Positions 1 through 64,000 of a stretch of DNA of 64,000 nucleotides are shown piece by piece. The stretch is from Pedosphaera parvula Ellin514 (GTDB lineage Bacteria > Verrucomicrobiota > Verrucomicrobiia > Limisphaerales > Pedosphaeraceae). Below the pieces are notes generated by a model. That model was given only the letters and a program-made list of their open reading frames with translations, made no database searches and was not told the DNA's origin. The stretch lies in assembly GCF_000172555.1 (NCBI RefSeq), contig NZ_ABOX02000014.1, positions 1 to 64,000 on the forward strand. The letters run 5' to 3'. The stretch's first letter is position 1; each line of letters begins with the position of its first letter. A program made the position numbers and the translations under genes.

Positions 1-117
1 TGCATGGGATTTGATTTGATGTCCTGCTTGTTTCGGTGGTCAGCGTAGCAAAGGGGTGGAGAGAGGCAGTAATTTTTTTTGCTGTGAAGGGGGGAATGAT
101 TGCGGTGGGGGAGCTGC

Positions 118-235
118 TGGCCGCGTCCGCGGATGGGCTCGATGGGCTGGATAAAGTCACCGACGGGGTTTGAATTCGGGGTCTTTCCAGACGGGCACCA
201 GCCTCATTCCACCTTTAATTGATTGCTGGCGCGTG
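118..235 (+). repeat. REP-like dispersed repeat, copy A
   Basis: Shares its blocks in order with copies near 1070-1220 and 1795-1931: a CGCGTCCGCG block, GCTCGATGGG, GTCACCGACGGGGTTTGAAT, GCCTCATTCCACC, and the core TTGATTGCTGGCGCG (GCTGGCGC at 225-232). It carries a small insertion after GAATTCGGG compared with the other copies. It lies just downstream of the stop of the leftward gene at 282-947. Confidence 0.75.
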
Positions 236-281
236 GGAATGAGTCATCGGTCGCGGAGGCATTCAGTGGCGGTGAGTGGAG

Positions 282-947
282 TCACCGACTGGAGGATTGT
301 CCGAGTTTTTGGATTTCCTTGTCTTTGGGGAAAATTTGTTTGGCGAGGGTGATGATTTGGTTTTCGATGGGGAAGAGTTTGGCGCCGCCAACGGGTTGGT
401 TGTTCACGATGGTTTGGACTTCGGTGCAGTGGAGGCAGATGAGGAGGGTGATGTCTTTTTTGTCGTGGGTATATTTTAAGGCGATGCCGGGGGAGAACTC
501 ACATTGCGTCATAACACGACTAAAGCTTTTGGGGTTGGTCCAGATGGTAGTGAGTTGTTGGATGGTATTGGTGGAGAGTTTGACGGGGCCGCTCAGGATC
601 TCGTAGCCTGCGATTTCGGTTTTTGGGTCGACGAGGGTGTGTAATTTTTTCTCCTCTTGCCGAGTGAGGCGTTGGCCCAATTCCTTGCGCGCTTTCAGTC
701 TCTCTCTTGCGTAAATGGATTGTGGGTCGATACGGTAGGCGACGACGGAGGTGGGGTGTCGGATGGTTTGGAGGTTTTCCTGGCTGCCGAAGACCTTTAC
801 GGGATCGACAGGAGGCCAGGTGGGTGTGGTTGCTGTTGGTGGTGACGGGTTGGTTTGTGCATCGGCGGTGATAGGGAGAATTGCGAACAGAGATAGGATT
901 AGTGTGATGATCTGGAGTTTTAGATGGGCGGCGAAATTGTGGTGCAT
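282..947 (-). CDS. hypothetical secreted protein
   Basis: I do not recognise this protein. The chosen ATG at 947 begins MHHNFAAHLKLQ followed by a hydrophobic stretch ending in ITADAQ, a good Sec signal peptide. The open frame runs about 67 codons further upstream to 1148, but that part lies in repeat sequence and is proline/arginine-rich, so I excluded it. The mature part of about 195 residues is hydrophilic, with a charged segment (RERLKARKELGQRLTRQEEKK), a central ICLHC pair of cysteines and a basic C-terminus. The stop at 282-284 lies close to REP copy A and copy B lies upstream, so the gene is bracketed by repeats. Function unknown; probably periplasmic or secreted. Confidence 0.6.
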   Translation of the reverse strand: MHHNFAAHLKLQIITLILSLFAILPITADAQTNPSPPTATTPTWPPVDPVKVFGSQENLQTIRHPTSVVAYRIDPQSIYARERLKARKELGQRLTRQEEKKLHTLVDPKTEIAGYEILSGPVKLSTNTIQQLTTIWTNPKSFSRVMTQCEFSPGIALKYTHDKKDITLLICLHCTEVQTIVNNQPVGGAKLFPIENQIITLAKQIFPKDKEIQKLGQSSSR

Positions 948-1069
948 GGGATTTTGTGTCCTGCTTGTTTCGGTGGTGAGTTTAGCGGGGGCGAGGGAAG
1001 GATACAATTGTTTTGGCCATGCGGGTATCCTGAAGGATGAACAAGGTGCGGGTGGTGGTGGGGATTGGA

Positions 1070-1220
1070 TCACCGGCCGCGTCCGCGGACCAGCTCGATG
1101 GGTTTTGGCAGGGTCACCGACGAGGTTTGAATTCGGGCGAAGCCTCATTCCACCTGTTAATTGATTGCTGGCGCGCGGTATGAAGGGCCCATGTCGCGTA
1201 CGCGTAGAACTACGCGACTG
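1070..1220 (+). repeat. REP-like dispersed repeat, copy B
   Basis: Same block order as copy A, with the core TTGATTGCTGGCGCG (GCTGGCGC at 1167-1174). It is followed by GTCGCGTA and its exact reverse complement TACGCGAC around 1192-1216, which can form a hairpin. The copy sits directly downstream of the RAYT gene and upstream of the gene at 282-947. Confidence 0.75.
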
Positions 1221-1252
1221 TACGGATGGTTCGGTGGGTTTAAGAAATTTGG

Positions 1253-1729
1253 TTAGTGCCAGCGGAGGTGGTTGAGGGTTCCTTGGTAGGGCCAGTCTTT
1301 GGAGTCCTGGACGAGGCCGGCGTGGACGGGGTTTTGTCGGACGTAATCGAGTTTCTCGAGGTAACTCTCCTGGGTTCGCAAGCGATGGTGGAAGGGTTTG
1401 GATTGCCAGCGGATTTTTGAATACTTGTGGCGCAGACTGAACTGGCCTTTCCAGTAGGTGACCCAGTCGTCAAATTTGATGGAAGTGTCGTGAGGGCAAG
1501 CAAAGATGTGGATGTGATCGGGCATGATGAGGTAACTGCCGATGAGCCAAGCGGGGGAATCCTGCCAGACTTGCAGGAGAAGGGAATGGACGAGGTCGTT
1601 GGCAAGCAATTTGGCACGGTCTTCGGTGCAAAGGTTTAGGAATACGATGGTGGGTCCATGGGATTGGATGTGGACTCCACGGGCAGGGTAAGGTGCTTTT
1701 CCTGATTGTTGGGGTGGATCACCGGGCAC
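1253..1729 (-). CDS. REP-associated tyrosine transposase (RAYT, IS200-like Y1 family)
   Basis: The 158-residue protein matches the single-domain Y1/HUH transposases that mobilise REP sequences. MPDHIHIF at 69-76 supplies the HxH metal-binding pair (His72, His74), and YVRQNP at 129-134 supplies the likely nucleophile Tyr129 in the YxxxNP context typical of RAYTs. Length fits the family. The start is a GTG at 1729, and no upstream ATG is available. The gene is flanked on both sides by REP-like repeats (1070-1220 and 1795-1931), as expected of a REP/RAYT unit. RAYTs are usually single-copy and host-like rather than autonomous insertion sequences. An ordinary IS200 is less likely because no paired-end structure of that type was seen. 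Activity is not provable from sequence, but the catalytic residues are intact. Confidence 0.88.
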   Translation of the reverse strand: MPGDPPQQSGKAPYPARGVHIQSHGPTIVFLNLCTEDRAKLLANDLVHSLLLQVWQDSPAWLIGSYLIMPDHIHIFACPHDTSIKFDDWVTYWKGQFSLRHKYSKIRWQSKPFHHRLRTQESYLEKLDYVRQNPVHAGLVQDSKDWPYQGTLNHLRWH

Positions 1730-1794
1730 GGGGAAAGGTTTCTCGGAAATGAATCAAGGAGTCGAGGAGGAAATTAGGAGAATCGTGAATGGAG

Positions 1795-1931
1795 GTTTTG
1801 AGGTCGTGAGTCGCGTCCGCGTGTCGGCTCGATGGGGTGAATGGAGTCGCCGACGGGGTTAGAATTCGGGCGAAGCCTCATTCCACCATTAAATTGATTG
1901 CTGGCGCGCCTGATTGGGTCGCGTACGCTAA
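1795..1931 (+). repeat. REP-like dispersed repeat, copy C
   Basis: Same blocks as copies A and B: GCGTCCGCG, GCTCGATGGGG, GTCGCCGACGGGGTT, GAATTCGGGCGAAGCCTC and the core TTGATTGCTGGCGCG (GCTGGCGC at 1900-1907), ending in GGTCGCGTACGC. It lies upstream of the RAYT gene and abuts the stop codon (1933-1935) of the next leftward gene. Confidence 0.75.
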
Positions 1932-1932
1932 T

Positions 1933-3042
1933 CTAATAGTTGGGGTAGGCTTGCTTGGAAACGCTTTTGCCGGGGAGAGGTTCGTTGTTGTTGGTTTCGC
2001 TGTCTGGTGAATTATTCAAGACGGCAAGGGAGACGAGGTGGGGATTGGTCTGGATGACGCTGAGGGCAATGTTGAGGTTGGTGTTTTGCAGCGGGGCGGG
2101 GATGGTCGATGTGTTCCAACCGAATCCGGTGATGATGGTTTTCCTGGTGACGGCGGTGCCTTCGAAGCTGGTGGAGGCATCGTGCACCCAGTTGATGTAT
2201 TGGAGAAATTGGTTGGAACTGGTGGGGCCGCCCTGATCGATGTAGATTTGCTGGCCAACGGCGTCGAGCGGGTAGGTGCCCCAGCGTTTGCGGGTGTAGG
2301 AAAAGGAGCCGACGTGGTTGATGCCTGTGTTGTAGGTATCTTTCAGATACTGGGCGCCGGCGTTTTGGAAGCTGTAAATGCCGCCCGTGCTGTGTCCAGC
2401 AACGCCGCCGGAGATGATGGTGACAAATTGTTTGAGGCCTTTGTATTCAAGATTGGCGTAGCTGTTGGCGAGCAATTGACTGAAGCAGGAGGGATAGAGA
2501 TAGGTGCCACCGGTGTAAGTGCAGTCCTTATGAGTGGTCCAGTAGTTGGGCCGATTCCAGAGTTCGAACAGTTGGACGCGATCATGGAAATGCTTGACGA
2601 TGGGGACGACTGCCTGGCCGGCGTAGTTGTTGATGTAGTTGTTGAGGCCGTTGCCGTTCTGGCATTCGTAATTGTTGGTATTCCATTCCGATTGCGTGCC
2701 CAGCCATGAGGTGTTGTCGATGAGGCCGATGATTTGGAGCCCGGCGGCACGCGCATTGTTTACCACGGTGTCGTAATAACCGAGCATGGTATCATTCCAG
2801 GCAGTGTTGGTGCCGATGAGGCGGAATTCGATGCGCAGGTATCCGACTTTTTCACGGACAAGACTGGCGGCTTTGGCCGGGGTGAGGAGGGGATTGCCGG
2901 AATTGTCGATCACTCTGCCGGAATCAATACCCATGGTGCCGCCTGCATGGGTGTCGTTGGCGAGGCAAAAGAGCATCAGGCTGAGAGTGAGGATGCGGAT
3001 GAATGGGTGTCGGGAAGCAACAGGTGAGAAGTGTGTTTTCAT
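1933..3042 (-). CDS. secreted glycoside-hydrolase-like TIM-barrel protein lacking both catalytic glutamates
   Basis: The ATG at 3042 gives MKTHFSPVASRH plus a hydrophobic segment ending in THAGG, a Sec signal peptide; the frame also extends 24 codons upstream without one. The body looks like a clan GH-A barrel (GH5/GH39-like): strand motifs VGYLRIEFRL and GLQIIGLIDNTSW, then FELWNRPNYW and KTIITGFGWNTS. In active family members these last two read NEP (acid/base) and TEFGW (nucleophile). Here the first glutamate is Arg (CGG at 2553-2551) and the second is Gly (GGA at 2127-2125). The frame is otherwise intact, so this is probably a non-catalytic or mechanistically altered relative, perhaps carbohydrate-binding. 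Exact GH family is uncertain. Confidence 0.7.
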   Translation of the reverse strand: MKTHFSPVASRHPFIRILTLSLMLFCLANDTHAGGTMGIDSGRVIDNSGNPLLTPAKAASLVREKVGYLRIEFRLIGTNTAWNDTMLGYYDTVVNNARAAGLQIIGLIDNTSWLGTQSEWNTNNYECQNGNGLNNYINNYAGQAVVPIVKHFHDRVQLFELWNRPNYWTTHKDCTYTGGTYLYPSCFSQLLANSYANLEYKGLKQFVTIISGGVAGHSTGGIYSFQNAGAQYLKDTYNTGINHVGSFSYTRKRWGTYPLDAVGQQIYIDQGGPTSSNQFLQYINWVHDASTSFEGTAVTRKTIITGFGWNTSTIPAPLQNTNLNIALSVIQTNPHLVSLAVLNNSPDSETNNNEPLPGKSVSKQAYPNY

Positions 3043-3354
3043 GACAGGCTCAATTGCATGTTCTCGACTGTCCGGGGACGAGGTAGAGATGTCGAAAATC
3101 GCCGATTTTGTCAACGGAAAATCCCTATGCGCGAGTGCGAAAGAATTTTGAAGGCTTTCGATCTGGTTTGTGTAAGTGGTTGATGGGCAATGGAAGATAG
3201 TTTTGGATGCAAGGAGGGGGTGGACAGGCTATGTCCAACCCCCCTGCTAAGGTTGTGGGCATGACGATTGAGCTATTATCCAAATGGCGAGATCGGAAAA
3301 AGGAGGAGTGGCGGGGAGGAGGGCGGGTTATACACAACAATAATCGCCCCTCCC

Positions 3355-3461
3355 GTTTTTGTGGGCCTTTTGATCGCTGGCGTTGTTGCTCGTCAGTCGC
3401 AGCCCCATTAGGGGATGCTCCTTCCTCGCGCCTAGCCAGCAATCAAAATTCCCACAAAAAC
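3355..3461 (+). repeat. REPIN-like long inverted repeat
   Basis: Left arm GTTTTTGTGGG..TTTTGATCGCTGGC from 3355 pairs with right arm GCCAGCAATCAAAA..CCCACAAAAAC ending at 3461. A smaller palindrome CCCCATTAGGGG lies inside. Each arm contains the GATTGCTGGC-type core shared with REP copies A-C, so this looks like two REP cores in inverted orientation (a REPIN). Confidence 0.7.
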
Positions 3462-3495
3462 CATTGTATGAACTGGAATCTGGGACGGAAACGGT

Positions 3496-3562
3496 GCGGT
3501 TCGGAAGGTATCGGAAGCCATTGGAAGGTATTAGAAGGTATCGGAAGGTTGAAAAAAATTTT
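3496..3562 (+). repeat. 10-bp-periodic repeat block upstream of pgk
   Basis: After GCGGTTCGGAA come near-identical decamers in register: GGTATCGGAA, GCCATTGGAA, GGTATTAGAA, GGTATCGGAA, then GGTT and an A-rich/T-rich end. An almost identical block is at 31846-31912 and a diverged relative at 32024-32076. There are no spacers, so it is not a CRISPR. Confidence 0.75.
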
Positions 3563-3624
3563 ATGGGGAGTTGGAATTGTGTATTGGCTATTTTTAGGCA
3601 GTAAAAATGGGGTGCGAATTGGCT

Positions 3625-3652
3625 TTGACTCGCCGGGTGGCTAAGGTATCTT
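3625..3652 (+). promoter_or_regulatory. putative sigma-70 promoter of pgk
   Basis: TTGACT at 3625-3630, 16-bp spacer, TATCTT at 3647-3652. A start near 3659 would leave a leader of only about 11 nt before the pgk ATG at 3670, consistent with the absence of a clear SD sequence there. Confidence 0.5.
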
Positions 3653-3669
3653 CTCGCCCCTGCTGATTT

Positions 3670-4926
3670 ATGGCTAAACTGACGGTAAAAGATCTGAATG
3701 TTCGTGGCAAACGCGTTTTGATGCGCGTGGATTATAACGTCCCGATGGAAGAAAAGAACGGGGAAATGGTGATCAACGATGCGACGCGTATCGAGGAGAC
3801 CCTGCCGACGTTGGAATATTTGATTGGTCAAGGGGCGAAAATTGTTTTGATGGCGCATCTGGGGCGTCCGAAGGGGACGAAGGAGCCGACGATGAGCTTG
3901 CGTCCGGTGGCGAAGAAGCTGGCGGATTTGTTGGGTCGCCCCGTGGCGTTTGTGGATGATTGCATTGGCGAGAAGGCCGAAAAAACGGCGAATGCCCTGC
4001 AACCAGGGGATGTTTTGGTGGTGGAGAACGTTCGCTATTACAACGAGGAAGAGGCGAATGATCCGGTGTTTGCAGAGAAATTGGCAAAGCTGGGCGATGT
4101 GTATGTGAACGATGCATTCGGCGCGGCGCATCGTGCTCATGCCTCGACGGAAGGTGTGGCCCGGGTGATTACGAAGCGGGGCGGGCAGGCGGCTGCGGGC
4201 CTGCTGATGGAGCGGGAATTGAAATTTTTGGGCGAAGAATTGGAAAAGCCAGCGCGGCCATTCGTGGTGATTTTGGGCGGGGCGAAGGTGTCGGACAAGA
4301 TCAAGGTGATCGACAACCTGCTGGACAAAGCGGATACGATTTTGATTGGCGGGGCGATGACTTATACTTTCCGCCTGGCATTGGGCAAGAAGGTTGGGAA
4401 ATCGTTGGTGGAGGCGGATAAGGTGGATGTGGCGAAGGCAGCCTTGGACAAGGCCAAAGCCAAGGGTGTGCAATTCCTTCTGCCGGTGGATAATACCGTT
4501 GCGACGCCGGTGATGACCGATAAGTTGAACAAGAAGGGCAAGCCGATCATTGATTTGACGAATCCGCGTACGAACAGCGGTTTGGACATTCCGGATAACG
4601 AAGAAGGTGTGGATATCGGGCCGGAAACCATCAAGCAATACAGTGATGTGATTTCGAAGGCCAAGACCATCTTGTGGAATGGGCCGATGGGGATTTTTGA
4701 AGACCCACGATTTGCCGAAGGATCGTTTGCAGTGGGTCGCGCAGTGGCCGAAGCAACCGGGAAAAATGGTGCAAAGAGCATCATTGGGGGCGGCGATAGC
4801 GTTAAAGCTGTCAAAAAAGCCAAGTTGGGCGATAAGGTGACTTTTATGAGTACTGGTGGTGGAGCGAGTTTGGAGTTCCTGGAAGGAACAGTTTTGCCGG
4901 GTGTGGCAGTGTTGAATGACAAGTAA
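3670..4926 (+). CDS. pgk: phosphoglycerate kinase
   Basis: Cytoplasmic glycolytic/gluconeogenic enzyme that transfers phosphate between 1,3-bisphosphoglycerate and ADP to give 3-phosphoglycerate and ATP. The 418-residue length is normal. Family signatures include RVDYNVP near residue 19, MAHLGRPKG near 62, VENVRYYNEEEA near 120, VNDAFGAAHRAHAS near 150, and the C-terminal nucleotide-binding loops IGGGDSV near 374 and STGGGASLE near 395. It is the first gene of an apparent pgk-tpiA-secG operon; tpiA starts 67 nt downstream after a short tandem repeat. A promoter-like TTGACT/TATCTT pair lies just upstream. The long antisense frame through the gene is a shadow. Confidence 0.98.
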   Translation: MAKLTVKDLNVRGKRVLMRVDYNVPMEEKNGEMVINDATRIEETLPTLEYLIGQGAKIVLMAHLGRPKGTKEPTMSLRPVAKKLADLLGRPVAFVDDCIGEKAEKTANALQPGDVLVVENVRYYNEEEANDPVFAEKLAKLGDVYVNDAFGAAHRAHASTEGVARVITKRGGQAAAGLLMERELKFLGEELEKPARPFVVILGGAKVSDKIKVIDNLLDKADTILIGGAMTYTFRLALGKKVGKSLVEADKVDVAKAALDKAKAKGVQFLLPVDNTVATPVMTDKLNKKGKPIIDLTNPRTNSGLDIPDNEEGVDIGPETIKQYSDVISKAKTILWNGPMGIFEDPRFAEGSFAVGRAVAEATGKNGAKSIIGGGDSVKAVKKAKLGDKVTFMSTGGGASLEFLEGTVLPGVAVLNDK

Positions 4927-4966
4927 ACCGTGAGCTAACGGGAGTTACCGTGAGTTAACGGGAGCT
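4927..4966 (+). repeat. two tandem 20-bp units between pgk and tpiA
   Basis: ACCGTGAGCTAACGGGAGTT at 4927-4946 is followed by ACCGTGAGTTAACGGGAGCT at 4947-4966, differing at two positions, then a partial AACGAGACG. It begins directly after the pgk stop codon. Possibly a slippage product or a processing/attenuation site. Confidence 0.7.
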
Positions 4967-4993
4967 AACGAGACGTAAATATTTTTTTGACGT

Positions 4994-5758
4994 ATGGATA
5001 AAGAACGCAAGCTGATCATCGCGGGCAACTGGAAGATGAACAAGACGGTTGCCGAGGCGCTGGATTTGGTCAGCGACCTGAAAATGGAGTTGGCCAGCAT
5101 CAAAGAGGTGGATATCGTGGTGTGTCCGCCATTTACGGCGTTGTGCGAGGTTTCGAAAGTGATTTTGCATTCGAACATTCGCCTGGGCGCGCAGAACATG
5201 AACGAGCATCAGTCCGGGGCTTATACGGGTGAGATTGCGGCGGGGATGCTCAAGGAATTTTCGGTGCGTTATGTTATTTTAGGTCATTCGGAGCGGCGGC
5301 AGTATCAGAAGGAGTCGGATGCGTTGATTTCGAAGAAGGCTTTGGCGGCGCATGCGGCATCGATCAAGCCGATCGTGTGCGTGGGTGAGTTGCTGGCGGA
5401 GCGTGAAGGTGGATTGATGGAAAAGGTTTTGGACACGCAGGTTCGCGGCAGCCTGGCGGGCTTGACCAAGCAGCAGATGGAAGAGACGGTGATTGCTTAC
5501 GAACCGGTTTGGGCGATTGGCACCGGAAAGACGGCCACTTCTGCACAGGCACAGGAAGCGCACGCGTTTATTCGCAAGTTGCTGGTGAGCCTGTATGATG
5601 AGGCGACGGCGCGGCGGGTGCGGATTCAGTATGGCGGCAGCGTGAAGGCCTCGAATGCGCGGGAGTTGATGAGCCAGCCGGATGTGGATGGCGCGTTGGT
5701 GGGTGGTGCGAGCCTGGAAGTGAGAAGTTTTGGTGACATTATTAAAAATTCAATATAG
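4994..5758 (+). CDS. tpiA: triosephosphate isomerase
   Basis: Cytoplasmic TIM-barrel enzyme interconverting dihydroxyacetone phosphate and glyceraldehyde 3-phosphate. All catalytic landmarks are present: GNWKMN at 11-16 with Lys14, LGHSERR with electrophilic His98, YEPVWAIGTGK with the base Glu170, and the phosphate-binding YGGSVKASN loop near 213, followed by DGALVGGASL. At 254 residues it has the usual length. It lies between pgk and secG in the same orientation, 12 nt before secG, so the three are probably co-transcribed. The start has no strong SD. Confidence 0.98.
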   Translation: MDKERKLIIAGNWKMNKTVAEALDLVSDLKMELASIKEVDIVVCPPFTALCEVSKVILHSNIRLGAQNMNEHQSGAYTGEIAAGMLKEFSVRYVILGHSERRQYQKESDALISKKALAAHAASIKPIVCVGELLAEREGGLMEKVLDTQVRGSLAGLTKQQMEETVIAYEPVWAIGTGKTATSAQAQEAHAFIRKLLVSLYDEATARRVRIQYGGSVKASNARELMSQPDVDGALVGGASLEVRSFGDIIKNSI

Positions 5759-5770
5759 AAAGAGACGAGT

Positions 5771-6196
5771 ATGGGATTCCTAAGCGTTATTTTAAGCATT
5801 ATTTTGGTCATTGATTGTTTGTTCCTGATCCTGCTGGTTTTGGTGCAGTTGCCAAAGAAGGAAGCGGGAGCGGGCATGGCTTTCGGTGGCGGCACGGCAG
5901 ATGCGCTGTTCGGCGCGGGTTCCGGCACGGCTTTGACCAAGCTGACCAAGTATGCGGCGGGTGTTTTCTTCCTGGGAGCGTTTTTCCTCTCGATTGTGAA
6001 TTCGCATGCTCGCAAGCAAAGTGATTTGGAGTTCCGCAAGCAAGTTGAGAAAGCGGGCGCGAGCGCTCCAGCGGCAGTGCCTGCGACTGCGCCAACGGTT
6101 AGCAGTAATGCGCCGATTCCTTTGACGATTACAAGCAATTCAGTTTCGACGACTCCGGTTGCCCCGAAAGTCGGTAGTAACGCCCCGGCCAAATAA
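5771..6196 (+). CDS. secG: preprotein translocase subunit SecG
   Basis: Small inner-membrane subunit of the SecYEG channel. The N-terminal helix (residues about 3-25, LSIILVIDCLFLILLVLVQ) is followed by the typical cytoplasmic loop LPKKEAGAGMAFGGG and GAGSGTALTKLTKYAA, then a second helix FFLGAFFLSIVNSH near 60-75. The SecG core ends near residue 80. The remaining 60 residues are an Ala/Pro/Thr/Ser-rich tail, longer than in proteobacteria but common in this phylum. It follows tpiA by 12 nt; linkage of tpiA and secG is widespread in bacteria. The binding-protein gene begins 9 nt downstream, so the ABC transporter may be read from the same transcript. Confidence 0.95.
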   Translation: MGFLSVILSIILVIDCLFLILLVLVQLPKKEAGAGMAFGGGTADALFGAGSGTALTKLTKYAAGVFFLGAFFLSIVNSHARKQSDLEFRKQVEKAGASAPAAVPATAPTVSSNAPIPLTITSNSVSTTPVAPKVGSNAPAK

Positions 6197-6205
6197 CCTT
6201 GCCCG

Positions 6206-7627
6206 ATGAATTTCGAGACAAGCGCCACCAAAAAAACATTGGGGGCGCTTCGTCCTTTTTATTGGAAAGGTGTGAGCCAGTTGGTGAGCGTGGTTCTGCT
6301 GGTTCTTTGTTCCCTGGTGGTTTTCACTGGCTGTGTCCGGCATGAGCCGCGCGCGGATATTGTCATCGTAAATGGGATTGAACCGGAATCGCTGGACCCG
6401 GCGATTATCACAGGCGTCGCAGAAATGCGGATTGTCTCGTCGTTGTTCGAGGGGTTGACGCGGTTGGATCCGGTGACTGCCGAGCCGATTCCCGGGTTGG
6501 CAGAAAAATGGGAGATTTCACCCGATGGACGTATCTATACGTTTCATATGCGGACAAACCTGCAATGGTCCACGGGCGAGCCGATCACGACGGACGATGT
6601 AGTTTATTCGTGGTTAAGGGCATTGGATCCGAACACGGCCAGTGATTATGCGGGGCAGCTGTTTTATCTGGTAAATGGCGAGGCGTATACCAGCGGTAAA
6701 ATAAAGGATACTTCCAAAGTCGGAGTGCATGCGCTGGATCGATACACCCTGCGCGTTGAACTTAATAATCCCACGGCATTCTTTCTGGATCTATGCGCGT
6801 TTCCGACCCTCGCGGTGGTTCCCAGGCAATGCATTGAAAAGTATGGTGACCGGTGGTTGATGGCCCGGCCATTGCCAGTGAGTGGGGCATATACTTTGGA
6901 GGCGTGGCGCATCAACGATAAAATTCGTGTGCGAAAAAATCCGCGCTATTGGGATGCTGCGAATACAAAGACTGACCTGGTTGACTTTCTGCCGATTGGT
7001 TCGCCAACCACGGCGTTGAATCTTTATGAAACCGGTGGCACGGACATTGTGTGGGACAAGGATTTGGTGCCGGTGGAATTGTTGGATGTGCTGCTTAAGC
7101 GGCCGGATTTTCATGTAGCGCCAATCCTGGGCACATATTTTATTCGTTTTAATGTAAATAAAAAGCCGTTCAATGACGTGCGCGTGCGCCAGGCATTGGC
7201 CCTGTCTCTTAACAAGGAACGGATTACAAAAAAACTTACCAAGGCGGGAGAGGAACCGGCGGAGAATTATACTCCTCCAGGCACTGCCCGCTATCACGCT
7301 CCCAAAGGCTTGGGGTACGATCCGGAGAAGGCGCGGAAGCTCTTGGCGGAAGCTGGTTTTCCGGGCGGCAAGGGATTCCCGCGTTTTGAATATATGTTCA
7401 ATGCTTCTGCAGGTGGTGCAGCAAAGATACATGCGAAGATTGCGGTGGAGATTCAACAGATGTGGCGTGATGAGCTGGGCATAGAGATGGAGCTGCGCCA
7501 GGTCGAATGGAAGGTGTATCTGGCGAATCAATCCAAAATCGCTTTCGATACCTGTCGTGCGAGCTGGATTGGCGACTACAACGACGCGGATACGTTCCTG
7601 AATATGTTCATGACCCGGGAACGGTAA
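6206..7627 (+). CDS. peptide ABC transporter substrate-binding lipoprotein, N-terminal part (frameshifted gene)
   Basis: Extracytoplasmic solute-binding protein, family 5 (OppA/DppA type), that captures oligopeptides for the OppB/OppC-type permeases downstream. A lipoprotein signal peptide ends in VVFTGC with the lipidated Cys at 43. Family features follow: IEPESLDPAI near 54, GLTRLDPVTAEPIPGLAEKW near 76-95, VVYSWLRALDP, the RVRQALALSLNKE segment near 324 and a late IGDYNDADTFLNMF motif. At 473 residues it stops about 100 residues early. The missing C-terminus is present in another frame (7620-7925), which points to a single-base insertion near 7618-7620, either a real lesion or a sequence error. 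Downstream genes look intact. Confidence 0.88.
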   Translation: MNFETSATKKTLGALRPFYWKGVSQLVSVVLLVLCSLVVFTGCVRHEPRADIVIVNGIEPESLDPAIITGVAEMRIVSSLFEGLTRLDPVTAEPIPGLAEKWEISPDGRIYTFHMRTNLQWSTGEPITTDDVVYSWLRALDPNTASDYAGQLFYLVNGEAYTSGKIKDTSKVGVHALDRYTLRVELNNPTAFFLDLCAFPTLAVVPRQCIEKYGDRWLMARPLPVSGAYTLEAWRINDKIRVRKNPRYWDAANTKTDLVDFLPIGSPTTALNLYETGGTDIVWDKDLVPVELLDVLLKRPDFHVAPILGTYFIRFNVNKKPFNDVRVRQALALSLNKERITKKLTKAGEEPAENYTPPGTARYHAPKGLGYDPEKARKLLAEAGFPGGKGFPRFEYMFNASAGGAAKIHAKIAVEIQQMWRDELGIEMELRQVEWKVYLANQSKIAFDTCRASWIGDYNDADTFLNMFMTRER

Positions 7628-7925
7628 CAATCGGACCGGTTGGAGCAATGCCCGTTATGACGAGTTAATCCGTGCGGCGGACAAGGAGAATGATCTGGCC
7701 AAGCGCGAAAAGTTGTTTCAAGAGGCTGAAACTATTTTGATCCGGGATGAAAATCCGATCATACCATTGTATTTCTATGTGGGTTTCAGTTACTTCAACA
7801 CGAACAGCATCAAAGGGATTTATCCGAACATTCTGGATTCGCATCCGTTGAATGCGATCTCGAAGGTCAAGGTTGAGTCAAAGTCCAAAGCTGGTGGCAA
7901 CAGTCGGGAGGCGGCCATTCACTAG
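7620..7925 (+). pseudogene. out-of-frame C-terminal part of the peptide-binding protein
   Basis: Reading from 7620 gives NGNNRTGWSNARYDELI, then AADKENDLAKREKLFQEAE and ENPIIPLYFYVGFSYFN, the standard end of a family-5 binding protein, ending at 7925. It directly continues the DADTFLNMFMTRE motif at the end of the 6206-7627 frame. Removing one base near 7618-7620 would give a single product of about 572 residues, the normal family length. It has no start of its own at the junction. The stop lies 2 nt before the permease gene at 7928. Confidence 0.85.
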
Positions 7926-7927
7926 GT

Positions 7928-8890
7928 ATGTATTTTATTCGTCGCCTATTGATAATGATACCTTTGCTGCTGGTGGTGAGCCTGCTTGCATTTGGTTTGC
8001 TGCATCTGGTTCCTGGCGGGCCTTTTGATCGTGAGCGGAAGCCGGCCACGCCTGAAGTGGAGCGGAATATTGCGAGAAAATTTCACACGGATGAGTCCTT
8101 GTGGAGGCAGTATCTTCGCTATTTGGGAGTGGGTTATGATAAGGATGAAAAAGGAAATGTTCACTGGTTCGAAGGTGGTTTGATTCGAGGCGATCTCGGG
8201 CCTTCGTTGATTTACCGGAATCATTCGGTAAACGACATCATAGCACAGGGGTTGCCGGTATCACTGCCGTTGGGTTTCATGGCCTTTGGGTTTGCACTTG
8301 GCCTCGGTGTTCCGCTGGGTTTTCTGACCGCTGTGAAGCGGGGGAAATGGGAGGATTATGCCGGAAGTTTTCTGGCGATTCTGGCGATTTGTATTCCGGG
8401 AGTTGTCATGGGACCGGTTCTAGTGGTGGTTTTTGCAATCCATTACCATTGGTTCCCGGTGGCACTGTGGGAATCGTCATGGCATGCCGTGCTTCCGATG
8501 ATTGCGCTCGGGATTTATTATTCAGGCCGCATAGCTCGATTGATGCGGGAAGGAATGTTGAATGTAATGCAGTCCGAGTTCATCACCGCAGCCAGGGCGA
8601 AGGGGATGAGCGAGACCACGCTGTTGCTCAAGCACGCGGTACGGATCGCGATTCTGCCGGTGGTTTCCTATGCCGGACCGATGCTGGCAGATTTGCTAAC
8701 CGGGTCGTTTGTGATCGAAAATATTTTTCAGATTCCCGGGTTGGGCACGCCTTTCGTGAACAGTTTTTTGAACCGTGATTACACCGTGCAGATGGGGTTG
8801 GTAATTCTTTACGCTGCGTTACTGCTGACGCTTAATCTTTTGGTGGATCTGGCCTATCTGGCACTCGATCGGAGGGTGAAATATGAGTGA
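7928..8890 (+). CDS. peptide ABC transporter permease, OppB type
   Basis: Inner-membrane permease of a binding-protein-dependent peptide importer. The protein begins MYFIRRLLIMIPLLLVVS, the usual OppB/DppB first helix, and shows LLHLVPGGPFD, about six membrane segments, and the EAA loop FITAARAKGMSETTLLLKHA near 215-235 that contacts the ATPase. The end FVIENIFQIPGLGTPFVNS is also diagnostic. At 320 residues it is typical. It begins 2 nt after the binding-protein frame and overlaps the next permease by 8 nt, so the three are one operon. No ATPase gene is linked, so the transporter must use one encoded elsewhere. Confidence 0.95.
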   Translation: MYFIRRLLIMIPLLLVVSLLAFGLLHLVPGGPFDRERKPATPEVERNIARKFHTDESLWRQYLRYLGVGYDKDEKGNVHWFEGGLIRGDLGPSLIYRNHSVNDIIAQGLPVSLPLGFMAFGFALGLGVPLGFLTAVKRGKWEDYAGSFLAILAICIPGVVMGPVLVVVFAIHYHWFPVALWESSWHAVLPMIALGIYYSGRIARLMREGMLNVMQSEFITAARAKGMSETTLLLKHAVRIAILPVVSYAGPMLADLLTGSFVIENIFQIPGLGTPFVNSFLNRDYTVQMGLVILYAALLLTLNLLVDLAYLALDRRVKYE

Positions 8891-9962
8891 GCCGCTGATC
8901 AGCCCGGAACCCAAGCCCGCGGCAACATTGCCGGGCAGCACGGGAGCATCTTTGACTCCAGAACCGAAGTTGAACAACAATCCGCAGGTTCATCTCAGCC
9001 CGAACCAAAAGGCCTGGCGGCGGTTCAAACGTAATCGTCCCGCAGTGATTGGAGCCTGGTTCCTGATTATTCTGGTGATAGTGGTGATCGCCTGGCCGAT
9101 GGTGCTGAAAGTCGCCAGCAAGTCGGGGCCGAGGGGTTTGGCGTTTGCGGTGCAGTTTGATCCGGACAAGCTTACCGATTCCTCCTTTGATCCGCCCAGT
9201 GCGCAGCATTGGTTCGGCACAGATGTGCATGGAAGAGATTTGGTGTCGCGCATTCTTTACGGGGCGCAAGTTTCGTTGCTGGTTGGCGGCTTTGGGGCGC
9301 TGATCAGTCTTATTATTGGCGTGTTGTGGGGAGCCATTGCGGGTTATCTTGGTGGACGCTGGGATAATTTCATGATGCGCGTGGTGGATATCCTTTATTC
9401 CCTGCCTTCGATCATTTTCGTCATCGTGCTAATAACCGCTTTTGAAGGCAGAATCAGAACTTTTTTCTTTGATCACCTTGCCGGCAGCAACCCTGAACTT
9501 GCCAATAATCTGGTGAAATTCACCAGACTATTTTTGTTAATCATCGGATTGGGCGCCGTTTCATGGTTGAACATGGCGCGAATTGTTCGTGGCCAGGTGC
9601 TGGTTCTTCGCAGTCGTTCCTTCGTGGAGGCGAGCAAGACGTTGGGTGCGCGGAACCGGCATATTCTCCGGCATCACATTTTGCCAAATGTTTTTGGAGT
9701 GGTGATCGTATATCTTACTTTAACTGTGCCTGCGATTGTCTTGTATGAATCGTTTCTAAGTTTTCTTGGGTTGGGCATTCAGCCGCCCATGGCCAGTTGG
9801 GGTTCCCTCATTGCGGAAGGGGCTGATCAGATCAACACCATCCGGGTTTATTGGTGGTTGCTGGCGTATCCGGGCACGATTTTGATTTTTACCCTGCTCG
9901 CGCTCAACTTCTTAGGTGACGGGTTGCGGGATGCGTGGGATGTGCGAGGCGACGATAAATAA
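8883..9962 (+). CDS. peptide ABC transporter permease, OppC type
   Basis: Second permease of the peptide importer. A proline-rich cytoplasmic N-terminus of about 40 residues leads into AWRRFKRNRPAVIGAWFLI, the OppC-type N-terminal domain. Then come HWFGTDVHGRDLVSRILYGA near 106-125, the SLLVGGFGALISLIIG helix, and the EAA loop FVEASKTLGARNRHILRHHI near 250-270. The C-terminal SFLGLGIQPPMASWGSLI segment is characteristic. Length is 359 residues. A good SD (GGAGG) precedes the ATG inside the end of the upstream permease, with an 8-nt overlap that suggests translational coupling. The transporter ends here. Confidence 0.95.
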   Translation: MSEPLISPEPKPAATLPGSTGASLTPEPKLNNNPQVHLSPNQKAWRRFKRNRPAVIGAWFLIILVIVVIAWPMVLKVASKSGPRGLAFAVQFDPDKLTDSSFDPPSAQHWFGTDVHGRDLVSRILYGAQVSLLVGGFGALISLIIGVLWGAIAGYLGGRWDNFMMRVVDILYSLPSIIFVIVLITAFEGRIRTFFFDHLAGSNPELANNLVKFTRLFLLIIGLGAVSWLNMARIVRGQVLVLRSRSFVEASKTLGARNRHILRHHILPNVFGVVIVYLTLTVPAIVLYESFLSFLGLGIQPPMASWGSLIAEGADQINTIRVYWWLLAYPGTILIFTLLALNFLGDGLRDAWDVRGDDK

Positions 9963-10070
9963 CGCCCCTTGGCCGGGTGTGCCGGGCGAAATCACCAGTA
10001 CAACTTGCTTCAAACAATATCTGGCTTACTATAAAACTTCGATGAAGGCTGGATTGGGAATAATTCATCG

Positions 10071-10098
10071 TTGACGCTTGGGGCTTCGCAGGTAACAT
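10071..10098 (+). promoter_or_regulatory. putative sigma-70 promoter of gapA
   Basis: TTGACG at 10071-10076, 16-bp spacer, TAACAT at 10093-10098. This is the same spacing as the candidate pgk promoter. A start near 10105 would give a leader of about 33 nt. Confidence 0.45.
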
Positions 10099-10119
10099 CC
10101 CCGACCTAAGTTTTGGTAA

Positions 10120-11187
<1,068 letters not shown>

Positions 11188-11214
11188 TTCCCAGTCAGTA
11201 AAAATCTAAAACAG

Positions 11215-11257
11215 AAACGGCGATCCAGTAATGGACCGCCGTTTTGCTTTTATTTTT
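11215..11257. terminator. bidirectional intrinsic terminator between gapA and the convergent gene
   Basis: AAACGGCG-A-TCC (from 11215) pairs with GGA-C-CGCCGTTT (to 11244), followed by a T-rich run on the plus strand. It sits between the gapA stop (11187) and the stop of the convergent gene (11267). Confidence 0.8.
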
Positions 11258-11266
11258 AAAGCGAGA

Positions 11267-11884
11267 TTACTGGTAAAGCCGGGGTTTGCTTTTTTGCAGG
11301 TCGGTAACGATGGATTTAAGATCGCCGCCAATCGCTTGCAATTGGGCTTCGCTTACTCCGCCAGCCTTAAGGCTATCGAGCGCCGATTTGATGAATGCCT
11401 GGGCTTGAGCGGCAGAAAGATTGCCGCTGTTAAGGACGACATTCAGGGCTTTCGCAAGTTGAGCCTGCTGAGTTGTGGAATTGCCCTTGTCACCCAGGGC
11501 AGATGAGAGATTGTTGGCCAGCTTGGCAAGAGTCTCCTTTGAAGGCTTGGAAACCCCCTTTGCCAGAGTTTGAAGGTCGGTGACCAGCTGCTGCTTTTGT
11601 TCCGCGGTTGCTTCTGAGCCGGGTTTGATGACGCTTAGATCGGTTGAAAGTTTATCAATATTCTGCTGCTGGGCCTGGCTGATACCCTGAGGACCCGAAG
11701 GTGCGATTGGTTGAGCGGGAGCTGCGGGAGGAGGGGTTGCCTGGGGTGGCGGAACTCCCTGCTGTGCATTGTTTTGATCCCGGAAATTCTTGGCCTTTTG
11801 TTTGATCATTTCCTGTGCACCCTGTCCGAAAGAGTGACTCACAAACAAGGCCGTAAAGAGGCTCAGAACAAGAACTCGTTTCAT
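11267..11884 (-). CDS. hypothetical secreted helical protein
   Basis: Not recognised beyond being exported. The signal peptide MKRVLVLSLFTALFVSHSFGQ is clear, with cleavage near residue 20. A Gln/Pro/Ala-rich linker (about 40-70) leads to a helical region of about 130 residues rich in Ala, Leu, Lys and Gln, with repeated helix-like segments (DKLSTDLSVIKPGS, QLVTDLQTLAKGV, LAKLANNLSSALG, QLQAIGGDLKSIVTDL). The DL.(S/T)(I/L)(V/A) pattern recurs, suggesting internal duplication. It converges on gapA with a shared terminator. Its upstream region holds a MITE copy (11982-12241) beginning about 100 bp before the ATG. Function unknown. Confidence 0.75.
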   Translation of the reverse strand: MKRVLVLSLFTALFVSHSFGQGAQEMIKQKAKNFRDQNNAQQGVPPPQATPPPAAPAQPIAPSGPQGISQAQQQNIDKLSTDLSVIKPGSEATAEQKQQLVTDLQTLAKGVSKPSKETLAKLANNLSSALGDKGNSTTQQAQLAKALNVVLNSGNLSAAQAQAFIKSALDSLKAGGVSEAQLQAIGGDLKSIVTDLQKSKPRLYQ

Positions 11885-11981
11885 ATCGATTCCAAAGGTT
11901 GGTTTTGTTTCACTCTGCGTCCCACCGTTTGGAATGTCAATTCTGCTTCACGGTGGCAAACGTGTGCGTTTCAGGGCACAC

Positions 11982-12241
11982 TATACCGAATGCCAAAATT
12001 AATTTCCGAAATGGGGAAAGGAAACTGAATCAAAGAGGGTAAAAAGTTTTATGAAAGTGGACGCTGAAAAATTATGACTGTGGGGCGAAGAAATTCATTA
12101 ATCATTGGCTGCAGGGTGCTTTTGGTTTGAGGCGGCGTTGTCGGCCTTGTCGCTATCTTCCAGATAGCGCCGGCGGCCTCCGCCTTGCCTCAAACCAAAA
12201 TCCCTCCTGCCATTCGGAAATTTCTTTTGGCATTCGGTATA
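11982..12241. mobile_element. 260-bp MITE, copy 1
   Basis: Begins TATACCGAATGCCAAAA and ends with its perfect 17-bp reverse complement; imperfect pairing continues to about 32 bp (ATTTCCGAA blocks). A second palindrome is nested inside: TTTTGGTTTGAGGC at 12120-12133 against GCCTCAAACCAAAA at 12187-12200, with GCTATCT/AGATAGC at its tip. There is no coding capacity. An equal-length copy lies at 35842-36101 and a truncated one ends at 23754. The TA at each end may be part of the element or a TA target duplication. Confidence 0.85.
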
Positions 12242-12244
12242 AAG

Positions 12245-12276
12245 AAAAACCCCGCTTCCTTATGAGAAGCGGGGTT
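12245..12276 (-). terminator. intrinsic terminator of prc
   Basis: CCCCGCTTC (12250-12258) pairs with GAAGCGGGG (12266-12274). On the minus strand the stem is followed by TTTTTC running into the end of the MITE. It lies 20 nt after the prc stop codon. Confidence 0.8.
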
Positions 12277-12295
12277 GATAATTAAAGCGTGACCT

Positions 12296-14791
12296 TTAGT
12301 GATTCACGGTGAGGGCGGGTATTTTGCCCATCAGAGCTATGTAATCCACCAGAATATGTTCCGCTTCCTCAAGATGGGCATCAACCGCAGGAGCCTTGTC
12401 TGGATCTGCGAAGTCTTCGGTATCTCCTTCACCTGTGGCAATGCCTTGGGCCAGTGCTGCAGGACTGATTTCAGAATGATCACCGGAACCAGACTTGTTT
12501 GCGTCAGGAAGGTTTGCCTGGGCCAAACTATTGGTCGCATTAACCTGGCCTTGTTTAGTATCCAACGTAACCGCGTTTGCGGTGTGTTTGGCGGTGGCGG
12601 CCAGATTGGTGGCTGATGATTTGGCAGCAGTTACCACGGGTGTGCCATTGGTCAAGGTTACATCAAACGCCTTTTGATCCACCAGTTTCCGCGCCTTGCG
12701 TTCCCGGTCACGAATTTTTTGGCGAACGTCTGACTCTTCCTTTTCTTTAAGACGTTGTGCTTCATTCAAAGAGGCGGATTTCTCAGCCATGATTTTCTTC
12801 ACCTGTTCAATATCCTCCCGGACGTAGGCGAAATCCTTTTCGGAAGCCACGCGGTTCACTGAGCGTTTGGACAGTTCGGAAAGGTAAGGCTGAACGCGAT
12901 TCACTTTATCGAACTTGGCAGTGGAAATCGTGTCCCAAGGAAGCGGGTTCTCGAGGGATGATTCTCCGACTTCCAGATAATCGTTGATTGATGGCAAAAC
13001 AATGTCAGGAATGACTCCCTTCAACTGGGTGGAGGAGCCACTTGCACGGTAGAATTTGCGGGTGGTCAGCTTCAACGCACCCAGAGCACCTGGATCATTC
13101 GTCGAGAGATTCGGCAAATGTCCGAACATGAAAGGAGCCAATTGGTTGAGGCTCTGGACGGTACCTTTGCCGTGAGTGGATGAGTCGCCCACGATGAGTG
13201 CGCGTCCATAATCCTGCAATGCTCCAGCCAGAATTTCCGAAGCCGAAGCACTGAAGCGGCTGGTCAAAACAATCAGCGGGCCATCATAAGCGACGGAGGG
13301 ATCTGTGTCTTCGTCCACCTGCACCTTGCCATCGGGATCGCTCACCTGAACGACTGGACCTTCCTTGATGAAGAGCCCGGTAAGATTGATGGCCTCTTCA
13401 AGAGAGCCGCCACCATTGCGGCGCAAATCAAGAATGACACCATCCACTTTTTGTTCCTTTAATTTGGCCAGCAGTTTCGCGACGTCAACAGTGGTGCTTT
13501 TGACAGGTGCTCGCTCATGGCCCACCAAGGGGAAACTGGCATAAAACGAAGGCAGATCAATGACTCCCAGGTGGAGAGTTTGGCCTTTGTCGCCGGGAAC
13601 CTCGATTATCTTGGCCTTGGCTTGTTGATCTTCCAATTTAATCTCATCACGCGTCAGACTGATGGTGGTTCGTGTGGAAGTATCAGTGGCATCGGCTGGT
13701 ATGACCGTCAGGCGCACATCGGTTCCTTTTGGACCGCGGATCATTTCAACCACCTTGGTCAGGGGCATATCCACCACGTCGACCAGTTCGTTGGTGCCTT
13801 GCGCAACAGCCACAATACGGTCATTGGCCTTAAATTTCTTGCTCTTGAAAGCCGGGCCGGACGGGTTCAACTCCTTGATTTTGCAGTATCCATCTTCAGA
13901 GGTAAGCACCGCTCCGATTCCGTAAAGGGAAAGACTCATGCCAATGGAAAAGTTTTCCAATTGGGATTTATCGAAGTAATCCGAGTGAGGATCATAGACA
14001 TGCGCCAGTGCAGTCAAATAAGCCTGTAGAACCTCATCACCATCCCAATCACGGAATGTGCGCTGAATCCGGCTGTAACGATGGGAAATAATATCGACGA
14101 TATCCTTATGGAAATCAGTCCAGGTAAGGGCAGCTGCAACGGGTGTTGGGCGGCTGGCCACCAGCTTCCCGATTTCCTCGCGACCTTCCTTATTGAGTTT
14201 TTCCTGCAGGTATTCATAGCGCACCCGGTCCCGCCAAAATTGTTTGGCTTCAGTCATATCCTTGGGAAAAGGCTGTTCCTTGCGAACCAACAAAACGCGG
14301 TCACTGCCGGTAAAATCGAATTGATCGTTCTTCAGCAATCCGTTGGCATAGGCCACCCGCTCATCGAGTCGCTGCATAAAGCGATTGAAAATTACGTAAG
14401 CGGGGGAGGTATCGTGCTGCTTGCGAGTCAGTTCGCCCAGGACGGTGCGGTATTTCTCAAAATCAGCGATATCGGACTGCAGAAAATGGATGTGCTGCGG
14501 ATCGAGAGTATCGATGTAGCGATCCAGGAACTTGCTGGAAATTTTTTGGTCCAAAGGCTGATGGAGGAAATGCAATTGCTCCAGCATGCGGGCAGTCAGG
14601 TCGGCGATCCACCCATCATTAGGTTGGGGTGCCAATTTGACCGGTATGAGTGGCTTCAGATTTTCATTAGTCTGAGCCGGTTGGTCCGAGGTCTTGAGTT
14701 GGATTTGAGATTCGGCCCCAAACAAGGGGGCGGCAAATTCCAAACAGAGTAGAATAAGTAAAATTCTCACAATTAATGATTTAGATATCAA
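12296..14791 (-). CDS. prc: carboxy-terminal processing (tail-specific) protease, S41A family
   Basis: Periplasmic serine protease that recognises hydrophobic C-termini and degrades or processes exported proteins. An N-terminal helical domain (TLDPQHIHFLQSDIADF) leads to a PDZ domain (SLYGIGAVLTSEDGYCKI to ANDRIVAVAQG), then the S41 core: VDGVILDLRRNGGGSLEEA, the nucleophile Ser in RFSASASEILAG and the general base Lys in HGKGTVQSL. A Prc-type C-terminal domain with a long charged helix follows. The frame is open to 14977, but that would overlap the divergent FKBP gene. A TTG at 14791 (or GTG at 14770) starts directly before a signal peptide ending in PLFGAES, so I chose 14791. No SD distinguishes the two. 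Confidence 0.93.
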   Translation of the reverse strand: MISKSLIVRILLILLCLEFAAPLFGAESQIQLKTSDQPAQTNENLKPLIPVKLAPQPNDGWIADLTARMLEQLHFLHQPLDQKISSKFLDRYIDTLDPQHIHFLQSDIADFEKYRTVLGELTRKQHDTSPAYVIFNRFMQRLDERVAYANGLLKNDQFDFTGSDRVLLVRKEQPFPKDMTEAKQFWRDRVRYEYLQEKLNKEGREEIGKLVASRPTPVAAALTWTDFHKDIVDIISHRYSRIQRTFRDWDGDEVLQAYLTALAHVYDPHSDYFDKSQLENFSIGMSLSLYGIGAVLTSEDGYCKIKELNPSGPAFKSKKFKANDRIVAVAQGTNELVDVVDMPLTKVVEMIRGPKGTDVRLTVIPADATDTSTRTTISLTRDEIKLEDQQAKAKIIEVPGDKGQTLHLGVIDLPSFYASFPLVGHERAPVKSTTVDVAKLLAKLKEQKVDGVILDLRRNGGGSLEEAINLTGLFIKEGPVVQVSDPDGKVQVDEDTDPSVAYDGPLIVLTSRFSASASEILAGALQDYGRALIVGDSSTHGKGTVQSLNQLAPFMFGHLPNLSTNDPGALGALKLTTRKFYRASGSSTQLKGVIPDIVLPSINDYLEVGESSLENPLPWDTISTAKFDKVNRVQPYLSELSKRSVNRVASEKDFAYVREDIEQVKKIMAEKSASLNEAQRLKEKEESDVRQKIRDRERKARKLVDQKAFDVTLTNGTPVVTAAKSSATNLAATAKHTANAVTLDTKQGQVNATNSLAQANLPDANKSGSGDHSEISPAALAQGIATGEGDTEDFADPDKAPAVDAHLEEAEHILVDYIALMGKIPALTVNH

Positions 14792-14955
14792 AGTATAGTA
14801 ATGCAGCCTATTTGACTGATTATAAACCCAGTTGTTCACAATCGAAACAATTATTTGATAGGGTATGCCCCCTTTAAATCTGCGCTTTACCCCGCCAAGA
14901 GCGAATAATTCGATTGAAAGTTGGCCGACTTTCGAGGAACTATTCACCAATCGAT

Positions 14956-15810
14956 ATGAAAATACAACTTTTAGCAATGTTAGGGGTTGGTCTTCTGACG
15001 TGTGCTGTTCACGCCGAAGACCAGAAGGCCAGCGACAAAAAGGCGGCCTTCAAGGATGACAAGGAAAAGGTGAGCTATGCCATTGGGCTGAGCACCGGCG
15101 GCAATATCAAACGGAATGACCTTGAAGTAGATGTGGATGCGGTTGTAAGGGGGTTAAAAGATGGCATTGCGGGCCAAGGCCTTCTGAGTGAAACCGAGAT
15201 GCGTGAGGTTTTCGGCAACTTGAACCAACAGATGCGTGCGAAAGCCGAAGAAAAGCGCAAGGCCGAAGCTGAAAAGAACAAAAAGGCTGGCGCTGACTTT
15301 TTAGCTGCCAACAAAACCAAACCCGGAGTGATTACCCTTCCCAGCGGATTGCAGTATAAGGTTATTACCGAAGGCAAAGGCGAATCTCCGAAGAGCGATG
15401 ACATAGTCACGGTCAACTATCGCGGTACCTTGATCGATGGCACTGAGTTTGACAGCTCCTATGCGAGAAATCAGCCATCCAGCACGCCGGCGAACCACGT
15501 CATCAAAGGCTGGACTGAGGCGCTGCAGTTGATGAAGCCAGGTTCCAAGTGGCAATTGTTCATTCCTGCTGATCTTGCTTACGGTGATACGCCCAAACCA
15601 CCAAAAATCCAGGCTGGTTCGACCTTGATTTTTGAAGTTGAGTTGCTCTCTTTCAAAAAGCCCGAGGCGCCAGCTCCCAGCCAGCCTCTGACGAGTGATA
15701 TCATCAAGGTGCCTTCGGCTGAAGAGTTGAAGAAGGGCGCCAAGATCGAAACGATCAAGCCTGAAGATATCGAGAAGGAAAAGGCGAAGGAAAAAGCCAA
15801 CCAAAAGTAA
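14956..15810 (+). CDS. FKBP-type peptidyl-prolyl cis-trans isomerase, exported
   Basis: Envelope folding factor that isomerises Xaa-Pro bonds. The start at 14956 gives MKIQLLAMLGVGLLTCAVHAE, a Sec signal peptide; the frame is open further upstream but without one. Residues about 35-110 resemble the FkpA/Mip dimerisation domain (KVSYAIGLSTGGNIKRN, then a charged KAEEKRKAEAEKNKKAGADF helix). The FKBP domain spans about 125-235 with LPSGLQYKVI, VNYRGTLIDGTEFDSSY, VIKGWTEALQLMKPGSKW, IPADLAYGD and STLIFEVELLS. A Pro/Lys/Glu-rich tail of about 50 residues ends the protein. It is divergent from prc, so two envelope quality-control genes may share a control region. Confidence 0.95.
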   Translation: MKIQLLAMLGVGLLTCAVHAEDQKASDKKAAFKDDKEKVSYAIGLSTGGNIKRNDLEVDVDAVVRGLKDGIAGQGLLSETEMREVFGNLNQQMRAKAEEKRKAEAEKNKKAGADFLAANKTKPGVITLPSGLQYKVITEGKGESPKSDDIVTVNYRGTLIDGTEFDSSYARNQPSSTPANHVIKGWTEALQLMKPGSKWQLFIPADLAYGDTPKPPKIQAGSTLIFEVELLSFKKPEAPAPSQPLTSDIIKVPSAEELKKGAKIETIKPEDIEKEKAKEKANQK

Positions 15811-15836
15811 GCTTCCTTCGAATTCGGTCTGATTTC

Positions 15837-15874
15837 AGCCGCCGTTACTTTGAAGCCGTAACGGCGGCTTTTTT
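15837..15874 (+). terminator. intrinsic terminator of the FKBP gene, overlapping the convergent stop codon
   Basis: AGCCGCCGTTAC (15837-15848) pairs with GTAACGGCGGCT (15858-15869), followed by TTTTTT. The stop codon of the convergent gene (15845-15847) lies inside the left arm, so the two genes share this structure. Confidence 0.9.
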
Positions 15875-18223
15875 ACGTACATGGAGCAACAGGGGCACGG
15901 AGGTTTGCCTGCCGGCTTGATTCTCGACAGCATAACAAAGGCGGTCCATGTCTTGAACCCATTTGGCTGCGGTCAGGAAGATTTGACGTTCGCTCTCGCC
16001 CTTGGGAATGAGAACGCCGCTCAGGCCGATGTTATCCACGATGACGCCATGAGGCAGGTTTTCAACGGTGAAGGTGATCAGGTCTTCATGTCCGTTGCGA
16101 ATTACTTTGAGCCAGGCAGGGATGCTCTGGCCGGGAGCGATGGTGAGTTCGAAGGGTTTCGGGATGGCCTCTGAATTTGTGTGCAGGATTCCCGGGCCGG
16201 CGGCGGGTTCCAGCATCACCCAAAGTTTCGGTTTTTCGCCCAGCTTAATTTTTCCGAAATTGTTTACCTCTTTGGTGATCTTTTGGCCATCGACCATCGC
16301 GGTAGCGATTACCTCGGTCATCGGTTGATTGGTTTCGTTTGGCTGGACGGCATCCAAAGTGACATTGAGGGTGCCTTTGGCTTCGTTGTGACCGGCTTCG
16401 ATCACCAAGGGCGTTGAGACGATATAGCCGGGGGGCAGGTTGGTTATGTCCACCCGGATTTCATCTTCAAAGCCATCGATGCGATCCACGGAGACGGAAA
16501 AGGCCTGGCCGCTGCCTGCAAGAATGGTGGGGTTTGCGCCGTTGAGAGTGACTTTAAAATCCGGCTTTGCTTCCCGAAGGACCAGACGATATACAAAGCG
16601 ATCTCCGCTCAGGCCGCGGGTGTCGGTTACCCGCACCAGATAAGTGCCATCAGCGGGAGGGTTGAAGTGAAGGCGGGAGTCGGTACCAATCCGGCGTTCT
16701 CCGTCATCATCGTTTTCATAATAAACCGGGAAAATGGGCAGACCATTGTTATCCAGCTTTTCGCCCGGCTGATGTGGTTCAACAATATAGCCCACCTCAT
16801 CCAATGCATGGGAAGTGGCGGTGGTGTCGAAGTAGGCCCGGCGTTTGCCATTGGCAGTGTACATCAGCATGTCGGAGTCTGGTCCCTGGGGCATGCGAAA
16901 GAGGCGGCTAACGTCACCCTGCATGTAGTAGTATTCGTTCAGCTCCATCTCGGTCCAGTTATCCAGGCGCATGCCCGCGCCATTGGAGTCGATGGCGCGG
17001 AAATTGATCGCTGAGTTGCGGACTGCCTGAAGTTCCAAGCGTTCCACGGGTTTGCCGTCCTCGTGCAGGATCTCAATTTTGGTATCCGTCGGTGACCCGC
17101 GCTGGGCAGCGACGGTTTCGATGATCCAGTGCTGGCCTTTTTTAGCTGCGAATTTATAGATGTCGGCGTCCGGTTGACCGGAGTTGTTCCAAATGCGTCC
17201 ATCAACGGCACCGGGCGCGGGAATCATCATGGCCTGTTGAGGAGTGTCATTTGGCTCGGTTTCGACTGACTCGGCTTCGTTGCCAGTGAGGACCTTGAAG
17301 CTTTTGCGGCTGCGGTATTGCTCAGGACTTACCGGGACCTCTACTTCGCCACTGGCTCCAGCCTTTACCCTTACTTTGTGGGACGGCGGGAGATTGAAGC
17401 CAGTCAACTCCACTTCTGATTCCTGGTTTGCGGGCACGCTTAACGGATAGCAGCCCACGACCTCCGGAAAACTTCCCATCGAGAGACGGTAGAAATGCTC
17501 CTTCGAGCCAGTGGCCATTTCATCGGTAACACGAATGTGGTAACGTCCACGGGCGGGGATCTGGAAGTGAAGCAATGGATCGCCACCATCAAAACCATTG
17601 TTGGAGGCCAGCAACACACCTTTGTCATTGAAGAGATTCAACGCCGCACCGGCCTTTGAGCCAATGCTTTTGGCATTTACATCAAACACGATCGTTTCGC
17701 CCGCGTTGGCTTCGAATTGGACTTCATCGGCATCTCCCGCGGGATCGAGGATGCCCCAGAAGCTGACTGGCAGCTTCAGCACCGGGCTTTTATTTGTTGT
17801 CGATTCATAAGCTTGTGGCAGGTCATCGACGTAAAGTTTCATCTTGCTGCTTTCGGCTTTGTCATTTTTAACCGACAGATCGTATGAGTTGCGCGGGAGG
17901 TCGGCCGGGGCGATCACTTTGATCCAGGCCGAATTGGTTGTGGTCTCAGCCGTGCGGATGAATTCACCTTTGAGCTTGGGGTTGGAGAACTTTAATTCCG
18001 TGAGGTCGACAAGATTCGTGCCGATGAGTTTGATTTCGGCGCTGCTGCCTCGCTGAATGCCGCGCGGTTCCAGTTGGAAGATTTCCGGTTGGCCGGGTGG
18101 AACCTTCATCCTCTTTTCGGCTTCCTTGGCTTCCCTGGCCGCCTTGGCTTTTGCTGCGGCGGAGGTGTTGAGGGCTAGCAGCGCAGCCAGGCAGATGATC
18201 AATGATTTTGTCAGAACATGCAT
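15845..18223 (-). CDS. large secreted protein with pre-peptidase-like beta domains (operon gene 4)
   Basis: Signal peptide MHVLTKSLIICLAALLALNTSAAA is followed by a Lys/Ala/Glu-rich stretch. An IPT/TIG-like sandwich follows near 50-135 (GIQRGSSAEIKLIGTNL). Then come repeated pre-peptidase C-terminal (PPC)-like modules: DADEVQFEANAGETIVFDV with ARGRYHIRVTD near 165-245, and QPDADIYKFAAKKGQHWIIE near 350 with DGTYLVRVTDTRG near 535. Further Ig-like beta domains fill the C-terminus. No catalytic motif is visible, so it is probably a surface adhesion or scaffolding protein. It is last in the leftward operon, 2 nt after the cytochrome-WD40 gene. The role of such operons in Planctomycetes and Verrucomicrobia is not established. 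Confidence 0.85.
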   Translation of the reverse strand: MHVLTKSLIICLAALLALNTSAAAKAKAAREAKEAEKRMKVPPGQPEIFQLEPRGIQRGSSAEIKLIGTNLVDLTELKFSNPKLKGEFIRTAETTTNSAWIKVIAPADLPRNSYDLSVKNDKAESSKMKLYVDDLPQAYESTTNKSPVLKLPVSFWGILDPAGDADEVQFEANAGETIVFDVNAKSIGSKAGAALNLFNDKGVLLASNNGFDGGDPLLHFQIPARGRYHIRVTDEMATGSKEHFYRLSMGSFPEVVGCYPLSVPANQESEVELTGFNLPPSHKVRVKAGASGEVEVPVSPEQYRSRKSFKVLTGNEAESVETEPNDTPQQAMMIPAPGAVDGRIWNNSGQPDADIYKFAAKKGQHWIIETVAAQRGSPTDTKIEILHEDGKPVERLELQAVRNSAINFRAIDSNGAGMRLDNWTEMELNEYYYMQGDVSRLFRMPQGPDSDMLMYTANGKRRAYFDTTATSHALDEVGYIVEPHQPGEKLDNNGLPIFPVYYENDDDGERRIGTDSRLHFNPPADGTYLVRVTDTRGLSGDRFVYRLVLREAKPDFKVTLNGANPTILAGSGQAFSVSVDRIDGFEDEIRVDITNLPPGYIVSTPLVIEAGHNEAKGTLNVTLDAVQPNETNQPMTEVIATAMVDGQKITKEVNNFGKIKLGEKPKLWVMLEPAAGPGILHTNSEAIPKPFELTIAPGQSIPAWLKVIRNGHEDLITFTVENLPHGVIVDNIGLSGVLIPKGESERQIFLTAAKWVQDMDRLCYAVENQAGRQTSVPLLLHVRKKAAVTASK

Positions 18224-18225
18224 GG

Positions 18226-19647
18226 CTATTGGGAACTAGTGGCGACCCTGGTTTGGGCGTTTGCTGCGGGCTCAAGCTGGGCGGTTAAATCTGAAGCCAG
18301 CTTGCCGGTCGTCGTGTCGTAACAACCGATGGTGCCATCCATGCGGCCCACCACGAGGGTTTTGTCGTTTGCCACGAAGGTCACGGCACGCACCCAATCC
18401 GGTTGGACTTCGATCAGCGCACGTTCGGTCAGCTTGTCTGCGTTCCAAAGTTTTACCGTGCGATCTTCGGCGGAAGAAACCAGGGTTTTTCCATCACTGG
18501 AAAAAGCCAGATTCAAGATGGAGCCCTCATGCGCGAATTTGGAGTCGAGCAGCTCGTTCGTGGTCTCCGCGGCAGTTTCGCTGATTTGCCAAATACGGAT
18601 GCGGTTATCCACGCCGCCCGCCATGAGGCGCTTGCCATCGGGGCTAAAGGCGACGGCGTACACTTCCTTCGTGGGTTGGGATAACGTGTCGCGTCGCTCT
18701 CCGGTCGCGACATCCCAGAGTTTCACGGTGCGGTCGGCGCTTGCGCTGGCGAGGATTTTGCCGTCGGGCCGAAAGGCGAGACCAAAGATGGCGCCGTTGT
18801 GGCCGGAGAGAGTTTTGATTTCCTTGCCGGTTTCGACATTCCAAAGAATGATTTTCTGATCATAGCTGCCGGTGGCGAGAATTTTACCATCAGGTGAAAG
18901 TGCGAGGGCATAGATGGCATCCTTGTGGCCGGTGCAACGGTGGACTACCGAGCCATCAGCCACCTTCCACTGATGCACCTCTCCGTAAATGCCAGGTTCG
19001 CCGGAGGCAGTGAAGACAAAATTCCCATCGGGCGAGAAAGTGACGCCATTTATATTGCCGCGCGGACCCGTACCTGTCCATTTACGAGGAGCGGAATCCT
19101 TCAAAGACCGCAGTTCCACTTCCCCATATCTGCCAACGGCGAGGAGTTCGAGATTTGGCGCGTAGGCAAGCGACATAATCGGCTTGCGTGGAGCAACCTT
19201 CAGGGCAATTTTGGGCACTGATAATTCTCTGGTGGCAATCGTGCCGAGCGGTGGACCGTGCGCGCCAGCGTCAATCCAGGCTTTGATGGCGGCGATTTCA
19301 GTGGCATCCAGTTTCGGTCGTTTACCCGGAGGCATGATCTTCTTTTTGCCCTCCTTTTCGAAACGGCCTTCGATCATTTGCACGAGCAAACTATCCGCGC
19401 TTTTGCTGGGGACCAGTGCCGCACCGATTTCGCCACCTTTCATGAGGCTCTCGAAATTCTCCAGCACCAGTTTACCTTCGGGGTCCTGCGAACCGTGGCA
19501 ATCGAGGCAATGCTTTTGGAAAATGGCATCCACGGCGGCATAATCGTTCGTTGAGGAATTTTCCGCTTCCGCGTTAACGCAGATGAGAGACAAAATGGAA
19601 AGCAAGGTGCTGGAAGCGAGAAACAGCTTTGTGCCGTGAAGGTTCAT
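18226..19647 (-). CDS. cytochrome c domain-WD40 beta-propeller fusion, exported (operon gene 3)
   Basis: From the ATG at 19647 the protein begins MNLHGTKLFLASS with a Sec signal; an in-frame TTG at 19659 is an alternative start. Residues about 40-130 form a planctomycete-type cytochrome c domain with heme motif CLDCH and the late KIMPPGKRPKL segment that may supply the axial Met. The rest is a seven-bladed WD40 propeller, with blades such as GHKDAIYALALSPDG, GHNGAIFGLAFRPDG and FAHEGSILNLAFSSDG, each closing with a KLW or ILW strand. This heme-plus-propeller arrangement is common beside DUF1549/DUF1553 proteins. It starts 18 nt after the upstream gene. Electron transfer or surface binding are possible roles; no substrate can be inferred. 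Confidence 0.9.
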   Translation of the reverse strand: MNLHGTKLFLASSTLLSILSLICVNAEAENSSTNDYAAVDAIFQKHCLDCHGSQDPEGKLVLENFESLMKGGEIGAALVPSKSADSLLVQMIEGRFEKEGKKKIMPPGKRPKLDATEIAAIKAWIDAGAHGPPLGTIATRELSVPKIALKVAPRKPIMSLAYAPNLELLAVGRYGEVELRSLKDSAPRKWTGTGPRGNINGVTFSPDGNFVFTASGEPGIYGEVHQWKVADGSVVHRCTGHKDAIYALALSPDGKILATGSYDQKIILWNVETGKEIKTLSGHNGAIFGLAFRPDGKILASASADRTVKLWDVATGERRDTLSQPTKEVYAVAFSPDGKRLMAGGVDNRIRIWQISETAAETTNELLDSKFAHEGSILNLAFSSDGKTLVSSAEDRTVKLWNADKLTERALIEVQPDWVRAVTFVANDKTLVVGRMDGTIGCYDTTTGKLASDLTAQLEPAANAQTRVATSSQ

Positions 19648-19665
19648 CCGTGATGGCAATTAATA

Positions 19666-22098
19666 TCAATGGTTGAAGAGAAATTCCTTGCTGCTGAGGA
19701 GCGCCCAATAGATGTCCTCCAGAGCGGCACGTTTGTCTTTTTCCCCGGCCTGATCAATCGTCGCCACCATTTTTTGTTTTTCCGTAGCCGTGGGAAAGCG
19801 GGAGAGAGAGGTGAGGTAGGCATCTTCGATGATCTTGTCTGCAGGAATCTTGTCGGCCATCCATTTGGCAATGATGTTTTCCTTGGCTTCCAATTTTTTG
19901 TTGAGAGTGGTGCCGTTGGCGATGTGCAGGATCTGGGTCACGTTGGGTTCGGCAGTGCGTTCGCATTCGCAGGTTTTCTCCCGGTCGGGACGGCCGAAGG
20001 ATTTTAGGAAATAGGAATCGACGTTGGAATCGGGCAGTTGGATGGCTCGCCAGCCTTTGGGATAACCCTTGAAGTCACCAGAGGTGGCGGTGGCCTCGGA
20101 GAGGGTGTCGAGCAACACTTCCGCCATGAGTCGGCGCGGGTAATAATGAGAGTAAAAGCGGCTATCATCCTCATTTTCCTTCAGTGGGGTGCTGGTGCGC
20201 TGATAGGTTTCCGATTGCAAAATGGTCCGCATCAAGGCTTTCAAATCGAACTTTTGGTCTGCAAGATAATTGGCGGTGGCGGAAAAGAGTTTTTCATTAC
20301 TCGCGGGATTGGTGACACGCAAGTCATCCACATTTTCCACCAGACCGACGCCGAAGTAGTTTTTCCAAATACGGTTTACGATGGCGCGAGTGAAGTAGGG
20401 ATTGTCACGGGATACCAGCCAATCGGCAAAGTGGTTGCGACGGTCTTCGGTGGATTCCAAGGACATTGGTGTGCCGTCCAAAGGTTCGGGAGGTTGGGGC
20501 TTGCCGGTGAGAGGCTGGATTAAATCACCCGTGCTGGCGGCGAAGACAATGTTTTCGCCTTCGACGGGGCCGTTTTTGGTGCGGACGCGCGCAAAGAGAT
20601 TCGCCATTTTATAATATTGATCGTTCGTCCATTTCTCCATGGGGTGGTTGTGGCACTTGGCGCAACCGATTGACATGCCGAGAAAAGCCTGGGAGGCAGT
20701 CTCCGCCATCAATCGGGGATCGTCATGCAGCACGTAAAAGTTCCCAGCACCATTCTGAAGCGTGCTGCCGCGCGAGGTGATGAGGTCGCGCACCATTTTG
20801 TCCCAGGGAGTGTTGGCCGCGACGTTGTTGTGAATCCAATTGTAATAGGACCACATAGCGGCGGGCTTCAGTTTCTTGCTTTGGACCAGCAAGAGATCGG
20901 ACCATTTGTAGCTCCAGTAATCGACAAACTCAGAGCGGTTGAGGAGCGTTTCAATCAACTTGTCGCGCTTTTTGGAATCCTTGTTCGTGAGAAAATCTCG
21001 GGTTTCCTTTTCGGTGGGGAGGATGCCGATGGTATCGATGAACGCGCGGCGGATGAACTCGGAATCAGTGGATTTGGGAGAAGGCGGTAGATTCAAGCTC
21101 TGCAGCTTCGCCATGACCATTTGGTCGATGAAATTCCTCTTTTTTGCCTTCGTGAAGAGGTTTTTCTCCACTTTGTTTGTGTAAGGAACGGTTGCGGTGG
21201 AAACGGCGATGCGACTCAAGTACCAGCCCGTGATGGCACCTTCACCGAAGCCGATGGTCTTGACGAGGCCGTTGTCATCGACTTGAGCGACAGAGCCATT
21301 GGCGGAGGTGTATTTGACCCAGTGCGTGACGTCTTCGGTGTGGCCATCGGAGAAGTGAGCGAGGACATTGAGCTGTTGCGTTGCGCCGGGCGTGGCGATG
21401 AAGTGTTCCGGCAGGAATTCAATGCGCTCGATGCGTGGTTCGTTTTCTTTTGGGCCGGGAGTGCCGGAGGCGATCCAGTCGGCGAGGATTTTGTAATCGA
21501 TGGAATCGACTTCGAAACGTTTGCCGCCTTTGTGGGGCACGGTTCCGGTGGGCTTGAGCAGGATGAGGCTGCGTCCGGGATCGCTGGGGACGATGCGGCG
21601 ACCGATGGCGCGCCGGGTAAGGGTGAGATAATCGCCTTCGTTATCGTAGCCGCGCAGGGAGAGTTTAAAACCATTCTGACCGGCAGCCGCACCATGACAG
21701 GCACCGGCGCTACATCCAGCCTTGGCGAGGACTGGTTGCACATGATTGCGGAAGCTCCACTCGAACGGTTTGTCCATGTTCGTGACCGTGACGTCAGCCT
21801 TGGCGGTTTGTTTGCCGACCCTGGCTTGGATGGTGACGGTGCCGTTTTTGAGCGGCAGGGCGATGCCATCCTGGATTTTCAGAATGTGGGGATCGCTGGA
21901 TGTGAACGTGATGGCGTTGGTAAACTGGCCGACGAATTGGTTGTCCTTGAAGTTCTCGACAATCAGTTGTTGATGGGCGGCGCTGCCACTGAGTTGGAAT
22001 TTGGAGGGAAGGATGGCGATGGAGTCAGCGGCATGGACCTGTTGGGAAATCAAGACGCCGAGACAACACGCAAGGGCATGGATGCTTTTGGAAAACAT
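19666..22098 (-). CDS. DUF1549/DUF1553 protein with Ig-like and cytochrome-type domains (operon gene 2)
   Basis: An 810-residue exported protein with signal MFSKSIHALACCLGVLISQQVHA. A BIG2-like Ig domain lies near 30-105 (SSDPHILKIQDGIALPLKNG). A cytochrome-like segment around 115-215 has CSAGACHGAAAGQNGFKLSL, where the heme-type motif reads CxxxCH rather than CxxCH. A second Ig-like domain (GATQQLNVLAHFSDGH) precedes the DUF1549 region (FIRRAFIDTIGILPTE near 345), which also carries CAKCHNHPMEKW. The DUF1553 region closes with FTRAIVNRIWKNYFGVG and YPRRLMAEVLLD. The architecture is typical of Planctomycetes and Verrucomicrobia; biochemical function is unknown. It sits 3 nt after the DUF1501 gene. 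Confidence 0.92.
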   Translation of the reverse strand: MFSKSIHALACCLGVLISQQVHAADSIAILPSKFQLSGSAAHQQLIVENFKDNQFVGQFTNAITFTSSDPHILKIQDGIALPLKNGTVTIQARVGKQTAKADVTVTNMDKPFEWSFRNHVQPVLAKAGCSAGACHGAAAGQNGFKLSLRGYDNEGDYLTLTRRAIGRRIVPSDPGRSLILLKPTGTVPHKGGKRFEVDSIDYKILADWIASGTPGPKENEPRIERIEFLPEHFIATPGATQQLNVLAHFSDGHTEDVTHWVKYTSANGSVAQVDDNGLVKTIGFGEGAITGWYLSRIAVSTATVPYTNKVEKNLFTKAKKRNFIDQMVMAKLQSLNLPPSPKSTDSEFIRRAFIDTIGILPTEKETRDFLTNKDSKKRDKLIETLLNRSEFVDYWSYKWSDLLLVQSKKLKPAAMWSYYNWIHNNVAANTPWDKMVRDLITSRGSTLQNGAGNFYVLHDDPRLMAETASQAFLGMSIGCAKCHNHPMEKWTNDQYYKMANLFARVRTKNGPVEGENIVFAASTGDLIQPLTGKPQPPEPLDGTPMSLESTEDRRNHFADWLVSRDNPYFTRAIVNRIWKNYFGVGLVENVDDLRVTNPASNEKLFSATANYLADQKFDLKALMRTILQSETYQRTSTPLKENEDDSRFYSHYYPRRLMAEVLLDTLSEATATSGDFKGYPKGWRAIQLPDSNVDSYFLKSFGRPDREKTCECERTAEPNVTQILHIANGTTLNKKLEAKENIIAKWMADKIPADKIIEDAYLTSLSRFPTATEKQKMVATIDQAGEKDKRAALEDIYWALLSSKEFLFNH

Positions 22099-22101
22099 GG
22101 C

Positions 22102-23475
22102 CTAGAAAAGTTCCTTGATGGCTTGCGTTCCGTAATCGACGAGGGAGAACGGGCGGCCTTGCGGGCCGGGCAGGTGGGTGGTCAGGTCCAAACCAAGGGA
22201 ATGATAAATGGTGGCGACGATTTCAGCGGGGCTCACCGGGCGTTCGGCAGGGTAAGCGCCGATTTCATCGCTCTTGCCGACGATGCGGCCGCCTTTGACG
22301 CCGCCGCCTGCGAAATACATGGTCCAACACTGTGGCCAGTGATCACGACCACCGGCAGGATTTACCTTGGGAGTGCGGCCGAACTCGGCGAGGTTGCAAA
22401 CCATGGTGTTGTCCAAAAGACCGCGTTGGTGGAGGTCTTCGATCAAGGCGCTGTAACCCTGGTCATACATCGGCGCGACGATGTCCTTCATGCCCGCGAT
22501 CGAGGTGAAAGGTTTCGAGCCGTGGATGTCCCAGGTGATTTCGCCGAAGACGGTGATGAAAGTATTGATGGTGACGAAGCGGACACCGGCCTCGACGAGA
22601 CGACGAGCAAGCAAGCAGGATTGGCCGAAGCGGGTCATGCCGTAACGTTCGCGGACTTTCAGCGGCTCTTTGGTGAGATCGAAGGCTTCGCGCGCCTTGG
22701 TGCTGGTCATGAGACGATAGGCGGAGGCGAAATTGGTATCCATCAATTGCGCGCTCGGATTGGCCTCGAAATTTCTGACGGCATCATCGACGACGTCGCG
22801 CAATTCACGGCGGCGTTCGAGTCGGACTTCGCCGATTTCAGTCGGCGGGAGCAGGTCGGGCACCTTGAAATCTTTTTTGGAAGGATCGGAATTCAGGACA
22901 AAGGGATCGTAGGCCTTGCCGAGAAAGCCGCCTTCCTGGCCGTGCGGCATGTTGCCGCCGGTGGGGCCCATGGGCTCGGGCAGGAGGACGTGGGCGGGCA
23001 GTTCGTTGCGACGGCCTTTCAGAAACTCCAAAGCGCAGCCAGCGTGCGGGGTAATGATGCCACCGGTAAAGAGGCGACCGGTCTGCATCATTTGATGGCC
23101 GGTATCATGGACGGCGGCGGCGGTGTGGTAGCAACTGCGGACGAGGGAAAACTTGTCCGCGATTTTGGCGTGCAGCGGGAAAATCTCGGAGATCTGGATG
23201 TCAGGGTTGTTGGTGCGGATGGGCTTGAAGGGACCGCGAATCTCGGACGGGGCGTTGGGCTTCATGTCCCAGGTATCGATCTGGCTGGGAGCGCCCAGGT
23301 TGAAGATCATGATGCAGGCCTTGTCATCCTTGGGATTGGTGGCGCCCATGGCCTGCAGCGCGGCGAATTTCGCCATGGTCAGGCCGATGGCCCCGAGCGC
23401 CCCCACCTGGAGGAAATCGCGACGGGTGACGCCGTCGCAAGTTGTAATCGAACCTTTTCCAGAGAATTTAAGCAT
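22102..23475 (-). CDS. DUF1501 protein, Tat-exported (operon gene 1)
   Basis: First gene of the leftward operon. The N-terminus has a twin-arginine signal (TRRDFLQVGALGAIGLTMAK), so a folded, possibly metal-containing protein is exported. DUF1501 belongs to the alkaline-phosphatase/sulfatase-like superfamily. Visible conserved pieces are LGAPSQIDTWDMKPNAP near 55, RSCYHTAAAVHDTGHQMMQTG near 113, TWDIHG near 333, and the late NTMVCNLAEFGRTPKVN and GRDHWPQCWTM that carry candidate metal ligands. Length 457 is normal. DUF1501 genes nearly always pair with DUF1549/DUF1553 genes in these phyla, as here. A 2.4-kb antisense frame over this gene and its neighbour is a codon-bias shadow. Confidence 0.93.
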   Translation of the reverse strand: MLKFSGKGSITTCDGVTRRDFLQVGALGAIGLTMAKFAALQAMGATNPKDDKACIMIFNLGAPSQIDTWDMKPNAPSEIRGPFKPIRTNNPDIQISEIFPLHAKIADKFSLVRSCYHTAAAVHDTGHQMMQTGRLFTGGIITPHAGCALEFLKGRRNELPAHVLLPEPMGPTGGNMPHGQEGGFLGKAYDPFVLNSDPSKKDFKVPDLLPPTEIGEVRLERRRELRDVVDDAVRNFEANPSAQLMDTNFASAYRLMTSTKAREAFDLTKEPLKVRERYGMTRFGQSCLLARRLVEAGVRFVTINTFITVFGEITWDIHGSKPFTSIAGMKDIVAPMYDQGYSALIEDLHQRGLLDNTMVCNLAEFGRTPKVNPAGGRDHWPQCWTMYFAGGGVKGGRIVGKSDEIGAYPAERPVSPAEIVATIYHSLGLDLTTHLPGPQGRPFSLVDYGTQAIKELF

Positions 23476-23969
23476 GGCGGTACAGGGTTTGACGCACTTT
23501 CATCCAGCTAATTCATGGTAATTTATGCCATTCGGGCGACAGAGTAAAAGAAATCTTGTGTGGGGTGGGTTACATGATTGGGTGATTATTTAATACCTGA
23601 GTATGTTTCGTTAGATTGTGGCCACAAGAAAGCGCCCTCCTAAATCTCGCTAGAGCCAGCCTGTCGCCATTAAAGGATGGTGCCTGCGGCCTCCGCCTTG
23701 CCTCAAACCAAAATCCCTCCTGCGATTCGGAAATTTCTTCCGGTATTCGGTATATGATATCGCAGCTCATTAAAGACCTTTGGATGTTGCAGTGGACGCT
23801 GAACGGATTTCTGGAGGAGGCTGGATGACCAAGTGAGTTCAGTGCAATGCATTGTAAATATCAAGAGCCGCCCTTTACGCCTCTTTTATTATCCGGGAAA
23901 CAAGGTCTCGGTTCCGGAAAAGTTAGCTCTGTTCATCCGTGTTCGCCTGTGGTTTTAATACTTTCGTAA
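23476..23969. other. intergenic region between divergent genes
   Basis: No convincing gene. It holds the 5' regions of the DUF1501 operon (leftward) and the aminotransferase (rightward), and the truncated MITE copy ending at 23754. Downstream of the MITE there is nothing I can assign. Confidence 0.6.
23680..23754 (+). mobile_element. truncated MITE, copy 3 (right end only)
   Basis: The right-hand 75 bp match copies 1 and 2: TGCCTGCGGCCTCCGCC, GCCTCAAACCAAAATCCCTC, and the end CGGTATTCGGTATA. The left half and left inverted repeat are missing. Just upstream, CGCCAT/ATGGTG occupies the place of the CGCTAT/ATAGCG stem of the other copies. Confidence 0.75.
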
Positions 23970-24902
23970 ATGGGAACACATTACATTCAGGCTAATACCG
24001 ACGGGCGATTGCATCCGGCCAGTGAACCTTCCATCAGCCCCTTGAATAGAGGGTTTCTGTATGGCGACGCGATTTACGAAGTGTGGCGCACTTATGGATG
24101 CACTATTTTTGCCTTCGAGGAACATTGGCAGAGATTGGAGCAGTCCGCCCGCGCCCTGTATATGGAATTGCCGCTCGACCGGGCGCGGTTTCTCGGAGAA
24201 GTCCGTCGCACGGTGCAGGCGTTTTTTGAAAACAACGGGCAGGCAACTGAATTTTACATCCGGCTGCAAATCAGCCGCGGCGCGGGCGCAATTGGATTGG
24301 ATACGGGATTGGCGGACCATGCGAGTTACGTCATTTTGGTGCAACCGCTCAAGGAGCAACCAGAGAAATGGCAGCAAAGCGGCATGCGCTTGAGCGTGGC
24401 GACCAGCCTGCATCGGTTGCATGCCGACACCGTTAATCCGGCATGGAAAACCGGCAATTATCTCAACAGCATTCTCTGCCTGCGCGAAGCTCGATCACGT
24501 GGCGCTGACGAAGTGTTGATGACGAACCTCGCGGGAGAGATCACCGAGGCCGCCGTGTCGAACCTGTTTTTCGTGCGGGACCAAATATTGATTACGCCTC
24601 CATTATCTGCCGGCATTCTTGCCGGGGTCACCCGCCGCTTCATCATTGAACAAGCGGCGCCAAGGGCGAATCTTCAAGTGCGCGAGGAGACCGTGCGGGT
24701 CGAAGAATTGAAAGCTTTTCGGGAATGTTTCCTCTCCTCGACAACGAAAGAAATTGCTTCGGTGGCAGCGATTGACGAAGTGAAATTTGCGATCGGTGAA
24801 AACGGTGTCGCACAAAAATTACGCGAGGCTTTTAAAGAATGGGTGCGGGAGTATCAGGCGGGCCATCCGGAGTTGAAAATCGGCGCTAAGCTTGTGCCTT
24901 GA
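23970..24902 (+). CDS. class IV aminotransferase (branched-chain/D-amino-acid transaminase type)
   Basis: PLP-dependent enzyme of fold type IV. Landmarks are LNRGFLYGDAIYEVWRTY near 25-42, the PLP Lys160 in NPAWKTGNYLNSIL, and EVLMTNLAGEITEAAVSNLF near 180-200, followed by LSAGILAGVTRR that binds the cofactor phosphate. The 310-residue length fits IlvE, D-alanine transaminase or 4-amino-4-deoxychorismate lyase. The exact substrate cannot be settled from sequence alone, although the RGFLYGDAIYE motif is closest to the IlvE/D-alanine aminotransferase group. It stands alone on the plus strand. Its last 17 nt overlap the end of the convergent peptidase gene. Confidence 0.92.
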   Translation: MGTHYIQANTDGRLHPASEPSISPLNRGFLYGDAIYEVWRTYGCTIFAFEEHWQRLEQSARALYMELPLDRARFLGEVRRTVQAFFENNGQATEFYIRLQISRGAGAIGLDTGLADHASYVILVQPLKEQPEKWQQSGMRLSVATSLHRLHADTVNPAWKTGNYLNSILCLREARSRGADEVLMTNLAGEITEAAVSNLFFVRDQILITPPLSAGILAGVTRRFIIEQAAPRANLQVREETVRVEELKAFRECFLSSTTKEIASVAAIDEVKFAIGENGVAQKLREAFKEWVREYQAGHPELKIGAKLVP

Positions 24903-25974
24903 TTGCGCCTGCTTTCTTTAGGATTTCCAGGGTGGACTCCAGCGGCAGGGCTTCGACCGTGGCGCGAAATCCTTTGACGCTCGTGGCCTGGAACATTGAA
25001 TTGCAAATCGCCTCTTCCGTCGCTTCCGCCACGGCTTGAAAGAGTGGCGACATGGCCGGATTGGAAAGTTCGGTGACGTGGTGCAGTTGTTCGTCAGCAC
25101 GACGCCGGCATTCCAGCGCGGTGGAAAATGCGATGACGTAATCCCCTGAACCATTGGACATGTTTGAACCGGTTCGTGCCAGGCCGACCAGCGCCCGTGA
25201 GGCCAGGCGTTCCAAATTCCGCGCGCTCAACGGCGCATCGGTTGCCACGATGATCATGATGCTGCCGTCGCCTGAGTTGTTCTCTTTTTGCTGACGCGAT
25301 AACTCGCGTCCGACTGGCACGCCGGCAATTGTCAGGTCGCCTCCGTAATTGCTTTGCACGAGCACGCCGACGTTGTGTCCGCCGGAGTTGGCCGGTAACT
25401 GGCGTGAACTGGTGCCGATGCCGCCTTTCCAGCCAAAGGCGACAGTTCCGGCGCCAGCGCCTACGGAACCTTCTTCCACTTTGCCGTCCGAAGCTTTTTC
25501 CAGCGCGCTCGTCACATGCTCCGGGCGAATGGGTCGCGAACGAATGTCGTTTAAAAGTCCGTCGTTGGTTTCGCCCACCACCGGATTAATCGAGCGAACC
25601 TGCTCCATGCCCGGCTGTGCGAGCAACCACGCGACCATCGCATCGGCGGCTTTCCAGGCGCTCAAGGTGCCGGTTAATAAGATGGGCGTTTCCAGTTCGC
25701 CGAGTTCCTGGACTTGGGTTGCGCCGATCAATTTGCCAAATCCATTGCCAACATGAATCGCCGCCGGGACACGTTCCTGAAAGAGATTGCCGCCATGTGG
25801 AAAAATGGCGGTGACACCGGTGTGCACAGAATCGCCCTCAATTACCGTGGTTTGGCCGACGCGCACACCTGGCACATCCGTGATTGCGTTCAATGGCCCT
25901 GGCGGGAGTGAGCCGATCATGATTCCTGCTTCGCGTATGCGAGGGCGCATCGGGTTGGTAGAGACTGGTGTCAT
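24886..25974 (-). CDS. P1/DmpA-family aminopeptidase (Ntn hydrolase)
   Basis: Member of the DmpA/BapA family of self-processing peptidases that remove N-terminal residues or cleave beta-peptides. The start of the fold reads ITDVPGVRVGQTTVIEG near 31-47. FGWKGGIGTSSRQL near 180 and VGVLVQSNYGGDLTI near 202 are family motifs. SGDGSIMIIVATDAPLSARN near 235 contains the Gly-Ser at which the precursor is expected to cleave itself, exposing the nucleophile Ser. Length 362 is normal. No signal peptide is seen, so it is probably cytoplasmic. The start could also be the ATG 8 codons in. It converges on the aminotransferase gene with a 17-nt overlap. Confidence 0.92.
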   Translation of the reverse strand: MTPVSTNPMRPRIREAGIMIGSLPPGPLNAITDVPGVRVGQTTVIEGDSVHTGVTAIFPHGGNLFQERVPAAIHVGNGFGKLIGATQVQELGELETPILLTGTLSAWKAADAMVAWLLAQPGMEQVRSINPVVGETNDGLLNDIRSRPIRPEHVTSALEKASDGKVEEGSVGAGAGTVAFGWKGGIGTSSRQLPANSGGHNVGVLVQSNYGGDLTIAGVPVGRELSRQQKENNSGDGSIMIIVATDAPLSARNLERLASRALVGLARTGSNMSNGSGDYVIAFSTALECRRRADEQLHHVTELSNPAMSPLFQAVAEATEEAICNSMFQATSVKGFRATVEALPLESTLEILKKAGAIKAQA

Positions 25975-26000
25975 AAAAAATGTCAGCAGCGCGGTGAAAA

Positions 26001-26660
26001 TCAGGCGTTCAACTCATGATTGAATACTCGCTTCCGAATGTCCTCAAATATTTCCCCATATGGTTTTGTGCTCAAAGATGGCCGCAATCCACGAGCAATG
26101 CATTCCAAGGTGCTATCATGGAATGTGAAAATAAAATGCCGCTGCTTCGAGTCAGGAGTTTTTGGAAAAGCTACGCGATTCTGCTCGGTGATCAGCTTCA
26201 CCCACGAGGAGTTGCGAACCTCGTAAACACCATAAGCGTCGAGCCCTGTTTCAGATAGCGGATGACCGGGAAGCGCCTCGTCGTTGGGATATCCAAACTT
26301 TGTAACCCAACACAAATCCAGCTCGATAATTCCGTAGCCAGCATCCTCACGTTTCCCGTCCGGGGTCCGACGCACGGCGCTAAACGTGAGAATGGTGGCA
26401 TAGTCTGTTTGAAGTAGAACCGGCTCTGAAACAGCGGCCTCAGGCAAGAAGCCGATGTCGAGTGGCACTGCATATTCTTCCCCTTTGGCTGCAGCCAAGG
26501 CTACCTGCGCCGAAGTCACAGCCTCGAAAGCTTCCCCTAAATTAACATTAAGCTTGGCTCTCGATTTATCGAGAGCTTGCTTGAGATGTTGCTGAGCTGA
26601 CTCCAGCTGCTTTTGGAGGGCTGAAATATCGCCGGAGTCTGGTGATGCGGAACTATTCAT
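26001..26660 (-). CDS. hypothetical protein
   Basis: I do not recognise this protein. The ATG at 26660 overlaps the stop of the 61-codon frame upstream in an ATGA arrangement; an in-frame ATG at 26687 is the alternative start. An N-terminal coiled-coil-like segment (ALQKQLESAQQHLKQALDKSRAKLN) is followed by a predicted alpha/beta region with TDYATILTFSAVRRTPDGK, GYGIIELDLCWVTKFGYPNDE and RHFIFTFHDSTLECIARGL. The last piece resembles proteins that compare or bind a whole-cell signal, but no family assignment is possible. There is no signal peptide or membrane segment, so it is probably cytoplasmic. It is the last gene of a small leftward cluster. Confidence 0.65.
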   Translation of the reverse strand: MNSSASPDSGDISALQKQLESAQQHLKQALDKSRAKLNVNLGEAFEAVTSAQVALAAAKGEEYAVPLDIGFLPEAAVSEPVLLQTDYATILTFSAVRRTPDGKREDAGYGIIELDLCWVTKFGYPNDEALPGHPLSETGLDAYGVYEVRNSSWVKLITEQNRVAFPKTPDSKQRHFIFTFHDSTLECIARGLRPSLSTKPYGEIFEDIRKRVFNHELNA

Positions 26661-26838
26661 GTGCGACCTGTTGTTTGTGCAATCCATTTATATAGTCATC
26701 GCCGAAGGTGCCTTTAAAAATGAAGGATGTCATCGGAAGAGACATTTTGCTTTGAACAGGGCCAAAAAAGCGTGAAAGAAAATTCATGCGCAACGCAGTT
26801 AGCAGTTGGGCTCGCTGCTGCACTTGGTTGGGCCTCAT
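26653..26838 (-). CDS. small hypothetical protein in an ATGA-coupled cluster
   Basis: A 61-residue frame whose ATG (26838) overlaps the stop of the upstream lipoprotein gene as ATGA, and whose own stop overlaps the next ATG (26660) the same way. Two stop-start overlaps in a row support real translation. The sequence has a Gln/Leu-rich start, then RMNFLSRFFGPVQ and TSFIFKGTFGDDYINGL, without signal peptide or membrane helix. No homology is recognised. Without the overlaps I would have treated it as a chance frame. Confidence 0.4.
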   Translation of the reverse strand: MRPNQVQQRAQLLTALRMNFLSRFFGPVQSKMSLPMTSFIFKGTFGDDYINGLHKQQVAHE

Positions 26839-27251
26839 TTCAGGATCAGGTCCTTCGAGTTGATGTTGTAGCCAACAAGTACCGCTTTGTCGCCGTCCAT
26901 TTGGAACGTGAAGGTCTCAGTTCCTTTCCCATTTTCAAAGGTCGTTTTTTGTGTCATGACGACAGTTGTGGTGAGATTGAATGTCCGGACATTGAAGCCG
27001 GCGTTCGTGGTTTGTGTGACCTTGCCGAGTTTCCGGTGCACGGCCCCTACAAACTCGAGAAACTCCTTCTCCGTAGTGGCACCTTTTAATTTGGAATGAC
27101 CTGCGGCGTAAATCTCGGTGAGTTTCCCGTCATTGTACAGCTTATGAAAATCAGCCACGCTCTGTTCGGCGGCTTCCTTGCCTTTGAACATTCCGCAGCC
27201 GGAGGCGACTACGGCGATGGTGAGAATGAGCAGAAACGATAATGTTTTCAT
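26835..27251 (-). CDS. hypothetical lipoprotein
   Basis: The ATG at 27251 begins MKTLSFLLILTIAVVASGC, a clean lipoprotein signal peptide with the lipidated Cys at 19. The frame extends upstream without one. The mature domain of about 120 residues (AEQSVADFHKLYNDGKLTEI, GATTEKEFLEFVGAVHRKLG, TFTFQMDGDKAVLVGYNINS) has the pattern of small NTF2-like DUF4019/DUF3887-type periplasmic proteins: an accumulating-cargo helix followed by beta strands. I cannot place it in one of these with certainty. It is the first of three genes joined by ATGA overlaps. Confidence 0.75.
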   Translation of the reverse strand: MKTLSFLLILTIAVVASGCGMFKGKEAAEQSVADFHKLYNDGKLTEIYAAGHSKLKGATTEKEFLEFVGAVHRKLGKVTQTTNAGFNVRTFNLTTTVVMTQKTTFENGKGTETFTFQMDGDKAVLVGYNINSKDLILK

Positions 27252-27312
27252 AATTTTATAAAACGGGAAAACGCAAGCCTCAGTGGCGGCTCGCTCCAGT
27301 GTCATGGTTGGA

Positions 27313-27456
27313 TCACCATAGGAACGCGAGCATTACCAAGAGAATCAAAATCCCGCAGACGATCCACTTCAGTTTCCTTCCCGTGAACCCTCCGTAACGT
27401 GTGAAGGCCTCCCCAGTTCTCGTCTGATTGCCCGTGCCTTCTTGTTGAAGTGCCAA
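27313..27456 (-). CDS. possible overlapping small membrane protein
   Basis: From a TTG at 27456 a 47-codon frame reads to 27313. It overlaps the 3' part of the 27369-27644 gene in another frame. The N-terminal half is polar (GTGNQTRTGEAFTRYGG) and the C-terminal half is a strongly hydrophobic helix, KWIVCGILILLVMLAFLW, at the very end, as in a tail-anchored protein. There is no SD and the start is non-ATG. The helix continues past the end of the overlapped gene, so it is not simply a mirror of it. Low confidence. Confidence 0.25.
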   Translation of the reverse strand: MALQQEGTGNQTRTGEAFTRYGGFTGRKLKWIVCGILILLVMLAFLW

Positions 27457-27644
27457 GATACGCCCAGTATTGGCAGAGAGAGCAGTGTCGGCACGAGGAA
27501 GGTAATTCTTGACGAGTTCTCACTGGTTTTGTTCACATCGACCAACCCGGGATTAATAATCGGCATCAGCCCGGACACCAGCACGAATGCGCCCACGATG
27601 CCAGCGCACACGGCCACTGCTTCATAGGCATATGTTTTTTTCAT
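27369..27644 (-). CDS. small membrane protein
   Basis: A 91-residue protein from the ATG at 27644 (a second ATG is three codons upstream at 27653). It has two hydrophobic segments: YEAVAVCAGIVGAFVLVSGL near 6-25 and ITFLVPTLLSLPILGVSW near 47-64. A basic cytoplasmic tail (NKKARAIRRELGRPS) follows. A two-helix inner-membrane protein of unknown function. It lies upstream of the lipoprotein gene in the same orientation but over 100 nt away, so operon membership is uncertain. Confidence 0.6.
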   Translation of the reverse strand: MKKTYAYEAVAVCAGIVGAFVLVSGLMPIINPGLVDVNKTSENSSRITFLVPTLLSLPILGVSWHFNKKARAIRRELGRPSHVTEGSREGN

Positions 27645-27653
27645 TGTATCCAA

Positions 27654-28446
27654 CTATTAAATTACAAAGAAAGCATTCCTACCAAGGTGATAATGGGCGA
27701 CAAAGGTGGAATCGTTTCCTCGTTTCATTCTGAAGGTAGAATTATGTGTTGGAAAGGACGCGGTCAAGCGGAAATGACCAGGCTTGGCGGGGAGAGGGGG
27801 AGATGGGAAGCGAATTATCAGATTAGGACAAGAGGGGAGATGCTCGCTGGGCTCGCGCCGCCGGAGGCGGCAAAGTGTTTTTGGATTGGGGGGCGATTAC
27901 CTGGGGCTCGCTGTGCGCTTCACCCCAGGCTGGTTTGGTGCGGACCTTTGGTCCTTTTAGCACGCGCCAGAACCAGATAGGGACTGACCGAATTGCTTTT
28001 TGAATGCAAAAGCATTCGAAATCCAGGTGCACGAAATGAAAGGATCGAGAGCAGCTCTGGATACACTTTGGCCGTCAAGGCAACTCAACCAGAAAAGTTG
28101 AGGCTGATAACGTTTGGACTGTTGATATCAGCATCTATCGGCAGCCCCTTTAGGTTGGGCTGTCGGTCAATGAATCTGGCGCAATCCGGCAACCCTTCTG
28201 CGTCAAACGTCAGAACCGACGACGCCAGACAATCCGCCCCCTGTCACTTTTTGAGGAAACCGGCTGGCCTTTTGGATTGCTCGGCAGCGGCAGCGTGCCA
28301 TAAAACAAACGCGGTTTTCACTTTCCCCCCTGCAAGTAAAGGAACAGAATCTTCCGGATGAATTTAGTGACATTCCAGAATTCCGCCGACGCACGGATTT
28401 GCGGTGAACGCATGTAACGCTTAACACCGTCAACCGCTATTGAGGA
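27654..28446. other. repeat-rich intergenic region
   Basis: No supported gene. It holds one copy of a two-hairpin repeat (27832-27931) and several more stem-loops: GAATTGCTTTT/AAAAGCATTC near 27990-28020, CTCAAC/GTTGAG at about 28083-28101, and CGGCAGCCC/GGGCTGTCGG near 28138-28167. A 122-codon frame at 27993-28361 has no recognisable features and was not accepted. Confidence 0.55.
27832..27931 (+). repeat. two-hairpin repeat, copy 1
   Basis: Nearly identical to 29728-29826. It contains the palindrome GCCGCCGGAGGCGGC and then CCTGGGG paired with CCCCAGG around a 16-base loop. The shared word ATTATCAGATT just upstream shows the similarity extends further. Confidence 0.8.
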
Positions 28447-29379
28447 ATGGATTTGCCACGTCAATTTGCCTACGGTCCTCAATGGAAATTCATTTTTTAT
28501 TTCTTTGTAGCGGGAATCGCATTGTTAGCTCTTGCTGGTGTCCACTTCGTATCTCCTACAGTCGGCATAGCACTAAGCTTTTTGCCTTTGTGTTTTGCGT
28601 TGGTGGGAACTGTACGTCGGTTGGTCTTTCCACGATTTCTGGAATTGGGGCAAGACACATTTTCGGTTTGCACTGGCTTTTTTCAGGCGCGAGTCACAAG
28701 GATTCCGTATGCCGACATCGAGCAAGCGTGGGAGGTCGTGGGGCCAAGGATGACCATTTTCCATTTACGAACCAAAGACCGCACAACTGAGATTCTATCC
28801 ATACTGTTGCCCAACATGACCAGCTACGTTGCTGTCAGAGATTTCGTAAATTCACGCGTCAGGGCAAAAGAGAAGAAAGTCCAACCGATTGAAGACGGTA
28901 AATATTGCTTCAGGTGCAGCTATGAAGGCGATGGAGAGATATACAATTCCAACGGAGAAATTATTTGGCGCTTCAAAACATTGCACGCTCGCCCGCACTA
29001 TCCGTATGGCTTTTTTCGATTGCCCGACTTTGTTGTGCATGACAATGCAGGTAAAGAGTTGTTCAGGATAAAGCTTGAGCGGAAATGGGCACTTGCTGAA
29101 TTCGAGATGCTCGAAAACGGTTTGCCCGTCTCCACCATCAGACAGCGGAGCATATTGCGTAACAAATTCACGCTCGATTTCGTAAACGGACACAAATGGG
29201 TTTTCCGCATGCCGTTATTCACGGTAAGTTTCGGAGGTTTGTCGGAAACGGGTGAGGCAATTCGAGTTCGCCTCCACTCTCACAACGTCTGGTATGTGCT
29301 GATTGACCCAAAGGCGGACAATCCCCAACTGGTGGTTGCCCTTGCGTTCATTCATCGCGAGCGTCTCCGATTCAATTGA
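28447..29379 (+). CDS. membrane protein with PH-like domain
   Basis: A 310-residue protein with two N-terminal membrane helices (KFIFYFFVAGIALLALAGVHF near 13-33 and VGIALSFLPLCFALVGTVRR near 39-58). These are followed by a bacterial PH-like region: FLELGQDTFSVCTGFFQARV, then RIPYADIEQAWEV, the pattern seen in YdbT/YyaB-type domains. The C-terminal half is beta-rich (FVVHDNAGKELFRIKLERKW, NKFTLDFVNGHKWVFRMP). The protein is probably anchored in the inner membrane with a cytoplasmic sensor-like domain. A GAGGA sequence abuts the ATG. The gene is flanked on both sides by the two-hairpin repeat, which suggests it sits in an accessory segment. Function unknown. Confidence 0.75.
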   Translation: MDLPRQFAYGPQWKFIFYFFVAGIALLALAGVHFVSPTVGIALSFLPLCFALVGTVRRLVFPRFLELGQDTFSVCTGFFQARVTRIPYADIEQAWEVVGPRMTIFHLRTKDRTTEILSILLPNMTSYVAVRDFVNSRVRAKEKKVQPIEDGKYCFRCSYEGDGEIYNSNGEIIWRFKTLHARPHYPYGFFRLPDFVVHDNAGKELFRIKLERKWALAEFEMLENGLPVSTIRQRSILRNKFTLDFVNGHKWVFRMPLFTVSFGGLSETGEAIRVRLHSHNVWYVLIDPKADNPQLVVALAFIHRERLRFN

Positions 29380-29494
29380 CGATAATCAAACACTTCAATC
29401 CAAAGCGTGAGGAAAGACGCGGCAACGGGCCAGAAATTGGGCCAGAACCATTGCGTATGGCAGCCGCTTCGAGGTTGGCTGATTTCAAATTAAT

Positions 29495-29629
29495 TTACTC
29501 GGGGTCGGTAGGGGCGTTGAAGAGGACGGTGAGTTTGATGCTGCCGTGGCCGTTCTGGGGGAAGTTGACGGCGGTGTGGTCGCCGGGGTTGAGGGTGGAG
29601 GCGGTGTCGTCGGGCGGGAAGACTTGGTC
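29495..29629 (-). pseudogene. gene 3' fragment
   Basis: Minus-strand frame reading VFPPDDTASTLNPGDHTA then FPQNGHGSIKLTVLFNAPTD, ending at a TAA (29495-29497). It resembles the C-terminus of a secreted beta-rich protein, has strongly C-ending codons and is cut by a stop at 29630-29632. The rest of the gene is absent. The parent family is not recognised. Confidence 0.3.
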
Positions 29630-29727
29630 TCAGGACAGATCAGTGCGGAGCTGGGAGGAAGCAAGACGGGAACTTGATTATCAGATTTTCAAATTATCGG
29701 ATTTTCAGGTTTGGGAGAGGGGAAACG

Positions 29728-29826
29728 AGGGGGAGATGCTCGCTGGGCTCGCGCCGCCGGAGGCGGCAAAGTGTTTTTGGATTGGGGACGATTACCTGGG
29801 GCTCGCTGTGCGCTTCACCCCAGGCT
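29728..29826 (+). repeat. two-hairpin repeat, copy 2
   Basis: Matches 27832-27931 almost base for base, with one deletion in the G-run before GATTACCTGGGG. It has the same two stem-loops. Upstream it carries an extra ATTATCGGATTTTC unit relative to copy 1. Confidence 0.8.
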
Positions 29827-30171
29827 TTCACATGGCGGACTTTCAGCCCTTAAGAAGTTTGGTGATGAGGATTACCAAGGGCGGCACGCGATTGACGTGA
29901 TTGTCCGCTGGCTGGTTTGGGGCAAGAGGGGGAATTTTTGATTATCGATTTGCGAGTTTTGATTGGGGGGACGCGAGGCCATGAAAAGGGAGGGAGTTTT
30001 TTAACCACGAAAGTCCTTCCGGACGGGGCCAGTACACGAAAGGGGAAGGGGAGGTGTCTGGTGGGATTAAGCTGTGGGGCGCGTGCGCGGGCGGAGGCAA
30101 GGGGAAAAGTTAGATCCTGATCTTTCTTCGAAAACGTGGATTGGGCTTCCGAGTGATTTCTTGTTTTCAAG

Positions 30172-31014
30172 TTAACTGAATTGGTTTTCAAATTCCACAG
30201 GTGATTGGTAACCCAAGGCGCTGTGGAGCCGCTTTGAATTATAGAACGTTTCGAGGTAATCGAAGATCATGAGTTTGGCCTCGCCGTGTGTGTTCGGGGG
30301 CTTGTCAAAACATTCGGTTTTGAGCGTGGCCATGAAGGATTCGGCCAGTGCGTTGTCGTAGGGATTGGCCGCCCGGCTCATGCTGGGGGTGATTTGATAA
30401 TCGGCCAGTAGCGCGCGGTAGGCGCTGCTGGCATATTGTACTCCGCGATCGGAATGGTGCAGGAGCCCGGGCTGTGGAAGTCGCTCTTTTTGCGCGCGGG
30501 CCAGGGCTTCTGTCACCAAAAAGGTTTCCAGGGAGCTGGCCATGGACCAACCGACGACCTTGCGCGAACAGGCATCCAGGACGACCGCCAGATAAGTCCA
30601 GCCTTCGGCAGTGGCGATGTAAGTGATATCCACCACCCAGACCCGATTGGGCCGGTCCGGCGTCGGGACTTTGGCCAGCCAGTTGGGCGCGATGGGAAGA
30701 TCATGATCGCTCTGGGTGGTGCGCGGGACAAAACGTCGTTTCTGCCGTGCCCGCAGGTGGTTTTGACGCATGAGGCGGGCCACGCGGTTTTTGCTGCAAG
30801 GCTCGCCCTGTCGTTTCAAGGCAGCATGAATGCGCGGGCTGCCGTAGGTGCTTCTGCTTTCCTTGAAGATCGGCTGGATTCGTTTTAGGAGCTTTTGATC
30901 CTGTTGGCGACGCGCCCCCTCGGGCTTGTGCTGGTGCGCGTAAAACCCGCTGCTGGTGACTTCCAATGCGTGGGCCAGTTCCTCGACCTGATAATCGGCT
31001 TTGAGAGTATTCAT
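30172..31014 (-). CDS. IS3-family transposase OrfB (DDE catalytic subunit)
   Basis: The 280-residue frame carries the HTH_21-like start (EELAHALEVTSSGFY) and IS3 linker motifs (SRSTYGSPRIHAALKRQG near 55). The rve integrase core has the DDE triad: first Asp in VWVVDITYIATAEGW, second Asp in HHSDRGVQYASSAYR, and Glu in NALAESFMATLKTE, closing with YNSKRLHSALGYQSPVEFE. All three acidic residues are intact. The ATG overlaps the OrfA stop as ATGA. The frame is also open upstream of that ATG back to the A7 run in OrfA, so it is most likely made as a frameshifted OrfAB fusion transposase. Confidence 0.95.
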   Translation of the reverse strand: MNTLKADYQVEELAHALEVTSSGFYAHQHKPEGARRQQDQKLLKRIQPIFKESRSTYGSPRIHAALKRQGEPCSKNRVARLMRQNHLRARQKRRFVPRTTQSDHDLPIAPNWLAKVPTPDRPNRVWVVDITYIATAEGWTYLAVVLDACSRKVVGWSMASSLETFLVTEALARAQKERLPQPGLLHHSDRGVQYASSAYRALLADYQITPSMSRAANPYDNALAESFMATLKTECFDKPPNTHGEAKLMIFDYLETFYNSKRLHSALGYQSPVEFENQFS

Positions 31015-31334
31015 GAGTTGGAAGCGCCGGGCAGGTTCCCATCCGAGACAATGGCCAAGGCTTTTTTTAGAATGTCCCTTTGCCGGCGGAGGTAATCAAG
31101 TTCCTGTTTAAGCCGGCGATTTTCCCTTTGTTCGGGAGTTTCGGCAGCCAGCGTTTTGGGTTCGGAGAAGCTGCCACCTTGATTGACGCGAGCCACCCAC
31201 TGCCCCAATGACCAACTGGAACAGCCCAGATCACCCGCCACTTCCCTGATGCTGCGACCAGACCGCACCAGTGCCACCGCGTTCTGTTTGAACTCAGCGT
31301 CGTAGCGCCGAGAAGACTTACCTTTCATTTCCAT
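31011..31334 (-). CDS. IS3-family transposase OrfA (HTH subunit)
   Basis: A 107-residue protein with an N-terminal helix-turn-helix (RRYDAEFKQNAVALVRSG, REVAGDLGCSSWSLGQWV) that binds the element ends. A leucine-zipper-like coiled coil (RENRRLKQELDYLRRQRDIL) mediates multimerisation. The sequence ILKKAL is encoded across seven consecutive A residues (31068-31062), a classical IS3 slippery site. A -1 shift there enters the OrfB frame. OrfB starts at the OrfA stop. The gene is intact, so the element may still be functional. Confidence 0.93.
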   Translation of the reverse strand: MEMKGKSSRRYDAEFKQNAVALVRSGRSIREVAGDLGCSSWSLGQWVARVNQGGSFSEPKTLAAETPEQRENRRLKQELDYLRRQRDILKKALAIVSDGNLPGASNS

Positions 31335-31436
31335 ACCTTCCTTTCTACACCCGAAAGCCCTCTCAACAAAATCGAAGAAACCTCAAAGCCTTGCGAGTTA
31401 GTTGCCCAATAGGAGACGTGCGCTTCGCGCAAAGCA

Positions 31437-31620
31437 ATCTCACTCCACCATTTAATTGATTGCTGGCGCAGGGGAATGGAGGCTTGGGTCGCGTACGCGA
31501 ATGGGGGCATAGGAGGGATCGATGTCGCGGGCCATGTTAGTGCGGCGCCCACGGGACTGGTTCGCCCTACCCACGATGCTGGCGCGGGGGAATGGAGTCT
31601 TGGGTTTAAAGCTGGCGCAA
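31437..31620 (+). repeat. REP-like cluster D with three cores
   Basis: CTCACTCCACCATTTAATTG and TTGATTGCTGGCGCA (core GCTGGCGC at 31462-31469), then GGTCGCGTACGCG, match the right half of copies A-C. Two further GCTGGCGC cores follow at 31578-31585 and 31611-31618, linked by repeated GGGGAATGGAG(G/T)CTTGGGT. The cluster lies 50 bp from the IS3 element. Confidence 0.7.
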
Positions 31621-31668
31621 ATAACTGTGACAATTCTAACATAATGATTAAACAGTCAAAAATAGTTA

Positions 31669-31697
31669 TTGACATGGGGTGGTCATTGAGCTAACTA
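31669..31697 (+). promoter_or_regulatory. promoter-like sequence
   Basis: Consensus TTGACA at 31669-31674, 17-bp spacer, TAACTA at 31692-31697. It points towards clpS but lies about 550 bp upstream, so any transcript would carry the decamer repeats in a long leader. May be fortuitous. Confidence 0.3.
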
Positions 31698-31845
31698 AGA
31701 ACGAATAAAAATAATCATGAGTGAGTTAATGACTTAATGGTTAGTTTTCTATCAAGGAATTCGACGTGAAAGCATTTCAAACTAATTTCAGCGCATTTGC
31801 TGTGGGTTGCTTGGCGGTGGGTCGGGCTTATGGGATGGATGGGAT

Positions 31846-31912
31846 GCGGTTCGGTAGGTATCGGAAGCCACTGGAAGGTATTAGAAGGTATCGGAAGGTT
31901 AAGAAAAATTTT
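31846..31912 (+). repeat. 10-bp-periodic repeat block upstream of clpS
   Basis: Near-identical to the block upstream of pgk (3496-3562): GCGGTTCGGTA, then decamers GGTATCGGAA, GCCACTGGAA, GGTATTAGAA, GGTATCGGAA, GGTT and an A/T-rich end. Confidence 0.75.
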
Positions 31913-32023
31913 CTGGTGGTTAATGAAGCGGTGACGATCATCGGATTGTCGGCGGACGAAGCGGGAAATGGTGGTCAGAATTCGGTCGGTAATAGACGGT
32001 CAAAATTTAATACGTCTTTGGGG

Positions 32024-32076
32024 GTTCGGTCGGTAACGGACGCCAATGGACGGTATCGGTCGGTTAAAAAATTTTT
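32024..32076 (+). repeat. diverged decamer-repeat block
   Basis: GGTTCGGTCGGTAACGGACG, then CCAATGGACGGTATCGGTCG and GTTAAAAAATTTTT. The words GGTATCGG, the CCAATGGA step and the A/T end match the other two blocks, but the spacing is less regular. A shorter relative (TTCGGTCGGTAATAGACGGT) is at 31981-32000. Confidence 0.55.
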
Positions 32077-32248
32077 CGGGATGGATGGGGAAGACAGGAG
32101 TCAAGAGTCAGAGAATGAACCGCGAGGTATGCGAGGTATGCGAAAAGGGGAGGGGTGTGATGGGGGTTTTGACGGGGGTTGGTCGTTGTCCCTCTCTCGA
32201 CAAGGTTGGGGGAAGCTTATATTTTGAGCCTGATTGAATTAAACATTT

Positions 32249-32554
32249 ATGGCTGAGACGGCGACACCTGAGATAATGCCTGACGTGGAGCAGGAGGAAC
32301 AAGCGGCTTCGAAGTCGGAGTTGGAGCCGGGGTATTTGGTGGTTTGTTGGAATGATCCGGTGAATTTGATGGATTATGTGAGTCATGTGTTTCAGAAAGT
32401 GTTCGGCTGGAATCGGCAAAAGGCGGAGCAGCATATGTTGGAGGTGCATAATCAGGGTAAGAGTGTGCTGGTGCGTGAGAGCATGGAGAAGGCGGAGCAT
32501 TTTGTGCATCAATTGCAAAAATACAGTCTGCACGCGACAATGGAGCGCGATTAA
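32249..32554 (+). CDS. clpS: ATP-dependent Clp protease adaptor ClpS
   Basis: Cytoplasmic adaptor that binds proteins with destabilising N-terminal residues and hands them to the ClpAP unfoldase-protease. The first 30 residues are the usual disordered acidic tail. The folded core starts at YLVVCWNDPVNLMDYVSHVF (the N-D-P strand-turn forms the N-degron pocket) and includes KAEQHMLEVHNQGKSVLVRE and the late LQKYSLHATMERD. At 101 residues it is standard. It directly precedes the DUF2017-like gene and aat, giving a compact N-degron module. The ATG has no good SD. Upstream lies over 800 bp of repeats and IS sequence. Confidence 0.95.
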   Translation: MAETATPEIMPDVEQEEQAASKSELEPGYLVVCWNDPVNLMDYVSHVFQKVFGWNRQKAEQHMLEVHNQGKSVLVRESMEKAEHFVHQLQKYSLHATMERD

Positions 32555-33037
32555 TTGAAACCGATCAAAGGTGCCAAGGGCAGGATTGCCTTTCTAATCG
32601 ATAAAACCGAAATGCGATTGCTTTTGGAGACGCTGAAGCTGTATCCGGTGTTGGAGGGCGGTCATCAGCCGTTGAGCAAGTCGCAGAAGAATGCGGAGAA
32701 CGAACAGTTGCTTGAAGAAGCTTTGGCGGAAAGCCGGTCGGAGAATAAGAAGGCTTTGGATGCGCTGATGAGCAGCAAATCGCGATTTCAGAAGATCAAA
32801 GGGCATGACGTGTATAGGTTTTCGATCAAGATTTCCGATGCGGATTGGTTGTTGCAGGTGTTGAATGACATTCGGGTGGGGGCGTGGGTGCAGTTGGGAT
32901 CACCGGATAAAACTAATGACAGCTTTGCGGCTTTGGATGAAGAGACGGCACCGTCGTATTGGGCGATGGAGGTGGCGGGACATTTTCAGATGACGTTGTT
33001 GCAGGCGTTGACTGAGCAGGGCGAGTTGGGGAGTTAG
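32555..33037 (+). CDS. DUF2017-like protein
   Basis: The frame begins with a TTG immediately after the clpS stop. The 160-residue protein is mostly helical: RIAFLIDKTEMRLLLETLKLYP, SRSENKKALDALMSSKSRFQK, then YRFSIKISDADWLLQVLNDI and EVAGHFQMTLLQALTEQGE. The WLLQVLNDIR....LG and terminal hydrophobic helix resemble DUF2017, a family that follows clpS in Actinobacteria. I base the name on this resemblance plus position, not on a search. It is probably cytoplasmic and linked to ClpS function; no catalytic motif is visible. The non-ATG start abutting the clpS stop suggests translational coupling. Confidence 0.75.
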   Translation: MKPIKGAKGRIAFLIDKTEMRLLLETLKLYPVLEGGHQPLSKSQKNAENEQLLEEALAESRSENKKALDALMSSKSRFQKIKGHDVYRFSIKISDADWLLQVLNDIRVGAWVQLGSPDKTNDSFAALDEETAPSYWAMEVAGHFQMTLLQALTEQGELGS

Positions 33038-33071
33038 GGATAAAAAGGATCATGGGATAATGGGATGATTT

Positions 33072-33725
33072 ATGGTCGTACTGCTGAAGGATGAGATGCC
33101 TTTTCCAGACCCGCGTGGCGCTGATCCGGAGGGGTTGGTGGCTGTGGGCGGTGATTTGTCGATGGATCGATTGTTATCGGCTTATCGCAACGGGATTTTT
33201 CCGTGGACAGTGAAGCCCGTTACCTGGTGGTCGCCAGATCCGCGTGGGGTGATGGAATTGGACCGATTCCATGTGTCCAAAAGCCTGGGCAAGACGCTTA
33301 AGAAAGGCTTGTTTCGAATCACGAGAGATCGGGCTTTCAAGGAAGTGATGGAAGGTTGTGCCGAGGCGGCTCCGGGTCGCAGGACGACCTGGATCACGCC
33401 GGAGTTCATCAATGCTTATACTCGTCTGCACGAGCGTGGTTATGCCCATAGCCTGGAATGTTGGCAGGAGAGGAAACTGGTCGGTGGAATTTATGGGGTG
33501 GCCATGGGCGGATTCTTTGCGGGAGAATCGATGTTTCGCCGTGCGAATGATGCTTCCAAAGTTGCCTTGTACTATTTGACCGAACATTTGCAAAATCGGG
33601 GATTTACCCTTTTTGACATCCAAACTATCACGCCTACTACCAAGCACTTGGGAGGAATTTCGATTTCCCGGGAAGATTATTTGAAACGTTTAGCGCAGTC
33701 GGTTGTCCAAGATTGCACATTTTGA
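33072..33725 (+). CDS. aat: leucyl/phenylalanyl-tRNA--protein transferase
   Basis: Cytoplasmic enzyme that adds Leu or Phe from aminoacyl-tRNA to the N-terminus of proteins starting with Arg or Lys, creating N-degrons for ClpS. Diagnostic segments are FPDPRGADPEGLVAVGGDLS near 11-30, AYRNGIFPWTVKPVTWWSPD near 36-56, TWITPEFINAYTRLHERGYA near 100-118 and GGIYGVAMGGFFAGESMF near 135-155. The end reads FTLFDIQTITPTTKHLGGISISR. Length 217 is normal. It follows the DUF2017-like gene by 34 nt in the same orientation, so writer (Aat) and reader (ClpS) of the N-degron signal are in one unit. Confidence 0.97.
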   Translation: MVVLLKDEMPFPDPRGADPEGLVAVGGDLSMDRLLSAYRNGIFPWTVKPVTWWSPDPRGVMELDRFHVSKSLGKTLKKGLFRITRDRAFKEVMEGCAEAAPGRRTTWITPEFINAYTRLHERGYAHSLECWQERKLVGGIYGVAMGGFFAGESMFRRANDASKVALYYLTEHLQNRGFTLFDIQTITPTTKHLGGISISREDYLKRLAQSVVQDCTF

Positions 33726-33836
33726 TAGTGAGGCTGGTCGTTAGCGTTAACGGCACGCTTTATTGGAGGAAATACACTTTTTACTTCCATTTTGAGAGGG
33801 AAATAGTGATATACTCCGAGGCAAAATTTTTTGTAA

Positions 33837-34802
33837 ATGACTCAAAACCATAAACACAATCATCACACGCGGCGTAATTTCCTGGCACTTGGAGCTGTGG
33901 GAGCAATGGGTCTCTATATGGCCTATTCCGAACAGTACGTTCCCAAAATGATGCGGGAGCTGGTTGCCGATGCCGGTCGATCCATTTTAACTCCGACACA
34001 CAAGCCGCAACCGAAGCGCTGGCTGGATAATGCCATCACTGCGTCCTGGTTGGGCCATTCTTCGGTATTGTTGAATTTCTACGGAGTAACCATTTTGACG
34101 GACCCGGTGTTGGGCATGCGCGTTGGTGCGGATCTCGGTTTGGCGACGGTCGGCCCGAAGCGATTGGTGGCTCCTGCGCTTTCGGTGAAGCAATTGCCGC
34201 ACATCGATCTCGTGTTGATGTCGCATGCGCACATGGATCATTTCGACATGGCGACTTTGAAGCAAATGCCGGACACGACTGCGGCGGTGACTGCCAAAGC
34301 GACGAGTGATCTTTTCGGATATACGAATATCACGAAAACCAAGGAACTGGCCTGGGGCGAAAAGACAACCGTCAGGACCTCCAATGGTGAAGTGAACGTG
34401 CAGGCTTTTGAGGTGAAACATTGGGGCGCGCGTTGGCGTCACGATACCCAGCGTGGATATAATGGTTACGTCCTGGAGCGGGAAGGCAGGAAAGTGATTT
34501 TCGGCGGCGATACGGCGATGACAGATACGTTCAAGCCGTTGCGCAGTCGGGGGCCTTACGATCTGGCAATCATGCCCATTGGTGCCTACCAGCCTTGGGA
34601 ATGCTCGCATTGCACGCCCGAGCAGTCGTTGCGCATGGCCAATGATGCAGGCGCGAATTATATTCTGCCGATCCATCATAAGACCTTTAAGCTTGGCCGG
34701 GAAGGGGCTCATGAACCAATTGAAAGACTGCAGAAGGCGCTGGCGTCCGAGCCTGAGCGAATTGCTTTGAAGGACATTGGTGAGACTTTCTCGATGGCCT
34801 AG
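33837..34802 (+). CDS. metallo-beta-lactamase-fold hydrolase, Tat-exported (UlaG/NAPE-PLD-like)
   Basis: The N-terminus NHHTRRNFLALGAVGAMGLY is a twin-arginine signal or anchor. The domain reads ASWLGHSSVLLNFYGVTILTD near 69-89 and then the metal site SHAHMDHFD, where His130, His132, Asp134 and His135 form HxHxDH. Further ligands are expected in VKHWGARWRHDTQRG near 198-212, FGGDTAMTD near 225 and LPIHHKTFKLG near 280. The GHSS and KHWGARW motifs place it with UlaG- and N-acyl-phosphatidylethanolamine phospholipase D-like hydrolases, not beta-lactamases. Substrate unknown. It is a single gene with a terminator-like hairpin after it. Confidence 0.9.
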   Translation: MTQNHKHNHHTRRNFLALGAVGAMGLYMAYSEQYVPKMMRELVADAGRSILTPTHKPQPKRWLDNAITASWLGHSSVLLNFYGVTILTDPVLGMRVGADLGLATVGPKRLVAPALSVKQLPHIDLVLMSHAHMDHFDMATLKQMPDTTAAVTAKATSDLFGYTNITKTKELAWGEKTTVRTSNGEVNVQAFEVKHWGARWRHDTQRGYNGYVLEREGRKVIFGGDTAMTDTFKPLRSRGPYDLAIMPIGAYQPWECSHCTPEQSLRMANDAGANYILPIHHKTFKLGREGAHEPIERLQKALASEPERIALKDIGETFSMA

Positions 34803-34825
34803 ATTTTTCCAATGGAGAAATAGTG

Positions 34826-34860
34826 AACGCAATCCTGGAAACGGGGTTGCGTTGTTCTTT
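34826..34860 (+). terminator. intrinsic terminator after the metallo-hydrolase gene
   Basis: AACGCAATCC (34826-34835) pairs, with one mismatch, with GGGTTGCGTT (34844-34853), followed by GTTCTTT. It lies between two convergent genes. Confidence 0.65.
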
Positions 34861-34868
34861 GACAGAGA

Positions 34869-35669
34869 TTACCGGATCGTCTCGTAGTTTTTGTGATGTA
34901 GATCAGTGAAGAGGGACTGCATCCAAATCTTGAACCAAAGCATCATGATTCTTCGTGTTCCGCCGTGCTCGTAACGACGCATGGAGGTAATGGCTGCGGT
35001 GTCGCCGATGTAACGGTATTTGCCAAACTTGCGCAAGCGCTTGATCAGCTCGCTGTTCTCCCGGACCTGCAGACCTTCGTCGAAGCCCCGGGTGGCTACA
35101 AAATGTTCCCTCCAGCAGAGAATTGCACCTGCGCTGCCTTTGTGGATTCCAGTGCGATGAATCAGGTTCTTAACGCAATAGATGGTTTTATGTGAGAACC
35201 GTTCATTGTCCGGTTTACCCTTCAAGGTTCCCGCTGCATAGTCGGGAGTGAATTTGTTCGCTATGGTTTCCAATGCGCCGGGTTCGAGCAAGGTGTCGGC
35301 ATCCAAAAAAAGCAGGATATCACCCTGGGCCAGCTTCGCGCCCAAGTTACGTGAGATGCCCAACCCTTTATTCGAGAGCACGACCAGGCGAGAGCAATTG
35401 TTCAGAGCATAAGCGGAAGTCCTATCAGTGCAGCCGTTGGCAACCACAATCGTTTCAAAGTTGGGATAGTTTTGGCGGTTAAGAGCATTGAGAGTTAAGC
35501 CGATATAGTCCTCTTCATTATGGGCGGGAATGATAATGGAAATCATCCTGCCGCAAGTGGATTTTGGCTTCTTGTGCGCACGCTTAAAGACAGTTATGCC
35601 CGGTCTTTTTAGCTCCGTAATGGTTTGCAACGTACTTCTAGCAAATAGTTTTTTACCGTCCATACCCAT
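34869..35669 (-). CDS. glycosyltransferase family 2
   Basis: GT-A fold transferase that uses a nucleotide-sugar donor. The ATG at 35669 is chosen because AAGGAG lies 7 nt upstream, one of the best SD sites in the window; the frame runs 11 codons further without one. After a basic N-terminal leader of about 40 residues the fold reads ISIIIPAHNEEDYIGLTLNA, VVANGCTDRTSAYA, NLGAKLAQGDILLFLDADTL (DAD is the metal-binding DxD), and HFVATRGFDEGLQVRENSEL with the acceptor-site acidic residues. Two weakly hydrophobic C-terminal segments may attach it to the membrane. Role is probably envelope polysaccharide or lipid glycosylation. No sugar gene cluster surrounds it. Confidence 0.9.
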   Translation of the reverse strand: MGMDGKKLFARSTLQTITELKRPGITVFKRAHKKPKSTCGRMISIIIPAHNEEDYIGLTLNALNRQNYPNFETIVVANGCTDRTSAYALNNCSRLVVLSNKGLGISRNLGAKLAQGDILLFLDADTLLEPGALETIANKFTPDYAAGTLKGKPDNERFSHKTIYCVKNLIHRTGIHKGSAGAILCWREHFVATRGFDEGLQVRENSELIKRLRKFGKYRYIGDTAAITSMRRYEHGGTRRIMMLWFKIWMQSLFTDLHHKNYETIR

Positions 35670-35841
35670 GATCAAACTCCTTATTTCCAAGTGCCTTTTC
35701 AATAGGGGGATAACCCTAGAGCTTGCAATTTCCCCATGGAAGAAGGGTTAAATTAATCGCCAATGGCGCAAAGAGTGGATTCAGCCGTATGGGGTAACAA
35801 ACTTTAAAAGGGAGATTTGCGTTGAAATCTGAAGTTGGATT

Positions 35842-36101
35842 TATACCGAATGCCAAAATTAATTTCCGAAATGGGGAAAAGAAACAGAATGAATGAAGGA
35901 AATAAATTTGAGGAAAATGGAGACTGAAAAGTCATGGCTTTGGGGACAAGAAAATTCATTAGTCGTTGGCTGCAGGGTGCTTTTGATTTGAGGCGGCGTT
36001 GTCGCCCTGGTCGCTATCTACTGATAGCGCCTGCGGGCTCCGCCTTGCCTCAAACCAAAATCCCTCCTGCCATTCGGAAATTTCTTTCGGCATTCGGTAT
36101 A
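35842..36101. mobile_element. 260-bp MITE, copy 2
   Basis: Same length and organisation as copy 1 (11982-12241). It begins TATACCGAATGCCAAAATTA and ends GGCATTCGGTATA, with the internal TTTGAGGC/GCCTCAAA palindrome and CGCTATCTA/TGATAGCG tip. One mismatch (TTTTGATTTG for TTTTGGTTTG) weakens the internal stem. It lies downstream of the gene at 36216-36902. Confidence 0.85.
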
Positions 36102-36215
36102 GAATTCAGCCGGTTCGTGGATTGCCTCGGGTTTAAGGAAACCGTTTGGGCAACTTATTCTAATGGATTCTCATCTTCAGCGTGCAAGCCATGAGACCTG
36201 AGATTACGAAACAGA

Positions 36216-36902
36216 TTACTTTGTCGGGGCAGGTTTGGCGGCAGGGGTGGGATCGGAAGATCCCGACTCAGACAGGAATTTTTCCAAAATACCAACATAC
36301 CCGTCAAGCACCTCACTGGTATCCGGATCGCCGCCGAGATCCTTCTTGGCCGCTTGAATCTGGGCAATCGAGCTTCTGGCTTGGGTCCGTATGTCGTTCA
36401 CTGAAAGTTTGCCATTCATGAGCCCCCCGACCATTTCGTTGAACATCTTGGTGACTTCCGGGCTTGAGCTTCCCATTAACTGTTTTTGGAGATCGTCGAC
36501 TGTATTTTTGTCTACACCTCCTTGAGCCTTTAATTGCTTTACGATGCCAGCAGCAGAGGAAGCATTTGAATTGGAGGCAGAGAGCGTCGGAACTCCTAAA
36601 ACACTTGGTGGTGTTGCTGCCAAGGCGTTCGGTGTGGCAGGTTGCACGGTTGCCGATCTAGCCTGGGCAGGTAAAGCGAGCGGGCGCAAAGTTATGTTGG
36701 CGACCTTATCACGGGGGATTTTGACCAGTCCTTGAATTTCGCTTTGAAATTGTAAGTTGCTGGTGGTCATTGAGATAACGGTGCCAGAATAATGGTCTCC
36801 ATTGGTGAGCTGCAAGACATCAGCCGTTGCGGGCAATGCGAGCAGTGTAATGGAAGCAAATACGGTGCAGCTCGTGAGAATTTTAAAAGTCCGGAAGTGC
36901 AT
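36216..36902 (-). CDS. hypothetical secreted protein
   Basis: Signal peptide MHFRTFKILTSCTVFASITLLALPATA is followed by a short beta module (DVLQLTNGDHYSGTVISM, IQGLVKIPRDKVANITL), the SH3-like 'LxNGDxxxG' pattern seen in many verrucomicrobial and planctomycete exported proteins. A low-complexity Ala/Pro/Ser/Thr linker (about 75-115) leads to a helical C-terminal domain (GIVKQLKAQGGVDKNTVDDL, EVTKMFNEMVGGLMNGKLSV, ARSSIAQIQAAKKDLG) and a Pro-rich tail. No enzymatic motif is present. It is probably a periplasmic or outer-envelope protein of unknown role. Confidence 0.75.
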   Translation of the reverse strand: MHFRTFKILTSCTVFASITLLALPATADVLQLTNGDHYSGTVISMTTSNLQFQSEIQGLVKIPRDKVANITLRPLALPAQARSATVQPATPNALAATPPSVLGVPTLSASNSNASSAAGIVKQLKAQGGVDKNTVDDLQKQLMGSSSPEVTKMFNEMVGGLMNGKLSVNDIRTQARSSIAQIQAAKKDLGGDPDTSEVLDGYVGILEKFLSESGSSDPTPAAKPAPTK

Positions 36903-37106
36903 AGTTACCTCGTTTTGGTTTTACCAACTTATCTGAAGAAAGCCTGCCAGAAGCTGATAAAAAAGCAATCCTCCACTTACTCAAAAAAATGTGCTGTCCA
37001 AATAAGCTATAATTTGGGCAGCACACTATTTACCACTAACACTAACATCCCCAACAACAACCTCGATCCTGGCGGGTTGTTGTTCCCCACTTACCCACGA
37101 CGCGGA

Positions 37107-37292
37107 TTAGGCGTCGAAAACCTTCTCAACTTCGCCGACTTTGCGCTGAGCCTTGCCGGCATATTTTTCGGCCTTGCCTCTGCCTTCCAAATTCCGGTCC
37201 TTCATTGCCCGGCCAGCAACCTCTTTGACTTTGCCTTTGGCTTCCCTGGCGCTGCCTTTGACTCGGTCTTTGATATTCTCTTTGGTTTTCAT
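37107..37292 (-). CDS. CsbD-family stress protein
   Basis: The ATG at 37292 gives a 61-residue protein beginning MKTKENIKDRVKGSAREAKG and continuing KVKEVAGRAMKDRNLEGRGK, then AEKYAGKAQRKVGEVEKVF. This is the CsbD signature: a highly charged Lys/Glu/Ala helical protein with GxAxxxxGKxKEVAGR and NLxxxGKxxKxxGKAQ motifs. CsbD proteins are general-stress or osmotic-stress induced in Bacillus (sigma-B regulon); the molecular role is unknown. A few upstream codons in frame are excluded as they are not family-like. Confidence 0.9.
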   Translation of the reverse strand: MKTKENIKDRVKGSAREAKGKVKEVAGRAMKDRNLEGRGKAEKYAGKAQRKVGEVEKVFDA

Positions 37293-37678
37293 AATTAACT
37301 TGATGCGTAAAAGAACATTCCACATTAAATACGGCGTGATATGGGGTGAACTACTCTTTTAAATGCTTGAACATGATGCGTTCCCGGGTTGTCAGAGCCG
37401 CCGATTCTTCAGCAAAGAGCCCGGCATCAAGCCAGAGAAATTTTTGGCATTTGAATGATTATATGCGAGAATTGTCCCTTTCTGGCAACCATCGCTGAAT
37501 AGTTGATGGTTAAAAAGACCGTCAGCTTATGAAGCTGGATGCGTCGGGCGGTGCTGAGCAGCCGTTCCTGGGGCCCGTCAACCCGGTATTAAGAGCTTAA
37601 TATCTTGTTTGACTAGAAGGGAATCTATTGAGACACTGGGGGGCTGTTATTGTCTCTTAATTGAGAAATCGATCTAAT
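37293..37678. other. intergenic region with structured leader upstream of rpoD
   Basis: No coding frame is supported. Between about 37485 and 37610 there are consecutive stem-loops: AACCATC/GATGGTT near 37488-37513, CAGCTT/AAGCTG near 37525-37539 and a G/C-rich segment around GGGGCCCGTCAACCCGG. This could be the 5' leader of rpoD or an independent small RNA; no known family is recognised. Confidence 0.35.
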
Positions 37679-39523
37679 ATGGTGAAAACGAAAATAAAGA
37701 AGTCTGGATCCAAGCCTGCCGAAGTGAAAGGCGCGCGTAAACGTACCAACCGCCCGCACACCTCTGCTGCCGATGATACGAAGAAGGATCGGAAGGCTAC
37801 GGAAGCCAACTCTGCGAATGGCAACGGCGCTTCCAAGACTGCTGTGACCGCTGATGGTGCTGAAGGTCACCTGAATACTGGTTCCATTACGACCAAGGCT
37901 GGAGTGGACCTGACAGAGAAGGTCAAGGAATTGGTTCTGCTCGCCAAGGAGCAAGGTCACCTGACCTACGACGACATCAACGATGCCCTGCCTGATACGG
38001 TCGTCACGCCGGATGATCTCGACCAGGTTTATACGAAGCTGAACAATCTCGAAATCGAGATTGTTGATGCCGCCGAAGTGGATCGCGTTAAACAGCCGGA
38101 GGCTGAAGAGCAGGAAGATGAGAAGGGGCGCCTCGATATTTTGGATGACCCCGTTCGCATGTATCTGCGTCAGATGGGCAAAGTTCCCTTGCTGACCCGC
38201 GAACAGGAAGTGGCCATTTGCAAGCGCATTGAAGAAGCCGAAAACGAACAGCGCCGGATTATTTACAGCTTCGGTTTCGCCGCCAAGGAACACATTGCCC
38301 TGGCTGAAAAGTTGATTTCTGAACCGCCCAAGGAACGTTTCGACCGCGTCATCGTTGATAAGAAGATCGATAGCCGTGATCGCCACCTGAAGGCGCTCCG
38401 TCAACTCGTTAAAAAGGTTCGCGAAATGGACCAGGAAGTCGACGAGAAGTATGCTGAATGGCGCGAGGCAAAGGTTTCTGCCAAGGACAAGGTGTTCGCG
38501 GAATTCAAGAAGCTGGATAAGAAACTGCAAGACACTTTCCCCAAGTTTTATTACAAGCAGAAGGTCATCGAGGAAATGATCCTCGTGGCGCAAAACATCC
38601 ATGACAAGATCCAGGCCAGCCTTCGCACGACGGTGGATTTGGAGAAGGCCCGGAAGTCTGACCAGCAGCAGGCGATTCTAAAATCGGAGTGGCAGAAGAT
38701 TAATGCGCTCGAAGAATTCGCCCGGATGCCGAATAACGAATATCTCAAGAATTTCGAAGCGCTGAACCAGTATGCCGCCAAGGCGCATCAAGCCAAGACT
38801 GAGATGGCGGAAGCCAATTTGCGTCTGGTGATCTCCATCGGCAAGAAATATACCAATCGTGGTCTCGCATTCCTGGACATCATTCAGGAAGGCAACATGG
38901 GCTTGATGAAGGGTGTTGAGAAGTTCGAATACCGCCGCGGTTACAAATTCTCGACTTATGCCACTTGGTGGATTCGCCAGGCCATCACTCGCGCGATTGC
39001 TGATCAGGCCCGCACGATCCGCATCCCGGTGCACATGATCGAAATCATCGGCAAGTTGATGCGCGCACAGAAGCAGTTGCTGCAGGAGTTTGGCCGTGAA
39101 GCCACGCCTGAGGAAATTGCGGATGAAATGCAGATTTCCGTTGAGCGTGTGAAGTCGATTCTCAAGATGGCGCAGCAGCCCATCTCGATGCAGGCCAGTG
39201 TTGGCGACAGCGATGATGCGACCTTCGGTGATTTCATCGAAGACAAGTCTGCGGAGAATCCTTCTGATATGACCAGCTACAGCCTGTTGAAAGACAAGCT
39301 GAATGATGTGCTGGCGACCTTGACTGAACGCGAACGTCGCATCGTAGAATTGCGTTTCGGTTTGGTGGATGGTTATGCCCGCACTTTGGAAGAAGTGGGC
39401 AAGCAGTATAAGGTGACCCGCGAACGTATTCGCCAAATCGAGGCGAAGGCATTGCGCAAACTGCGTCACCCGACACGTGTCCGCCACCTCAAGGGCTTCC
39501 TTGAAATGGAAGAAGCGGCGTAA
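37679..39523 (+). CDS. rpoD: primary RNA polymerase sigma factor (sigma-70, RpoD)
   Basis: Housekeeping sigma factor that directs RNA polymerase to -35/-10 promoters. The ATG at 37679 starts a 614-residue protein with a basic low-complexity N-terminus. Region 1.1 follows ([20 protein letters not shown] near 80-100), then region 1.2 ([20 protein letters not shown] near 155), a long non-conserved insert, and regions 2.1-2.4 ([39 protein letters not shown]). Regions 3 and 4 follow, ending with the helix-turn-helix [17 protein letters not shown]. Region 1.1 plus the long insert identify it as a primary, not alternative, sigma factor. A terminator follows. The TTG six codons upstream is unlikely. 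Confidence 0.97.
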
Positions 39524-39542
39524 GCTGTTTAACAACGATTAC

Positions 39543-39576
39543 AAAACGGAGCAGGCGAAAGCTTGCTCCGTTTTTT
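39543..39576. terminator. intrinsic terminator after rpoD
   Basis: AAAACGGAGCAGGC, loop GAAA, GCTTGCTCCGTTTTTT. The A/T-rich ends on both sides let it act for both rpoD and the convergent lepB. Confidence 0.9.
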
Positions 39577-39643
39577 GTTGCATTGAAGAGGATTTTTACA
39601 ATCCAAAGCTGGATTGCGAATCCTTCCGTCTCGAAAACGAGGG

Positions 39644-40345
39644 TTAAAGCAACTTGCTGAAGAAGCGATGCCAGCGAGGGGAGTAGTGGGCTTGATGATT
39701 CAAAGAAATGACTACGGCACTGGCGCGGCCAACGATTGCTTTGCGACTAACACAACCATAAAAGCGTGAGTCGAAGCTGTTGTCGCGATTGTCACCCATC
39801 ATAAAATATTGCCCTTCAAGAATGGTGATTGGGCCAAAGTTTGGAGCGCCAGAAAGTCCGAAAGTGCTCATTACAGCGTGGGATTTATCCTGGACGGTTT
39901 CCCGGGCAAAGCTGTGAGCTGGTTGTTCAGTGGCGGGAATTTCATCAATCACCTTTTGATCGAGCCCGTCGTAATTCGCTTCCTTGTCATTCACGAAGAG
40001 CTTGTTTTTTTTCAGTTCAATTTTGTCTCCGGGCACACCGATGACGCGCTTCACCAGGCGGATTCCGTCAGCAGGGGAGAAAAAAACAACAATTTCGCCG
40101 CGTTTCGGATTGTCCCACTGGACCATGTGCCAACTGGTGAAAGGGAACTTTAAATCGTAGGCCAGCTTATTCACGAACACCCGGTCCCCTTCGATGATGG
40201 TAGGTTTCATGGAACCGGTCGGAACGTCGTTCCAATCGGCGATGGCCGACCGAAATGCGAATAGCACTATCACCATGATGAGCAGCGGTTTTGCCTCTTT
40301 CCGCCAGAATTTTACGACCTTTTCCCTCATTGCAGTCTTATCCAT
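39644..40345 (-). CDS. lepB: signal peptidase I
   Basis: Inner-membrane serine protease that removes Sec and Tat signal peptides. From the ATG at 40345 (233 residues) the protein starts MDKTAMREKVVKFWRKEAKP, then one membrane helix (LLIMVIVLFAFRSAIA). The catalytic Ser45 is in VPTGSMKPTI and Lys99 in GIRLVKRVIGVPGDKI. Box E reads MGDNRDNSFDSRFYG. The frame continues 27 codons upstream to a TTG, but that part is unlike the family. It converges on rpoD. The abundance of exported proteins in this window fits the need for this enzyme. Confidence 0.95.
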   Translation of the reverse strand: MDKTAMREKVVKFWRKEAKPLLIMVIVLFAFRSAIADWNDVPTGSMKPTIIEGDRVFVNKLAYDLKFPFTSWHMVQWDNPKRGEIVVFFSPADGIRLVKRVIGVPGDKIELKKNKLFVNDKEANYDGLDQKVIDEIPATEQPAHSFARETVQDKSHAVMSTFGLSGAPNFGPITILEGQYFMMGDNRDNSFDSRFYGCVSRKAIVGRASAVVISLNHQAHYSPRWHRFFSKLL

Positions 40346-40471
40346 GGGGTCTTGGATACAAGGGGTGCGCTTCGCGTTCAATGAAATACGGCAGACCGGC
40401 TTTGGCTTGATGCCGTGGTCGTCCAAATAAAACTTGGCTTATGGCCGCTGGTTATCGGTATAGACGCAACT

Positions 40472-41248
40472 TTAGCCGCCATTTTGCCTGTTCAACCTGG
40501 CGGCAATGTTCGTAGTGAAACGGGTTGGCAGCGCCTTGGATACGCTGGAACTCAGCTTGTTAATGAAACCGGCGGTGATGTTGGGTTTGCCGTGCATGAG
40601 CGCGTCATATCCAATCCTTGCCACCTGATCCGCCTCCATCATCACCATGCCCACATCCCGTTTTAAGTGGGCGCGGCTGTGAAATTGCGAGCGGGTAATG
40701 CCGGGATTCAGAGTGGTGACGGTGACGCCGGTTCCCTTCAACTCCCTGGCGAGCGCACACGAGAAGGAATAAACAAAGGCCTTGCTGGCATAATACATAG
40801 CCATGAACGGTCCCGGTTGAAAGGCGGCAGTGCTGGCAACATTCAGGATGCGGCCTGAACCGCGTTTTACCATGGGCCTGGCAAGAAGGTGCGTGAGTTC
40901 CACCAAGGCAGTAATGTTTACCTGGATCAAAGCCAGGTGCTTTGAGAGTTCAATTTCGGTGAAAGGACCTTGCAACCCGAAGCCGGCGTTGTTGATGAGC
41001 ACCTCGACTTCGAGGCCATCGCCTTTGATTTCATTAAATATGTCCAGTGCTGCAGCGGGTTGCGACAGGTCCTTGGGGATCACCTTTACAGTCACTTTGT
41101 ATTTTGAACTCACCTCGTCTGCCACTTCTTCCAACCGTTTTTGGTCTCGGGCAACCAATATGAGATTGTAGCCATTGGCGGCAAAAAGCATCGTGAACTC
41201 GTAGCCAATACCTTGCGATGCACCCGTAATCAAAGCCCATTGTTTCAT
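40472..41248 (-). CDS. short-chain dehydrogenase/reductase
   Basis: Classical SDR of 258 residues, an NAD(P)(H)-dependent oxidoreductase. The cofactor loop TGASQGIG is at 8-15, and Arg34 in LVARDQKRLE suggests NADP(H). LINNAGFGLQG lies near 85-95. The catalytic triad is Ser139 (NVASTAAF), Tyr152 and Lys156 (MYYASKAF). TLNPGITRSQF follows near 178. It is closest to the DltE/YqjQ-type acyl-chain reductases, but the substrate cannot be read from sequence. Its ATG overlaps the DUF72 stop as ATGA, so both are one leftward operon. Confidence 0.93.
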   Translation of the reverse strand: MKQWALITGASQGIGYEFTMLFAANGYNLILVARDQKRLEEVADEVSSKYKVTVKVIPKDLSQPAAALDIFNEIKGDGLEVEVLINNAGFGLQGPFTEIELSKHLALIQVNITALVELTHLLARPMVKRGSGRILNVASTAAFQPGPFMAMYYASKAFVYSFSCALARELKGTGVTVTTLNPGITRSQFHSRAHLKRDVGMVMMEADQVARIGYDALMHGKPNITAGFINKLSSSVSKALPTRFTTNIAARLNRQNGG

Positions 41249-42012
41249 CTGGAATTCATATTAGCATAATCGTGGGAAATTGCGCGTTCAGCTCGTTCTC
41301 CGACCATGGCCATGAGCAATTTGGCGTTGTTTGGCGCCCGGCTGCAGACGTCATTGTTGAAGTAGGCATAGACCTTATGATGCGGGTGGTCCTGGATAAA
41401 CTCCGCCCAAGGTTCGAGCTCATGTCGGGTATAGTTATGCGCGGCACCCCCGGCAAGTCCGTGGAAGCGGATATAGATTATATTAGATGTTACGGTCAGG
41501 TTTTTAGGCATTCCGGCGGAGCTCAAATTAACGTGTGTAACTTCATGCTTTTTCAGAACCTTGAAAACGGCCTCATCCTCCCAGGAGACATGCCGGAATT
41601 CGACGGCGTACCGGTAATGGTTTGGCAACTGGCCTAGAAAATCATCCAGGCGGGAAACGTCTTTGTGAAGGAGGCGGGGTAATTGCCACAGGATGATGCT
41701 AATCTTTTGCTGCAAGGGCTCGATCCGTTCGAAAAAGGTGTCCAAGGCGCCACCCAGATTGGCCAACTTTTTCATGTGCGTAATAAAACGGCTGCCTTTG
41801 ACGGCGTACATGAATGCTTCAGGAGCACTATCACGCCAACCAGCAACGGTCTTGGGGGTGGGCAGCCGGTAAAAACTATTGTTGATCTCCACTGTGGGGA
41901 ACTGGGTGGCGTAATAGGCGAAATGGTGGGTTTGGGGAAGGTTCCCAGGATAAAATGCGCTTCCCCAATCCTTGTAAGACCAGACGCTGGTGCCGATGTA
42001 CACTGGTTTCAT
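41245..42012 (-). CDS. DUF72 protein
   Basis: The ATG at 42012 is chosen because AGGAGG lies upstream at good spacing; a 68-codon upstream extension is rejected. The 255-residue protein begins MKPVYIGTSVWSYKDWGSAF, the DUF72 start, then QFPTVEINNSFYRLPTPKTV near 44-64, FMYAVKGSRFITHMKKL near 75-92, HYRYAVEFRHVSWEDE near 140 and IYIRFHGLAGGAAHNY near 190. DUF72 proteins are TIM-barrel-like and widespread; some resemble endonuclease IV-type folds, but no activity is established. It is translationally coupled (ATGA) to the SDR gene. Confidence 0.93.
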   Translation of the reverse strand: MKPVYIGTSVWSYKDWGSAFYPGNLPQTHHFAYYATQFPTVEINNSFYRLPTPKTVAGWRDSAPEAFMYAVKGSRFITHMKKLANLGGALDTFFERIEPLQQKISIILWQLPRLLHKDVSRLDDFLGQLPNHYRYAVEFRHVSWEDEAVFKVLKKHEVTHVNLSSAGMPKNLTVTSNIIYIRFHGLAGGAAHNYTRHELEPWAEFIQDHPHHKVYAYFNNDVCSRAPNNAKLLMAMVGERAERAISHDYANMNSR

Positions 42013-42127
42013 GCTTCTTTTCCTCCTGAGCAGTCGGAAGGTGATCCAGACGCTGATAAAAAGTAACTCCATTCTGAAAAAAGCAAATTGCGTTTGGCAC
42101 TTCGGTGGTTCGCACTTATTTTTATTT

Positions 42128-42358
42128 ATGAACGAGAAACAGCCACAAACGGCGGAAGGAATTGCGCCGGACCAAGCTGAAGAACTGCAAGCCCTGTCTG
42201 GACAACCTGCTGCCAAAACCCAAGCTGTTCAAACCGAAGAGGAAAGGCGAAAGGCCTTGCGAACACCACCTCCCAGGAAGCGCGGTCCCAGCGTGACGAT
42301 TGCTCCCGGCGACCCAGCGACCCCGGATGTTTTTGATACGCCTCCCTCGAGATTGTAA
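42128..42358 (+). CDS. small hypothetical protein
   Basis: A 76-residue hydrophilic protein from the ATG at 42128 (the open frame continues upstream over the DUF72 5' end). It is Glu/Gln/Ala-rich in the first half (EKQPQTAEGIAPDQAEELQA) and Arg/Pro-rich in the second (RRKALRTPPPRKRGPSVTIA), ending PDVFDTPPSRL. It is likely disordered, with no membrane helix or known domain. The position divergent from the DUF72 gene is compatible with a real gene. Medium-low confidence. Confidence 0.45.
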   Translation: MNEKQPQTAEGIAPDQAEELQALSGQPAAKTQAVQTEEERRKALRTPPPRKRGPSVTIAPGDPATPDVFDTPPSRL

Positions 42359-42518
42359 GCAGGCGAGCATTTTTTGGTTAATACCGCAACCTCACTGCGG
42401 AAAGTTTGGTTTTATCTCCTGATCAGGGGCGGTCCGGAGTGCTGAACTTCAAAACGGGTGTTATCATTTCTTTGCCATTCTCAGGCTGGTCGTTTATAAA
42501 CACCGCGCGACAATCAAT

Positions 42519-45500
42519 ATGAGTTCAGGCAAAGCTAAATCATCGGCACCGTCAGAAACCGTCAATTCACCAGCGAAGCAATTCAAAAAACTGCTGGTGG
42601 CCAACCGCAGTGAAATTGCCATTCGTGTCTTTCGTGCGGCCACTGAACTGGGCCTGCGAACCGTGGCGATCTACGCGCAGGAGGACAAGCTATCGGTCCA
42701 TCGGTTTAAGGCCGACGAAGCCTATCTTGTAGGTGAAGGCAAGGGGCCGGTTGGCGCTTACCTCGATATCCCCAGCATCGTGGCCCTAGCCAAGGAAAAG
42801 GGCGTGGATATGATCCATCCCGGCTATGGTTTTCTTTCCGAAAATGCGGAATTCGCCAAGGCTTGCAAGGAGGCGGGAATTACTTTTGTTGGTCCGCGAC
42901 CTGAGTTACTCGCGTTGATGGGTGATAAGACGGCTGCGCGGGCTTTGGCAGATAAAGTAGGTGTGCCCACTTTGCCGGGAACTGAGAATCCGGTCGAAGA
43001 TAGGACCGAAGCTTTAAAGATCGCCAAGGACATTGGTTTCCCGTTGATCATCAAGGCGGCTTTCGGTGGTGGTGGTCGCGGCATGCGGGTGGTGACGAAG
43101 TCTGCTGATCTGGTGGATCTTTTGGATGAAGCGCGCAACGAAGCCGGGCGTGCTTTTGGTAATCCCGCCGTCTTCCTCGAAAAATATATTCCCCGCGCCA
43201 AACACATCGAAGTGCAGGTGATGGGTGACCGTTTTGGGAACGTCCTGCATTTGCACGAGCGCGATTGCTCCGTGCAACGTCGGCACCAAAAAGTCATTGA
43301 AATCGCGCCATCAGTTGGGCTGGATGTCAAGGTTCGCGAAGAGCTCTGTGAAGCTGCTTCCAAAATTGCGCGTGAAATTGGTTATGATAACGCGGGCACA
43401 GTCGAATTCCTCCTGGATTTGGATACCAACCAGTGGTTCTTCATTGAGATGAATCCGCGTATTCAGGTGGAACATACTGTTACGGAAGTCATCACCGGCA
43501 TCGACCTGGTCCGGGCACAGATTTTAGTGGCACAAGGTTTTAATCTGTTTGGACCCGAAATAGACATGCCCAAGCAGGCGGACATTCCGCGCAACGGTTA
43601 TGCCGTGCAATGCCGCATTACCACGGAAGATCCGGAAAACAAGTTTACGCCGGATTACGGGAAAATTTATACCTACCGTTCCGCCGGTGGTTTTGGCATT
43701 CGATTGGATGGCGGCATGGGTGTGGCGGGAAATGTTATCACACCATTTTATGACTCGTTGCTGGTCAAGGTCACGGCTTCCGGGCGGAGTTTTGATATTG
43801 CGTTGCAGCGGACGGACCGCGCCTTAAGGGAGTTTCGTATTCGGGGCGTGAAGACAAACATCCCGTTTCTGGAAAACGTCATTCACAACGAGACTTTTCG
43901 TTCCGGCAAGGCGACGACGACGTTGATCGATACCACGCCGGAGTTGTTCCTGTTCAAGCCGCGCCGGGATCGGGCGACCAAGCTGCTGGCATTTCTTGGA
44001 GATGTGGTCATCAATGGCAACCCGCAATCCAAGGGCTATGTTTTAAAGTCGGCGCTGCCCACAGTCACTTCGCCGAGTTACGATCAGAAGCAGGTGCCCC
44101 CATCCGGCACACGCCAATTGTTGCTGGGAATGGGAGCGAAGAAATTTGCGGAATGGACTGCGAAGCAGAAGCGTTTGCTGATTACCGACACAACCTTCCG
44201 TGACGGGCATCAATCCCTGCTGGCCACACGGGTGCGTTCCTTCGACATGTTGGCCGTGGCCAATGCGGTCGCGCGAAGAACGCCGCAGTTGTTCAGCATG
44301 GAAATGTGGGGCGGCGCGACGTTCGACACCGCCATGCGCTTCCTGCATGAAGACCCATGGCTGCGTTTGCGTTTATTGCGCGAAAAGATTCCCAATATTT
44401 GTTTCCAAATGTTGTTCCGCGGTTCCAATGCGGTTGGCTACAGCAATTATCCGGATAACGTCGTTGCAGGTTTTATTAAGCATGCAGCGGCACAAGGCAT
44501 CGATATCTTCCGCATCTTTGATTCGCTGAACTATACGCCGAACCTCAAGGTGGCGATGGAAGCGGTGCAGGAGACGCATGCGATTTGTGAAGCGGCTATT
44601 TGCTACACCGGAGACATCATTGATCCGAAGCGCACCAAGTATTCGCTCAAATATTATGTCAAGATGGCGAAGGAACTGGAGAAGATGGGGGCGCATTTCC
44701 TCGCGATCAAAGATATGGCCGGCTTGTGCCGTCCTTATGCCGCCTATCAGTTGGTGAAAGCGTTGAAGGAAGAGATCGGTATTCCGATTCATTATCACAC
44801 GCACGACACCAGCGGTGTGGCGTCGGCTTCGATCATGGAAGCGAACGATGCTGGGGTGGACGTGGTTGATTTGGCGCTGGCTTCAATGTCCGGTTCCACC
44901 AGTCAGCCGAACCTGAATTCCATCGTCGCCGCGTTGCAGAATGGGCCGCGTGATACCGGATTGGACCTCGATGCGTTGAACGAGTTTTCGGATTATTGGG
45001 AACAGGTGCGCGCGGCTTATGCTCCATTTGATACCGCACCGAAATCCGGTACGGCAGAAGTGTATTTGCACGAGATGCCCGGTGGCCAGTATACGAATTT
45101 AAAGGAACAAGCGGCGAGTATGGGCCTGGGAAATCGTTGGCCGGAAATTGCCCGCACTTACGCTGAAGTAAATCAATTGTTTGGCGACATCGTGAAGGTG
45201 ACGCCGAGCAGCAAGGTGGTGGGTGACATGACCATGTTCCTCATCACGCGCGGCATCAAGCCGGTGGATGTGGTGAATCTGGAACCTGGCGCAACGCCGT
45301 TTCCTGAGTCCGTCATCGACATGTTGATGGGAGGATTGGGGCAACCTGTAGGCGGTTGGCCGAAGCAGGTGCAGAAAGTGGTGCTGGGCGACCGCAAGCC
45401 GTTGAAGGGCCGTCCCGGTGAAGACATTCCACCGCTTAATTTCAAGAAAGCAAAGACGGAACTGGCGGCCAAGCTCAAGCGGGACGTCACTGATGACGAT

Positions 45501-46022
45501 CTGTACAGTTCGCTGATGTATCCCGAAGTTTTCCAGGAGTTCGCCAAGAAGGTGAATAGTTATAGCGATTTGTCGGTCCTGCCCACGGGTGCATTTTTCT
45601 ACGGACTTAAGCTCGGCGAAGAAATTGCGGTGAACATTGAAGAGGGCAAGACGCTGTTCATCCGGCTCGTGAACGTCAGTCTGGTGGATGCCGAGGGACG
45701 CCGCACGATTCTCTTTGAATTGAACGGCATGCCGCGTCAAACCATCGTGCAGGATCGCTCGGTGAAATCCGCCGTGAAAGCCCGCATCAAAGCCGATCCA
45801 GCTGTGCCCACGCAGGTCGGCGCGCCCATTCCTGGCTTGATCACCTCACTCGCCGTCGGAGTCGGCACGAAAGTGGCCAAAGGCGACAAGCTCCTTGTCC
45901 TCGAAGCGATGAAGATGCAGACCACCATCTATGCTCCCTGCGACGGCACCGTGCAGGACGTCCATGTGAAAGTGGGCGATACGGTGGAGAGTAAGGATTT
46001 GCTGATATTGATCAAGGCGTAA
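42519..46022 (+). CDS. pyc: pyruvate carboxylase
   Basis: Biotin enzyme that carboxylates pyruvate to oxaloacetate, replenishing the TCA cycle and starting gluconeogenesis. It is a single 1167-residue chain, as in most bacteria. Biotin carboxylase (about 20-475) shows KLLVANRSEIAIRVFRAATE, GGGGRGMRVV and NPRIQVEHTVTEVITGIDLV. The carboxyltransferase barrel (about 545-830) begins LLITDTTFRDGHQSLLATRV and includes KDMAGLCRPYAAYQLVKALK and HYHTHDTSGV. A carboxylase-type regulatory region and the biotin carrier domain follow, with Lys1132 in LEAMKMQT as the biotin site. An N-terminal Ser/Ala/Lys extension of about 25 residues precedes the core. A hairpin terminates the gene. Confidence 0.98.
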   Translation: MSSGKAKSSAPSETVNSPAKQFKKLLVANRSEIAIRVFRAATELGLRTVAIYAQEDKLSVHRFKADEAYLVGEGKGPVGAYLDIPSIVALAKEKGVDMIHPGYGFLSENAEFAKACKEAGITFVGPRPELLALMGDKTAARALADKVGVPTLPGTENPVEDRTEALKIAKDIGFPLIIKAAFGGGGRGMRVVTKSADLVDLLDEARNEAGRAFGNPAVFLEKYIPRAKHIEVQVMGDRFGNVLHLHERDCSVQRRHQKVIEIAPSVGLDVKVREELCEAASKIAREIGYDNAGTVEFLLDLDTNQWFFIEMNPRIQVEHTVTEVITGIDLVRAQILVAQGFNLFGPEIDMPKQADIPRNGYAVQCRITTEDPENKFTPDYGKIYTYRSAGGFGIRLDGGMGVAGNVITPFYDSLLVKVTASGRSFDIALQRTDRALREFRIRGVKTNIPFLENVIHNETFRSGKATTTLIDTTPELFLFKPRRDRATKLLAFLGDVVINGNPQSKGYVLKSALPTVTSPSYDQKQVPPSGTRQLLLGMGAKKFAEWTAKQKRLLITDTTFRDGHQSLLATRVRSFDMLAVANAVARRTPQLFSMEMWGGATFDTAMRFLHEDPWLRLRLLREKIPNICFQMLFRGSNAVGYSNYPDNVVAGFIKHAAAQGIDIFRIFDSLNYTPNLKVAMEAVQETHAICEAAICYTGDIIDPKRTKYSLKYYVKMAKELEKMGAHFLAIKDMAGLCRPYAAYQLVKALKEEIGIPIHYHTHDTSGVASASIMEANDAGVDVVDLALASMSGSTSQPNLNSIVAALQNGPRDTGLDLDALNEFSDYWEQVRAAYAPFDTAPKSGTAEVYLHEMPGGQYTNLKEQAASMGLGNRWPEIARTYAEVNQLFGDIVKVTPSSKVVGDMTMFLITRGIKPVDVVNLEPGATPFPESVIDMLMGGLGQPVGGWPKQVQKVVLGDRKPLKGRPGEDIPPLNFKKAKTELAAKLKRDVTDDDLYSSLMYPEVFQEFAKKVNSYSDLSVLPTGAFFYGLKLGEEIAVNIEEGKTLFIRLVNVSLVDAEGRRTILFELNGMPRQTIVQDRSVKSAVKARIKADPAVPTQVGAPIPGLITSLAVGVGTKVAKGDKLLVLEAMKMQTTIYAPCDGTVQDVHVKVGDTVESKDLLILIKA

Positions 46023-46040
46023 GGCAGGCAATTACGGCAA

Positions 46041-46067
46041 GACGGGAAAGGTTTACTCTTTCCCGTC
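46041..46067 (+). terminator. hairpin after pyc
   Basis: GACGGGAAAG, loop GTTTACT, CTTTCCCGTC: a perfect 10-bp stem 19 nt after the pyc stop. No T-run follows, so it may be a processing or Rho-type end rather than a classical intrinsic terminator. Confidence 0.6.
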
Positions 46068-46133
46068 ACACAGCGAATGCAGGAGGATGTGGCGACGCAA
46101 ACCTCTTTTGAAGACCGTATCTTAGTTTATTCT

Positions 46134-46472
46134 TTAGCTTGATGAAGGTGAAGTGTCTTCATCATACCCGGAGTCCCATGTGATTCGGCAGTCCGCACAG
46201 TCATAGTAATAGCGCCGAGAATCCGCTCTCTCTACTATCCGTGATCGGACCCTTCGCTTGCAGACCGGGCAACAAACAAATCGAATTAAGTATAATCTGA
46301 CAAGTCCAACGACTATAAAGAGAATGATCCAAGGCCAGTATGGCACAGAAAGTTGCTTGTAATCTCGCCATGCTAAGAACGCGAAAAACGATAAACAGGA
46401 GATGACGCACACCGTATTGAGCCAGTGCCAAATGGGGCGCATCTTGCGGCGGGGATAGGGATGGTGTTCCAT
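46134..46472 (-). CDS. small membrane protein with zinc-ribbon-like end
   Basis: A 112-residue protein with two membrane helices (NTVCVISCLSFFAFLAW near 19-36 and PWIILFIVVGLVRLYLIRF near 47-65). The C-terminal segment has two CxxC pairs, CCPVCKRRV and YDCADCRITW, about 25 residues apart, the spacing of a zinc ribbon. Similar proteins are inner-membrane with the ribbon in the cytoplasm. No family is recognised. A divergent or independent gene; the next leftward gene upstream is about 95 bp away. Confidence 0.65.
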   Translation of the reverse strand: MEHHPYPRRKMRPIWHWLNTVCVISCLSFFAFLAWRDYKQLSVPYWPWIILFIVVGLVRLYLIRFVCCPVCKRRVRSRIVERADSRRYYYDCADCRITWDSGYDEDTSPSSS

Positions 46473-46566
46473 ACATTCGATGACGCCTAACCTTTCTCAG
46501 TCTATCCATCTTGTTAAATACTGCAAAATTTTTAATCGCTAAACTCCGTCAAAATACCAACTATTT

Positions 46567-46788
46567 TCACTTCTCTTCTGCCACACACTTTAAGTGATTG
46601 CTCGACAATTTACGCAGCAATTGCCAAGCCCACCACGACATGACTCCTGGTATTCCAACCAAGGCTGTCATACCCAGAAGAAACCCGATGCTCACGCCTT
46701 GTGATGGCCATTCAGCGATAGCTCTCCAAACATGCACCAACGCCATGAGGCCGAAGAGTGTGCCAGTGGTAATAAGATACGTTTTCAC
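46567..46788 (-). CDS. small two-helix membrane protein
   Basis: A 73-residue protein, MKTYLITTGTLFGLMALVHV (helix 1) and SIGFLLGMTALVGIPGVMSW (helix 2), with a basic C-terminal end. It begins 21 nt after the stop of the PQQ-propeller gene in the same orientation and may be translated from its transcript. Function unknown; the length and helix pair are similar to many uncharacterised inner-membrane peptides. Confidence 0.6.
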   Translation of the reverse strand: MKTYLITTGTLFGLMALVHVWRAIAEWPSQGVSIGFLLGMTALVGIPGVMSWWAWQLLRKLSSNHLKCVAEEK

Positions 46789-46809
46789 GTTGTGTGAGGG
46801 AGTGAGGTT

Positions 46810-48147
46810 CTACTGGGTGAGTTTGACGCAGACAATCTCCTTGTCGTTACGGATATACGCGGAGCGGTTGGCGAAGGCGGGGTGGGTCCAGACGACGTCG
46901 CGGCCGGCGGCGGTGTTGGTGGGGTCGAGGATGTGGGCGCGGCTGATTTCTTCGTAACCTTTGGGGCTGAGCTTTGCGATGATGAGGTCGCCTTTTTCGT
47001 TGAAGAGGAAGAAGCGGTCGCCGTTTTTTACGATGAAGGCATTGGCCCAACGCATTTCTTTTTCGTCGTGGGTGGTGACTTTCATGGTTTCCCAGATGCG
47101 CTCACCGGTGTCGGCTTTCAGGCAGCGGAATTGGCCGTAGCTGCAGGGGCCGTAGATGTAGCCGTCTTCAAGAAATGGAGTGCTCATGGTGCAATGCAGG
47201 GCGTCGGTATTTTTTTCACTTACCTTTTTGCTTTGCCAGAGGAGCGTGGCGTCGGGTTTATCCGGCGCGAGACGAAACATCATGGAGCCGTTGTAGAAGC
47301 AGGTGAAGAAAAGCAGGTCATTCATTTTGCGCGGAGTAGGGATGGTCATGCCGGATTGGATGTTGCAAGGATGTGACCAATAAACGTTGCCAGTTTCTGG
47401 GTTAAGCGAATTCACTGCCTGCGGATGCCAGATGATGAGTTGGCGCTTGCCGCCAGCAGTGATGAGCGTGGGCGGGCAATAGCCGGGTTCCTTGGAGGTG
47501 AGGGCGTGCCAGATTTCCTTGCCGCTGTCCGTGTTGAAGGCGACGGCGGTGGTATTCGAACCGCCGACGAGGCAAATCAGCTTTTTGCCATCAAGCAACG
47601 GATTGGCGGAAAATCCCCAGAGTGGCGTGGGGATGTTGTAATCCTTTTTGAAGTCGTGTGCCCAAAGGACTTTTCCATCCTTCGCATTGAAGCAGAACAA
47701 GTGGCCTTCGGTGCCGAGCGTGTAGACCTTGCCATCGCTGACGAGCGGTGTGGCACGCGGTCCGGCGGGATAACTTACGGTGTAAGGACAATCGTATTCG
47801 TGTTGCCAAAGAATTTTGCCGTTGGATTCGTCGAGACAGAGGATGCGTTCGGTGCCGGGGATTTCGCCACGTTGAAAGGGATTGCTGGGGTTGGCGGCAT
47901 CCTTGGCGAGTTGGCGATCGATGACGTACACGCGACCTTTGGCGACCGCCGGCCCCGAATAGCCTGCGCCGATGGGTGTGCGCCAACGAACGGAGGGACC
48001 TTCGGCAGGAAATTTTTCAATGATGCCCTTTTCGCGCCAGACGGCATCGCGTTCGGGGCCGAGCCATTGCGGCCAATCATCGGCAAAGAGCGGTGCGGAA
48101 ATCAGTGAGAGCGTCAGGGCGAGGATTGGTCTCCAGTTTGGGCTCAT
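46810..48147 (-). CDS. exported PQQ-binding-like beta-propeller protein
   Basis: The ATG at 48147 gives MSPNWRPILALTLSLISAPLFADDWPQWLGP, a Sec signal followed by the DWPQWLGPERD motif that opens most planctomycete/verrucomicrobial PQQ-like propellers. Repeats of strand pairs follow: GRVYVIDR, ILCLDESNGKILW, VYTLGTEGHLFCFNAKDGKV, LITAGGKRQLIIWHP, GYIYGPCSYGQFRCLKADTG and DGKVLWAHDF. These are PQQ/quinoprotein-type blades as in BamB or alcohol dehydrogenases, but without the cofactor-binding catalytic residues I would expect for a true dehydrogenase. It is therefore probably a binding or scaffolding protein. It is transcribed leftward with the small membrane protein downstream. Confidence 0.9.
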   Translation of the reverse strand: MSPNWRPILALTLSLISAPLFADDWPQWLGPERDAVWREKGIIEKFPAEGPSVRWRTPIGAGYSGPAVAKGRVYVIDRQLAKDAANPSNPFQRGEIPGTERILCLDESNGKILWQHEYDCPYTVSYPAGPRATPLVSDGKVYTLGTEGHLFCFNAKDGKVLWAHDFKKDYNIPTPLWGFSANPLLDGKKLICLVGGSNTTAVAFNTDSGKEIWHALTSKEPGYCPPTLITAGGKRQLIIWHPQAVNSLNPETGNVYWSHPCNIQSGMTIPTPRKMNDLLFFTCFYNGSMMFRLAPDKPDATLLWQSKKVSEKNTDALHCTMSTPFLEDGYIYGPCSYGQFRCLKADTGERIWETMKVTTHDEKEMRWANAFIVKNGDRFFLFNEKGDLIIAKLSPKGYEEISRAHILDPTNTAAGRDVVWTHPAFANRSAYIRNDKEIVCVKLTQ

Positions 48148-48357
48148 GCCGGGAGCATACACGGGGGACTGGGCGAGGGCCAGCCTGTTGAATTGGGGAA
48201 TGAATTGAGAATCCGGAGGATTACCTTGATGCCTATGAGTTCAACGTGACTAATCATGGATTATAATTATTTCTAAAAACAGAAGGGGGCTGGAGTGATT
48301 GGGTTTTTTTATGTATCTTTTCAGCAGCAGTGCTGCCACGATGCGGCGGCTTGAGAC

Positions 48358-49785
48358 ATGAACAATACTGAGAAATTGGATACCCACCAGAAGGCGCTCC
48401 AGATCAATCTGGATGCGAAGAAGTATGGAACTTTCGCAGAAATCGGCGCGGGCCAGGAGGTGGCACGCTGGTTTTTTCACGTGGGTGGCGCCGCCGGAAC
48501 AGTGGCCAAGACCATCTCTGCGTATGACATGGGAGTGAGCGACGCCATTTACGGTCCCATTGATCGGTATGTCAGCGGGAAACGCCTGCAATCGATGTTG
48601 GATTATGAATTCAACCTGTTGCTCGAGCGGTTGAACACCAAACGTGGCGACCGTTGCACATTTTTCGCTTTTGCGGATACCGTTGCCACCCATAGTTTTA
48701 CCCGCAAGGAAGAGGGACATGGCTGGATGGGCATTCGTTTCCAAACTGAGTGCCATGGTGCGCCATCGGAGATCATCATTCATGTGCGGATGTTGGATAC
48801 GCAGAATGTGCGCGAGCAGGAGGCGTTGGGAATCATGGGGGTGAACCTGATTTACGGTGCTTTTTATTATCATGATCAGCCTGAAATATTGATCGCTTCG
48901 CTGCTGGACGATTTGAGTCGTGAGCGGATCGAGGTGGACATGATCCGGTTTTCCGGGCCGTGCTTTGCCAAGATTGACAACCGATTGATGAGCTTGCAAT
49001 TGGTGCAGCAGGGGTTGACCGATGCCGCGATGTTCACGGCCGAGGGCGAAGTCGTGCAACCATCCGACGTGCTTTATAAAAGAGCAGTGTTGGTCGAGCG
49101 TGGCAGTTTTCGTCCGATCATCAATACCACGCTGGACATGTTGGAACGGGCGCAGGAGCAATTCATGGCGGAGCCGAGCATGAAAGGGGAGCAGCCGCTG
49201 GTGTTAATGGAAATGACCTTGCGCAATTTACTCTCCGAGAGCGGGATTGATCACAAGGACTTTCTGGCGCGCGTGGATATTCTCAGTGCGCTGGGGAAGA
49301 CGGTGATGATTTCCAATTTCGGCCGCTATTACCGCCTGGTATCCTATCTCTCGCGCTATACGCACAAGCAGACTGGCATCGTGCTGGGTGTGCCGAGTTT
49401 GAAGGAGATTTTTGATGAGAAGTTTTACACGGACCTGGAAGGCGGGTTGCTGGAATCGCTGGGCAGGCTCTTTAAAGCCGAAGTGAAGCTTTACGTTTAT
49501 CCATGGAAAGATCCGTCCAACGGGCAGGTGGTTACGGCCGAGAACATGCAGGTGGCACCGCATTTGAAACATCTTTACGCTTATCTGCTGGAGAACCAAT
49601 GCATCGAGTCGATCACCAAGCATAACGTGGAGTATCTGCCGATTTTCTCGCGTGATGTGCTGGCGAGGATCCAGACCGGCAATTGCACCTGGGAAAGCAT
49701 GGTGCCGCCGCCCATCGTTGAAATCATCAAGAAGAACCGGCTGTTTGGCTACCAGTCCTCCTCGATGGATTGCGATCAGATTTAA
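48358..49785 (+). CDS. conserved protein of unknown function
   Basis: A 475-residue protein I recognise only as a conserved bacterial family without assigned function. The start has TFAEIGAGQEVARWFFHVGG and AGTVAKTISAYDMGVSDAIY, segments that look conserved and glycine-rich. Further on are ALGIMGVNLIYGAFYYHDQP, RGSFRPIINTTLDMLERA and GKTVMISNFGRYYRLVSYLS. There is no signal peptide or membrane helix, so it is cytoplasmic. Automated annotations of this group as TonB receptors or adenylyltransferases should be doubted, since no motif for either is seen here. It ends 4 nt into the convergent ABC gene. Confidence 0.8.
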   Translation: MNNTEKLDTHQKALQINLDAKKYGTFAEIGAGQEVARWFFHVGGAAGTVAKTISAYDMGVSDAIYGPIDRYVSGKRLQSMLDYEFNLLLERLNTKRGDRCTFFAFADTVATHSFTRKEEGHGWMGIRFQTECHGAPSEIIIHVRMLDTQNVREQEALGIMGVNLIYGAFYYHDQPEILIASLLDDLSRERIEVDMIRFSGPCFAKIDNRLMSLQLVQQGLTDAAMFTAEGEVVQPSDVLYKRAVLVERGSFRPIINTTLDMLERAQEQFMAEPSMKGEQPLVLMEMTLRNLLSESGIDHKDFLARVDILSALGKTVMISNFGRYYRLVSYLSRYTHKQTGIVLGVPSLKEIFDEKFYTDLEGGLLESLGRLFKAEVKLYVYPWKDPSNGQVVTAENMQVAPHLKHLYAYLLENQCIESITKHNVEYLPIFSRDVLARIQTGNCTWESMVPPPIVEIIKKNRLFGYQSSSMDCDQI

Positions 49786-50594
49786 ATTACGGACTGCGAT
49801 TTGCCGGTGACGGTCAGGTGATAGCGCCCGGCAGCCCGGGTGAGCTTCACCGGGGTGTTGAAGGCGTTGGTGAGAATTTCTGCGTTGAGCACAGATTCCT
49901 TGAGGCCTTCCGCCAAAATGTGTCCTTCTTTAATAACGAGGGCGTGTGAAAACACCGGCATGATTTCCTCCACATGGTGAGTCACCAAAACCAGCGTGGG
50001 AGCTTTTTTGTTGCGACCGAGGCGTTGTAGAAATTGGAGGAAATGTTCGCGTGCCGCGGGATCGAGGCCGGCGCAGGGTTCGTCTAGAATCAGGAGGCGC
50101 GGATTGCCCATCAACGCCCGGCCGATGAGAATTCGTTGGCGTTCGCCTTGCGAGAGATAAAGCCACGGGCGGTCGGCGAGGTAGGCACATTCAATTTGAT
50201 TGAGGATGCGCATCGCGCGCGCGCGATCTGCCTTGCTGGGTGTTCCCCAGAAATCAATCATGGCGTATTTGCCACTGACCACGGTATCGAGGGCGGGTTC
50301 GCTGTCCGCCATGAGTTGTCGAATGGAAGAGCTCACGAGGCCGATTTGCTTGCGGAGTTCGCGCCAGTCCGACTCACCGTAACGCTGGCCCAACACAGCA
50401 ACTTCGCCTGCGGTAGGCATGAGATAGCCGGTCAAGGTGCTCAACAGGGAGGTTTTGCCGGAACCGTTGGCCCCGAGAATGGTCCAGTGCTGGCCGCGTT
50501 CGACGCGCCAGAACACTTCGTTCAGAATAACCGTGCCGTCACGCTGAATGCGCAGGTTGGAAACTTCCAGAATTATTGATGACTTCGATGGCAT
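49782..50594 (-). CDS. ABC transporter ATP-binding protein (orphan)
   Basis: A 270-residue ATPase subunit from the ATG at 50594; the upstream extension of 52 codons is not family-like. The Walker A box is GANGSGKT (41-48), the signature LSQGERQ (147-153), Walker B LLILDEP (167-173) and the switch His in LVLVTHHVEE. The FWRVERGQHWTILGANGSGK start and LSQGERQRILIGRALMGNP resemble ModF/YlmA-type ATPases that lack a partner permease. No permease or binding protein is nearby. Its substrate and partner are unknown. The gene overlaps the convergent neighbour by 4 nt at their stop codons. Confidence 0.93.
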   Translation of the reverse strand: MPSKSSIILEVSNLRIQRDGTVILNEVFWRVERGQHWTILGANGSGKTSLLSTLTGYLMPTAGEVAVLGQRYGESDWRELRKQIGLVSSSIRQLMADSEPALDTVVSGKYAMIDFWGTPSKADRARAMRILNQIECAYLADRPWLYLSQGERQRILIGRALMGNPRLLILDEPCAGLDPAAREHFLQFLQRLGRNKKAPTLVLVTHHVEEIMPVFSHALVIKEGHILAEGLKESVLNAEILTNAFNTPVKLTRAAGRYHLTVTGKSQSVI

Positions 50595-50776
50595 GTGTAT
50601 GAGCCGACGCTGGTTGTTGATACGACTGGGAGTTTGTAAATCGGCATGGGACTTCAGCGCAAGCCATGAATGAAAGAATCGTGGGCAAGGGATTGGCTTT
50701 GGGATTGCGATTTGTTCGAATTTCGATATACAAGTCCGCGTCTGACCCAACTAACGGCAAATGCAATAACTTATCT

Positions 50777-51526
50777 ATGAAAGTTTGTTCTCTCCCAAAT
50801 TGTTTTGCGACCCGCATGGTGAGTGTGATGGTTGGCCTTTCTATGTTGACCTTGACCGGTTCCGCGGCGGATGAAGGAAAAGAGCTGCCGCCGCCAAAAG
50901 AGGAGCCGAAGGTGATTGATGCCGGACCGCCGCCTTCCGATGCGATTGTTCTGTTTGATGGCAAAGACCTGTCCAAGTGGGAGGGTGACAAGGGCGGTCC
51001 TGCCAAGTGGAAGGTTGAGGATGGAGTGGTGACCATTAACGGAACTGGTGGTATCCACACGACCCAAAGCTTTGGTGATTGCCAACTGCATGTCGAGTGG
51101 GCAACACCGGCTGAAGTAAAAGGCGAGGGGCAGGGGCGCGGCAACAGCGGGATTTTCCTGCAGAGTCGCTATGAAATCCAGGTGCTCGATTCCTATAACA
51201 ACAAGACGTATTTCCATGGGCAGGCCGGGTCCGTTTACAAGCAACATGCCCCGCTGGTGAACTGCTGCCGCAAGCCGGGTGAATGGCAGGCTTATGATAT
51301 TATTTATCATGCGCCGAGATTTGATGCGGATGGCAAGTTGACGAAACCTGGCACCGTGACGGTTTTACAGAATGGTGTGTTGGTGCAGGACAACGCTGAA
51401 ATTTTAGGTGGTACCAGCCATATTGGCGCTCCCAAATATGCGGCGCATGCCTTGAAGGAGCCACTGGCGTTGCAAGATCACCATAATCCAGTTCGCTATC
51501 GCAATATTTGGATCCGCGAACTGTAA
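50777..51526 (+). CDS. DUF1080 (3-keto-disaccharide hydrolase-like) secreted protein
   Basis: The ATG at 50777 gives [20 protein letters not shown] with a Sec signal ending near TGSAA. The mature 220 residues form a concanavalin-like beta sandwich with the DUF1080 landmarks: [20 protein letters not shown] near 57-76, [18 protein letters not shown] near 79, [19 protein letters not shown] near 128-147, and [18 protein letters not shown] near 176. DUF1080 proteins are abundant in Planctomycetes and Verrucomicrobia, and some act on 3-ketoglycosides. It stands alone, with the convergent response regulator gene ending 2 nt beyond. Confidence 0.92.
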
Positions 51527-51527
51527 T

Positions 51528-52181
51528 TTAAGACTTGGCAGGGTTGTTGTTCACCTTCGGCAAAGGCGAATTCAGAACTTCCAGGGCGCGCAGTGTGGCT
51601 GCACTACGCGTCTCAATATTCAGTTTGTCGAAGATTTCGAGCAGGTGCTTTTTTACGGTGGACTCGCTGATGCCTAAAATGGTGGCAATATCCAGGTTGG
51701 TCTTGCCCTGAGCGACCCAGAGAAGGGTTTCTGCGGCGCGTGGTGTTAGGCCAAGCGAGAGTAATGGTTCGTGCGAGGAAAAGTTGGGCTTGAATTCAGG
51801 CCTGGCCTGCTGTTCCTGCCGACGAAACCGGGCGACGATGGCCTCCAGCAATTCCGCCCTGGCCACGGGCTTGGTCAAATAATCATCCGCACCCAGATTC
51901 ATGCCGTTGCGTTGGTCAATTTTTTCTCCCTTGGCAGACAGGAAAATGAAGGGGATGGATTCTGTTGCCGCATTTTCCCGGAGAGCTTTGAGGACCCCGT
52001 AGCCATCCAATTCCGGCATCATGACGTCGCAGAGAATGAGGTCAGGTTTTTCCTTTGCGGCGAGTTCGAGACCCAGTCGGCCGTTCTCAGCGCCGAGCGG
52101 TTGATATTGTTCGAGGCGCAAGATGGTTACCAGGTTTCGGCGCATCTCGGGCTCGTCTTCAATGACCAAAATTTTTTTCAT
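51528..52181 (-). CDS. response regulator, REC plus LuxR-type HTH
   Basis: The ATG at 52181 begins MKKILVIEDEPEMRRNLVTI. The receiver domain (1-120) has the acidic pocket (Glu8/Asp9), phospho-acceptor Asp52 in LILCDVMMPELDGYG, Ser82 and Lys104 in DDYLTKPV. A linker leads to a LuxR/NarL helix-turn-helix (about 150-205: LTPRAAETLLWVAQGKTNLD, ILGISESTVKKHLLEIFDKL). It is thus a phosphorylation-controlled transcription regulator. The stop of a decayed kinase frame overlaps this ATG as ATGA, so it was once, and may still be, co-translated with a histidine kinase. With the kinase broken, another kinase or acetyl phosphate would have to supply the phosphate. Confidence 0.95.
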   Translation of the reverse strand: MKKILVIEDEPEMRRNLVTILRLEQYQPLGAENGRLGLELAAKEKPDLILCDVMMPELDGYGVLKALRENAATESIPFIFLSAKGEKIDQRNGMNLGADDYLTKPVARAELLEAIVARFRRQEQQARPEFKPNFSSHEPLLSLGLTPRAAETLLWVAQGKTNLDIATILGISESTVKKHLLEIFDKLNIETRSAATLRALEVLNSPLPKVNNNPAKS

Positions 52182-52468
52182 AATGTATTCCCGGCCAAAA
52201 TGCCGAATTTCACAGTTAGGGTGGTGCCTTTGTCTACAGCACTCTCGACCATGATTTGACACCTGTACTGCCATGCAACGCTGCAAAATCGCCCATCCAA
52301 ACTGGTTCCCGCAATATTACCCACATTTCGAGCACGATGGAAAGCCTTGATCGACCATGCCAAATCCGGTTCGTGAATGCCAATTCCCTCGTCGGCAAAC
52401 CGGGCAGGCCGCTTCGCCCTGAATTCGCGGAAACAGTGGACCTTTCGTTCCATTGTTGGTTTGGGCAT
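52178..52468 (-). pseudogene. histidine kinase remnant (HATPase C-terminus)
   Basis: The frame reads ADEGIGIHEPDLAWSIKAFH, then RARNVGNIAGTSL and, after a garbled stretch, QIMVESAVDKGTTLTVKFG. This is the DxGxG/F-box/G2 end of a histidine-kinase ATPase domain, where active kinases have GTGLGLAIV. The garbled stretch DGRFCSVAWQYRC reads correctly as AILQRCMAVQ in another frame, so two compensating indels are present. The autophosphorylation and N-terminal domains are missing. The stop overlaps the response-regulator ATG (52181). Confidence 0.75.
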
Positions 52469-52903
52469 CTGCTCATAGCTTCATGACCGTGCAAGGGCGA
52501 ATTCCAGCCAGAAAGGCGACACCCGCGGCAACTGCGACAAGCAGGGTCGCAGAAGCCAGCGCGCATGGCGGAGGAAAAGCTGGCATGGTCTCGCAGGCTA
52601 TTTTCCTTGGAGTCGACACGGCGTCAAGGATTGTCCGCTGGCAAATTGATGCGGGTGCAGCACGAACCTTTGTGGATTGAGAGATTTTTATGAGAGCGAG
52701 TTTTCAGACTTCCAGAGCCAGACTCACGCCTTGGAGAGCTTCGGAATACGATCAATTGATTGCGGCCTCGCTGGCGAAGGAAAAGAGACGTATCGCGTCC
52801 CTGGTTATCACCTGGAGGGGGCAAGCCACAAGCCTGATCAAACCGAAGGCAGCAACATTGGGAATTTGACCCTGATCTTAAAAGCAAGAGGAGAATATAA
52901 TTT
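52469..52903. other. intergenic region with probable gene debris
   Basis: No intact gene. On the minus strand a short frame has a membrane-helix-like LLVAVAAGVAFLAGI, perhaps the lost N-terminus of the kinase, and is interrupted by stops. On the plus strand short frames (from 52453, 52677 and 52690) have no recognised features. Confidence 0.4.
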
Positions 52904-53488
52904 ATGAAAAGTTCAACAAAATGGATTGTGATGCCGTTGGTTCTGATGCCGGTGCTTGGCCTGACATTGGCGGGCAAGCCTTCGAAAGAGGCGCATAATG
53001 AAAAAATCAAACGGGGCAAGTATTTGGTGGAAGCGGGCGGTTGCACGGATTGCCATACGCCGATGAAGATGGGACCAAAGGGACCGGAACCGGATATGGC
53101 CTTTTATCTCGCGGGCCATCCTGAGAATGCAAAGTTGCCGCCGCCTCCAAAACTTGCACCGGGACCCTGGATGGCAGTCACGACCGGCAGCACAGCCTGG
53201 TCGGGGCCATGGGGCATCAGTTATAGTGCCAATATCACCTCCGACGAAAATACTGCTCTGGGCATTTGGACCGAAGATATCTTCGTCAAAACGATCAGGA
53301 CCGGAAAGCATTATGGCACCTCGCGGGATATTTTGCCGCCAATGCCATGGCAGAGTGTGGCGAAGCTTTCGGACGAAGATCTTAAAGCGATTTTTGCTTA
53401 TTTGAAATCAGTACCGGCAGTGAAGAACCATGTTCCGGAACCGCAAGCGCCGGGTGAGGTGGCTTCCGCGAAGAACAAATTTGATTGA
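52904..53488 (+). CDS. exported mono-heme cytochrome c
   Basis: Begins [20 protein letters not shown], a Sec signal or membrane anchor. One heme-binding motif, CTDCH (Cys47, Cys50, His51), lies in [15 protein letters not shown], and a likely axial Met is in DILPPMPWQ near 147. The 194-residue length and [20 protein letters not shown] end are typical of the cytochrome c family found with dehydrogenases. A good AGGAG SD lies 9 nt upstream. It is followed 22 nt later by a methyltransferase gene. Electron donor or partner is not evident; the sulfite-oxidase-type gene nearby is a possible partner. Confidence 0.92.
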
Positions 53489-53510
53489 TCATAATTCCAA
53501 ATACATTTTT

Positions 53511-54518
53511 ATGCCTCACATTACTCCAGATAAGATTGGTCAAATCGCATTTGGCTTTGCGTCATCAAAGGCGTTGCTGAGCGCGGTTGAACTTGGGCTC
53601 TTCACCGAATTGGCCAAGTCGCCCGGAGACGCCGCATCCCTCACGGCGAAGTTAGGTTTGAATGAGCGAGCTGCGCGGGATTTTTTTGATACTCTGGTAG
53701 CCTTGGGAATGCTGGATCGAAAAGGTGGTTTTTATTCCAACACGCCCGAGGCGGACTTGTATCTCGATCGGGCGAAGCCAACCTACATGGGCGGCCTGCT
53801 GGAAATGATGAATGCCAGGTTGTACGCCTTTTGGGGCTCACTCACGGAAGCGTTGCGGACGGGAAAACCACAAAACGAAATAAAGGCTGGTGGAAATGCT
53901 TTCGAGGTTCTTTATAGCAATCCTGAGCGGTTGGAGGCTTTTCTTAAAGCCATGACCGGAATCAGCCTCGGAACCGGCAGGGCGATCGCGGAAAAGTTTC
54001 CGTGGGATAATTATAAGACCTTTGTGGATGTGGGCTGCGCGCAGGGTGCGCTACCGGTGCAGGTGGCCTTGAAACATGGACATCTGACCGGCCTGGGTTA
54101 CGACCTGGAGTGTGTGGGGCCGATTTACGAGCGCTATATTCGCACTAATGGATTAAGTGATCGGTTGAAGTTTGCGCCAGGCGATTTCTTCAAGGATCCC
54201 CTGCCTAAAACCGATGTCCTCGTGATGGGGCATATTCTTCACGATTGGAATCTGGAAGAGAAAAAGATGTTGTTGAAAAAAGCCTATGATGCCTTGCAGC
54301 CGGGCGGTGCAGTTTTGATTTACGAAGCCATTATCGATGATGAACGCCGCAACAACGTGTTTGGCTTGATCATGAGCTTGAATATGTTGATTGAGACAAC
54401 CGGAGGTTTCGATTACACCGGTGCTGAGTGTTGTCAGTGGATGCGTGAAGCGGGATTTCGTGAAACGCGGGTGGAGCACCTCATCGGGCCGGACTCGATG
54501 GTGATCGGCATCAAATAG
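53511..54518 (+). CDS. SAM-dependent O-methyltransferase with winged-helix dimerisation domain
   Basis: From the ATG at 53511 (335 residues) the first about 100 residues are the dimerisation/winged-helix domain of COMT-type enzymes ([39 protein letters not shown]). The Rossmann-like catalytic domain has the SAM motif [13 protein letters not shown] near 172 and [20 protein letters not shown] with [19 protein letters not shown] near 240, the acidic/His patch expected for the reaction. Similar proteins methylate small hydroxylated aromatic or polyketide products. No biosynthetic cluster surrounds it, so the substrate is unknown. It may be co-transcribed with the cytochrome gene. Confidence 0.93.
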
Positions 54519-54551
54519 CCATTCGTTTTTAGGTGGGTGGTTGATACGTGC

Positions 54552-54584
54552 GGGAGACGGGGCGGTCCTCGTCTCCCTTTGCTT
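54552..54584 (+). terminator. intrinsic terminator after the methyltransferase gene
   Basis: GGGAGACG (54552-54559) pairs with CGTCTCCC (54570-54577), followed by TTTGCTTTT. It separates the gene from the convergent oxidoreductase gene (stop at 54585). Confidence 0.8.
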
Positions 54585-55754
54585 TTAAATACTGAACTTG
54601 CGGGGGTATTGCTGATTGGCTTCGTAGTAAGTTTTCTTCAATTTGATGCGCGGGTCATCAGCGGAGGGTTGAATGACACCATTGGCATCGGTGGCGCGGG
54701 AGACGAGGGTATGCTCGCCTGAAAGGGGGTGCTGCCAATCGTAGTGCCAGAAAGTCCAGGCGTATTTCGATTGATTCCGCTTATCAGTATGCGTTTCGAT
54801 CCAGGAGCCATCGTCGATTTTGAGTTCCACTCGCTCCAGTGGCGTGCCATCGGTCCAGGCTGCGCCCGAAATCCGCAGTGAACCGTCTGACCGGCGAACC
54901 ACGCGGGCGACGACGGATTTTACGTTCATTTTTGTCACGCTGGTTTCGCGCCAGATGGTGCAATCCGGGCGTTCCTCGCCGCGAATGGTGACATAGTCCC
55001 GCGCCATGAAGCGTCCCATGAAACGGTGGTCCAACACTTCGATGCGCTTGAGCCATTTCACCCAGGCGACACCGTACCAACCGGGAACAATGAGCCGCAA
55101 CGGGAAGCCGTGTTCGGGGGGCAACGGCTTGCCATTCATCTCGTAAGCCAGGAGAATCCGGTCATCAAGGGCATCGGCGATGGTCAGGCTTCGTCCGAAG
55201 TTTTGCAGATATTCGTTGTCCTTAATTTTCTCCTTCTTTTCGTCGGTGCCGAAGAAGGCAACTTCGATTGCGCCCTTTTGAAAACCACACTCCTTGAGCA
55301 AAGGGCCAAGGGGCGTGCCAGCCCATTTCGTGTTGCCTACCGCACCCATGAAAGTAGGGGAAGAGCCATTGCCGGAACACTCCAGCGTGGCGGTGATTTC
55401 GCGACGCTTGCGGGCTTTGATTCCGGCTAGGGAAAAAGTTTTGGGATGTTTGACGAGGCCGGAAACCTCCAGGTTCCACTTCTCAGCATCTACCTTGGCG
55501 GGGCCGTAATGACTGACGGCAAAGAAATCCTTTTCCGGCGTCATCCATTCCGTGAGCTGCTCCCACTGGATCATGGGGCGGTTAGGCGTGGCCGGGAGTT
55601 TGTCGGTAAAAGGAATCAGGATTTCGTTTTCCTCCGGCTCCGGCAGGCCGAAGCTGCGCAGCGGAAACTGTGAGAGGGCAAGCGCAGCCGTGGCCACGCT
55701 GCCTTTAATCATAGCACGACGAGAAAGGGGATTGGACACAAGAGAATGATGCAA
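54585..55754 (-). CDS. sulfite oxidase-like molybdopterin enzyme, Tat-exported
   Basis: Molybdenum-cofactor oxidoreductase of the sulfite oxidase family. Twin-arginine signal SRRAMIKGSVATAALAL (Arg12-Arg13) indicates export with the cofactor. The molybdopterin domain has Cys126 in ATLECSGNG as the Mo ligand, WAGTPLGPLLKE near 142 and YEMNGKPLPPEHGFPLRLIV near 200. The C-terminal dimerisation domain (SVTKMNVKSVVARVVRRSDG, WTDGTPLERVELKIDDGSWI) is typical of the family. Length 389 is normal. The oxidised substrate may be sulfite, but SorA and methionine-sulfoxide-reductase MsrP-type enzymes share this fold. An electron acceptor is not encoded in the same operon, though a cytochrome c lies 1 kb away. 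Confidence 0.93.
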   Translation of the reverse strand: MHHSLVSNPLSRRAMIKGSVATAALALSQFPLRSFGLPEPEENEILIPFTDKLPATPNRPMIQWEQLTEWMTPEKDFFAVSHYGPAKVDAEKWNLEVSGLVKHPKTFSLAGIKARKRREITATLECSGNGSSPTFMGAVGNTKWAGTPLGPLLKECGFQKGAIEVAFFGTDEKKEKIKDNEYLQNFGRSLTIADALDDRILLAYEMNGKPLPPEHGFPLRLIVPGWYGVAWVKWLKRIEVLDHRFMGRFMARDYVTIRGEERPDCTIWRETSVTKMNVKSVVARVVRRSDGSLRISGAAWTDGTPLERVELKIDDGSWIETHTDKRNQSKYAWTFWHYDWQHPLSGEHTLVSRATDANGVIQPSADDPRIKLKKTYYEANQQYPRKFSI

Positions 55755-55798
55755 AAAAAGAGGAGAAACTCAAACCAAATCCGAGCGGCGCGGGATTA

Positions 55799-56302
55799 TT
55801 AATATTCGCGAATCTCAGGCCAGAGTGGTTTCAGATCGGGATCGCGCAGAGCCATGGTTTTGATTTGTTCCTGGCCAGCCACCTCGATGGCGCGTTTTAA
55901 GAGGAGGCGGGCTTCGTCGAGACGCTGCATCTGGCAGGCATAACAGGCGAGGTTGTAGGGAATGGTGGGGACTTTAGGGAAACGCTCCATAGCTGGGAGC
56001 AAGGCATCCCACGCGGCCTGGAGACCGCCGGCGGGAGTGCGGCGCAGGGCGTAGGCCTGGTGCAGCCAGCCGAAGCATTCCTCTGGCGCAATGTGCAGAA
56101 TCGTGCGGGCAATCTGTAGGGCTTTCATCCAGTCCTGTTCCTGGGCGTGAAGCATCCAATACACTTCCAGAACGAGAGGATGGTTTTGGTTGGCAGCCGA
56201 GATTTGGTCCAGCTCAGATCTGGCCTCGGCCAAATTACCCAATTCGATCCAACCTTCCGCAGCGGAAAGGAAGTGTGAATCAGGTGGCTCAAGCTTTTGC
56301 AT
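55799..56302 (-). CDS. TPR-repeat protein
   Basis: From the ATG at 56302 (an upstream TTG is 9 codons earlier) this is a 167-residue helical protein of about four tetratricopeptide units: SAAEGWIELGNLAEARSELD, VYWMLHAQEQDWMKALQIAR, CFGWLHQAYALRRTPAGGLQ and IPYNLACYACQMQRLDEARL. Pairs of A/G and L at canonical positions fit TPRs. No signal peptide is present, so it is a cytoplasmic scaffold of unknown partners. It is transcribed leftward 45 nt upstream of the sulfite-oxidase-like gene, possibly sharing its transcript. Confidence 0.8.
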   Translation of the reverse strand: MQKLEPPDSHFLSAAEGWIELGNLAEARSELDQISAANQNHPLVLEVYWMLHAQEQDWMKALQIARTILHIAPEECFGWLHQAYALRRTPAGGLQAAWDALLPAMERFPKVPTIPYNLACYACQMQRLDEARLLLKRAIEVAGQEQIKTMALRDPDLKPLWPEIREY

Positions 56303-56396
56303 TGAGAGAGATGATAAACTGTATGTCAATCAAGCAATAGATAATGAATATGTGAACTGGAATTTTGGAAAAGTCGCGCTATGATGGATTGCAACT

Positions 56397-57173
56397 ATGA
56401 AACGATTGTTACCGGTCTTGCTTTCACTCTGTTGCGCATTATCTATGCATGCAGAAATTCATACCCAAGCTGTCGAATACAAGGACGGGGACACCGTGCT
56501 GGAAGGTTTTTCAGCCTATGATGATTCCATTCAGGGCAAGCGTCCAGCGGTGTTGATTGTGCACCAATGGAAGGGGCTGAGTGATTATGAGAAAAAGCGG
56601 GCGGAGATGCTGGCTAAACTCGGGTATAGCGTTTTTGCGTGCGACATCTATGGCAAAGGCATAAGGCCGCAAGATACAAAGGAAGCCGGTGCACTGGCGG
56701 GAAAATATAAATCGGATCGCCAGCTCTTGCGTCAGCGTGTGAATGCCGGACTGGAAGCCTTGAAGAAACAAAAATTTACCGACACAAAGAACGTTGCGGC
56801 GATTGGATACTGTTTCGGTGGGACTACGGTGATCGAGCTCGCACGGAGCGGGGCGGATGTCAAAGGTGTGGTGAGCTTCCATGGTGCACTGGATTCGCCG
56901 AAGCCTGAAGATGGAAAGAACATCAAGTGCAAGGTGCTTGCGTTGCACGGAGCGGATGATCCGTATGTGCCGGCAAAGGATGTGGCGGCATTTGAAGATG
57001 AGATGCGCGACGCCAAGGTGGATTGGCAGTTGGTGAAGTTCGGTGGTGCGGTGCACAGCTTCACAGATTGGACGGCAGGCACTGACAACTCCAAAGGCGC
57101 TGCATACAATGAGAAGGCTGACAAGCGTTCGTGGCAGTATATGCAGGACTTTTTCAACGAGCTATTCAAGTAA
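56397..57173 (+). CDS. dienelactone hydrolase-family protein, exported
   Basis: Alpha/beta hydrolase of 258 residues with a Sec signal, MKRLLPVLLSLCCALSMHA. The catalytic triad of the family is present: Cys139 in AAIGYCFGGTT (a Cys nucleophile in the GxCxG elbow), Asp187/188 in HGADDPYVP, and His220 in GGAVHSFTD. Dienelactone hydrolases open the lactone ring in aromatic degradation, but many exported relatives have other ester substrates. No aromatic pathway is nearby, so the substrate is unknown. Single gene with divergent neighbour. Confidence 0.93.
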   Translation: MKRLLPVLLSLCCALSMHAEIHTQAVEYKDGDTVLEGFSAYDDSIQGKRPAVLIVHQWKGLSDYEKKRAEMLAKLGYSVFACDIYGKGIRPQDTKEAGALAGKYKSDRQLLRQRVNAGLEALKKQKFTDTKNVAAIGYCFGGTTVIELARSGADVKGVVSFHGALDSPKPEDGKNIKCKVLALHGADDPYVPAKDVAAFEDEMRDAKVDWQLVKFGGAVHSFTDWTAGTDNSKGAAYNEKADKRSWQYMQDFFNELFK

Positions 57174-57258
57174 GCTGGTTCTGCATTGCGCCATGCAATG
57201 ATTGACCTCGTGGCCGGCAAAGGCTAATACTCTCCTGCGTCCAACAACAGGAGAGTTT

Positions 57259-57654
57259 ATGCCGACGACATTAACAATTCATGACGAGACCACGTCCGGA
57301 AAGCGGACCAACAGTCTTACACTCGATTTCCTTACCGAACGAATTACTGTTCGGGAATTGATCCGGGGAAGGATTTATGAGGAGGTGCAGGACTACAATC
57401 TCAAGGCTCCAGAATATTTCCAGGGACTGGTGGAACCTGCAGAAGCTGAGAAGGTTTTAAATGGGTATAAGCTGAAACGGCGGCGGAAAATTGATTGGGA
57501 AGAGCAATATCAAAAAGCCCTGGAGGCGTTTCAGCGGAATGGATTCTTCATTCTGATAGGTGACCGGCAGGCCGAGAGTCTGGATGAGGAATTCGAAGTC
57601 AAAGTGGAAACCGAGGTGAGCTTTGTTAAACTCATGCCTTTGGTCGGAGGATAA
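57259..57654 (+). CDS. hypothetical protein upstream of the DUF4132 gene
   Basis: The ATG at 57259 has AGGAG 5 nt upstream and gives 131 residues. It begins MPTTLTIHDETTSGKRTNSL, then LTERITVRELIRGRIYEEVQ, and later WEEQYQKALEAFQRNGFFIL, IGDRQAESLDEEFEVKVET and SFVKLMPLVGG. The pattern (an N-terminal ubiquitin-like beta-grasp look, VRELIRGRIY) and pairing with a DUF4132 gene suggest a partner protein of the latter. I do not recognise a named family. No signal or membrane helix; cytoplasmic. Confidence 0.75.
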   Translation: MPTTLTIHDETTSGKRTNSLTLDFLTERITVRELIRGRIYEEVQDYNLKAPEYFQGLVEPAEAEKVLNGYKLKRRRKIDWEEQYQKALEAFQRNGFFILIGDRQAESLDEEFEVKVETEVSFVKLMPLVGG

Positions 57655-57701
57655 TCAAAGTGGTCCTGCGGGATCGGCATTTCGCGAAACAAGGAGATTA
57701 T

Positions 57702-57761
57702 ATGGCGGGAACAAATGTGGCGTTTTCCAGAAGGGAGTTGGGTTGCCATGAGCATGGATAA
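57702..57761 (+). CDS. putative 19-residue leader peptide overlapping the DUF4132 start
   Basis: The strongest SD of the area, AAGGAG at 57691-57696 (the first A may belong to it), is followed by ATG at 57702 and a 19-codon frame ending TAA at 57761. The peptide, MAGTNVAFSRRELGCHEHG, is not known. It runs past the likely DUF4132 starts (57748, 57754) in another frame. Its translation would bring ribosomes to the DUF4132 start, so translational coupling is plausible. Confidence 0.35.
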   Translation: MAGTNVAFSRRELGCHEHG

Positions 57762-60252
57762 GAGCACAAAGGGGGAAGCCATGGAATATCCCGTTGATGC
57801 GTCGTCGCCGCACCTTGAACTCGAAAACGGGATAACGACATATTTAAAAGAGCCGGAGCTGGATCTGAACGGGAAGGTGCAGTCGCGAGTTCAACCTCAG
57901 ATAAACGTTCTCGAAGTGTCTCCTGAGAAGAAAGTTGTGGTAGTGCGTTTGCTGCTTGCCCGGATGGCTTGGACGATTCACCGGATAAGACACGGAAAAG
58001 TTGATGCGTATTTTTTAGATTATCTTGGTGCATTCCAGAAACAGAAGCAGCTCTTTGCTGTTCTCCTGCGTAATCCGCTGCCTTTTTCAGATGAGGATGT
58101 GGAAGAGTTGGTTAACCGGCAATATGAGTTCGTGCAGGAGGGTTTCGAGATTTCAATGGAGAAGACATTGAAGGTATGCGAGATGGTGCGAGCAGTGCGA
58201 CCGCTTTCACCCGGCACTCAGAGAGCGTTGGGGCAAATAAAGAAGCTGATTGCACGCCAAGGTCAGAACGCCCGCATGCAAAAGTGGACTGAAACCATTG
58301 ATCAACTCGTGGAGGGGAAGGAACCTCAAGTTCTGGACCTGCAGGATTTCTGGGCTCAAGCTGCGCAGAAGTTGATCGCCAGTCAACCGGCTGAGTTGCG
58401 GGGATGCTGGAAGAAGCTGTTAGAGTATTGTCGGAATTCCGAACAATCCAAACCTTCCAAAAAGTGGTTGAAAGGAGCGGGAGAACTGGTAGGGCAGATT
58501 GGAGCATCATCGTTCAGGGCTGCAGTGCTGGAGTGGTTTCCATTGGTGAAGCCATCCGCAAAAGCGGATAAGATGGAGTCCTATGTGCCGCCAATGTGCG
58601 AGCGCAATGTCACTGTGCTGAAAGGTCTCGTGTGGTCTTGCACAGAATACGCGGATGATTCGGTGATCAATGTCTTGGGAAACCTGGCAGAAATCAGCTT
58701 TAAGAAACTTCCCAACTGGGGAGCACTTTCGAATAAAGTTGGAAACGCATGTCTTTTTGTGTTGGAGAGCCTGCCGGGTTTGCAGCCAATAGCTGCGTTA
58801 TCGCGGTTGAAGTTGAAAGTGAAGTATGCCACTGCGCAAACATTGATTCAAAAGGCATTGGGAAGAGCGGCTGCCAAAATGGGGATCAGCAGTGCGGAGT
58901 TGGAGGAAATAGCGGTTCCGACCTATGGGTTGGACGAGCAGGGCCGATTGGAAGAGAAGTTCGGCGCGTTCATCGCGGAGGTGCGCATTGCGGGCACTCA
59001 GTCGGTGGAATTGTCATGGAGGACACAGGGAGGCAAGCCGCAGAAAAGCATTCCCGCCGAAGTCAAAACTCAGCATGCAACAGAACTTAAAGTCCTGAAA
59101 AGAACTGTCACGGAAATTGAAAAAATGCTCCCGGCGCAGAGGGAGCGCATCGAGAAATTGTTCGTGGCGGAGCGCGAGTGGGATTTCGAGTCGTGGCGCG
59201 CGCGGTATCTGAACCATCCGTTGCTTGCAAACATGTCCCGGCGATTAATATGGCATTTCCAAAATGGAGAACGGAAAGCATCGGGCATCTGGCGCGACGG
59301 AAAGTTGGTGGATATTGATAATAAGCAGATAGATTGGCTGACGCCGGAAACCAAGGTCAGGCTCTGGCATCCAATCGGATTTGATATTGATACGGTGTCC
59401 AAGTGGCGGAAATGGTTGGAAGGGCATGAGATCGTTCAACCGTTTAAGCAGGCGCATAGAGAGTTGTACATCCTGACTGATGCGGAGTTGGCCACGGGAA
59501 CCTATTCTAATCGATTTGCTGCCCACATCATCAAACAGCATCAGTTTGCCGCGCTGGCCAGGCAGCGCGGGTGGAAATATAGTCTGCAGGGAGCTTTTGA
59601 TTCGGCAAATACGCCCACTTTGGAACTTCCGCAATGGAATTTGAAAGTGGAGTTTTGGGTTGAGGGTGTGGGAGATAACGACGATATCTCACGAGCAGGA
59701 ATCTTTCTTTGTCTTTCCACAGATCAGGTTCGATTTTGCAGGCCAGATGGAGAGCCAATTGCATTGAGTGATGTGCCGGCGCTGGTGTTTTCCGAGGTGA
59801 TGCGGGATATTGATTTGTTTGTGGGGGTGTGCAGCATTGGAAACGATCCTGCTTGGAGGGATGGGGGTGCAGTTGATCATCGCACTTATTGGGGAGGTTA
59901 TTCCTTCGGTGAACTTTCCAGCATTGCACAAACCCGTCGTGACTTCCTGCTGCGGTTGTTGCCGAGGTTGAAAATTGCAGGCAAGTGTTCGTTGAGTGAA
60001 AGATTTCTCAACGTGCAGGGCAGGTTTCGGAAGTATAAAATTCATCTTGGCAGCGGTAACATTCTGATGGACCCGAATGATCAGTACTTGTGCATTGTTC
60101 CCAACAGAGCTGCAGAAGGTGTCGGGGAGAAGGTGTTCTTGCCGTTCGAAGGAGACAGCACACTTGCAGTGATACTCAGCAAAGCCTTTCTGCTGGTCGA
60201 TGATGACAAAATAAAAGATCCCACCATCGTCAGTCAGATTCAGCCGAGATAA
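57748..60252 (+). CDS. DUF4132 domain protein (MolR-like)
   Basis: An 834-residue cytoplasmic protein from the ATG at 57748; an in-frame ATG at 57715 is an alternative. The C-terminal half is DUF4132: WLTPETKVRLWHPIGFDID, WRKWLEGHEIVQPFKQAHRE, YSNRFAAHIIKQHQFAALAR, then LFVGVCSIGNDPAWRDGG and IHLGSGNILMDPNDQYLCIV, ending KAFLLVDDDKIKDPTIV. The N-terminal half is helical with an LxxLxx pattern and no known domain. DUF4132 proteins are found with WGR domains in the MolR/YehI group; enzymatic role is unknown. The small gene before it and the overlapping leader suggest a three-part unit. Confidence 0.85.
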   Translation: MSMDKSTKGEAMEYPVDASSPHLELENGITTYLKEPELDLNGKVQSRVQPQINVLEVSPEKKVVVVRLLLARMAWTIHRIRHGKVDAYFLDYLGAFQKQKQLFAVLLRNPLPFSDEDVEELVNRQYEFVQEGFEISMEKTLKVCEMVRAVRPLSPGTQRALGQIKKLIARQGQNARMQKWTETIDQLVEGKEPQVLDLQDFWAQAAQKLIASQPAELRGCWKKLLEYCRNSEQSKPSKKWLKGAGELVGQIGASSFRAAVLEWFPLVKPSAKADKMESYVPPMCERNVTVLKGLVWSCTEYADDSVINVLGNLAEISFKKLPNWGALSNKVGNACLFVLESLPGLQPIAALSRLKLKVKYATAQTLIQKALGRAAAKMGISSAELEEIAVPTYGLDEQGRLEEKFGAFIAEVRIAGTQSVELSWRTQGGKPQKSIPAEVKTQHATELKVLKRTVTEIEKMLPAQRERIEKLFVAEREWDFESWRARYLNHPLLANMSRRLIWHFQNGERKASGIWRDGKLVDIDNKQIDWLTPETKVRLWHPIGFDIDTVSKWRKWLEGHEIVQPFKQAHRELYILTDAELATGTYSNRFAAHIIKQHQFAALARQRGWKYSLQGAFDSANTPTLELPQWNLKVEFWVEGVGDNDDISRAGIFLCLSTDQVRFCRPDGEPIALSDVPALVFSEVMRDIDLFVGVCSIGNDPAWRDGGAVDHRTYWGGYSFGELSSIAQTRRDFLLRLLPRLKIAGKCSLSERFLNVQGRFRKYKIHLGSGNILMDPNDQYLCIVPNRAAEGVGEKVFLPFEGDSTLAVILSKAFLLVDDDKIKDPTIVSQIQPR

Positions 60253-60374
60253 AGTCGAGGAGGTGGCGGGAGTGCTGGAGATTGAAAGTCCCCGAACCTC
60301 ATTGTTTTTCATCTTCTGCTTGATTTTTGGAGACTGCTGTAGTTTAGTTGCTCTGCAACAGAATTGGAGGCCGT

Positions 60375-60603
60375 ATGGCAAACCAACTACTAAAAAACGA
60401 ATACGACTTTTTTCGAACGCACCAGTAAGCGTCGAAAGGGGTTCCCTTCCGAGACCCGCGTGAAGCGCGGCGTCCAAATTGTTCACGGGAATAAAGAGCT
60501 GATCGAAAAGCTGGGCCGGAGAGATTTGTGCCCATGCGGTTCGGGACGCAGGTTTCAAGAATTGTTGCCTGCGCTCGGGGCGTTACGATGGCTCGCTTCG
60601 TGA
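60375..60603 (+). pseudogene. SEC-C motif small protein, frameshifted at a T6 run
   Basis: A strong GGAGG lies 4 nt before the ATG at 60375, which reads [17 protein letters not shown] to a stop. If one T is removed from the TTTTTT run (60408-60413) the frame continues as [30 protein letters not shown] and [13 protein letters not shown], i.e. a SEC-C zinc motif of the CPCGSG type, to a stop at 60601-60603. Product would be about 75 residues. The break may be a real mutation, slippage or a sequence error. A SEC-C tail like this often follows HGNKELxEKLGRxDxC. Confidence 0.6.
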
Positions 60604-60745
60604 CCACTACTTTTAGGGAAAGATAATCCCATTCAATTCCTGTGCGGAGAGGTTGTGTCTTCGCACGGAGCCTTTGGTGGTGCGTTGCTGTACGCAGCGC
60701 GAAGGAATGTTTTTGTTTTAAAATTGAAAAAAATATTACTGGTCT

Positions 60746-61357
60746 ATGTCTACAATCGTTGTGGTGAAGAAGAATGGTGAAGTGGCAATTGCCGCGGATA
60801 CGCAAACGACAAGCGGCGGAACGAAGCTTTCCGCCGGGTTCAAAACGCAAAAGGAAAAAATACTGCGGTTTGAAGATACGTACATTGGATTCGTGGGATA
60901 TTGTGCGCACCGTGATGTGTTTGAAAGCTTGATGGAAAAGCGCCCCAGTGACCTGGACTTCAAGAGTCGTCGGCATATTTTTGAGACGTTCCTGAAGTTG
61001 CATCCCGTATTGAAGGAGGACTTCTTCGTAAATTCGAAGGAAGAGGACAGTGCATACGAAACGAGCCAGATGACGATTGTGATTGCCAATCCGCATGGCA
61101 TTTTTGACGTGAATTCAGATCGAAATGTAACGGAAATAGAGGCCTTTTGGGCGATTGGGTCCGGTCGTGAATATGCGTTGGGAGCGATGCACCAGGCTTA
61201 TGACACCCGAGCCACGGCACGTGAGGTGGCCATTGGTGGAGTGTTGGCAGCCTGTGAATTCGATCCGTGGTCAGGGCTGCCATACACAGTTTATACTGCG
61301 TCCTTGAAGTTGGGGAAGCCTGCGCAGAATGTAGTGGAGGAGGTAATCTGCATTTGA
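60746..61357 (+). CDS. HslV/proteasome-like Ntn hydrolase with Ser in place of the catalytic Thr
   Basis: A 203-residue protein aligned by eye with HslV. It starts MSTIVVVKKNGEVAIAADTQ where HslV starts with Met-Thr-Thr-Ile-Val, so Ser2 occupies the position of the nucleophile Thr. Asp18, the Lys-rich FKTQKEKILRF loop, FWAIGSGREYALGAM (GSG active-site loop) and ARATAREVAIGGVLAACEFD follow the same order as in HslV. A central insertion (about 65-110) is longer than in HslV. No hslU lies beside it. Cleaving peptides is the expected activity; a self-processing or non-peptidase role is possible. SEC-C gene remnants lie directly upstream. Confidence 0.75.
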   Translation: MSTIVVVKKNGEVAIAADTQTTSGGTKLSAGFKTQKEKILRFEDTYIGFVGYCAHRDVFESLMEKRPSDLDFKSRRHIFETFLKLHPVLKEDFFVNSKEEDSAYETSQMTIVIANPHGIFDVNSDRNVTEIEAFWAIGSGREYALGAMHQAYDTRATAREVAIGGVLAACEFDPWSGLPYTVYTASLKLGKPAQNVVEEVICI

Positions 61358-61459
61358 ATAAATGAAGCACGCCGGGTGCGGGCGCCACCCGCACCCGGCT
61401 ATTTTCCCCATGGGTAAATGCCTACTGTGGAGACCTGAGTTTCGAGGCTAAAATGAAAT

Positions 61460-62497
61460 ATGGCTTCGACATTAAAAGCCGTTTGGGGGTTGTTGAAACA
61501 ATCTGTAAATAATTTCATCAATGATAATGCCCAGCGGTTGGGAGCGGCGTTATCTTATTATACGGTGCTGGCATTGCCGCCGTTATTTGTGATTCTGTTC
61601 TTTGTGGCCGGCCTCGTCCTTCGCCACCACGATGTTCAAAAGGATGTTTTCAATCAGGTGGGCGGACTTATTGGCAAGCAGGGAGGGGAAGCGATTAAAA
61701 GCATCATGGCCAATCCGCAACAACAGCAGAAGGGATTTGTCGCGAGTGCCATTGCCATCGGCGCGCTGCTGGTGACAAGCACGGGACTTTTTTTGGAATT
61801 GCAGAATGCGTTGAACTCCATTTGGGGTGTTAGAGAAAAGCCCGGCCAGGGCGTCACGGGTTTCATTAAGAATCGACTGCTATCTTTTGGCATGATCGTC
61901 ATCATAGGATTTTTACTGCTGGTATCCATGGTGGTGAGCACCGCGCTGACCGCTTTAAACAAGTATTTCGCCGGCCTGGTGCCGGACCTGCATATTCTTT
62001 GGCAGATATTGAACGTGGTGGTGTCATTTGGGGTGATTACAGTTCTATTCGCGATGCTGTTCAAAGTGCTGCCGGATGTGAAGATTGCCTGGAAAGATGT
62101 TTGGATTGGGGCTGCGATCACGGCATTCCTCTTCACGCTGGGAAAGTTTGGGTTGGGATTATATCTCGGCAAGAGCGCGACAGCTTCGGCCTATGGCGCT
62201 GCGGGTTCGCTGGTGATCATTTTGTTATGGGTTTACTATTCGGCGCAAATTTTGTTTTTCGGGGCGGAAGTTACGCAGGCATACGCCTGCCGGTTTGGAG
62301 AAAAGATGGAGCCGGTGGCCCACGCGGAATGGATTGAGCAGGGGAATCAGAAGGATAAAACCGCAGGCGCCGCGCCGCATAAAGCTGAAGCTGAGGAGGA
62401 GCCTGAGCATCCGCAGGTCAATCGTGTGGAGAAACAGAAGCAGATCGTGAAGAATATTTCCCGACGTGTCGATTCCTGGCATGACCTGCAGAAATAA
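61460..62497 (+). CDS. YihY/BrkB-family membrane protein
   Basis: A 345-residue inner-membrane protein with six predicted helices: NDNAQRLGAALSYYTVLALP near 22-41, LFVILFFVAGLVLRHHDV, GFVASAIAIGALLVTSTGLF near 90-110, RLLSFGMIVIIGFLLLVSMV near 143-163, VVVSFGVITVLFAMLFKVLP near 186-206 and SAYGAAGSLVIILLWVYYSA near 245-265. Motifs ALSYYTVLALPPL, FLELQNALNSIWGV and YGAAGSLVIILLWVYYSAQI identify the BrkB/YihY family. Its Gly/Ala-rich helices may form a transport path; no substrate is established. The C-terminal tail of about 65 residues is charged (Lys/Glu). A terminator follows. Confidence 0.95.
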   Translation: MASTLKAVWGLLKQSVNNFINDNAQRLGAALSYYTVLALPPLFVILFFVAGLVLRHHDVQKDVFNQVGGLIGKQGGEAIKSIMANPQQQQKGFVASAIAIGALLVTSTGLFLELQNALNSIWGVREKPGQGVTGFIKNRLLSFGMIVIIGFLLLVSMVVSTALTALNKYFAGLVPDLHILWQILNVVVSFGVITVLFAMLFKVLPDVKIAWKDVWIGAAITAFLFTLGKFGLGLYLGKSATASAYGAAGSLVIILLWVYYSAQILFFGAEVTQAYACRFGEKMEPVAHAEWIEQGNQKDKTAGAAPHKAEAEEEPEHPQVNRVEKQKQIVKNISRRVDSWHDLQK

Positions 62498-62617
62498 CAG
62501 TGCTTTTATGAGGAGCGTACGGTTCTCAGCTTCCAAGGAACAGAGGAATAAAACATTGAGAGCGAAAAGGTGCTGCAGGAGAAAAGCCGGGAGCAGTTGG
62601 TGCTCATTCGAAAAGTA

Positions 62618-62656
62618 AAAGCCGCCGTTCGGAAACCGAAAGGCGGCTTTGATTTT
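62618..62656. terminator. intrinsic terminator between brkB-type and BON genes
   Basis: AAAGCCGCC, then TTCGG, loop AAA, CCGAA and GGCGGCTTT (62618-62650) form a nearly continuous stem of about 14 bp, followed by GATTTTCC. It serves the plus gene and possibly the convergent lipoprotein gene. Confidence 0.85.
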
Positions 62657-62689
62657 CCAGCCGGAGGCGCAGTGACGCGCGGGGCGAGA

Positions 62690-63109
62690 TTATTGGGGCT
62701 GAACCAGCGTGTTCGTGGTGCTCTGATAGATCACCGCGTTGGTGCTGTTCTCATAAATGCGCTCAGGTGCGTTGGCGCGGCCAGTGGCCATGGGTTGCAC
62801 CGTGATGTTGTTGACGAGCTGTTTGACGCCATCGACCTTGGAGGCGATGACGGCAGCCTGTTGTTTCTGATCGGCCGAGGCCACGAAGCCATTCAATTGA
62901 ACGGTTCCGTTAAATGAGGAAACATCCACGTTGGGGTACTTATAAATTTGATTATCATTCAAGGCACCTTTGACGCGGTTGCTGACCATGCGATCATCAA
63001 TGTAAGTGCCAGCAGAACGGCCTTCGGTGTGACAACCTGTCAGGCCGGTGAAGGCCACGGAGCTTCCGAGACAGGCAGCGAGAACTAATTGCTTAAGGTT
63101 AATTTTCAT
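62690..63109 (-). CDS. BON-domain lipoprotein
   Basis: The ATG at 63109 begins MKINLKQLVLAACLGSSVAF and ends its signal with GLTGC, a lipobox with Cys at 26. The BON domain spans about 40-110: DRMVSNRVKGALNDNQIY, VDVSSFNGTVQLNGFVASAD, QKQQAAVIASKVDGVKQLVN and NITV. This is the OsmY-type fold thought to bind phospholipid membranes. The C-terminal tail (RANAPERIYENSTNAVIYQS) is polar. It is probably an osmotic- or envelope-stress protein. It converges on the YihY/BrkB gene across the terminator. Confidence 0.92.
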   Translation of the reverse strand: MKINLKQLVLAACLGSSVAFTGLTGCHTEGRSAGTYIDDRMVSNRVKGALNDNQIYKYPNVDVSSFNGTVQLNGFVASADQKQQAAVIASKVDGVKQLVNNITVQPMATGRANAPERIYENSTNAVIYQSTTNTLVQPQ

Positions 63110-63296
63110 GTGTTGATTTATGTTGTCCTTATTGACGCTAAACAATAGTCCCAGAGCGGCTTTGCAACCATGGGGTCTAACCCGAGAACCATGTGTGGGG
63201 TACGGAAGCAGGAGACGTCATTAGTTGGATCACGGGTTGGAGCGGGAAAGTCCGATTATTGTTTATTGATCAAGCAATTAAGTCTTAAATTCTCAT

Positions 63297-63893
63297 ATGC
63301 GTATAACAGGCGGCAAAGCTACCGGTCGGCCATTAAGGGTCCCGAAGGGGTTGGATGTACGACCCACACCGGACCTGGTGAAACAGGCCGTGTTCAACAG
63401 TTTAGGAAATCGAGTGGTGGGTGCCCGGGTGCTGGAACTGTTTGCTGGAACCGGAGCACTGAGTTTGGAATGTCTGAGTCGTGGGGCAGCGCAGGTGGTT
63501 TGCGTGGAAATGGCGCAACGACATGCCCAGGCCATTCGCCACAATGCGGGCAAGGTTGGAATTGGGCCTGAGGTGTTGGAAGTCAGGGTGCAGGATGTGT
63601 TTAATGCACTGCCACAACTTGCCGCAGCCGGCAGGCAGTTTGAGGTGGTAATAGCTGATCCTCCGTATGGGGAAAAGAACGTGGGGCGACGCTCACGTTC
63701 CTTCGCGCAACAATTACTCGATGACCCGAACTTGCCGAGGTTGATAGCAACTGGCGGGCTTTTTATCCTCGGGCACACCAAGCGGGATACTTTGGAACTG
63801 ACGGCTCCCTGGGAAGAAAAAAAGATGCTTAAGCATGGGGACACCGTGATGAGATTCCTGATGGTAAAAGCCGAAGCGGCTCCGTCCGAATAG
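63297..63893 (+). CDS. rsmD: 16S rRNA (guanine966-N2)-methyltransferase
   Basis: SAM-dependent enzyme that methylates N2 of G966 in 16S rRNA. A 198-residue protein beginning MRITGGKATGRPLRVPKGLD, then RPTPDLVKQAVFNSLGNRVV and the SAM motif VLELFAGTGALSLECLSRGA near 45-64. The catalytic DPPY box appears as VVIADPPYGEKN near 118-129. Length fits RsmD. The start has only a weak SD. In many genomes rsmD precedes coaD; the window ends too soon to tell. Confidence 0.95.
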   Translation: MRITGGKATGRPLRVPKGLDVRPTPDLVKQAVFNSLGNRVVGARVLELFAGTGALSLECLSRGAAQVVCVEMAQRHAQAIRHNAGKVGIGPEVLEVRVQDVFNALPQLAAAGRQFEVVIADPPYGEKNVGRRSRSFAQQLLDDPNLPRLIATGGLFILGHTKRDTLELTAPWEEKKMLKHGDTVMRFLMVKAEAAPSE

Positions 63894-64000
63894 TGGGGCA
63901 ATGCCGGTGGCTCAACGCTTCCTTGCTTGACCGAAAGCTTGAGGTCTGAAACATTGCCGAAAAATCCGGTATATGCTTTCTACATTTAGGGCAGCCATTT
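63894..64000. other. window end
   Basis: Intergenic sequence after rsmD. Nothing can be assigned; any following gene lies outside the window. Confidence 0.4.

Follow-up and report, generated by a model that had tools for sequence, protein, structure and literature searches.

Pseudoglycosidases are an established kind of protein, with chitinase-like proteins, the klothos and CyRPA among their named members (PMC7828330). Those named in that source come from animals and one protozoan, and the bacterial example that it gives is a pseudoesterase domain, PgaB. Klotho is described as GH1-like (PMC7828330), and GH1 belongs to clan GH-A, with its acid/base and nucleophile at strands 4 and 7 (PMC4697909). 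In beetles, inactive GH28 proteins are reported to matter to the pectin-digesting pathway (PMC6549527). CmGH1, a member of GH39, is reported to be active with Gln157 and Tyr264 in place of the glutamates (PMC6933502).

Here we describe a gene found in a window of 64,000 nucleotides (the whole stretch of DNA analyzed) from Pedosphaera parvula Ellin514. Like alpha- and beta-klotho and other pseudoglycosidases, its product appears to be a glycosidase relative without catalysis, but whereas these have known ligands or partners, the window protein is a single bacterial copy with none known. It also resembles the beetle GH28 pseudoenzymes as an apparently inactive member beside active enzymes, though the beetle proteins belong to another glycosidase family, an animal host and a multigene setting, and are backed by experiments. 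Like CmGH1 it is without both expected glutamates; the nucleophile site, however, holds a tyrosine in the active CmGH1 and a glycine here. The GH39 and GH5 enzymes of clan GH-A (PslG, GH39wh2 5JVK, GH5_4 endoglucanases) have the same barrel fold and motif order, while the window protein matches no Pfam or NCBIfam family and one of its homologues reaches Cellulase (PF00150) below the curated cut-off. The closest comparison is with eight homologues from the same order (e.g. L009, L010 and a paralogue, L004), which have the barrel and the conserved positions in common with the window protein but carry both glutamates, H265, W342, F343 and an extension past the barrel, all of which it lacks.

The gene, its homologues and the catalytic motifs

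The gene runs uninterrupted from an ATG start to a TAG stop and encodes 369 residues (Table 1), so the frame is intact as the original prediction had it. By eye, the N-terminus has a basic start followed by a hydrophobic stretch and a THA/GG cleavage-like site, and hydrophobic leaders are likewise seen at the N-termini of the homologues; from these sequence features, the protein is probably exported or secreted. A promoter scan returned nothing on the minus strand of the gene. At E limits of 10 for Pfam and PDB sequences and of 1 for NCBIfam, searches with the protein gave no match, and no curated Pfam or NCBIfam profile placed it in GH5, GH39 or GH79.

Table 1. Positions of the gene, its altered codons and the adjoining repeat in the window
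Feature	Position	Strand	Basis or comparison
Gene of degenerate clan GH-A-like barrel protein	1933..3042	-	Open frame, eight homologues, model and structure search
Probable N-terminal export signal, residues 1-33	2944..3042	-	Reading by eye
Codon 43, R	2914..2916	-	W in 8/8 homologues; just after strand 1
Codon 164 (CGG), acid/base Glu to Arg	2551..2553	-	Two or more base changes away from every homologue
Codon 215, A	2398..2400	-	F in 8/8 homologues; strand 5
Codon 265, Q	2248..2250	-	H in 8/8 homologues; strand 6, H-x-Y
Codon 306 (GGA), nucleophile Glu to Gly	2125..2127	-	
Diverged tail, residues 341-369	1936..2022	-	Alignment, region fits, model
Codons 342-343, L-N	2014..2019	-	W-F in 8/8 homologues; after strand 8
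Dispersed repeat copy, about 100-120 bp, adjoining the stop codon	1812..1932		One of 43 genome matches

With the window gene, the set comprises nine genes in five genomes (two each in G000, G002, G812 (L007, L009) and G821 (L008, L010), and one, L015, in G847), the host genome contributing one of the eight homologues. Contig positions served to link G002, G812 and G821 to the named loci. Matches were found in 3 of 58 relatives, 3 of 8 genomes of the family and 5 of 320 genomes of the order; class-wide (384 genomes) and phylum-wide (387 genomes) searches matched the own genome only. These sets overlap, and the last two are samples of larger groups. The sole other genome of the window's genus gave no match. 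A four-row profile scan of genome contigs, bound to two short patterns, gave six loci and missed the G847 gene, and a contig scan with the single window protein gave nothing. Two matches were left out as weak: a protein of G005 (28% identity, E 4.8e-4) that passes the Cellulase and GH39 cut-offs, and a hit in the own genome, on contig C29, with E 5.3e-5. The two closest relatives, L009 and L010, form the sister group and are 61 and 60% identical to the window protein, and the full-length paralogue with both glutamates intact (L004) lies on contig C17 of the own genome. Those relatives of the protein that carry a name are from Verrucomicrobia MAGs, of which one is labelled subdivision 3. Among the publications listed in searches on pseudoenzymes, klotho, Verrucomicrobia and GH-A, none dealt with the window protein by title.

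The homologue searches also brought up other loci. In G005, L003:712-2100 on the minus strand encodes a GH5/GH39-like protein with WNDPN for WNEPN at the likely acid/base motif. Very large, repeat-rich frames (L007:3-2819 and L008:1-2793) lie directly upstream of one homologue each in two MAGs, and by eye their sequences look autotransporter-like.

The original prediction reported NRP in place of NEP and TGFGW in place of TEFGW, and both readings were confirmed. The strand-4 motif is F-E-L-W-N-R-P-N-Y-W, with R164 in the acid/base place, and the strand-7 motif is I-I-T-G-F-G-W, with G306 in the nucleophile place. In a nine-row alignment, the eight other rows all carry N-E-P and T-E-[F/V]-G-W as well as H265, W342 and F343, and both substituted residues sit in ungapped columns that hold glutamate in every homologue. 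The protein is thus without the acid/base glutamate at the end of strand 4 and the nucleophile glutamate at the end of strand 7 that mark an active enzyme of clan GH-A. Relative to homologues judged active by their intact motifs, the catalytic residues have been lost, the sequence mark of a pseudoenzyme, and the protein is almost certainly catalytically dead. Misplacement of the catalytic acids by the alignment was considered and rejected: the window motifs align gap-free to the intact motifs of both sisters, and a profile of six intact-motif homologues aligns, weakly (E 0.031), to ELWNEPN and VTEIGW of 5JVK.

The losses extend past the two glutamates. The statement that the surrounding barrel motifs are intact held in part: 70 of the 85 positions invariant in the other eight rows are kept, but W43, F215, H265, W342 and F343 are among the 15 that changed (P36T, W43R, E164R, F215A, H265Q, Y293F, K300R, E306G, V314I, S315P, F327L, W342L, F343N, A350T and G354E). 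Four of these (W43R, E164R, F215A and F343N) cannot be reached from any homologue codon in fewer than two base changes. Counted in the same way, a method that flatters rows with a close sister in the set, the other rows show 1 to 4 losses among 71 to 74 positions, G002b excepted. This long-branch homologue has lost 24 of 94 invariant positions, no catalytic residue among them, so part of the 15 losses may be ordinary constrained evolution. A conserved non-catalytic subfamily, which the original prediction had raised, was rejected, since neither substitution is shared by any of the eight homologues found among genomes of the order, class and phylum, and the two closest keep both glutamates. On sequence grounds the window protein is a lone pseudoenzyme candidate, and no new family was seen.

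Predicted fold and the diverged C-terminus

An AlphaFold2 (AF2) model of the window protein, built from seven sequences, has a mean pLDDT of 65.6 and a pTM of 0.71, with pLDDT below 50 at residues 1-38, 165-180 and 344-369. It places eight strands in barrel order, with no helix after strand 8. In the PDB, the top Foldseek match is an endoglucanase of GH5_4, with E 8.3e-8 and a query-length TM of 0.55; PslG (4zn2, 5bx9) and enzymes of GH1 also appear among the 50 rows listed. With VIA-align, Z reached 20.6 in an alignment of 300 residues that are 11% identical. At this moderate model confidence, the predicted fold is a clan GH-A-type (beta/alpha)8 barrel. The loss of both catalytic residues within a barrel scaffold, as originally proposed, is supported by the alignment and by the predicted eight-strand barrel.

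The model puts R164 and G306 at the ends of strands 4 and 7. The positions W43, F215, H265 and W342-F343 map to strands 1, 5, 6 and 8, either within the strand or immediately past it. Strand ends account for 7 of the 15 losses under the wider definitions. The enrichment is borderline, with one-sided Fisher P of 0.21, 0.028, 0.049 and 0.17 under four definitions of a strand end; it falls below 0.05 in two of the four, so the outcome depends on how the ends are drawn.

The C-terminal part differs most from that of the homologues. The last 57 or so residues (313-369) are strongly diverged, and over residues 341-368 only 5 of 28 are identical to the nearest homologue, sister BO64b, while the sisters share 19 of 28 with each other. 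The homologues run past the barrel by more than 100 residues, for total lengths of 501 to over 1000 residues, and this extension is missing from the window copy. In the homologues it is LGFP-repeat-like below the cut-off (L005, E 0.016; profile versus PDB 6swz, E 0.0027), and L009 itself matched no Pfam family. From barrel topology, the window protein would end about where helix 8 is expected; topology is the guide for the homologues too, because AF2 modelled the sister L009 too poorly to show this helix (pLDDT 48.3), and that model was left unused. The stability of the protein is doubtful because pLDDT is under 50 over its final residues. A frameshifted extension was rejected, as both other downstream frames contain stops. 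A tblastn search with the C-terminal parts of four homologues against window positions 1-3200 gave a best match beyond the barrel end of E 0.74, and a search of the own genome with the L009 extension turned up nothing besides the C17 paralogue and, on C70, one weak hit (E 0.09).

Next to the stop codon lies one of several copies of a dispersed repeat, which in the window is found at 122-233, 1078-1176, 1812-1932 and 31424-31502. Its core is TTGATTGCTGGC, and the genome holds 43 matches, the query copy included. The right end of the repeat match in L024, like that at 31502, coincides with window position 1932. Of eight other places checked, L024 has the repeat 9 bp beyond the stop codon of a different open frame. 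The right arm of an inverted repeat at 3355-3461 (27-nt arms, 89% complementary, 53 nt apart) holds GCCAGCAATCAA, the complement of the core. Between two of the repeat copies, a small ORF at 1253-1729 on the minus strand has a sub-threshold Y1_Tnp match (E 0.041); we take it that this ORF may be a REP-associated tyrosine transposase that mobilizes the repeat.

Selection on the gene and alternative explanations

In the gene tree, the window copy groups with BO64b and D2b (support 100/100). Its end branch measures 0.54, whereas the path from that fork to either sister is 0.20, made up of a common 0.07 and a further 0.13, and there is no indel between it and either sister over residues 33-369. 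Codon models were written in Python for this analysis and run on a fixed tree with a trichotomy, where synonymous changes are probably near saturation on deep branches. A two-ratio model, in which the fitted window branch is implausibly long, did not separate this branch from the rest (2dlnL 0.94) and rejected omega = 1 on it (2dlnL 43.7), as also on three other branches tested; the relaxation exponent for the window branch was 0.92 (2dlnL 0.19). In a three-site-class model, ending the branch with a neutral phase of 0.02, 0.05 or 0.10 substitutions per site worsened 2lnL by 1.6, 6.5 and 18.3, so the shortest of these is compatible with the data. Over residues 33-312 taken together, the best neutral phase is zero; fitted separately, residues 201-312 gave 0.026 (2dlnL 0.58) and residues 313-369 gave 0.099 (2dlnL 1.16), neither a significant gain. 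The tail evolves about six times faster than residues 33-312 (fitted length 14.5 versus 2.2). In all, the codons of residues 33-312 in the window copy show the signature of purifying selection. This signature describes the whole branch, the time before and after the catalytic loss together. Four losses, E164R among them, lie two or more bases from the homologues, so the loss of catalysis is probably old and long precedes any recent neutral phase, the body of the protein meanwhile remaining under constraint.

The main competing explanation is that of a decaying gene, truncated against the dispersed repeat, with its active site lost and its sequence drifting, whose open frame reflects chance or recent death. 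The active-site losses, the missing C-terminal extension and the heavily diverged tail all fit such a history, and so does the repeat copy that abuts the stop codon. Moreover, genome searches across the family, order, class and phylum found no orthologue sharing the losses, which weighs against retention. Yet the repeat is common, and with the similar placement in L024 its position at the stop is no special evidence of disruption; we rejected it as such. A decaying gene would also have to account for a sequence without a stop and, over residues 33-369, without an indel, and for a codon model that assigns no neutral phase to residues 33-312. Neutral decay was also simulated from a sister sequence taken as ancestor, in a model of substitutions over the neutral part of the branch only. 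The full pattern was rare: whichever of six durations was used, no more than 0.8% of the 2000 runs combined a stop-free frame with 15 or more invariant losses and four or more multi-base ones. The original prediction had named, as an outcome that would count against it, homologues that retain both glutamates beside a copy that is simply decaying; all eight do retain them, which is half of that outcome, but the codon analyses disfavor decay. We regard decay as quite possible though short of probable, and a retained singleton pseudoenzyme as likelier than debris; a recently dead gene is possible.

The original prediction also allowed for a changed mechanism; on this reading, the chemistry would fall to some other residue. 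CmGH1, reported to be active (PMC6933502), is a precedent for it, and E72, D109, E160, R70, N163 and Y267 are all kept. It is nonetheless very unlikely here, because Gly306 offers no side chain for a nucleophile; at the other site the acid/base has become a base, Arg164, and further strand-end residues (H265, W342, F343 and W43) are gone as well. Nor are the retained acids new recruits, as E160 is present in all eight intact-motif homologues and E72 and D109 in seven of eight each. An assembly or base-calling error could be suspected of a sequence carried by one genome only, but it would have to produce 15 changes at otherwise invariant positions, several of them multi-base, with the frame kept, on a 153-kb contig of a genome that is 95.9% complete with 2.63% contamination. 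We consider such an error the least probable of these explanations.

A possible role outside the old pocket

On balance, we lean modestly toward a probably exported clan GH-A-like glycosidase whose catalytic function disappeared along this one lineage and which has since been retained in non-catalytic form. Enzymatic duties probably fall to the intact-motif paralogue of this genome, whose presence would have made the loss tolerable. The retained protein would be exported, would still fold largely as a barrel and would be unable to cleave glycosides. It may act by binding or scaffolding through conserved blocks outside the old pocket: all invariant positions are kept in blocks within residues 82-103, 126-134 and 178-185, which would more plausibly contact a glycan or partner. 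Use for binding, as the original prediction suggested, is possible on the sequence evidence, but binding in the old pocket is doubtful. Because W342, F343, W43, H265 and the -1 site glutamate are lost, the old pocket would make no simple substrate trap, and substrate trapping in the -1 site is not the mode that we propose.

Taken further, the protein could be a secreted bacterial GH-A pseudoglycosidase that arose in a single lineage, with much of the ring of active-site residues dismantled and the scaffold kept under selection, and that now works as a partner in binding or regulation, perhaps within the active paralogue's pathway; we advance this fuller reading tentatively, as a little short of evenly balanced. 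As a singleton with no known ligand, the protein is a modest finding. If the reading is true, a bacterial GH-A case with intact sisters and an intact paralogue in its genome would provide a clean pair with which to study why a glycosidase barrel is retained once dead.
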